A stretch of DNA of 33,047 bases from Syntrophomonadaceae bacterium. Its GTDB lineage: Bacteria > Bacillota > Syntrophomonadia > Syntrophomonadales > Syntrophomonadaceae. The translations under genes were made by a program, and so were the position numbers. Shown piece after piece: positions 1 through 33,047 of the stretch (within the stretch, counting starts at the first letter, position 1; each line of letters begins with the position of its first letter). The notes under the pieces were generated by a model. The model was not told the DNA's origin. It ran no database searches and saw only the letters and a program-made list of their open reading frames with translations. Location of the stretch: assembly GCA_014360155.1 (NCBI GenBank), contig JACIYB010000007.1, positions 1-33,047 of the forward strand, in the 5' to 3' direction.

Positions 1-858
1 CTTAATTCTAACAGCAGCGCGTGGGTAACAGTGCTTCCCCAAGTCGGGGGGTTTGTAGGTGCAGATACTATTGCATGTTTGCTTGCTCTTCCTGCTGAAG
101 CCTTGGGGTGTTATTTGCTGCTCGATATTGGGACCAATGGGGAAGTTGTCTTATATAACCGGGGGGAGATGTGGGCTGCTTCAGCTGCTGCAGGGCCTGC
201 CTTTGAAGGTGGAGGAATAAGCAGCGGAATGATGGCTGAGATTGGGGCTGTTGATAAAGTATATTTGGACAGCGGCGGGAGAATGCAGTTTAATGTTCTG
301 GGTAATAAGCCGGCAAAGGGCATCTGCGGTTCTGGGATTGTTGATCTGGTTGCTTGCCTTTTGCAGGCAGGTTATATAGATAAAAATGGGATATTTACAG
401 CAAAAGCCTGTAATCGCCTAGAGTCAAGACGGGGAAAATGGGGAACGGAAATTATCCTGTTTGCAGCCGGTGAATCTGCTAAAGGCCGTCCTGTAGTCTT
501 TAATCAAGAGGATGTGCGGCAGGTGCAGTTAGCCAAGGCAGCAATCAGGACTGCTATTGATATCCTGCTCGGCAAAGCAGAGCTCAGTTATGCTGACATA
601 GACAGGATTTATCTGGCAGGGGCTTTCGGCAATTACTTAGATCCTGACAATTCTATTAAAATAGGGATGATTCCGCCGATAGATTCCAAAAAAATAATCA
701 ATATCGGCAATGCAGCGGCAGAGGGGGCGGTAGCAGCTTTATTGTCAGAAGAAAGCCGCAGTAAGGCTAGTATGCTGAAAGAAAAAATCAGATACACTGA
801 ATTGGCTAACCATCCGGATTTTCAGGATATGTATTTGAATAATCTCAATTTTGGATAG
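1..858 (+). CDS. RACo-like / DUF4445 ASKHA-domain protein (corrinoid activation type), C-terminal part, 5' truncated by window edge
   Basis: Frame is open from base 1 (LNSNSSAWVTVLPQVGGFVGADTIA...). Motifs LLLDIGTNGEVVL, AASAAAGPAFEGGGI, GICGSGIVDLVA and YLAGAFGNYLDP are typical of the RACo/ASKHA family. Confidence 0.8.
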   Translation, partial: LNSNSSAWVTVLPQVGGFVGADTIACLLALPAEALGCYLLLDIGTNGEVVLYNRGEMWAASAAAGPAFEGGGISSGMMAEIGAVDKVYLDSGGRMQFNVLGNKPAKGICGSGIVDLVACLLQAGYIDKNGIFTAKACNRLESRRGKWGTEIILFAAGESAKGRPVVFNQEDVRQVQLAKAAIRTAIDILLGKAELSYADIDRIYLAGAFGNYLDPDNSIKIGMIPPIDSKKIINIGNAAAEGAVAALLSEESRSKASMLKEKIRYTELANHPDFQDMYLNNLNFG

Positions 859-995
859 ACAGAAGAGAATAGGAATCTGTATGCGTCAGGAGCATGTATT
901 CGCTATATTGCTTGATGAACAGTCAGCCAAACGAATTTTGTATTAAAACACAGGAATTTCCTGCTTTAATAGTGTTCTAGGAGGAGGGATACAGC

Positions 996-2879
996 ATGTT
1001 GGAAGAAAAAGAACCCCAGTTTTTGCTTGATTGCATAGAGGAACCGGTGGCGGCGGTTTCAAAAGATATGCGGATAGTGTATTGCAACAGTGCTTATGCT
1101 CAGCTATTTGACAGGACAGTTCAAGAAATTGAGGGCCGGGAACTGTTGAGTATATTTCCGGAAAATAGCGGAAATATTTCCTACCAGGCATATTTAGAGG
1201 TGCTGGAAACTGGAAGATCTAAAATTATCGAAGTGGAAGTAAAAAATCGCCGTTTCAGCGAGCGAATTTATCCAAGTCCGGAAGGGATCTTATCAATCGC
1301 AAATGATATAACTGGAATTAAAAAATACGAAGCAGTTATACAGGCGATTTCTTCGGATTACCGCATTGTCTTAAATGAGCTGAATGATGCTGTTTTTATC
1401 TTTGATCCGTACACTGCCGATATAGTCGATGTTAATAAAACAGCGTGTAAACTGTTCGGGTATTTCCGTAATGAAATACTGGGCCTAAATATGGAAGACT
1501 TGTGTGCAGATGAAGCTCCCTATACCGGAAAAGAATTTGTGCGCTGGCTGAAAAGGTCGCCTGAGATGAAACCTCAGTTTATTGAATGGAAGGTAAAAGA
1601 TGGCTCAAAACGGCAGTTTTGGGTTGAGGTGAAATCAAGGCGTCTGTTTTTCGGGGATGAAGTGAGATTTGTAGCTGCGATGCGCGATATTACGGTTCGT
1701 AAGCACCTGGAAGAGAAGTTAGGCGAAATTCAGGAACGTTATGACGAGCTTTTCGAAGGGGCGGCAGATTTTATTTTTGCTCATGACCTTGGAGGCAACT
1801 TTATTTCAGCAAACCCTGCAGCCGAAAAGATTACGGGCTACTCAAACGAAGAGCTGGTTAGAATGAATATTCAGGAACTGGCTGCCGGTGAATACCTGAA
1901 AATGCTGCGGGGTTTTCAATACCAGAAAATACCGCGTGGGGAACATGTCACTTATGAACTGGGAATTATGAATAAATATGGGAAACGGGTTTATCTGGAG
2001 GTTGTTATCTGGCCGATTTACAAGGTTGGCAAACCGCTTATGATACAAGGGATAGCCAGGGATATTACAAAACGCAAGCAGGAAGAAATCAACCTTAAAG
2101 AGTCTGAACAGAGACTGGCATCCTTCATTAATTGGCTGCCTGATGCTGCTTTGGCGATAAATATGGAAGGGGAAGTGGTTGTTTGGAACAAAGCAATGGA
2201 GCAGCTAACCGGAGTTAAAGCAGAAGAGATGCTGGGTAAAGGTGACTATGAATACGCTTTGGCTTTTTACAACAGTAAAAGGCCTATTATGGTGGATTTA
2301 GTACTCAGGCCGGAAGAAGTTAAACAATACTATTCCATTATAGAGGTTGATAACTATACTATAATAAGTGAATTCGGAACCCCGCGCTTAAAAGGGGGGA
2401 GCCACCATCTTTGGGGTCAAGCTATGCCTTGGTATGACAGCGAGGGAAACCTGATAGGCGCCATCGAAACTCTTCGCGACGTTACCAGCCGCTATAAAAG
2501 AACACAGGAATTAGAAAAAGATAAGCAAGAAATGGATAAACAGATTCAACACTTACATGCTTTACTGGACGGTGTGGACGGAATAATATGCAGTTGTGAT
2601 GGCGATGGCCGTATAATTTTTGCGGGAAAACGATTCAGTGAGGTTTCGGGATACCGGCCTGAAGAAATAATAGGGCAAAATATTACAGATTTTGTGGCTG
2701 ATGGGTATAAAGGAACGTTAATCCAGATAACGAAAGAACCCGTTTTTATAGAGGACAGGCTGTATGAGATTTCTTTTTCCCATAGGAACGGTTCCCAATA
2801 CCTGGTCCGGGTCGGTATAGAACTGCTGCGGCAGGATAATGAAGTTGCGGGGGTTGTACTAAAAGAAAGGAAAAACTGA
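996..2879 (+). CDS. Multi-PAS-domain sensory protein with no recognisable C-terminal output domain
   Basis: SD aggaggaggg then ATG. About five PAS-like blocks (e.g. GNFISANPAAEKITGYSNEEL, GRIIFAGKRFSEVSGYRPEEIIG). The protein ends in the last PAS. Confidence 0.8.
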   Translation: MLEEKEPQFLLDCIEEPVAAVSKDMRIVYCNSAYAQLFDRTVQEIEGRELLSIFPENSGNISYQAYLEVLETGRSKIIEVEVKNRRFSERIYPSPEGILSIANDITGIKKYEAVIQAISSDYRIVLNELNDAVFIFDPYTADIVDVNKTACKLFGYFRNEILGLNMEDLCADEAPYTGKEFVRWLKRSPEMKPQFIEWKVKDGSKRQFWVEVKSRRLFFGDEVRFVAAMRDITVRKHLEEKLGEIQERYDELFEGAADFIFAHDLGGNFISANPAAEKITGYSNEELVRMNIQELAAGEYLKMLRGFQYQKIPRGEHVTYELGIMNKYGKRVYLEVVIWPIYKVGKPLMIQGIARDITKRKQEEINLKESEQRLASFINWLPDAALAINMEGEVVVWNKAMEQLTGVKAEEMLGKGDYEYALAFYNSKRPIMVDLVLRPEEVKQYYSIIEVDNYTIISEFGTPRLKGGSHHLWGQAMPWYDSEGNLIGAIETLRDVTSRYKRTQELEKDKQEMDKQIQHLHALLDGVDGIICSCDGDGRIIFAGKRFSEVSGYRPEEIIGQNITDFVADGYKGTLIQITKEPVFIEDRLYEISFSHRNGSQYLVRVGIELLRQDNEVAGVVLKERKN

Positions 2880-2923
2880 ACTGTATTCCTGTAGATCATG
2901 GTTCAGTTCATATGGTATATCGT

Positions 2924-3074
2924 GATTTCACTGCTGAAAGTTATAATCTGCTGGTTTAAATGTATAAATATTCGCTGCTTTGCCTTCGCGGGGTGTTGCT
3001 TCTATGCTCCGTCAACAGGCTCCTACATATTTATACATTTAAACAGCCTAACTTAGGGTTTTTGCAGTGGAATC
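2924..3074 (+). mobile_element. MITE-like palindromic element, copy 1 (151 bp, internally deleted)
   Basis: GATTTCACTGC...GTTTAAATGTATAAATAT at the left, inverted at the right as ATATTTATACATTTAAAC...GCAGTGGAATC. Near-identical ends occur at 17316-17586 and, inverted, at 28211-28343. Confidence 0.85.
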
Positions 3075-3104
3075 AATATGTTAAAATAAACGTAAAATTA
3101 CATA

Positions 3105-3199
3105 TTGAATTTGTTGGTCAGGCATAAATGCCGGGCTCTTTTACGAGCAGCGGGAGATGATCCGCGGGACTTCATTATTTTATGAAGTCCGTTTTTTTA
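3105..3199 (+). ncRNA. Probable NiCo (czcD) riboswitch with expression-platform terminator, upstream of a CDF metal transporter
   Basis: CAGGCAUAAAUGCCGGGCUC-uuuuac-GAGCAGCGGGAGAUGAUCCGCGGGAC resembles the NiCo aptamer (CCGGGC, GAUGAU, GGGAC; short helices GGCA/UGCC, GCUC/GAGC, GCGG/CCGC). It is followed by GGACTTCAT-tatttt-ATGAAGTCC-GTTTTTTT. Confidence 0.6.
3167..3199 (+). terminator. Rho-independent terminator in the CDF gene leader
   Basis: GGACTTCAT / ATGAAGTCC 9-bp stem followed by GTTTTTTT. Confidence 0.8.
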
Positions 3200-3212
3200 G
3201 GGGGTATGAATG

Positions 3213-4106
3213 ATGGACATTAGGAGTAAAGCTGCGTGGCTGTCTGTTTTCAGCAATACTTTTTTAATGGTGGCAAAATTCATAATAGGTTTTTATATCG
3301 GATCTATAAGTGTAATATCCGAGGCCATTCACTCCGCTAATGATTTGCTTGCTTCTTTTATAGCTGTTTTTGCCGTTAAACATTCAGTTAAACCCCCTGA
3401 CAGAGAACACCCATACGGGCATGGGAAGATTGAGAATATTTCAGGGACGATAGAGGCTATATTAATTTTCATGGCAGCTGTGTTTATTATGAAGGAAGCA
3501 GTGGAGAAAATTATCCATGGAGGAGAGATAATAAATACCAGCTATGGAATAGCTGTTATGGGTTTTTCAGCGCTGGCAAATTTACTGGTGTCATCCTATC
3601 TGCTTAAGGTTGGGAAAGAAACGGATTCCATAGCCCTTGAGGCAGATGGGATGCACTTGAGAACTGATGTATATACATCTCTGGGTGTATTTGCAGGTCT
3701 CGGTTTAATTAAAATCACCGGTTATCACATGATAGACCCTATAATTGCTATAGCTGTGGCGGTTTTGATTTTGAAGGCAGCCTGGGATCTAACTAGAAAG
3801 GCTCTGCTGCCCCTTTTAGATATTGCTTTGGACGATGAAAAAACAAAGCTTGTCGAGTCGGTTTTAGATGAATACAGCGGGGTTTTTTATGAATATCACA
3901 AGCTGAGGACCAGAAAATCTGGCCGGGAATCGCATATTGACTTGCACATTGTCGTTGATCCAGATACGACTGTCGAAGAAGCACATAGAATGTGCGATAA
4001 CATCGAACTGGAGATAAAGCGTTTAATCCCCCATTCATTCGTGCTTATACATGTAGAGCCTGCAAGTGAAAAGCATTATAAGATGAAAAGCCTACAGGAG
4101 AAATAG
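3213..4106 (+). CDS. Cation diffusion facilitator (CDF) family transporter
   Basis: SD AGGGGG upstream. SEAIHSANDLLASF, DREHPYGHGKIE and EADGMHLRTDVYTSLGV are CDF motifs. The alternative ATG at 3210 is adjacent. Confidence 0.9.
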   Translation: MDIRSKAAWLSVFSNTFLMVAKFIIGFYIGSISVISEAIHSANDLLASFIAVFAVKHSVKPPDREHPYGHGKIENISGTIEAILIFMAAVFIMKEAVEKIIHGGEIINTSYGIAVMGFSALANLLVSSYLLKVGKETDSIALEADGMHLRTDVYTSLGVFAGLGLIKITGYHMIDPIIAIAVAVLILKAAWDLTRKALLPLLDIALDDEKTKLVESVLDEYSGVFYEYHKLRTRKSGRESHIDLHIVVDPDTTVEEAHRMCDNIELEIKRLIPHSFVLIHVEPASEKHYKMKSLQEK

Positions 4107-4194
4107 TGGTTGTAAAAAGAGGAATAGCGAGGGAAAAAATTGAATTATTAAGATTATTGTTGTTTTTGCAACATAGGAAATGGGGTGTTGTACA

Positions 4195-4530
4195 GTGCAA
4201 GCTTATTTATTAGTGGCCTTATTGTTTTTATTGGGTATCATTATTTTCGTGTTCCAGAATACTTCGTTGGTAATAGTGCATTTTTTAAGCTGGACGTCTT
4301 CCGAGGTTTCACTGGCAGTCGTTATACTAATAGCAGCATTTGCTGGAGCCATAGTGACTTTCCTATTAAATACTATACGCTATTTTAAGGTCGGGAAAAA
4401 GCTGAGAGAACTAGCAGCAGTTAATCAGGGGTTGCAGAATGAGATTGACAAATTAAAGGCCCAGCGGGCAAAAGAATTTTCTCAGGAGAAAAGTCAGGAT
4501 ACAACGGGAAAGAGCGGTGTTGAAAAGTAG
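4195..4530 (+). CDS. LapA-domain (DUF1049) membrane protein
   Basis: Two TM segments, QNTSLVIVHFLSW motif and a C-terminal coiled coil. The GTG at 4195 fits the family N-terminus. Confidence 0.7.
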   Translation: MQAYLLVALLFLLGIIIFVFQNTSLVIVHFLSWTSSEVSLAVVILIAAFAGAIVTFLLNTIRYFKVGKKLRELAAVNQGLQNEIDKLKAQRAKEFSQEKSQDTTGKSGVEK

Positions 4531-4644
4531 CCAGCTGTATGAAAGGCTTTATATTTGGTGTTTTAAAGGCAGGGTTCCATTCGTGATGGGCGTAGTTGGC
4601 GCTAAAAAAGAGCCGGCTTCTTGGTTGATAACTATTGGCTATTG

Positions 4645-4673
4645 TTGACGGTGTATAAAGACAATGGTAAAAT
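4645..4673 (+). promoter_or_regulatory. SigA-type promoter for lysA
   Basis: TTGACG - 17 nt - TAAAAT. Confidence 0.65.
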
Positions 4674-4712
4674 AACGGCGATTTACGAACTTTTTTAGGG
4701 AGTGTGGAAATT

Positions 4713-6026
4713 TTGCATTTAACCGGGACAATGAATGTCAATAATAAGGGCCATTTGGAAATAGGGGGTGTTGATGCTGTTTATCTAGCAGAAGAATTCG
4801 GTACGCCCCTGTGGGTTCTCGATGAACAGGGTTTTCGTCAGAACTGTCGTAATTTCAAAAATGCCTTTAGTGAATATGGTGATTCGCTGGTTATCTATGC
4901 CAGCAAGTCTTTATGCACCTTATCAGTCTGTAGAATGGTCGATGAAGAAGATCTGGGACTGGATATTGTGTCTGGGGGAGAATTATTTACTTCCCTAAAG
5001 GCTGGATTTCCTGCAGAGAAAATATATTTTCATGGCAATAATAAGAGCTCTGACGAGCTGAAAATGGCACTTGAAGCGGGTGTGGGGCGTATTGTTGTGG
5101 ATAATTTTTATGAATTGAGGTTATTGGATAGGATATGCTCGGAGTGCAATAAGGTCCAGGATATTTTGCTGAGAATTACTCCTGGGGTAGAGGCGCACAC
5201 ACACGAATACATTAAGACTGGCCAGGTAGATTCGAAATTTGGCTTTTCCTTGCTAAAAGGACAGGCTATAGAAGGCATCAAGGACGCGATAACAAGTAAG
5301 AATTTAAGCCTTGTAGGTCTGCATTGTCACATAGGTTCGCAGATTTTTGAAATGGATTCTTTCAGATACGCTGCCGCAGTAATGATGGATTTTGTTGGGG
5401 AAGCAAAAAAAATTACTGGTTACGAATTCGATGAACTGAATCTGGGCGGCGGTTTTGGTATTTATTATTATTACGGAGATGAGCCGCGTGAACCTCGGGA
5501 ATGGGCCGAAACTGTAATGCTGACGGTGCAAGAAAAATCCAGGGAACTGGGGCTAAGGGTGCCGAAGGTGATAGTTGAGCCGGGACGTGCTATTTCCGGA
5601 CCTGCAGGTATAACCCTCTATACAATAGGTTCTATAAAAGAGATACCTGGGATACGAAAATATATAGCAGTTGATGGAGGAATGACTGATAATCCGCGGC
5701 CGGCGCTTTATGGTGCTAAATACAAAGCTATGATTGCCAATAAGGCTGATCGAAGTCCTCAAGAAACGGTTTCCGTGGCTGGAAAATGCTGTGAGTCGGG
5801 TGATATGTTAATTTGGGATGCCTATCTGCCTCAGGTTGAAACAGGAGATATACTGGCAGTTTTTGCTACAGGCGCCTACAATTATTCCATGGCTAGCAAC
5901 TATAACCGCCTGCTTAAGCCAGCAATGGTTGTAGTTAATGAAGGAAAGGCTGACATAATTGTAAGGCGCGAAAATTATGAGGATTTGATAAGAAATGATA
6001 TAATACTGGACAGGCTGAAAAAGTAG
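4713..6026 (+). CDS. lysA: Diaminopimelate decarboxylase
   Basis: GHLEIGGVDAVYLAEEFGTPLWVLDE, YASKS, GLHCHIGSQI and EPGRAI. The TTG at 4713 has AGGGAG at good spacing; the ORF track uses the GTG at 4704. Confidence 0.93.
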   Translation: MHLTGTMNVNNKGHLEIGGVDAVYLAEEFGTPLWVLDEQGFRQNCRNFKNAFSEYGDSLVIYASKSLCTLSVCRMVDEEDLGLDIVSGGELFTSLKAGFPAEKIYFHGNNKSSDELKMALEAGVGRIVVDNFYELRLLDRICSECNKVQDILLRITPGVEAHTHEYIKTGQVDSKFGFSLLKGQAIEGIKDAITSKNLSLVGLHCHIGSQIFEMDSFRYAAAVMMDFVGEAKKITGYEFDELNLGGGFGIYYYYGDEPREPREWAETVMLTVQEKSRELGLRVPKVIVEPGRAISGPAGITLYTIGSIKEIPGIRKYIAVDGGMTDNPRPALYGAKYKAMIANKADRSPQETVSVAGKCCESGDMLIWDAYLPQVETGDILAVFATGAYNYSMASNYNRLLKPAMVVVNEGKADIIVRRENYEDLIRNDIILDRLKK

Positions 6027-6244
6027 CGCTGGTTAACGAAATTTTGCAAGAAAAGATTGAAATATAATTTCGAGGGAATACAGTATGGTTGAATGAGGGT
6101 AGACTGATCGTAATATGCGAGTGATCTATCCTTATCTGTTATTTTATGAAGATCTATCACGAACAGATCTTTAATGCAGGGACAATTTGTGCAGTGAAAA
6201 TAAGTTTAAGTAAAGTATATTGTTTATTTAAAATGTAGAGGCAT

Positions 6245-6302
6245 GAGGGAGGGGAGGGTTTTATCAGATATTGGCAATATGAAAATATCTGATAAATAAA
6301 AA
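6245..6302 (+). promoter_or_regulatory. Hairpin-spanned ribosome binding site of recN
   Basis: SD-like GAGGGAGGGGAGGG (6245-6258), perfect 12-bp stem TTATCAGATATT/AATATCTGATAA (6261-6272/6284-6295, 11-nt loop), 7-nt linker, ATG. Confidence 0.55.
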
Positions 6303-7973
6303 ATGTTAAGAGAAATATACATCAGTAATTTTATTCTTATTGATGAACTCCGGTTAGAGTTTGTCGAGGGCTTGAATGTTTTGACAGGTGAAACTGGTAC
6401 GGGAAAATCTATAATAATTGATGCTTTGGGACTTATTATGGGTGAACGGGTAAAAAGTGATTACATTAGAGATACAAGCCGCAGGGCAGTAGCGGAAGCG
6501 GTTTTTGATATAAGCGGTAACGAGGGTGCTCGGGTTTTTTTACTGCAAAATGGCCTGATCGGAGAAGAAGAAGACACTGTTGTTATAAGCAGGGAAATAA
6601 ATTCTAATGGCAGGAGCTCTGTACGTGTTAACGGGCGAAATGTTACGATTTTTTGTCTTAAAAGTCTGGCAGCATATCTGGTAGATATGCATCTGCAACA
6701 CGAACACCTCAGTGTTCTGCGGCCAGATATGTATTTAACTTATGTGGACAGTTTTACTCCAGAGAGCAGGTCGCTATTGCCAGAGGTCAAAAAGCTTTTT
6801 GCTGAAATTAAAGATAAGGAACAACAGTTAGAGGAGCTAAGAGATGATGAACAGAATAAATTGCAGAAACTTGATTTTTTATCCTACCAAATAAAAGAAA
6901 TTGAAGCAGCAAAACTGCAGCTTGATGAAGAAGAGCAGCTTAAAGCCTTGAAAAGGCGCATTGCGAACACGCAGAATCTTCTCGAATGTTCCGGTAAAAT
7001 TTTACAGTTATTATATAATGGGGAACATTGTGCTTATGACATGGTAAGTGAAGCAGTGGAAGCAGTGGTGGTTTTGAAAGATGATGAATTTTTCGCTTCA
7101 TTGCTTAATCCATTGGAAGAGATGCTGTACGGCCTCCAGGATATAGCCGCAAGTGTATCTTCTTTTAGGGATTCGCTGGATTTTGAGCCTGGAGTGCTTG
7201 ACGAAGTTGAAAATCGCTTGTATGAGATAGAACGTCTTAAAAGAAAATATGGCAACTCTATTAGCGAGATTCTCGCATTTGGGGAAAAGGCTAAAAAGGA
7301 AGTGGAAACTCTCGAAAGCAGTCATGAGAGGATAAAAATTTTGGAAGAAGAGCTTCGAGTTTTGCATGAGAAGTATCTGAGTTTCGTCTCCAGGCTTACC
7401 CAATTCAGGAAAAAAGCTGCCGCTGTTCTAGAAGACAGGGTCAGTTCTGAGCTATCGCAGTTGGACATGCCTCATATAAAGTTTGCAGTTCTGATAAAAA
7501 ACAAAAAAAACCCTGGACCTTCAGGGATGGATGAGATAGAGTTCTTATTTTCCCCTAATCCCGGTGAAGAACTGCGTCCCTTGTCACGTGTTGCTTCTGG
7601 TGGTGAAATATCCCGTTTTGTACTAGCTTTAAAGAAGGCGTTGGCAGAAGTCTATGATGTGCCGACATTAATATTCGATGAAGTCGATGTGGGTGTGGGA
7701 GGAACAGCATTGACGGCAATGGCGAAAAAATTGAGTGAACTTTCCCATACCCACCAGGTGATCTTGGTCACCCATTCTCCTCAGATAGCTAGTTATTCAG
7801 ACAACCACTACCTTATAGAGAAAAACGTGTTTAACGATAAAGTGACTATTTCAACCCAAAAACTTGATCAGGAGAAAAAGGTTAAGGAAATTGCACGGAT
7901 GTTGGATGGAGAAAATTACAGCAGCATCACTTTAGAACATGCTCGAGAATTGCTAAATAATACCAGAAAATGA
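6303..7973 (+). CDS. recN: DNA repair protein RecN
   Basis: Walker A GETGTGKSIIIDALG; VASGGEISRFVLALK; DEVDVGVGG; VTHSPQIAS. Confidence 0.97.
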   Translation: MLREIYISNFILIDELRLEFVEGLNVLTGETGTGKSIIIDALGLIMGERVKSDYIRDTSRRAVAEAVFDISGNEGARVFLLQNGLIGEEEDTVVISREINSNGRSSVRVNGRNVTIFCLKSLAAYLVDMHLQHEHLSVLRPDMYLTYVDSFTPESRSLLPEVKKLFAEIKDKEQQLEELRDDEQNKLQKLDFLSYQIKEIEAAKLQLDEEEQLKALKRRIANTQNLLECSGKILQLLYNGEHCAYDMVSEAVEAVVVLKDDEFFASLLNPLEEMLYGLQDIAASVSSFRDSLDFEPGVLDEVENRLYEIERLKRKYGNSISEILAFGEKAKKEVETLESSHERIKILEEELRVLHEKYLSFVSRLTQFRKKAAAVLEDRVSSELSQLDMPHIKFAVLIKNKKNPGPSGMDEIEFLFSPNPGEELRPLSRVASGGEISRFVLALKKALAEVYDVPTLIFDEVDVGVGGTALTAMAKKLSELSHTHQVILVTHSPQIASYSDNHYLIEKNVFNDKVTISTQKLDQEKKVKEIARMLDGENYSSITLEHARELLNNTRK

Positions 7974-8082
7974 TTATGCAAGTGTACTCGTTTTCGCAGA
8001 TTCGGATTTTGTTTTGTTGCAATTTTTAAAGAAGCAATACATAATGCGAGCTATCAGGGCCCTAAACACTCCTCAGGCATTG

Positions 8083-8112
8083 GTATAGTTTGCTTTTAGG
8101 AAGGAGAGACTA
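8083..8112 (+). promoter_or_regulatory. SigF-type promoter upstream of spoIVB
   Basis: GTATA - 15 nt - GGAGAGACTA matches GYWTA-N15-GGNNANANTW at every specified position. Confidence 0.75.
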
Positions 8113-8143
8113 TACTTTAGCTAGCTGTTGGGAGTGATTTTTT

Positions 8144-9472
8144 TTGGGCAAAATGCGTCCTGTCTTAGGAATAATTTTATCTGTATTGTTTTTAGCAATC
8201 TGTTTTCTCCCACAAACCCAAGCCATATTAAGCCTGCCTTGCCACCAGAAAATAGTAGTAGGTGAGTCGAAGGAAATCAGTTTTAATTTGCCGGATAAAA
8301 TTGCAGACAATATTGAAATGCAAATCATGTCGCATTCTGAGAGCGTCTTTGCTGCTCCCCAGGATCCTCCGGTTGTCGTTCATAGAAATGCTTCAGGTTA
8401 TGAGATTACTGCTCTCAAGCCGGGGGAAGTTGATATTGAACTGAAAATTTTAGGGTGTATTCCCATAAAATCTATTGCTGTCCAGTCAATGCCTACAAGA
8501 AGGGTAGTTGCAGGAGGACATTCTATAGGGGTCTTATTGCAGTCACGAGGTGTAATGGTGGTAGGTTTTGCGCCTGTTACGGTGGAGAACGGGGAGAAAA
8601 AGTATCCTGCACGAGACCAAGGGATTAGAATAGGAGACCTGATTACAGAAGTGAATGGCAATGTATTGACCGGTGAAGACGAGCTGGCGAAGCTGGTAGA
8701 TGGAAGCAAAGGCAAAGAAATAATTTTGACTGTTAAGAGACAGGAGAAAGAGCTCACGATACCTGTGCAGGCTGCTTATTGTCCCGAAACCCAGCGGTAC
8801 AGGATCGGGCTGTATGTGCGTGATGGGATAGTAGGGGTCGGGACTTTAACCTTTTGGGAACCTGAGACTAAGAGGTTTGCGGCGTTAGGGCACCTTATCA
8901 TTGATGCCGATACGAAACAAGGTATTGAGCTTTTGAAGGGTAAGATCGTGAGTGCTTCCATTCATACGGTGAAACCGGCAAAGCCGGGTAAACCTGGAGA
9001 AAAAATCGGGGTTCTAGATTATGATGGACAAATAAAGGGAGAAATAACCAAAAATACTTACTACGGAATATATGGGAAAACTTATGCAGACATAAAAAAT
9101 CCTGACAGTGATTATACTGTGGAGGTTGGTTATTCCCACCAGGTTAAAGAAGGTAAGGCCCAGATATATACAGTTGTAAATGGGAATGATATAGAAAAAT
9201 TTGACATTATAATAGAAAAAGTATATCCGGAAAGAAAGAATGGGAAAGGTATGGTAATCAGAATAAATGATCCTCGATTATTAAACTTGACAGGTGGAAT
9301 AGTTCAGGGTATGAGCGGAAGTCCGATTATACAGGACGCCAAAATAGTCGGGGCTGTAACCCATGTCTTTTTAAATGATCCTACACGCGGTTACGGTATA
9401 TTTATGGATAATATGCTTGCGGAAATGCCTCTTGTGGAAAACGAACTGAAAAAAATATCGACAAATTATTAA
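8144..9472 (+). CDS. spoIVB: SpoIVB serine peptidase (PDZ + S55 domain)
   Basis: PDZ region GIRIGDLITEVNG; catalytic-type GHLIIDADT and GIVQGMSGSPIIQDAKIVGAVTHVFLNDPTRGYGIF. TTG start with GGGAGTG SD. Confidence 0.95.
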   Translation: MGKMRPVLGIILSVLFLAICFLPQTQAILSLPCHQKIVVGESKEISFNLPDKIADNIEMQIMSHSESVFAAPQDPPVVVHRNASGYEITALKPGEVDIELKILGCIPIKSIAVQSMPTRRVVAGGHSIGVLLQSRGVMVVGFAPVTVENGEKKYPARDQGIRIGDLITEVNGNVLTGEDELAKLVDGSKGKEIILTVKRQEKELTIPVQAAYCPETQRYRIGLYVRDGIVGVGTLTFWEPETKRFAALGHLIIDADTKQGIELLKGKIVSASIHTVKPAKPGKPGEKIGVLDYDGQIKGEITKNTYYGIYGKTYADIKNPDSDYTVEVGYSHQVKEGKAQIYTVVNGNDIEKFDIIIEKVYPERKNGKGMVIRINDPRLLNLTGGIVQGMSGSPIIQDAKIVGAVTHVFLNDPTRGYGIFMDNMLAEMPLVENELKKISTNY

Positions 9473-9611
9473 TATATATTTTTGTTTCGTAAATTAATAA
9501 AATAGCTTATTTTCTTAATTTGTGTTAAACTCAATAGAAGAATGTCATATATATTATGACTTTTTATGTTATTGTCTGCAATATTGTGGCTCAATTTGAT
9601 GGAAAAAAAAA

Positions 9612-9641
9612 GCAGGAAAAAGTTGGTGTATCGTCGAAGAG
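9612..9641 (+). promoter_or_regulatory. SigH-like promoter upstream of spo0A
   Basis: GCAGGAAAA - 12 nt - GTCGAAGAG versus RNAGGAWWW-N11/12-RNNGAATWW. The -10 also overlaps a 0A-box-like CGTCGAA. Confidence 0.5.
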
Positions 9642-9688
9642 CCTTAAAAATGAGAGATTTCAAGAGGGATAAGGAGGAATAATTTCAC

Positions 9689-10495
9689 ATGTATTATAAT
9701 GAGACACATCAAATTAAGGTTCTTGTTGCGGATGATAATCGAGAATTTTGCGAAATACTGAGAGAATACTTTAATAATGAAGATGATTTTGAATTAGTCG
9801 ATGTTTGTTCAAACGGTATGGAAGTTCTCAATGTTCTCGAAAGACAAGAAACTGAAGTTCTTATTTTAGATTTGATTATGCCTTATATGGATGGTATAGG
9901 GGTTTTGGAGAAGATAAATGAATTGAAAATGGAACCGCGTCCTAAAATTATTATACTTACGGCTTTTGGACAGGAAAATATTACCCAAAAAGCAGTACAA
10001 CTGGGAGCTGATTATTATATCTTAAAACCTTTTAATTTGTCTGTTCTTGGGGACAGAGTCAAACAAATAGCTAGGGATATAAAGCCGAAAGTTGAGAATA
10101 GAGATCAGTTGGCAGCGGTCAGTGTGAAAAGAACACCTCCCAAAAATTTGGAGGTAGAAGTAACCAAAGTGATTCATGAGATTGGGGTTCCTGCTCACGT
10201 TAAAGGTTACCAATATCTGAGGGATGCTATCATGCTGGTTGTAGAGGAAGTCAACTATCTAGGAGCTGTCACAAAAGAACTTTATCCAGCTATAGCCCAG
10301 AAATATGATACAACTCCCAGCAGAGTGGAAAGAGCTATTAGACATGCTATAGAGTTAGCATGGGATAGGGGAGATCTTGAAAAAATCAATAAATTTTTCG
10401 GTTATACTATAAATGGAGAAAAAGGCAAGCCTACTAATTCTGAATTTATTGCCATTATTGCTGATAGGCTGAGATTGGAAAATAAGGTTGGATAA
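9689..10495 (+). CDS. spo0A: Sporulation master response regulator Spo0A
   Basis: Receiver domain [14 protein letters not shown] / [16 protein letters not shown]-terminal [29 protein letters not shown]. Confidence 0.98.
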
Positions 10496-10665
10496 AAATC
10501 AAAAGGAAGTTTGCTGAGCCCTGGTTGCTGGTTTGTAAAATCAGTAATTGGGGCGTTTTTGTAAGTAGCCGGTCATAAAAAACGTATTTTTAAAATATAG
10601 AGGTTTTTGTTTTGTTATTTTCGTGTGCTAATATAGTTTCATAAAGCCGTATCGGGGTGGATGGT

Positions 10666-11787
10666 GTGTTAGCAAAGGGAAGGGCACGCATGGACAGGCG
10701 TACCAAAAATCTAGTCAAAAGATTAAAAAAAAATGATATAGCTGTTATTGACCATGATGATATTGACGAGGTAGCGGCAAATTCACTTATAGACATTAAA
10801 CCGCGGGCAATTATAAATGCCCGGCCTTCTATAACTGGACGCTATCCTGCCAAAGGAGCATATAAAATATTAAAAGCTGGAATTCCCATACTAGATGAAG
10901 TTGGAGAGGAGATATTTACTAAACTGAGGGAAGGAACAGTAATAAATATAAAAGGGGATCAGGTTTTTTTAGGGGATAACCTGCTCGCTAGAGGAAGAGA
11001 ACTCAGTTTGGAAGATGTAGAAACTAAGATTAAACAGGCTAACCAAAATATACAGGCAGAGTTAGACAGTTTTGTCGAAAATACGCTTGAATATGCTAGA
11101 AAAGAAAAAGCCATTCTTTTAGGCAATTTTGAACTTCCTGATTTGGACACCCATATCCTTAATCGTCATGTACTCATTGTAGTAAAGGGCAAGAATTATA
11201 AAGAGGATTTGAGGATAATAAATTCGTACATACAAGAAGAACGGCCGGTATTAATAGGAGTAGACGGCGGAGCAGATGCTCTTTTGGAATTTGGGCTAAA
11301 ACCGGACATTATCGTGGGGGATATGGACAGTGTTTCCGACGAAGCCTTGCGCAGCGGAGCAGAAATTGTAGTGCATGCTTACCCGGATGGGTCGGCCCCT
11401 GGTTTTGAAAGGGTCCATGCCTTGGGTTTAACAGCCAAAGTCTTTCCGATGCCTGGGACTAGTGAAGATGTTGCCATGATACTTGCCTGGGAATATGGAG
11501 CAGGACTCATAGTGGCAGTGGGATCACATTCTAATATGATAGATTTTCTGGAAAAAGGCCGTAAAGGAATGGGGAGCACTTTTTTGGTCAGGTTAAAAGT
11601 AGGGTCAATACTTGTAGATGCCAGGGGAGTCAGCCAGTTATATAAACACAATTTGTCGACCAGATATCTTGCCCAGTTATTGATTGCGGCGATGGTACCA
11701 ATAATCATAATCCTCTGGGTATCACCGGCTACAAAATCTATTTTCCGGCTGATAATGCTGCAGCTTAAACTTCTTGTTGGTATGTAA
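10666..11787 (+). CDS. steA: SteA-like (putative cytokinetic ring) protein with C-terminal TM
   Basis: IINARPSITGRYPAKGAYKIL, GVDGGADALLEFGLKPDIIVGDMDSVSDEAL (thiamin pyrophosphokinase-like fold), C-terminal TM. The GTG at 10666 has SD GGGGTGGA. Confidence 0.8.
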   Translation: MLAKGRARMDRRTKNLVKRLKKNDIAVIDHDDIDEVAANSLIDIKPRAIINARPSITGRYPAKGAYKILKAGIPILDEVGEEIFTKLREGTVINIKGDQVFLGDNLLARGRELSLEDVETKIKQANQNIQAELDSFVENTLEYARKEKAILLGNFELPDLDTHILNRHVLIVVKGKNYKEDLRIINSYIQEERPVLIGVDGGADALLEFGLKPDIIVGDMDSVSDEALRSGAEIVVHAYPDGSAPGFERVHALGLTAKVFPMPGTSEDVAMILAWEYGAGLIVAVGSHSNMIDFLEKGRKGMGSTFLVRLKVGSILVDARGVSQLYKHNLSTRYLAQLLIAAMVPIIIILWVSPATKSIFRLIMLQLKLLVGM

Positions 11788-11805
11788 GACTTTGAGGTGA
11801 AATCG

Positions 11806-12702
11806 ATGATTGATTTAAAATATCATATAACTTCTCTGATAGCTGTTTTTCTGGCTCTGGGGGTAGGAATACTTATTGGGAGTACGATAGTCGGGGGCAA
11901 TGTACTTGTAGACCAGCAAAAAAAGATGATAGACCGATTGGAAGAGCAATTCTATGTGTTGAAGGAAAGAGAGAAGGACCTGGTAGAAGAAAACAAATAC
12001 AAAAACCAGATAATCAGCAATTATGAAAATTACAGCCAAGCTGTGCTGCCTCTTTTGGTCAAAAATCGCCTTGCAGGATATAGAATCGCTGTGGTGGTAA
12101 GTGGAGACAGAGATATACCTGCAGGAATGCTTAATGCTTTGTCGATTGCAGGCGCAGAAGTAATATCTAAAACTGTGGTTTTGTCCAACATGGAACTTAA
12201 AGATGACGGGTTGCGTGAAAAATTGGCTGATTATTATGATCTTGATGATGATGTCAAAAACGATACTCTGAGGAGTTATATTGCATCAAGTGTGGGTGCG
12301 GTGATAGCAAATGAGGCTGATATTACAGCGATTGATATGTTGCAAGGAGATGAGCTGGTAAAATTTGCTGGAGTCGAGAATGAAATAGTTGATGGGGTTA
12401 TACTGCTGGGGGGCAGCAATGATTTAAACAGGTTTTTTGTTCGAAGTTTCGACCAGGCGCTGATAGATTATTTAGTCAGCCGCAATATCAAAGTATTTGG
12501 TGTAGAGAATTCTGAAGTGAATTATTCATATATGGAGCATTATCAGAAAAGTAATATCAGTACCATTGATAATGTTGATATGAGTCCCGGGCAGATTTCT
12601 CTGATTTTTACTATAGAAGGAGAGGCCGGGAACTATGGTGTGAAACCTACGGCCCAGAAATTCATGCCTTCATTGCCGGTTGATAATATATTGGAAAGGT
12701 GA
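11806..12702 (+). CDS. steB: SteB / MctB-type ("copper transporter" family) protein
   Basis: MIDLKYHITSLIAVFLALGVGILIGSTIVGG N-terminus followed by a coiled coil. Adjacent to steA. Confidence 0.75.
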   Translation: MIDLKYHITSLIAVFLALGVGILIGSTIVGGNVLVDQQKKMIDRLEEQFYVLKEREKDLVEENKYKNQIISNYENYSQAVLPLLVKNRLAGYRIAVVVSGDRDIPAGMLNALSIAGAEVISKTVVLSNMELKDDGLREKLADYYDLDDDVKNDTLRSYIASSVGAVIANEADITAIDMLQGDELVKFAGVENEIVDGVILLGGSNDLNRFFVRSFDQALIDYLVSRNIKVFGVENSEVNYSYMEHYQKSNISTIDNVDMSPGQISLIFTIEGEAGNYGVKPTAQKFMPSLPVDNILER

Positions 12703-12711
12703 CAGGTTTAA

Positions 12712-13395
12712 ATGAAATCCGTGAGCATAATTATACCAGCCTACAACGAAGAGGCTAAAATTGCGGACACTCTGCGATCCCTAAAAACAATCGACAGCAT
12801 AGGCATAGATAAAATAGTAGTAGTAAACGACGGTTCTACCGACGGAACTGCAGCCAAAGCCAGAAAAGAGGGGGCTGTTGTACTTGATTTATATCCTAAC
12901 CGTGGTAAAGGCGGAGCCATGAATGCGGCCTTGCCTTTTGTTGATACGGATATAGCGGTTTTTTTAGATGCAGATCTGGGAGAAACAGCTTCTGAGGCGT
13001 GGAAGATTATTAAGCCCGTAGATGAGGGGGAAGCGGACCTCTGTATAGCTTCTTTTCCTCCTCCTGCCCGAAAAGGCGGTTTTGGAATTGTAAAGGGAAC
13101 TGCTGCTTGGGTGATTTACAGGATAGGGAAGATTAAAGTGAATTCTCCCTTGAGCGGGCAGCGAGCTATGAATAAAAATGTTTTGGAGAAAATTACTCCC
13201 TTTAACGAGGGCTATGGCGTAGAATTGGGGATAACTATTAAAGCTCTTATGCAAGGGTTTAGGATTATGGAAGTGCCTACTAATATGACCCATAATGAAA
13301 CCGGCCGTAATTTAAAGGGATTTTTGCATCGGGGCCGGCAGTTTATTGATATTTTAAGAGTAATCAATACGGAGATAAGGGGGAAAGGTGTTTGA
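12712..13395 (+). CDS. Glycosyltransferase family 2
   Basis: SIIIPAYNEEAKIADTL, VVNDGSTDGTA, FLDADLGE, SGQRAM. Confidence 0.9.
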   Translation: MKSVSIIIPAYNEEAKIADTLRSLKTIDSIGIDKIVVVNDGSTDGTAAKARKEGAVVLDLYPNRGKGGAMNAALPFVDTDIAVFLDADLGETASEAWKIIKPVDEGEADLCIASFPPPARKGGFGIVKGTAAWVIYRIGKIKVNSPLSGQRAMNKNVLEKITPFNEGYGVELGITIKALMQGFRIMEVPTNMTHNETGRNLKGFLHRGRQFIDILRVINTEIRGKGV

Positions 13396-14213
13396 ATATT
13401 CCGCTTGTAGCTGGGTTGGCTGCAGCAGCTGGCATTTTCATAGAAGCGGTTCTTATCTATTTTCTCCTTGATATGTTTAAGCAGGTAGGAGCAGTAGGGA
13501 AAAATTTTAAACAGATCGATATTCCTATTGGCGTAGGCATTAGTTTCCCCATAACAGCTATGCTTGTTTTTACCGTCTATGCGGCGTTAAATTACTATGA
13601 TACATCCTATGATTTATTTCTCTTAGGGATCGTATCTATTTCTTTTTTGGGTTTCATTGATGATATGTTGGGCAAGAGGGATACAAGAGGTTTTAGAGGA
13701 CATTTTGGAGCTTTATTGCAGGGGCGGCTTACAACCGGAGGGTTAAAAGCTTTAGGCGGTGGATTTACAGCTTTTTTCCTGGCTATTTTTAATTCAGTTG
13801 GATGGGGTGAACTTCTTCTAAATACTCTGGTCATAGCTCTTTTCACCAATATGTTAAACCTTTTGGATCTGAGACCTGGAAGAGCTATTAAAGGTTATCT
13901 ATTTTTTCTGCTTACAATCGCTGTCTTAGCAAGAGGGGAAATTGACTGGCTTTTAGTGGCTCCCGTACTGGGTGCGGTAATATATTACCTTGCCTTGGAT
14001 ATAAAGGCCAAGGCCATGATGGGAGATGCGGGGGCTAATGTTTTGGGTCTGGTTTTGGGTTATATCAGTATCACAAGCCTCTCTTTCTTTATTAAAGCGG
14101 GGCTGCTGTTGTTTTTAATCGCTGTTCATATATATACTGAAAAATATTCTTTAACTGAGACTATTGAGAAAGTTCCTTTGTTAAGGGCGTTAGACAAAAT
14201 AGGAAGGGATTAA
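13392..14213 (+). CDS. MraY/WecA-like glycosyl-1-phosphate transferase family membrane protein
   Basis: Polytopic; GFIDDMLG, NMLNLLDLRPGRA and MGDAGANVLG motifs. Overlaps the GT2 stop by 4 nt; TTG start with AGGTG. Confidence 0.8.
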   Translation: MNIPLVAGLAAAAGIFIEAVLIYFLLDMFKQVGAVGKNFKQIDIPIGVGISFPITAMLVFTVYAALNYYDTSYDLFLLGIVSISFLGFIDDMLGKRDTRGFRGHFGALLQGRLTTGGLKALGGGFTAFFLAIFNSVGWGELLLNTLVIALFTNMLNLLDLRPGRAIKGYLFFLLTIAVLARGEIDWLLVAPVLGAVIYYLALDIKAKAMMGDAGANVLGLVLGYISITSLSFFIKAGLLLFLIAVHIYTEKYSLTETIEKVPLLRALDKIGRD

Positions 14214-14230
14214 ACCGGGGGTGAACGAGA

Positions 14231-15358
14231 GTGGTCAACAGACAGAGGCTGGTAAGCCGGTTTATTAAACTGGTAGAAACTGGTTCGGTTTCAGGTCAGG
14301 AGGGTAAGCTGAGGGACCTGCTCAAAGCAGATTTTTACCGGCGCGGTTTAGATGCGGAAGAGGACAATGCGGGAGAAATCCTTAAGGGGCAATCTGGGAA
14401 TTTACTGGTAAGAATACCGGGAGCATTGAGCGGGCCGCCGCTTTTATTTGCTGCCCATATGGATACTGTTGAGCCGGGCAACGATATTAGAGCTATTGTT
14501 GGTGATGACGGTTTTATAAAGAGTAAGGGAGATACTGTATTGGGATCTGATGATAAGGCAGCTATAGCTGTTTTGCTGGAAGTTTTAGATGTGATCGAGG
14601 AGGATGGAATAGCACATCCCTCACTGGAATTCCTTTTCACCGTGAGTGAAGAACAGGGACTGCTGGGAGCTAAAGCTTTTGATTTCAGTAAATTGAAGGC
14701 CGAATTTGGTTATGTGCTTGATGCCGAAGGAGATCCAGGGACTGTGATAGTGCAGTCTCCCTGCCAGAACGAAATCGAGTATATGGCTTATGGAAAAGCT
14801 GCTCATGCTGGGATTAATCCCCAAGACGGTGTAAACGCTATTCAAATTGCGGCATTGGCAATGTCTCTAATGCCGTGCGGGCGAATAGATGAAGAGACAA
14901 CATGTAATTTCGGGATAATAAAGGGCGGCAAAGCCAGGAATATAGTCGCTGATTTCTGCCAGATTAAAGGAGAAATCCGAAGCCTTAGCCGGGAAAAGCT
15001 GAATAAGCTCAGTGCAGAATTGGAAGAAACTTTTAAAACCGAGGTAGAGAAACATGGAGGCAGGGCTGAGGTAACAGTAAAATTTCTTTATCCGGAAATA
15101 AAGCTTGACAGCGAAGAAAAGGTGGTCAAACTAGCGGTCAAGGCGGCGGAAGCTGTCGGGTTAAAACCGCAGCTGGCCAAAACGGGCGGGGGCAGTGATG
15201 CCAGCATAATAAACGGGCGAGGGATTCGTTGTGCTAATTTGGGGATAGGTATGAGAGCAGTTCACACTTGTGGTGAATATATAAGCGTTAATGATCTGGT
15301 TGATGATGTGAGGCTGATCCTGGCTCTGATACAGGAAGCCGGTAAAGATCATTCGTAA
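14231..15358 (+). CDS. M20/M42-type peptidase, PepT-like
   Basis: LLFAAHMDTVEPG, GSDDKAAIAVLLEVL, FTVSEEQGLLGAKAF, AHAGINPQDGVNAI. Confidence 0.9.
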   Translation: MVNRQRLVSRFIKLVETGSVSGQEGKLRDLLKADFYRRGLDAEEDNAGEILKGQSGNLLVRIPGALSGPPLLFAAHMDTVEPGNDIRAIVGDDGFIKSKGDTVLGSDDKAAIAVLLEVLDVIEEDGIAHPSLEFLFTVSEEQGLLGAKAFDFSKLKAEFGYVLDAEGDPGTVIVQSPCQNEIEYMAYGKAAHAGINPQDGVNAIQIAALAMSLMPCGRIDEETTCNFGIIKGGKARNIVADFCQIKGEIRSLSREKLNKLSAELEETFKTEVEKHGGRAEVTVKFLYPEIKLDSEEKVVKLAVKAAEAVGLKPQLAKTGGGSDASIINGRGIRCANLGIGMRAVHTCGEYISVNDLVDDVRLILALIQEAGKDHS

Positions 15359-15428
15359 GAGCAAGTGCTTGCTGCCTTGTATGTTCCAGTTTTACCTCCT
15401 ATATTTCGATTGATTAGTCAGGAGGGGT

Positions 15429-16532
15429 ATGGTGATAGAAATTAAAAGAGGAAACATAATAAAAGAACTGTTCTCCCGTGACGGGATAGCTGGTTACTTG
15501 CTGGAAGTTGAGGGTAGAGAGGAGAAATGCGTATCTTATCCAGACCTGGTAGGCGAAATTGAGCCTGGTGACGAAGTTTTGGTGAATACGACTGCAGTAT
15601 CTCTGAATTTGGGCAGTGGAGGGTACCATTTCGTTATCGCCAATTTAAATTCTAAAGGCAAGAAAATCAAATGTGGCGGCCATATTATGAAACTCCGTTA
15701 TACGCCTATGCAGGTTAAAGTCCTCAGTGTAGAAGAAGAAGAAAGTCCTCATCATCAGGATATGGCGGAAGCTGAAAGCTTAGAAAAAACCCCGGTATTA
15801 GTAGCCACACTTCATTCCATGCTGGCTCCTTTATGTTTGCAGCTCAGTAAAAACGGGCTGAAGGTGGTTTACGTTATGACTGACGGGGCTGCACTTCCTC
15901 TTTTTTTCAGCCATACAGTTCATTGGCTTAAAGCCAACGGAATTTTGCAGGGGACTGTTACGACAGGACATGCTTTTGGAGGTGACTTGGAGGCAGTAAA
16001 TATTTACTCGGGGCTGTTGGCGGCCAAAAGAGTTTATGATGCAGACGTTATCATCGTCAGTATGGGGCCTGGCATAGTCGGAACAGGAACCAGATGGGGA
16101 TTTAGCGGCATAGAACAGGGGGAAATACTGAATGCCGTGGAGGCTTTGGAGGGCCTGCCTATTGCAGTGCCCCGTATCAGCTTTGCTGATGAGAGGGAAA
16201 GACACCGCGGTATAAGTCATCACACAATTACAGTTCTTTCCAAGGTCTGCCGTGTACAGGCTCTAGTTCCGCTTCCCGTGATGGAAGAGGAAAAAATGAG
16301 CTATGTGCTGGAGCAGCTGCGCTGTGAGGAAGACTTGCTGGAGAGATACAAATTTTGCCTTGAAAATGTACCGTCTATCATAGAACTAGTACAAGACTGT
16401 GAACTGCCGATCACTACTATGAAGCGCGCGGCAGAGGAGGACAAGGAATTTTTTCTTACCCTGGGAGCTGCGGCTGCAGTAGCACAGCGCTTAAAAAATG
16501 GAGAACCGTTGCGACAAATCCGCCTAATTTAG
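15429..16532 (+). CDS. DUF3866 family protein of unknown function
   Basis: SD aggagggg; N-terminal VSYPDLVGEIEPGDEVLVNTTAVSLNLGSGGYHFV and SMGPGIVGTGTRWGFSGIEQGEILNA typical of DUF3866. Confidence 0.75.
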   Translation: MVIEIKRGNIIKELFSRDGIAGYLLEVEGREEKCVSYPDLVGEIEPGDEVLVNTTAVSLNLGSGGYHFVIANLNSKGKKIKCGGHIMKLRYTPMQVKVLSVEEEESPHHQDMAEAESLEKTPVLVATLHSMLAPLCLQLSKNGLKVVYVMTDGAALPLFFSHTVHWLKANGILQGTVTTGHAFGGDLEAVNIYSGLLAAKRVYDADVIIVSMGPGIVGTGTRWGFSGIEQGEILNAVEALEGLPIAVPRISFADERERHRGISHHTITVLSKVCRVQALVPLPVMEEEKMSYVLEQLRCEEDLLERYKFCLENVPSIIELVQDCELPITTMKRAAEEDKEFFLTLGAAAAVAQRLKNGEPLRQIRLI

Positions 16533-16710
16533 ATACATCCGTATGAAATCCGATAAAGTAATATTGGCGGAAAAATTAGCAAAAATATTTTTCAGGTCCT
16601 TGATTTTCCCAGCAAAAATAATCCCCCGTTTGGTGACCAGCATCTTCATTAATCATCACCTCGTTTGCAGTTTATGCAATCACCGGAAATATATGCAGGA
16701 GGTTAACCTG

Positions 16711-17256
16711 ATGGAATTAACTGAAAATACACTGAGCTCAAAGGAGATATTTAAAGGCAAGATAATTAAAGTCCGGGTAGACAAAGTGGCTTTGCCCGAT
16801 GGGAATGAAAGTACGCGGGAGATAGTGGAACATGCTGATGCGGTAGCGGTGGTGGCTATAGATGATGATGAAAATGTTTGGATGGTGCGGCAGTACCGTA
16901 AGCCGGTAGAGCTCACATTGCTGGAAATACCGGCAGGAATTATAGAGGAGAATGAAGACCCGCTTGCAGGCGCTAAGAGAGAACTTGCTGAGGAAACCGG
17001 GCTGCGTGCCGGTCATTGGGAAAAAATTTTGTCGTATTACAGCAGCCCGGGTTTCAGCGATGAGATGCTTTACCTTTATATGGCTAGAAATTTAACTGAA
17101 GGTGAAGCTAGTCTTGATAAAGACGAATTTCTTAAAATAGAAAAAATACCGCTTGAAAAAGCGTATAGACTGATTTTTGAGGGCAAAATTCTTGATGGAA
17201 AGAGCATCATCGGAATCCAGCATGCTTATTTCAGGTTAAAAAAACAGGGAGGATAG
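16711..17256 (+). CDS. nudF: NUDIX hydrolase, ADP-ribose pyrophosphatase type
   Basis: Nudix box GAKRELAEETGLRAGHWEKI; SD AGGAGGT immediately before the ATG at 16711 (the ORF track start at 16543 is too far upstream). Confidence 0.88.
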   Translation: MELTENTLSSKEIFKGKIIKVRVDKVALPDGNESTREIVEHADAVAVVAIDDDENVWMVRQYRKPVELTLLEIPAGIIEENEDPLAGAKRELAEETGLRAGHWEKILSYYSSPGFSDEMLYLYMARNLTEGEASLDKDEFLKIEKIPLEKAYRLIFEGKILDGKSIIGIQHAYFRLKKQGG

Positions 17257-17315
17257 CAGGAAATACAGGTTTTGTACATTGAGAAGTGTTTTTTATTTTG
17301 AATTGATGTAAAAGT

Positions 17316-17586
17316 AATTTCACTGCTGAAAGTTATAATCTGTTGGTTTAAATGTATAAATATTCGTCGCCAGACTTCCGCATGGGCAACAATATCCACT
17401 TGTCTCGCGACGAAAGGGGTACCGGGCTAATTCCCATCCGTGCTCAATATCCCTCTCGCCCCCTCCTTGGGGCTCGCCCCCTTTCGTCGCTTCACCTTCG
17501 CGGGGTGTTGCTTCCATGCTCCGTCAACAGGCTCCTACATATTTATACATTTAAACAAGCTAACTTAGGGTTTTTGCAGTGGAATC
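17316..17586 (+). mobile_element. MITE-like palindromic element, copy 2 (271 bp, longest version)
   Basis: Same TIRs as copy 1. Exact flanking direct repeats AAAAGT (17310-17315 / 17587-17592). Interior nested inverted repeats GCGACGAAAGGGG/CCCCTTTCGTCGC. Confidence 0.88.
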
Positions 17587-17632
17587 AAAAGTTAGCTTAA
17601 AAATATTTCATACAGCAGGTGAGGGGAAATCT

Positions 17633-18811
17633 TTGCGCGATGTTTACGGGGATCTTCATATTCATATCGGTATAGCCGGCGGCCAAGCCGTTAAAGTAAC
17701 TGCTTCCCCAAAATTAAGACTGGAATCTGTTATTTTTGAAGAAGCGCCTCGCAAAGGGCTGGATATGGTTGCTGTTGTGGATGCCGGGTGTATCCCCGTG
17801 ACCCTTGAAATCGAGGAGATGTTGCGAGAAGGGAAGCTGCAGGAACACCCCCAAGGGGGATTTATTGCCAGAAATGGAGTGCTTTTAATTGCAGGTTGTG
17901 AAGTGGAAAGCCGGGAAGGCATACATTTAATCATATATCTCCCCTTTTTACATAGTATCAAATATTATCAGAAATATATAAAAACAAGGATTAATAACAT
18001 GATGCTTTCAACGCAAAAGGTTAATGCCAGTGTAGCAGACCTTATTAATCTCAGCTGTTCGCTAGACGGTATTTTTTGTCCTGCTCATGCCTTTACTCCT
18101 CATAAGGGAATATACGGCAGCTGGACCGAGCGGCTCAGCAGGGCAATAGGCCGGAATATTGAGCAGATTAAGGCTTTAGAACTGGGATTGAGTGCTGATA
18201 CGGATATGGCAGATATGATCGGAGAAACCAAAAACTTTACTTTTTTATCGAATTCCGATGCCCATTCACTGGCAAATGTAGGCAGGGAGTATAACCTTTT
18301 TCGTATGGCAGACAAGAATTTTTTGGAGCTTAGATATTGCTTGGAAAACAAGGACGGCCGCAGGATAATGGCCAATTACGGAATGGATCCGCTCTTAGGA
18401 AAATATCACCGCAGTTTTTGCACCCGCTGCTCCACTATAGCAGAGGGGGATATTCCAGTATTTACCTGCAATGGTTGCGGTAATAAGAATATGGTGACAG
18501 GGGTTTATGACAGGATAATGGCTATAAGGGATTATGAAGAGCCCCGTCATCCGATAGGCCGTCCTCCTTACTATTACCGAGTGCCTTTAAAAGAACTGCC
18601 CGGGATAGGGCCCAAGAGGCTGGAAAAGATCCGGGGTTATTTTCCCAGCGAGATAAACCTGGTAGAAAAAGCCAGCGTAGATGCGATAGAAAGGATAGCC
18701 GGAAAGGACGTTGCGCGTATGATAAACAGAATGCGGACCGGACGTCTGAGTATTATTCCAGGAGGTGGAGGGCACTATGGGAAAGTCCAAAAGGATTATT
18801 GTGACGAGTGA
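17633..18811 (+). CDS. Endonuclease Q-like (TIGR00375) PHP-domain protein
   Basis: YGDLHIHIG PHP motif, zinc-finger-like CTRCSTIAEGDIPVFTCNGCGNKN, helix-hairpin-helix-like LPGIGPKRLEKI. TTG 17633 preceded by AGGTGAGGGG. Confidence 0.8.
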   Translation: MRDVYGDLHIHIGIAGGQAVKVTASPKLRLESVIFEEAPRKGLDMVAVVDAGCIPVTLEIEEMLREGKLQEHPQGGFIARNGVLLIAGCEVESREGIHLIIYLPFLHSIKYYQKYIKTRINNMMLSTQKVNASVADLINLSCSLDGIFCPAHAFTPHKGIYGSWTERLSRAIGRNIEQIKALELGLSADTDMADMIGETKNFTFLSNSDAHSLANVGREYNLFRMADKNFLELRYCLENKDGRRIMANYGMDPLLGKYHRSFCTRCSTIAEGDIPVFTCNGCGNKNMVTGVYDRIMAIRDYEEPRHPIGRPPYYYRVPLKELPGIGPKRLEKIRGYFPSEINLVEKASVDAIERIAGKDVARMINRMRTGRLSIIPGGGGHYGKVQKDYCDE

Positions 18812-19442
18812 TGCCAGCGGTGCTCAACAAGCTGCTCGCGAGGGTATGCTGGTTATGATAGTAGATGTGATTGACATGTCCACCACTTTAGAAAGCGTGC
18901 TTGATGCCGGTGCCTGTGCTGTGTTAGGATGCAGTCCGGATTTCACAACGGCGCCGGTAGCTGTTGATCCTGAGCTCATAGGCAGAGAAGCCGGCCGGTT
19001 GTCTCGAGAAAGCGGGGCAGGGATAATTTTGATTTCTGAGCCCCGTGTGGGCAGTGATAATGAGCGTTTATCCCGTTGCCGGCGGGTTATAAGGGGGATA
19101 GAGATGGAAAAGGGCGTTGTAGAAACTGTATTGCCGAACATTGGAGCAGAAATCCCCAAGATGGCCGATATGAAGAACCGGGTAGTAGTTGCAGTTACGG
19201 ATACGGGCGGTGTTGCTTATGATGCAGCATTTACAGAAAGCAGGCGGGTAATAACCGGCACCGTAGCAAGAACATTCAGCCAGAAAGGTTTGGAGCCGGC
19301 TCTAACAGCGGTTCGCAGGGCTAGAAAAACAATTAGAGAAGATGATACCGGAATAGCTGTTGTAGCTGCAAGCCGCAACTCCCTGGAGGATGTACTGGCG
19401 GCCCAGTTTATATATAATCTTATGATAAGGGAAGATTTATAA
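18777..19442 (+). CDS. ComB-like (2-phosphosulfolactate phosphatase-related) protein, divergent
   Basis: SD AGGAGGTGGAGGG; VIVDVIDMSTTLESVLDAGACAVLG resembles the ComB N-terminal motif. Overlaps the upstream stop. Confidence 0.5.
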   Translation: MGKSKRIIVTSDASGAQQAAREGMLVMIVDVIDMSTTLESVLDAGACAVLGCSPDFTTAPVAVDPELIGREAGRLSRESGAGIILISEPRVGSDNERLSRCRRVIRGIEMEKGVVETVLPNIGAEIPKMADMKNRVVVAVTDTGGVAYDAAFTESRRVITGTVARTFSQKGLEPALTAVRRARKTIREDDTGIAVVAASRNSLEDVLAAQFIYNLMIREDL

Positions 19443-19479
19443 ATATTGTCCAAGCAGGAAGAGGATAAATGAAAATTTG

Positions 19480-19521
19480 AACAGAACTTGAAAATTTCAT
19501 TTCAAGTTCTGTTTCTTTTTT
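19480..19521 (+). terminator. Rho-independent terminator
   Basis: ACAGAACTTGAAA / TTTCAAGTTCTGT 13-bp stem followed by TTCTTTTTT. Confidence 0.9.
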
Positions 19522-19709
19522 GCATAAAGTTGACTGGCAAAAAATATTATTTTTAAAAAGATAAACCATAGCTTATAGAATATACTTGCATACTGTCTCA
19601 GGTATCCTTACCTTAAGCCTTCATCCCTGAGAAGTTGTTTTTATCCAGGGCTGGTAATGAAATAAAACAACTGCAGTAATAACCCGGGTTTTTAAAAGGA
19701 GATATCCTA

Positions 19710-20321
19710 ATGAATATTAAACTGCGAATTAAACAGCACATAATGGAAAACAGCTGGCAGTATATTTTAGTGGTAGCTATATTGTTTATCGGTTTAGTTG
19801 TGGGTAATTATAAGGCCCTGAGACTGGAAGGGGAAGTGAAAAGCCATCTTTTAACAATGATCGACAGTTATCTGCAAGGAGGAATTAGCGATGGCCTGGA
19901 CAGTAAGAACATTTTTTTGAAGGCCTTTTACAGCCAGGCCAAGACCGTTGTGACTATATGGTTTTTGGGACTAACTGTAATCGGCCTGCCTCTTATACTG
20001 GGAGTAATTTTTTTGCGGGGATTTTCTGTTGGCTTTACGGTTGGTTTTTTATGTCAACAGAAAGCTAGTGCAGGGATTCTAATAAGCATCTTATCTATTC
20101 TGCCGCAAAATTTAGTTTACATACCCTTTTTAATTTTAGCTGCCGTTCTAGCCCTAAATTTTTCGCTATATATTGTAAAAGGGAAAAACAGCCATATGCT
20201 GCCCTTGGGCCAAGGTTTGATTACCTACAGCCTGTTGATGTTGATTTGTCTGTTAATTTTTTCAGGGGGGGCTTTGATAGAGGCTTACTTATCTCCTTGG
20301 TTTTTGAGTCTGGCTCTGTAA
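19710..20321 (+). CDS. spoIIM: Stage II sporulation protein M
   Basis: Polytopic; FLGLTVIGLPLILGVIFLRGFSVGFTVGFL. Position upstream of xerD-deoB-dacF-spoIIA. Confidence 0.9.
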   Translation: MNIKLRIKQHIMENSWQYILVVAILFIGLVVGNYKALRLEGEVKSHLLTMIDSYLQGGISDGLDSKNIFLKAFYSQAKTVVTIWFLGLTVIGLPLILGVIFLRGFSVGFTVGFLCQQKASAGILISILSILPQNLVYIPFLILAAVLALNFSLYIVKGKNSHMLPLGQGLITYSLLMLICLLIFSGGALIEAYLSPWFLSLAL

Positions 20322-20364
20322 TTCTGTTTCTGGGGTATATTGTGTTTAAGGGGGGTTAATTAGG

Positions 20365-20625
20365 ATGCTTATAATTGTAAGCAACTGGAAGAAAAAGGCT
20401 TTAAAGTTGTTAGTCGTTGCAGTGCTGTTAATGGCTTTTGTTGCGACTGTTCCAATTTTGGCAGGGACGATTTATAGGCAGGTGCCAGTCTTAAGCAACT
20501 GGTTCCAAGAAGAACAGCCTACAGGGAATCCTTTAAGAGTAGAGGAGAAACAGGATTCCAGTAAATTTGACCAGGTATTAGACCAATTGGTCGTAAAGCT
20601 CCAGGATTTTTACCGTGAAAACTAA
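20365..20625 (+). CDS. Small single-TM protein of unknown function (positional equivalent of B. subtilis yqzK)
   Basis: SD AAGGGGGG; one N-terminal TM helix, 86 aa. Sits between spoIIM and xerD. Confidence 0.6.
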   Translation: MLIIVSNWKKKALKLLVVAVLLMAFVATVPILAGTIYRQVPVLSNWFQEEQPTGNPLRVEEKQDSSKFDQVLDQLVVKLQDFYREN

Positions 20626-20687
20626 TAATTTAAAAGGGAAATCTTATTAAAATGTCTAAAATAATAAGAAAAAGCAGGTGGAAGGTT

Positions 20688-21578
20688 GTGGAAAAGCATA
20701 TACAAGCCTTTATGGATTACCTGAATTTTGAAAAAGGTCTATCTGCCAACACTCAGCTTGCTTATAAACGAGATTTGCTAAAATTCCGGGATTTTTTAAA
20801 AGAAAAGCAGCGGGAAAAAGCTGTCGAAGATATAAATAAATATGATATACTAGCTTTTTTATCATGGCAGTTGGACGATGGAATTGCTCCTTCAACTGCG
20901 GCCCGCCGTCTGTCAAGCATCAAAACCTTTTATCGATTTTTAATTTTGGAAGGTTACTTGGCTGTCAATCCTTCTGCTGATTTGGAAACCCCTAAAATAA
21001 GACGAAAATTGCCGTATATCTTGTCCAGAGAAGAAGTGGACAGGCTTATGGAACAGCCAAATGTTGTCCTGCCGTTGGGGATCAGAGACAGGGCAATGCT
21101 GGAATTGATGTATGGTACTGGACTCAGGGTATCGGAACTGCTCTCCCTGCAGATAGAGGATATCAATACTACTGCCGGTTTTCTTAGGTGTATGGGCAAG
21201 GGCAGAAAGGAACGTATAATACCCGTGAATCAAACTTCGCTCGATTGGGTTCAGCGATATTTGGTCAAGTCGCGCGGTGTTCTTGTAAAAAATCATTTAG
21301 AAAGGGTTCTTTTTGTAAATGCTAATGGCAGGAAAATGAGCAGACAGGGTTTTTTTAAAATATTATCATGTTATATAGAAAAATCTGGGGTGCAAAAAAA
21401 GGTTACACCCCATACTCTACGGCATTCTTTTGCTACGCATTTATTGGAAAATGGTGCTGATTTACGTATTGTTCAGGAAATACTCGGTCACGCTGATATA
21501 TCAACGACGCAGATATATACTCACCTAACTAAAGGCAGGTTAAAAGAAGTTTACCAGCAGTATCATCCTAGGGCCTAA
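20688..21578 (+). CDS. xerD: Tyrosine recombinase XerD
   Basis: LMYGTGLRVSELLSL, HTLRHSFATHLLENGADLRIVQEILGHADISTTQIYTHL. GTG 20688 with AGGTGGAAGG SD. Confidence 0.93.
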   Translation: MEKHIQAFMDYLNFEKGLSANTQLAYKRDLLKFRDFLKEKQREKAVEDINKYDILAFLSWQLDDGIAPSTAARRLSSIKTFYRFLILEGYLAVNPSADLETPKIRRKLPYILSREEVDRLMEQPNVVLPLGIRDRAMLELMYGTGLRVSELLSLQIEDINTTAGFLRCMGKGRKERIIPVNQTSLDWVQRYLVKSRGVLVKNHLERVLFVNANGRKMSRQGFFKILSCYIEKSGVQKKVTPHTLRHSFATHLLENGADLRIVQEILGHADISTTQIYTHLTKGRLKEVYQQYHPRA

Positions 21579-21614
21579 TTGGAAATTATTTTTGCATTGC
21601 AAGGAGGTAATTAT

Positions 21615-22790
21615 ATGGCAAAAAGAGCTGTATTAATTGTTCTCGATGGTGTAGGTATTGGAGAAATGGATGACAGCTATGTTTATGGAGACGAGGGAAG
21701 CAACAGCCTGCAAAATACGGCTAGAGAAGTAGGGGGACTCTGTCTGCCGAATATGCAAGGCATGGGGTTAGGAAATATAGAGGAGATAAAAGGTGTGAGC
21801 ACTGTAAAGGACCCTTGGGGAGCTTTCGGGAAAATGAAAGAAAAATCAAAGGGTAAGGACAGTACCACCGGGCATTGGGAGATGATGGGCCTGATCCTGG
21901 AACATCCTTTTCCCACATATCCGGATGGATTCCCTATTGAAGTTATAGAAGAGTTTGAAAGGCGTATCGGCAGAAAGACGCTGGGCAATGTAGTTGCCTC
22001 GGGTACAGTGATAATAAATGAATTAGGGGAAGAACATCTGAAAACCGGCTGCCCTATTGTTTATACTTCTGCTGACAGTGTATTTCAGATAGCTGCGCAT
22101 GAAGATGTTATTTCACCGGAGGAACTCTATGACATGTGCCGTATTGCCAGAAGACTCTTGACAGGAAAACATGGAGTAGGGAGGGTAATAGCCAGGCCTT
22201 TTACAGGAGGACCGGGACAGTTTACTCGTACTGCAAACCGCCATGACTTTTCCCTGGAACCCGAAAGGAATATTATGGATCTTATAAGAGAGTCGGGGCA
22301 AAAGGTTATAGGAATAGGAAAAATTGAAGATCTTTTTGCCGGAAAGGCTATAGATGAATCTTATCCTACAGAGAGCAACCGGCAAGGAGTAGAAAAACTG
22401 GTAAAAGTGATTAAAGGATCTCCTGCAGGAGGATTGATATTTATAAATCTCTTAGACTTTGACCAGTTATACGGGCACCGCAATGACGTTTACGGCTACG
22501 CCCGGGCTTTAGAGGAATTTGACCAATCATTGCCCGACATAATGAAAGCAATGCGCCCGGACGACATATTGTTTATTACTGCAGACCATGGTTGCGATCC
22601 TACTACTCCTAGTACCGATCACTCCAGGGAACATGTTCCGATTCTTGTATTCGGCAATAATGTAAGGTCAGGCGTAAATCTGGGAATTCGTGATTCCTTT
22701 GCTGATTTGGGGCAGACAATTGCCGAATACCTGGAAGTTGACGGAACTGGTCTTGCAGGCAAGAGTTTTTATCAAATGATAAGGGGCTGA
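21615..22790 (+). CDS. deoB: Phosphopentomutase
   Basis: SD AAGGAGG before the ATG at 21615; [51 protein letters not shown]. Confidence 0.97.
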
Positions 22791-22794
22791 ATTT

Positions 22795-24099
22795 ATGAAC
22801 TTTCAAGATATAATCCTAAAAAAAAGAAATGGAGAGGAAATGAGTGAGGAGGAAATAAAATTTGTAGTGAGGGCTATAAGCAATGGGTCGGTACCTGATT
22901 ACCAGATATCAGCCTGGGCGATGGCAGTATATTTTCAAGGCATGAACAACAGAGAAATCCGGGATTTGACTCTGGCAATGGCTTATTCTGGAGATATTGT
23001 TGATTTGTCATTTATCGAGGGTATTAAGGTGGACAAGCACAGTACCGGCGGAGTAGGAGATAAAACTACCATGGTAGTCGTACCGCTGGTAGCTGCTGCG
23101 GATGTGCCGGTTGTTAAAATGTCTGGAAGGGGTTTGGGACATACGGGGGGCACGATAGATAAATTTGAGTCAATACCCGGTTTTAGAGTTGAAAAGGATT
23201 TTAACGAACTGGTGGAACAGGTAAATAAAATTAAAGCAGCAGTTGTATCTCAGACAGGAAGCCTGGTGCCGGCAGATAAAAAGCTCTATGCCATAAGAGA
23301 TGTAACTGCTACTGTAGACAGCATACCTTTGATCGCTTCCAGTGTTATGAGCAAGAAAATCGCTGCCGGGGCACAGGCTATAGTACTAGATGTAAAGGTG
23401 GGGAGCGGGGCATTTACCAAAAGCTGTGAAGAGGCGTTTGAACTGGCCCGTACTATGGTAGAAATAGGAAAAGGAGTAGGCAGAAAAGTAGTAGCTGTTT
23501 TGAGCGATATGAGCCAGCCTCTCGGGAAGATGGTAGGCAATGCTCTTGAAGTTAGGGAAGCTATAGATTGCTTGCATGGGAAGGGACCCTCCGATTTAGA
23601 AGAACTGTCTTTGACGCTTGCGGCCCATATGCTGTTGCTAGGGGGGAAATGCAGTTATTTTGATAGGGCATTTGAGTATGCGCGGGAACTTCTTTTATCT
23701 GGTAAAGGCTTAAACAAGTTCAGGGAGATGGTAAGTGCCCAGGGAGGAAACTTGCAGTATGAGATCGGGTCTTACGGACTTCCTGAAGCGGGTATTAAAA
23801 TGGAAGTAAGAGCTGAGCGCCGCGGTTATGTGTATCGCCTTGACGCTTATGAAGTCGGAAGAACGGCTATGTATCTTGGAGCGGGTCGTGAACGCCTGGG
23901 TGATAAGATAAATCACGCTGTGGGCATAGAATTGTGCAAGAAAATAGGAGATTTTGTGGACAGAGGTGATATCCTGGCTGTTGTTCATGCCGATAATAGA
24001 GAACGAGTGGAGACAGCTAGGGAAAGATTGCAGAGTATTTATCGGTTAGCATCTGAACCGGTAGAATCAACCCCACTGATCATTTCAACGGTAAAATAA
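22795..24099 (+). CDS. pdp: Pyrimidine-nucleoside phosphorylase
   Basis: VDKHSTGGVGDKTTMVVVPLVAA, KMSGRGLGHTGGTIDKFESIPG. Confidence 0.96.
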   Translation: MNFQDIILKKRNGEEMSEEEIKFVVRAISNGSVPDYQISAWAMAVYFQGMNNREIRDLTLAMAYSGDIVDLSFIEGIKVDKHSTGGVGDKTTMVVVPLVAAADVPVVKMSGRGLGHTGGTIDKFESIPGFRVEKDFNELVEQVNKIKAAVVSQTGSLVPADKKLYAIRDVTATVDSIPLIASSVMSKKIAAGAQAIVLDVKVGSGAFTKSCEEAFELARTMVEIGKGVGRKVVAVLSDMSQPLGKMVGNALEVREAIDCLHGKGPSDLEELSLTLAAHMLLLGGKCSYFDRAFEYARELLLSGKGLNKFREMVSAQGGNLQYEIGSYGLPEAGIKMEVRAERRGYVYRLDAYEVGRTAMYLGAGRERLGDKINHAVGIELCKKIGDFVDRGDILAVVHADNRERVETARERLQSIYRLASEPVESTPLIISTVK

Positions 24100-24430
24100 T
24101 TTTTTCTTCCGAGAGCGGTTGCCTTTCTGCTGTTCGCAGTTATCAGCGTCGTAAAGAAAATATAGAAAAATAACTAACCTCTATCTTAGCTGCACATTTA
24201 TGCTTTTATTTTCCAGCATCAGCGATGCCGGCAGCTTCGTTTTGGTTTTCTGCCGGCTCAAGAGCAGCGTCTTATTTGCTGCAGACTGTGGTGGTATAGC
24301 ACATATTGGGGAAAACTCGGGTTGAGATTAGGGAATATGGTTATTTTTATTGCCTGAATCCAGTGGAATAATGGTTTGTATAAATAAATATAATCTAACA
24401 AGTGAAGTATTTAAAGGGGGTGTTTAATTT

Positions 24431-25585
24431 ATGGATTCTGCAAAGAGCATTTTGTTCATTGTTTTAATGGTTTTTGTTATATCTATATCCCTTGTTTCTT
24501 TTCCAGAGCCGGTCAGGGCTGACACGGTAGATGTTAAAGCGGATGCTTATGTTTTAATGGATGCAGATTCGGGGAAGGTGCTCCTGGCTAAAAACCAGCA
24601 TAAGCGCTTGGCTCCCGCGAGTATGACCAAACTGATGACTCTGATACTGGCTGTTGAAGCTTTGGAGGAAGGGAAGGCGGATTTGAAAGATAAGGTCGTT
24701 GCTAGCGAAAACGCCTGGAAGATGGGGGGATCGCAGATATACCTGGAGCCCGGGGAAGAGATGACGTATGAGGATATGCTTATTGCTATAGCGGTAGGAT
24801 CAGCAAACGATGCCTGTGTAGCGGTGGCTGAACACCTGGAAGGGACTGAAGAAAATTTTGTGCATAGTATGAACCAAAAGGCGAAGATGTTGGGATTAAA
24901 AAATACCTCATTTATAAATAGCCACGGACTTAGTGCTGAGAACCACTATACGTCTGCATATGATATGGCTGTAATTTCCCGTTATGCTTTAAACTATCCC
25001 AAAATTCTTGAATATTGCTCTATAAAGGAATACAACCTCAGGCAGGGCGAGTTCAAATTGTTCAATACTAATAAATTGCTTTGGTGGTATGAGGGAGCGG
25101 ATGGGTTTAAGACCGGCTATACCAGTCAGGCTAAATTCTGCCTTACTTCTACAGCTAAAAGGGATGGGCTGCGCCTTATATGCGTTGTTATGGCCTGTCC
25201 AGAGCAGCATGATAATTTTAGAGATTCCATGCAGTTGTTCAACTATGGTTTTGCAAAATATTCTTATAAAACCTTTTATGCGAAAGGTAACGTATGCGGT
25301 GTAGCCAGAGTAGGCAAAGGTGTTGAAGATACTGTTGAGATGATTGCCGAGGAAGATGCGGGTTTAATTTCGGTAAAAGGCCAGGAAAAAAATATTAGAA
25401 TGGAAAAGCAAATAGTGTCCTATATCGATGCACCGGTAAAGGAAGGTCAAAAATTAGGAGAAATTTTGATATATAACAATGGAGATTTACAGAAAAAGGT
25501 TAATCTTGTTGCTTGTAAAAGTGTTCCCCGTTCCGGGCTGTTTAGGAGCATATTGAAAATGTTTGCCGAAATTTATCTTATATAA
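24431..25585 (+). CDS. dacF: D-alanyl-D-alanine carboxypeptidase DacF
   Basis: APASMTKLMTLILAVE (SxxK), GSANDAC (SxN-like), DGFKTGYT (KTG). Directly upstream of spoIIA. Confidence 0.93.
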   Translation: MDSAKSILFIVLMVFVISISLVSFPEPVRADTVDVKADAYVLMDADSGKVLLAKNQHKRLAPASMTKLMTLILAVEALEEGKADLKDKVVASENAWKMGGSQIYLEPGEEMTYEDMLIAIAVGSANDACVAVAEHLEGTEENFVHSMNQKAKMLGLKNTSFINSHGLSAENHYTSAYDMAVISRYALNYPKILEYCSIKEYNLRQGEFKLFNTNKLLWWYEGADGFKTGYTSQAKFCLTSTAKRDGLRLICVVMACPEQHDNFRDSMQLFNYGFAKYSYKTFYAKGNVCGVARVGKGVEDTVEMIAEEDAGLISVKGQEKNIRMEKQIVSYIDAPVKEGQKLGEILIYNNGDLQKKVNLVACKSVPRSGLFRSILKMFAEIYLI

Positions 25586-25662
25586 ATGGAATTTTGTGGA
25601 AGGTATATAGGGGTGTTTTACAGAAAACTATTGCAGTAGTCAAAGCAGGGAGGTATCTTGAA

Positions 25663-25995
25663 ATGGACGTTGAAATTAAACAGGTCAGAAATACACTCGT
25701 AGTTAGGGTTCAGGGGGAGCTCGATATGCTTATTGCAGGAAAGATGCGGAAAGAGATAGATGAAAAACTCAAGGATGATAAAATTAAAAATCTAATAGTT
25801 AATTTGGAAAAGGTTACCTTTATAGACAGTTCTGGGCTGGGGGTGCTGATTGGAAGATATAAAAAAATTGCTGCTAACGGTGGACGCATGTATATAGTTG
25901 GAGCTAAATCGCCGGTAGATAAAATATTGTTTTTTTCAGGGATAAATAAATTGGTTCCCATGTATAACAGTGAACAGGATATAATTAATATTTGA
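25663..25995 (+). CDS. spoIIAA: Anti-sigma F factor antagonist
   Basis: STAS fold; FIDSSGLGVLIGRYK phosphorylation motif; SD GGGAGG before the ATG at 25663. Confidence 0.96.
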   Translation: MDVEIKQVRNTLVVRVQGELDMLIAGKMRKEIDEKLKDDKIKNLIVNLEKVTFIDSSGLGVLIGRYKKIAANGGRMYIVGAKSPVDKILFFSGINKLVPMYNSEQDIINI

Positions 25996-26030
25996 GGGGA
26001 GGTGAGGACCAGCCCCTGGCTGGCAGTGTG
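25996..26030 (+). promoter_or_regulatory. Hairpin-spanned ribosome binding site of spoIIAB
   Basis: SD GGGGAGGTGAGG (25996-26007), hairpin CCAGCC-CCT-GGCTGG (26009-26023), 7-nt linker, ATG at 26031. Confidence 0.5.
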
Positions 26031-26477
26031 ATGCATGTAAAGAATTATGTCCGTTTTGAATTCCAGAGTTTGCCAGAAAATATATCGTTTGCCAGATCTT
26101 GTGTAGCGGCATTTGCTTCCCAGATAGATTGCACGCTTGACGATATCGAGGAAATAAAACTGGTAGTTTCGGAGGCGGTATCCAATAGTATTATACACGG
26201 CTATGGGAATAAGCCTTCAGGTAAGATTGTGATAACGGTATCCATTTTGGATAAAAAAACGTTGGAAATAATTGTTGAAGATTACGGGAAGGGAATCGAA
26301 AATTTAGAAGAGGCTCTTAAACCTACTTATTCCAGTGATCCTTCTCGGATGGGACTGGGTTTTACCTTTATGAAGTCCTTTATGGATGAGATGGAAGTTA
26401 CGAGCAATCCTGGTGAAGGGACAAGCGTTCGCTTGAAAAGAAGCTTTCTTGCTAAGGACAAAGAGGCCTACGCCTAA
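26031..26477 (+). CDS. spoIIAB: Anti-sigma F factor / serine kinase
   Basis: GHKL-kinase motifs EAVSNSIIHGYGN, VEDYGKGIENLEEAL, RMGLGFTFMKSFMDE. Family N-terminus fits the ATG at 26031. Confidence 0.96.
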   Translation: MHVKNYVRFEFQSLPENISFARSCVAAFASQIDCTLDDIEEIKLVVSEAVSNSIIHGYGNKPSGKIVITVSILDKKTLEIIVEDYGKGIENLEEALKPTYSSDPSRMGLGFTFMKSFMDEMEVTSNPGEGTSVRLKRSFLAKDKEAYA

Positions 26478-26491
26478 AAAGGGGGGGGATT

Positions 26492-27229
26492 ATGTCCTCG
26501 ATAAGCGGCTCTTACGAGGAAAATGGCAACCTCCTGCTTAAAGCACAGGCGGGCGATGCTGAAGCTAAGAAAAAAGTTTACGAGGCCAATATAGGGTTAA
26601 TATATATGGTCCTGGAGCGATTCAAGAATTCATCTTACGATTACGAGGACCTTTTTCAGGTTGGTTCTATAGGGTTGTTAAAAGCTATTGACAAGTTTGA
26701 TTTCAAGTTTAATGTACGCTTTTCAACTTATGCGGTTCCGATGATACTGGGAGAGATCAAAAAGTTTCTGCGAGATGATGGGGCAATCAAAGTTCAGCGC
26801 AGTTTTAAAGAGATATACGGTAAGGTTCGCTGGGCCCAGGACAAGCTGCGTGGAGATTTGGGAAGAGAGCCGGGTATAAATGAGATAGCGGAATTGTTGA
26901 GAATAGAAAAAGAGGACATAATCTTGGCCGTAGAGGCCTGTAGAGCTCCCGTTTATATCCATGATTCAATACCGGGCGAAGACAAGGAACAGCAGCAATT
27001 GCTCATTGACAAATTGGCTAACGATGACACCAATGTAACGATGCTGGAGAAGATAGCCCTTAGGGAAGCGTTGCAGAAATTGGGTTCCCGCGAGAGGGAG
27101 GTAATACTCAGGCGTTTTTTTAAGGATGAAACCCAGGCGGCTATTGCTGAGGATATTGGGATTTCCCAGGTGCAGGTATCTCGAATAGAAAAAAGGGCGA
27201 TTAATAAACTTAAAGATTATTTAAAATAA
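26492..27229 (+). CDS. sigF: RNA polymerase sigma factor SigF
   Basis: YDYEDLFQVGSIGLLKAIDKFDF, FSTYAVPMILGEIKKFLRDDG; region 4 REREVILRRFFKDETQAAIAEDIGISQVQVSRIEK. Confidence 0.97.
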   Translation: MSSISGSYEENGNLLLKAQAGDAEAKKKVYEANIGLIYMVLERFKNSSYDYEDLFQVGSIGLLKAIDKFDFKFNVRFSTYAVPMILGEIKKFLRDDGAIKVQRSFKEIYGKVRWAQDKLRGDLGREPGINEIAELLRIEKEDIILAVEACRAPVYIHDSIPGEDKEQQQLLIDKLANDDTNVTMLEKIALREALQKLGSREREVILRRFFKDETQAAIAEDIGISQVQVSRIEKRAINKLKDYLK

Positions 27230-27393
27230 TTGCAACTATGAAGTTGGTTTATATACCCCTCTTTGAATCACTCAAAAGTACCGAGATAGCAAAAATTGCA
27301 GTTTGTAGAAGGTGATGATTCTATAAGTAATGTTGCATAAAAGTTCTCTGCAAAAGCAACAATAATAGAAAATAGAATAAAGGGGGGTATATT

Positions 27394-27588
27394 GTGCAGG
27401 TAAAGGTAGCCGAATTTGTAGGTGAGTCGGAAAAAAACTGGCAGAATGCTGTGGAAAATGCTGTTTCCGAGGCCTCCAGGAGTTTGAATAATATAACCGG
27501 AGTGGAGGTCTATAATTTAACCGCTGACTGCCAGGACAACAAGATAGTTGAGTATAAAGCGAACATAAAAATAGCCTATGTGGAATAG
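27394..27588 (+). CDS. Dodecin-like small protein
   Basis: 64 aa; KNWQNAVENAVSEASRSLNNITGVEVYNLTADCQDNKIVEYKANIKIAYVE fits the dodecin fold pattern. SD GGGGGG. Confidence 0.8.
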   Translation: MQVKVAEFVGESEKNWQNAVENAVSEASRSLNNITGVEVYNLTADCQDNKIVEYKANIKIAYVE

Positions 27589-27624
27589 GACTAAAGAACC
27601 GAAATTTTACTGACAGGAAGAGAG

Positions 27625-27661
27625 AAAAGAGGCGTTTCCTTTGGGAATAGCCTCTTTTTTC
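27625..27661 (+). terminator. Rho-independent terminator after the dodecin gene
   Basis: AAAAGAGGC / GCCTCTTTT stem with T-run. Confidence 0.88.
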
Positions 27662-27674
27662 GTTATGCAGTTTG

Positions 27675-27704
27675 GAATAATTATCTTCATGAAGGCCAAT
27701 AATA
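27675..27704 (+). promoter_or_regulatory. Candidate SigG-like promoter of the spoVA operon
   Basis: GAATA - 18 nt - AATAATA (one mismatch to CATWMTA). The leader would be very short (about 15 nt), so this is tentative. Confidence 0.35.
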
Positions 27705-27725
27705 TGCTAATGAGGGGTGAAATAT

Positions 27726-28193
27726 ATGGGAATGCCAAATCCAGATAAGTTAAAAAAAGTGGAAGCAGAGGAATATGATACTCTGGTTCAACAGCTAAAA
27801 CCTAAACCTGCGATTTTCAAAAACTGTGTATGGGCGTTTACAGTAGGCGGGCTTATCTGTGTTATTGCTCAACTTATAACCAATTATTTGCTTGTCAGCG
27901 GAATGAGCGGAACAGATGCGTCTGCTTTTACTTCAGTGATTATGATTTTCTTGGCCGCTTTTTTTACAGGAATAGGGATATACGATGAACTTGGGAAGAG
28001 GGCAGGCGCAGGCTCCATTGTTCCTATAACAGGATTTGCTAATGCCATAGTAGCTTCAGCTATGGAATTTAAGAGAGAAGGTTATATTTTTGGGGTAGGA
28101 GCCAGGATCTTTACTGTAGCCGGGCCTACGCTGGTTTTTGGTTTTGCAGTATCTGTTCTTATCGGCCTGATTAAAGTATTTATAACATCATAA
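27726..28193 (+). CDS. spoVAC: Stage V sporulation protein AC
   Basis: SD GAGGGGTGA; WAFTVGGLICVIAQLITNYL, GAGSIVPITGFANAIVASAMEFKREGYIFGVGARIFTVAGPTLVFG. Confidence 0.96.
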   Translation: MGMPNPDKLKKVEAEEYDTLVQQLKPKPAIFKNCVWAFTVGGLICVIAQLITNYLLVSGMSGTDASAFTSVIMIFLAAFFTGIGIYDELGKRAGAGSIVPITGFANAIVASAMEFKREGYIFGVGARIFTVAGPTLVFGFAVSVLIGLIKVFITS

Positions 28194-28210
28194 GGTATAG
28201 AAAAAACATT

Positions 28211-28343
28211 GATTCCACTGCAAAAACCCTAAGTTAGGCTGTTTAAATGTATAAATATGTAGGAGCCTGTTGCCCATGCGGAAGTCTAGCGACGAATATT
28301 CATACATTTAAACCAGCAGATTATAACTTTCAGCAGTGAAATC
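28211..28343 (-). mobile_element. MITE-like palindromic element, copy 3 (133 bp, inverted, internally deleted), between spoVAC and spoVAD
   Basis: Reverse complement shares the TIRs of copies 1 and 2. Exact flanking direct repeats AACATT (28205-28210 / 28344-28349). Confidence 0.88.
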
Positions 28344-28420
28344 AACATTTATTTTTAAAATATGTATGATCCAGCTCTTAGTATTTAAGATTTGAGGTTT
28401 ACCAGGTAAGGGGGAATAAA

Positions 28421-29434
28421 ATGCCGGCTAAAAAGAAAAAGGGTATCCAGACCGTGGTGTTTGAAAACCCGCCGGTACTTACATCATGGGCATCTATTGT
28501 GGGTCCTAAGGAGGGAGAAGGTCCGTGGGGCGGGGATTTTGACTGGATACTTGAGGACTATATGTTTGGGGAGGATACGTGGGAAAAAGCTGAAAACAAG
28601 ATGTTGCGGGAGACTGTAAAATTGGCCTTGAGTAAAAATAACCTTGAACCAGATGATGCGGAAATCCTGCTGGCGGGTGATTTATTGAATCAGGTTATTT
28701 CCAGCAACTTTGCAGCCAGAGAACTTGGTATGCCGTTTTTAGGTCTGTACGGAGCCTGTTCAACAGTAGCGGAAGCGCTATTAACCGGAGCTATGCTTAT
28801 AGACGGAGGGTTTTGTGAGCGGATTGTGGCTGCTACCTGTAGCCACCATCATACAGCAGAAAGACAGTTTCGTTTCCCTACTGAACAGGGTACACAGCCA
28901 ACACCAAGCACCCAGTGGACGGTTACGGGAGCAGGTGCAATAGTTTTGGAATTTCTAGGGGTTGGCCCCCGCATTACTAGTGCTACCATAGGCAGGGTAA
29001 TAGATATGAAACAAAACGATATGACTGATATGGGCAGTGCTATGGCACCGGCCGCTGCGGATACTATTAAGGCCCATTTCCATGATTTAGACATACCGTC
29101 TGATTATTATGACCTGGTTGTAACTGGAGACCTGGCTAAAGTAGGTATGGCCATCCTCGAACGGTTATTGGTAAGAGAGGGGCTTACTCCTAAGCCTAAC
29201 TACAGCGATTGTGGTGTGCTGATTTTCGACGAGAGCCAGGGCGTAAATTCCGGTGGCAGCGGCTGCGGTTGTGCTGCCTGTATGTTATGTGGGCCCCTGC
29301 TGAAAAAAATGGTGAAAGGGGAAATAAACAAACTTCTTTTGGTTGCTACGGGTGCTTTGATGAGCCCTACCGCCAGTTACCAGGGAGAAACTATCCCTGG
29401 AATAGCTCATGCTGTGGCTATTGAAAATTACTGA
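28421..29434 (+). CDS. spoVAD: Stage V sporulation protein AD
   Basis: Thiolase-like; LGLYGACSTVAEALLTGAMLIDGG, ATCSHHHTAERQFRFPTEQG. Confidence 0.96.
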   Translation: MPAKKKKGIQTVVFENPPVLTSWASIVGPKEGEGPWGGDFDWILEDYMFGEDTWEKAENKMLRETVKLALSKNNLEPDDAEILLAGDLLNQVISSNFAARELGMPFLGLYGACSTVAEALLTGAMLIDGGFCERIVAATCSHHHTAERQFRFPTEQGTQPTPSTQWTVTGAGAIVLEFLGVGPRITSATIGRVIDMKQNDMTDMGSAMAPAAADTIKAHFHDLDIPSDYYDLVVTGDLAKVGMAILERLLVREGLTPKPNYSDCGVLIFDESQGVNSGGSGCGCAACMLCGPLLKKMVKGEINKLLLVATGALMSPTASYQGETIPGIAHAVAIENY

Positions 29435-29450
29435 TTGGAGGGGGAACGCT

Positions 29451-29810
29451 TTGGTACCACTTTATATGGCTTTTTTGGTTGGCGGAGCCTTATGCCTTAT
29501 AGGGCAGATTATCATGGATGTGACTAAACCGACTATTACACCGGGGCATATCTTGGTAGGCTATATTAGCTGCGGTGCAATCTTGAGCGGACTGGGGTTA
29601 TACCAGCCGCTGGTGAACATAGGAGGCGCGGGAGCTACTATACCTCTTTCTGGTTTTGGACATCTTTTGGCCCAAGGAACTATTAAAGCGGTGGAACAGA
29701 AGGGTTTGCTGGGGGCTTTGAGCGGGGGAGTAGAAGCGGCTGCTGCCGGAATTACTGCTGCTATTGTCTTTGGGTATGTTGCCGCGGTTTTGTTTGACCC
29801 CAAGGGGTAA
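29451..29810 (+). CDS. spoVAE: Stage V sporulation protein AE
   Basis: GGALCLIGQIIMDVTKPTITPGHILV. TTG 29451 with GGAGGGGG SD. Confidence 0.93.
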   Translation: MVPLYMAFLVGGALCLIGQIIMDVTKPTITPGHILVGYISCGAILSGLGLYQPLVNIGGAGATIPLSGFGHLLAQGTIKAVEQKGLLGALSGGVEAAAAGITAAIVFGYVAAVLFDPKG

Positions 29811-29929
29811 TTTAATAATATCTTATTAAAGCTGCAGAACGCATAAAATCAGCGGCTGAGGGCAATAAGTTTTTTTGCAGTATATTAAATCGGAAATATT
29901 TGCAAGAAGCACTTGAAGGGAGCGTTTTT

Positions 29930-31426
29930 TTGTTTAAAAAAGGTCAGCCTGTTTGTATGGGACGTGATTATGATAAAAATCTGAATATCCTAAAACGTGA
30001 ATTAGGACAGGAGGAGAATTTTGATATTATTGTCCGGGAGATTAATGTTGCAGGCAAAAAAGGGGCATTTATATGTATAGACGGCTTGGTCAAGGATGAT
30101 ATCCTGACGGAGGTCATGCAGTCTTTATACAGGCTGCCCAAAAGGGGGTTTGCTTTTCGCAGCTTTAAAACTGTTTTGGGGGAAGCGATACCCTACATTG
30201 AATTGAATGTCGAAAACAGGATAGACGAGCTTTTATACTTCGTATTGTCAGGAGCGATTATTTTTGTTGTAGACGGCAGTGATGAAGCCTTTGTTATAGA
30301 TGCCCGCACTTATCCGGCACGTGATCCGGAAGAACCGGATACAGAGAGAGTGGTCCGGGGATCAAGGGACGGTTTTACGGAAACAATTGTATTCAACACG
30401 GCTCTTTTGAGAAGAAGGATTAGAGACCCCATGCTGAGGGTTAATTTGCTGCGGGTAGGCAAGAGGTCGAAAGCTGATGTTTGTATCTGTTATCTGAAAG
30501 ACGTGGCTGATCCCTCTTTGGTTAGAGATATCAGAGAGAAGATCAGTAATATTAATATCGATGCTGTACCGATGGCGGAAAAATCGATCGAAGAACTTAT
30601 AATACCGGGAAATTCGTGGAACCCCTTCCCGCGGGTAAGATATACAGAAAGGCCGGATGTAGCAGCAGTACATTTAATCGAGGGTCATGTTCTTATCATG
30701 GTGGATACATCGCCGAGTGTGATGATAGCTCCAGCTACTTATTTTCACCATATACAACATGCCGAAGAGTATCGCCAGAATCCGCTGGTAGGAACATATA
30801 TCAGGTGGGTCAGATTTTTTGCTATAGCTGCTTCGCTAATTATTACTCCGTTGTGGCTGTTATTGGCTTTATCTCCTGAATTGCTGCCTGCATCGCTGGA
30901 GTTTATCGGGCCTAAAGAAGCGGGGAATGTTCCGCTTTTTTTCCAATTTATAATAGCAGAGATTAGCCTGGATTTGATAAGGATGGCAGCTATCCATACC
31001 CCTTCTCCTTTAGCAACGGCTCTTGGGGTTATTGCTGCCTTGTTGATAGGAGATATTGCCGTAACTATAGGGTTGTTGGCACCAGAAGTTATACTTTATA
31101 CGGCTGTAGTGGCAGTCGGCTCATATTCTACTCCCAGTTACGAAATGGCGATGGCCAACCGGCTGATGCGATTTTTTATTTTATTGGGTACAGGTTTTTT
31201 CCGTTTGCCCGGCTTCATAATAACAATCGTCATAAGCCTGCTGGTTTTGGTGTTTACTAGATCATTTAATGTTCCTTATCTATGGCCTTTAATACCTTTT
31301 AATTACAGGGCTTTTAAAAGCATATTATTACGTTCTCCTGTACCCGTTCAGGATATACGTCCGGAAATATTGCGGCCTCAGGATGCGAGCAGGCAACCTA
31401 GCCCGGCCTTTAAAAAAAGGGGGTAA
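29930..31426 (+). CDS. spoVAF: SpoVAF / GerA-family spore germination protein
   Basis: NLNILKRELGQEENFDIIVREINVAGKK; long GerA core; SGAIIFVVDGSDEAFVIDARTYPARDPEEPDTERVVRGSRDGFTETI. TTG 29930 with GAAGGGAG SD. Confidence 0.9.
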   Translation: MFKKGQPVCMGRDYDKNLNILKRELGQEENFDIIVREINVAGKKGAFICIDGLVKDDILTEVMQSLYRLPKRGFAFRSFKTVLGEAIPYIELNVENRIDELLYFVLSGAIIFVVDGSDEAFVIDARTYPARDPEEPDTERVVRGSRDGFTETIVFNTALLRRRIRDPMLRVNLLRVGKRSKADVCICYLKDVADPSLVRDIREKISNINIDAVPMAEKSIEELIIPGNSWNPFPRVRYTERPDVAAVHLIEGHVLIMVDTSPSVMIAPATYFHHIQHAEEYRQNPLVGTYIRWVRFFAIAASLIITPLWLLLALSPELLPASLEFIGPKEAGNVPLFFQFIIAEISLDLIRMAAIHTPSPLATALGVIAALLIGDIAVTIGLLAPEVILYTAVVAVGSYSTPSYEMAMANRLMRFFILLGTGFFRLPGFIITIVISLLVLVFTRSFNVPYLWPLIPFNYRAFKSILLRSPVPVQDIRPEILRPQDASRQPSPAFKKRG

Positions 31427-31431
31427 TAATT

Positions 31432-32463
31432 ATGAAAAAAGTAGGGATACCGCGCGGACTTTTTTATTACTACCATTATCCGCTGTGGAAAACTTTTTTT
31501 AAATATGTGGGGGCAGAGGTTGTTGCATCATCGGCTACAAATCGCGTTACTGTTGATAAAGGAATCGAGTTGGCAGTTGATGAAATCTGTCTGCCTATGA
31601 AAGTTTATCTAGGACATGTCGAAGAGCTCTGCCATAAAAATGTCGATTATATTTTTATTCCCCGCGTGGTAAGCATAGAATCTAAGAGCTATATATGTCC
31701 TAAATTCATGGGAGTGCCTGATATGGTGAAAGCATCTGTACCCGATTTGCCTCCCGTTATAGAGCCGATAATAGACTTAAGTAAAAATAGTAAACTTATT
31801 GAACGTGAAATAATAAGGACAGGGAGGTTATTTACGAGAAGTATCAAGGCCGTCTGGGAGGCATACCGATATGCCTGTCAGGAATTGCATATCTGCAAGG
31901 CACTGGCGCAAGAGGGGTATACTATGGAAGAGGCTATAAGGATTTGGGAAGGAGAACATATCAGCATGAGCAGGAACGGGAGATTGAATATCGGGGTTTT
32001 AGGACATGGCTATTCATTATATGATGAAACCCTCAGCATGGGCATTATAAGCCGTCTTAGGGCTATGGGATGCCGGATTCACCTACCCGAATCACTTGAA
32101 GAAAAAAGTGTGGAGTATGAGGCGTCAACTATGCCCAAAAGGATTTTTTGGACCTTGGGACGAAAAATGGTCGGCAGTGCTCTGCATATGAGTAAAAGAG
32201 ATGATATTGATGGGATAATCTATGTGGCGTGTTTCGGCTGTGGACCTGACTCTCTTGTAGGAGAGATAATCGAGAGAAAAGTGAAAAACAAACCTTTTAT
32301 GCTCATAACGATAGATGAGCATACAGGGGAAGGGGGACTGGTGACACGGCTGGAAGCTTTCTGCGATATGTTAGTACGAAGACAGCTTCTTGGAGATGAA
32401 GGCTTAAGGTTAGCGCAGGGGGATAAAAGGCGGTTAAAAAGCGGCTGTGTCTTCCGGACATAG
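31432..32463 (+). CDS. Acyl-CoA dehydratase activase-related protein (DUF2229/HgdB-like)
   Basis: MKKVGIPRGLFYYYHYPLWKTFFKYVGAEVV, DEICLPMKVYLGHVEEL, CFGCGPDSL, DEHTGEGGLVTRLEAF. Confidence 0.82.
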   Translation: MKKVGIPRGLFYYYHYPLWKTFFKYVGAEVVASSATNRVTVDKGIELAVDEICLPMKVYLGHVEELCHKNVDYIFIPRVVSIESKSYICPKFMGVPDMVKASVPDLPPVIEPIIDLSKNSKLIEREIIRTGRLFTRSIKAVWEAYRYACQELHICKALAQEGYTMEEAIRIWEGEHISMSRNGRLNIGVLGHGYSLYDETLSMGIISRLRAMGCRIHLPESLEEKSVEYEASTMPKRIFWTLGRKMVGSALHMSKRDDIDGIIYVACFGCGPDSLVGEIIERKVKNKPFMLITIDEHTGEGGLVTRLEAFCDMLVRRQLLGDEGLRLAQGDKRRLKSGCVFRT

Positions 32464-32494
32464 GAGGTTAGAAAAAAAAGGAGGCCTTTACCCG

Positions 32495-33047
32495 ATGAAG
32501 GTAACATTTCCGCATATGGGCAATTCCCACATAGCTATTAAGACACTGTTGAAAGGATTAAAATTAGAGGTTATTCCTCCACCCCCTATAACCCAGAAAA
32601 CCTTAGAACTGGGGATAAAATACTCTCCTGAGTATGCTTGTATGCCTTTAAAAATAAATATTGGCAACTTCATAGAAGCTATAGAGAGAGGGGCGGACAC
32701 CATTGTCATGGCTGGTGGTTGGGGACCGTGCCGGTTTGGTTATTATGCTGTGGTTCAAAGGGAAATACTTAAGGATTTAGGGTATGACTTCAACATGATC
32801 GTCCTGGAAGCTCCTGATTTCAAATTTTCTGAACTCCTCAAGCAAATAAGGACTTTAGGGGAAAACGTTTCACTTTGGGAAGCTCTGAGAGCTGTCAAAT
32901 TTTCTTGGTATAAGTTGAATGCCGTGGAAAGAATAGAAAAAGAATTCGCATACTGCTTACCGCGGGCAGCAGAAAAAAACGATGCTGAGAAGCTTTATGA
33001 CCGGGGTCTGCTAGAAATAGACAGGGCGAATGATAGAAGCGAAATCG
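32495..33047 (+). CDS. CoA-protein activase/DUF2229-related protein, 3' truncated by window edge
   Basis: SD aaggagg; MKVTFPHMGNSHIAIKTLLKGLKLEVIPPPPITQKTLELGIKYSPEYACMPLKINIGNFIEAIERGADTIVMAGGWGPCRFGYY. Frame open to the window end; absent from the ORF track. Confidence 0.8.
   Translation, partial: MKVTFPHMGNSHIAIKTLLKGLKLEVIPPPPITQKTLELGIKYSPEYACMPLKINIGNFIEAIERGADTIVMAGGWGPCRFGYYAVVQREILKDLGYDFNMIVLEAPDFKFSELLKQIRTLGENVSLWEALRAVKFSWYKLNAVERIEKEFAYCLPRAAEKNDAEKLYDRGLLEIDRANDRSEI

Follow-up and report, generated by a model that had tools for sequence, protein, structure and literature searches.

The window, by which we mean the whole stretch of 33,047 nt that was analysed, contains at positions 17316 to 17586 a 271-bp non-autonomous element and, on either side of it, one shortened relative. 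The features are listed below; the limits of the long element come from the copy search and its orientation from the covariance model R1 (see below).

2924–3074, plus strand: deletion derivative of 151 bp, deleted between GCGACGAA-type direct repeats, with no exact target-site duplication (TSD)
17310–17315, no strand: left copy of the TSD AAAAGT, read in the sequence
17316–17586, minus strand (the RNA-sense strand): non-autonomous element, 271 bp
17316–17344, plus strand: outer terminal arm, type GATTTCACTGCTGAAAGTTATAATCTGYT
17346–17363, plus strand: inner inverted repeat GTTTAAATGTATAAATAT, helix 1 of the RNA fold
17375–17526, minus strand: TwoAYGGAY-type structured RNA core (model R1, 157 bits)
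17407–17419, minus strand: central stem, 3′ half in the RNA sense
17433–17443, minus strand: hairpin B, second GGA loop (GCACGGATGGG)
17459–17474, minus strand: hairpin A, first GGA loop (CCCC-AAGGA-GGGG; AYGGAY in relatives)
17478–17490, minus strand: central stem, 5′ half in the RNA sense, GCGACGAAAGGGG
17539–17556, minus strand: partner arm of the inner inverted repeat
17558–17586, minus strand: outer terminal arm, type GATTCCACTGCAAAAACCCTAAGTTAG
17587–17592, no strand: right copy of the TSD AAAAGT, read in the sequence
28211–28343, minus strand: deletion derivative of 133 bp, junction TGTTG, with the TSD AACATT at 28205–28210 and 28344–28349

An initial annotation, made from the letters of this DNA, had proposed here a MITE-like, palindromic and non-autonomous family, with exact AAAAGT flanks and imperfect terminal inverted repeats around a perfect inner block. 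The flanks are as proposed, the 18-bp inner repeat (GTTTAAATGTATAAATAT) is perfect in this copy, and the outer arms are imperfect, the two arms being 72% complementary over 47 nt. The outer block GATTYCACTGC given in that annotation is correct for the family, but the window copy starts with A (AATTTCACTGC) where the family has G. No transposase is encoded within the 271 bp, and the sole ORF across the element is a mechanical one of 82 aa. For the downstream gene, the mechanical ORF call begins at a GTG (17579) that falls within the element; the likely start of this gene is an ATG near 17640, after AGGTGAGGGG (window 17579–17640).

A search of the genome to which the window belongs (2.19 Mb, 213 contigs) returned 62 DNA matches to the element, and the end motif occurred 177 times, compared to nine times for a reversed-motif control, which corresponds to some 80 elements and not to a family confined to the three copies of the window. 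Terminal inverted repeats at fixed ends were found among 59 candidate two-ended copies, a few of which are probably chance pairings of end motifs. Exact TSDs flanked 40 of the 59 (6 bp, n = 30; 7 bp, n = 10), compared to 1.5 expected by chance, taken as the mean after random re-pairing of left and right flanks. The duplications follow the consensus A(N)4-5T, starting with A in 39 and ending with T in 38 of the 40. The MITE-like, non-autonomous palindromic family proposed at the outset, with its short TSDs, its many copies and no internal transposase, is supported. A comparison via a second repeat family that flanks L004, L013, L061 and L076 gave no clean empty site. The unpaired ends in this genome were surveyed for a long autonomous copy, and those that could be resolved belonged to short copies. 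In L016 (around 1501) and L018 (around 846) one outer arm is missing and the target duplication lies directly beside GGTTTAAATG, which looks like the use of an internal end.

The copies fall into size classes that recur at independent sites, namely 133 bp (six copies), 138 bp (five), 151 bp (13), 271 bp (11) and 349 bp (three), and the deletion junctions sit at 5–8-bp direct repeats of the long form (GCGACGAA, TGTTG and TTAGCC). The two further window copies that had been proposed are real, with 151 bp at 2924–3074 and 133 bp at 28211–28343. Most copies of the 133-, 138- and 151-bp classes bear TSDs of their own, which indicates that the shortened forms transposed after they had arisen. The RNA core is therefore dispensable in cis for mobility, since classes without most of it have spread in this way. 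The description of the window element as a 'parental' copy is apt insofar as the three shorter classes derive from the 271-bp class, but they transposed themselves, and a longer class of about 350 bp with an extra hairpin insert also exists. In this ~320–350-bp class (L059, L065, L066, L068, L073 and L074), an insert of ~80 nt bounded by TCCGGCACTCAAT/ATTGAGTGCCGGA stands in place of hairpin B.

The window element folds with a z-score of -6.8 relative to 200 dinucleotide shuffles. Its core (GTTTAAATG...CATTTAAAC) was found in 18 of the 61 genomes searched, including the one studied here, often between different outer arms, and the comparative fold was derived from an alignment of 24 diverse copies. 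The resulting consensus comprises 49 pairs, 31 of them changed on both sides; with one helix added by eye, the weakest of all at 70% paired, it comprises 54 pairs, with 90.5% of cells paired and double changes in 34 pairs. Compensatory changes, which run across genera (34 of the 54 base pairs), were counted in 143 cells, compared to a mean of 43.5 in shuffled alignments and at most 39 in slid controls, the latter preserving the relatedness of the sequences as the shuffles do not. The internal-loop sequences and the GGA loops are conserved in this alignment. The perfect pairing of GCGACGAAAGGGG with CCCCTTTCGTCGC, already noted by the initial annotation, is a real stem of the fold. The near-complementarity of CGTCGCCAGAC and GTCTCGCGACG is present in the sequence, but both are unpaired in the minimum-energy and in the comparative structures, so that the 'mutually exclusive nested hairpins' described there are unsupported and the interior is rather a single conserved RNA fold of the minus strand. 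Within the genome itself, base pairs survive 45 substitutions in individual copies and are broken by 51; pairing is thus not preserved, and single copies look unconstrained. Singletons were fewer in the core than in the arms (p 0.001), as purifying selection on these copies would predict; we set this result aside because collapse of repeat consensus in a 213-contig assembly could produce it.

In order to identify the core, 4227 Rfam families were searched. At the gathering threshold nothing was found in the window, and the Rfam model of TwoAYGGAY (RF01731), which has figured since 2010 as a structured-RNA candidate without known function (Weinberg 2010, PMC2864571), does not detect the window copy even at an E-value of 10. 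The same family scored above its cut-off in the homologues from genomes G003 (54.5 bits) and G010 (up to 46.1 bits), and it was the top Rfam family, below cut-off, in most of the other relatives tested. As the Rfam model misses the window copy, we built the model R1 from the element's own family alone, leaving out G003 and G010. R1 matches the window copy (157 bits) as well as the G003 and G010 loci. When applied to 25 RF01731 loci sampled across the phylum, it matched 18 at full length, strand and coordinates being in agreement, with E-values from 5e-13 to 0.03 (17 below 0.01; the best 5e-13, 5e-12 and 3e-11); three further loci gave partial or weak matches and four none, and there were no matches among 26 transposase and other control loci. 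In the phylum sample, R1 was positive in 27 of 200 genomes, and 50 of 399 had RF01731, which was often multi-copy.

Judged by these reciprocal covariance-model searches, the interior is related to TwoAYGGAY. It agrees with RF01731 in strand, in helix order and in its two GGA-loop hairpins, and differs in that the Rfam model misses the window copy, whose first loop is AAGGA; the second is ACGGAT, and most relatives have the AYGGAY pair. Since the G003 and G010 homologues pass the Rfam threshold, the window copy is to be regarded as a diverged relative, tied to RF01731 through intermediate sequences and model R1, and not as a formal Rfam member. Another difference is that the window core is part of a mobile element, enclosed by its inner and outer inverted repeats, and the papers found do not describe TwoAYGGAY in such a setting.

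The same core is shared by elements from across the bacterial family, which have several kinds of ends, and it occurs as canonical RF01731 copies across the phylum. Mini-elements of G017, G020, G034, G021 and G035 enclose the core between GATTCCACTGCAAAAACCC or close variants (one in G017 has the TSD AAGTTT), those of G025 between GTTRCCCCTGAAAAACTC with TAnnTA-like duplications, and those of G007 and G029 between GAGACYACTGAAAAAGTC with duplications of about 8 bp; a G010 mini-element has GCAGGAGTATTAGCCGG ends and no clear duplication. Autonomous insertion sequences (IS) with corresponding ends were found for two of these types. An IS1182-family IS (NF033551) in G021 has GAGACCACTGAAAAAG ends, as do the mini-elements of G007 and G029, and G020 and G024 hold further transposase loci with similar ends. 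An ISNCY IS (ISNCY/IS1202 group, NF033593) in G034 has GTTGCCCCTGAAAAA ends, which match the G025 mini-elements. In three other lineages, namely G179 (five loci, one imperfect), G092 (one) and G172 (five of ten, two of these at or just above the cross-locus maximum), canonical RF01731 copies with ends of type GTCGACAAA/GTAGACAAA are flanked by directly duplicated terminator-like hairpins, the hairpin sequence being a different one at each locus. A G082 IS of the IS1182 family likewise has TGACAAA ends and one hairpin on each side, resembling the mini-elements of G179 and G172. The occurrence of one core between several IS-type ends, together with the hairpin-flanked RF01731 copies, suggests that TwoAYGGAY is a recurrent cargo of transposase-mobilised mini-elements. 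In G206, G236, G301 and G348 the RNA is multi-copy and lies within long palindromes, with no convincing duplication around it except at L330 in G206, and we do not claim the same mechanism there. The ten core copies of G206 (L327–L336) lie mostly between GCATTCAATC and GATTGAATGC repeats, and only L330 has a duplicated hairpin. At L170, L212 and L220, IS1182-type elements lie within palindromes of the GGGGACGGTTC/GAACCGTCC type, a recurrent target in these genomes.

A full-length transposase-bearing element with the ends of the window family, which the initial annotation had proposed to look for, did not emerge, none of the IS found having exactly GATTYCACTGC ends. The GATTYCACTGC ends and 6–7-bp TSDs set the window element apart from the IS1182 family. 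Closest to it comes a decayed ISNCY element of the same genome with GATTCTGCTGAAAAA ends, flanked by TAGTTA/TAGCTA; its group prefers TAnnTA as target, whereas the window family inserts at A(N)4-5T. Published TSDs of the IS1202 group measure 3–5, >15 or 0 bp (PMC10132070).

The DNA itself shows two terminal arms, a 6–7-bp A(N)4-5T duplication and a conserved RNA-like fold between the arms, repeated at about 80 sites, and the locus is very probably a non-autonomous MITE-like DNA element that carries a TwoAYGGAY-type structured RNA as cargo. The MITE-like reading of the initial annotation stands, whereas its account of the interior does not, and its 'parental' label is only partly apt. The element would move by ordinary DNA transposition, with a DDE transposase of the IS1182/ISNCY/IS5-like group acting in trans on the outer arms; the decayed ISNCY element is the candidate mobiliser nearest to the window's end type. 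When transcribed, the RNA could act, most plausibly by showing two GGA hairpin loops to CsrA.

The family resembles bacterial MITEs in being short, palindromic and geneless, with TSDs, high copy number and internal-deletion classes, and it differs from them in that a conserved structured-RNA family forms part of it, one which is also found in elements with other ends. It could still be a plain MITE, with an interior structured merely because palindromic hairpins aid transposition or form easily, and without any RNA function. That derivatives lacking most of the core transpose and that individual copies look unconstrained for pairing would agree with this, as would a different palindromic element of ~230 bp in G003, present at ~40 sites (L148, 191–423), which has nearly the same outer ends (GATTCCACTGCAAAAAG) around an unrelated structured core (inner repeat GGCTGAGCAAACATGTTTATC, fold z -8.6) with no convincing Rfam match. 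We nevertheless consider a plain MITE rather unlikely, given the compensatory changes across genera, the conserved internal loops and GGA loops, the strand-specific match to an Rfam family and the recurrence of one core between different ends. A conserved RNA fold in a dispersed element might also suggest RNA-mediated mobility of a retro-element or intron-like kind, which is highly improbable in view of the short TSDs and fixed ends on both sides, the transposition of derivatives without most of the core, and the finding of neither a reverse transcriptase nor an Rfam intron match. The hairpins could instead terminate transcription or serve RNA processing and be retained site by site for the host. 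Of 18 long copies, 16 occupy a place where no ORF of 100 codons would run across the site with the element removed, and other lineages show insertion at terminator-like hairpins. An intergenic location is, however, expected of any tolerated insertion, and individual copies give no sign of pair-preserving selection, which makes such host retention unlikely. Also in G003, two near-equal spans between end motifs had suggested an 8.3-kb transposon; this was rejected, as the two spans share only a 232-bp element and their agreement in length is a coincidence. No PF01609 transposase was found in G003.

Compatible with the cargo explanation, the RNA might serve as a mobile decoy that binds a dimer of CsrA through its two GGA hairpin loops, so that CsrA would be titrated or neighbouring transcripts placed under CsrA control; we regard this as a tentative possibility, somewhat less than even. 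It is suggested by the GGA kept in both loops of nearly all sequences while the stems vary, by a published motif analysis that matched TwoAYGGAY to the CsrA motif (PMC4333381), by a csrA gene in the window's own genome, and by csrA in 48 of 50 RF01731 genomes compared to 237 of 349 others (Fisher p 7e-6, uncorrected for phylogeny). Against it, csrA was undetected in G240, a genome of 94% completeness that carries RF01731 copies, the ~350-bp class has hairpin B with its GGA loop replaced, L033 has lost one GGA loop, and pairing is not maintained through the mutations of individual copies in this genome. A further step, which we hold to be doubtful, would make TwoAYGGAY a selfish mobile RNA module, probably CsrA-binding, repeatedly caught between the mini-transposon ends of different IS families; transposition would then distribute binding sites of a global regulator through clostridial genomes.

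The TwoAYGGAY RNA family and MITEs are each already known. In the open-licence literature we found no report of TwoAYGGAY as mobile DNA, of Syntrophomonas MITEs, or of several IS types whose ends enclose one and the same RNA core, and a single conserved RNA fold in such a setting is an unusual case. If TwoAYGGAY is carried by transposons whose ends and target duplications are defined, its patchy, multi-copy distribution is explained without the assumption of a fixed cis-regulator of neighbouring genes. Its travel inside mobile DNA in many clostridia offers a new way to ask its role, as function becomes testable by comparing full copies with copies without the core. This genome has a second family of dispersed repeats, which includes CTTAAGCCTTCATCCCC and inverted copies and was observed in the window at 19607–19641 and 32379–32413, and also at L062 and L064.
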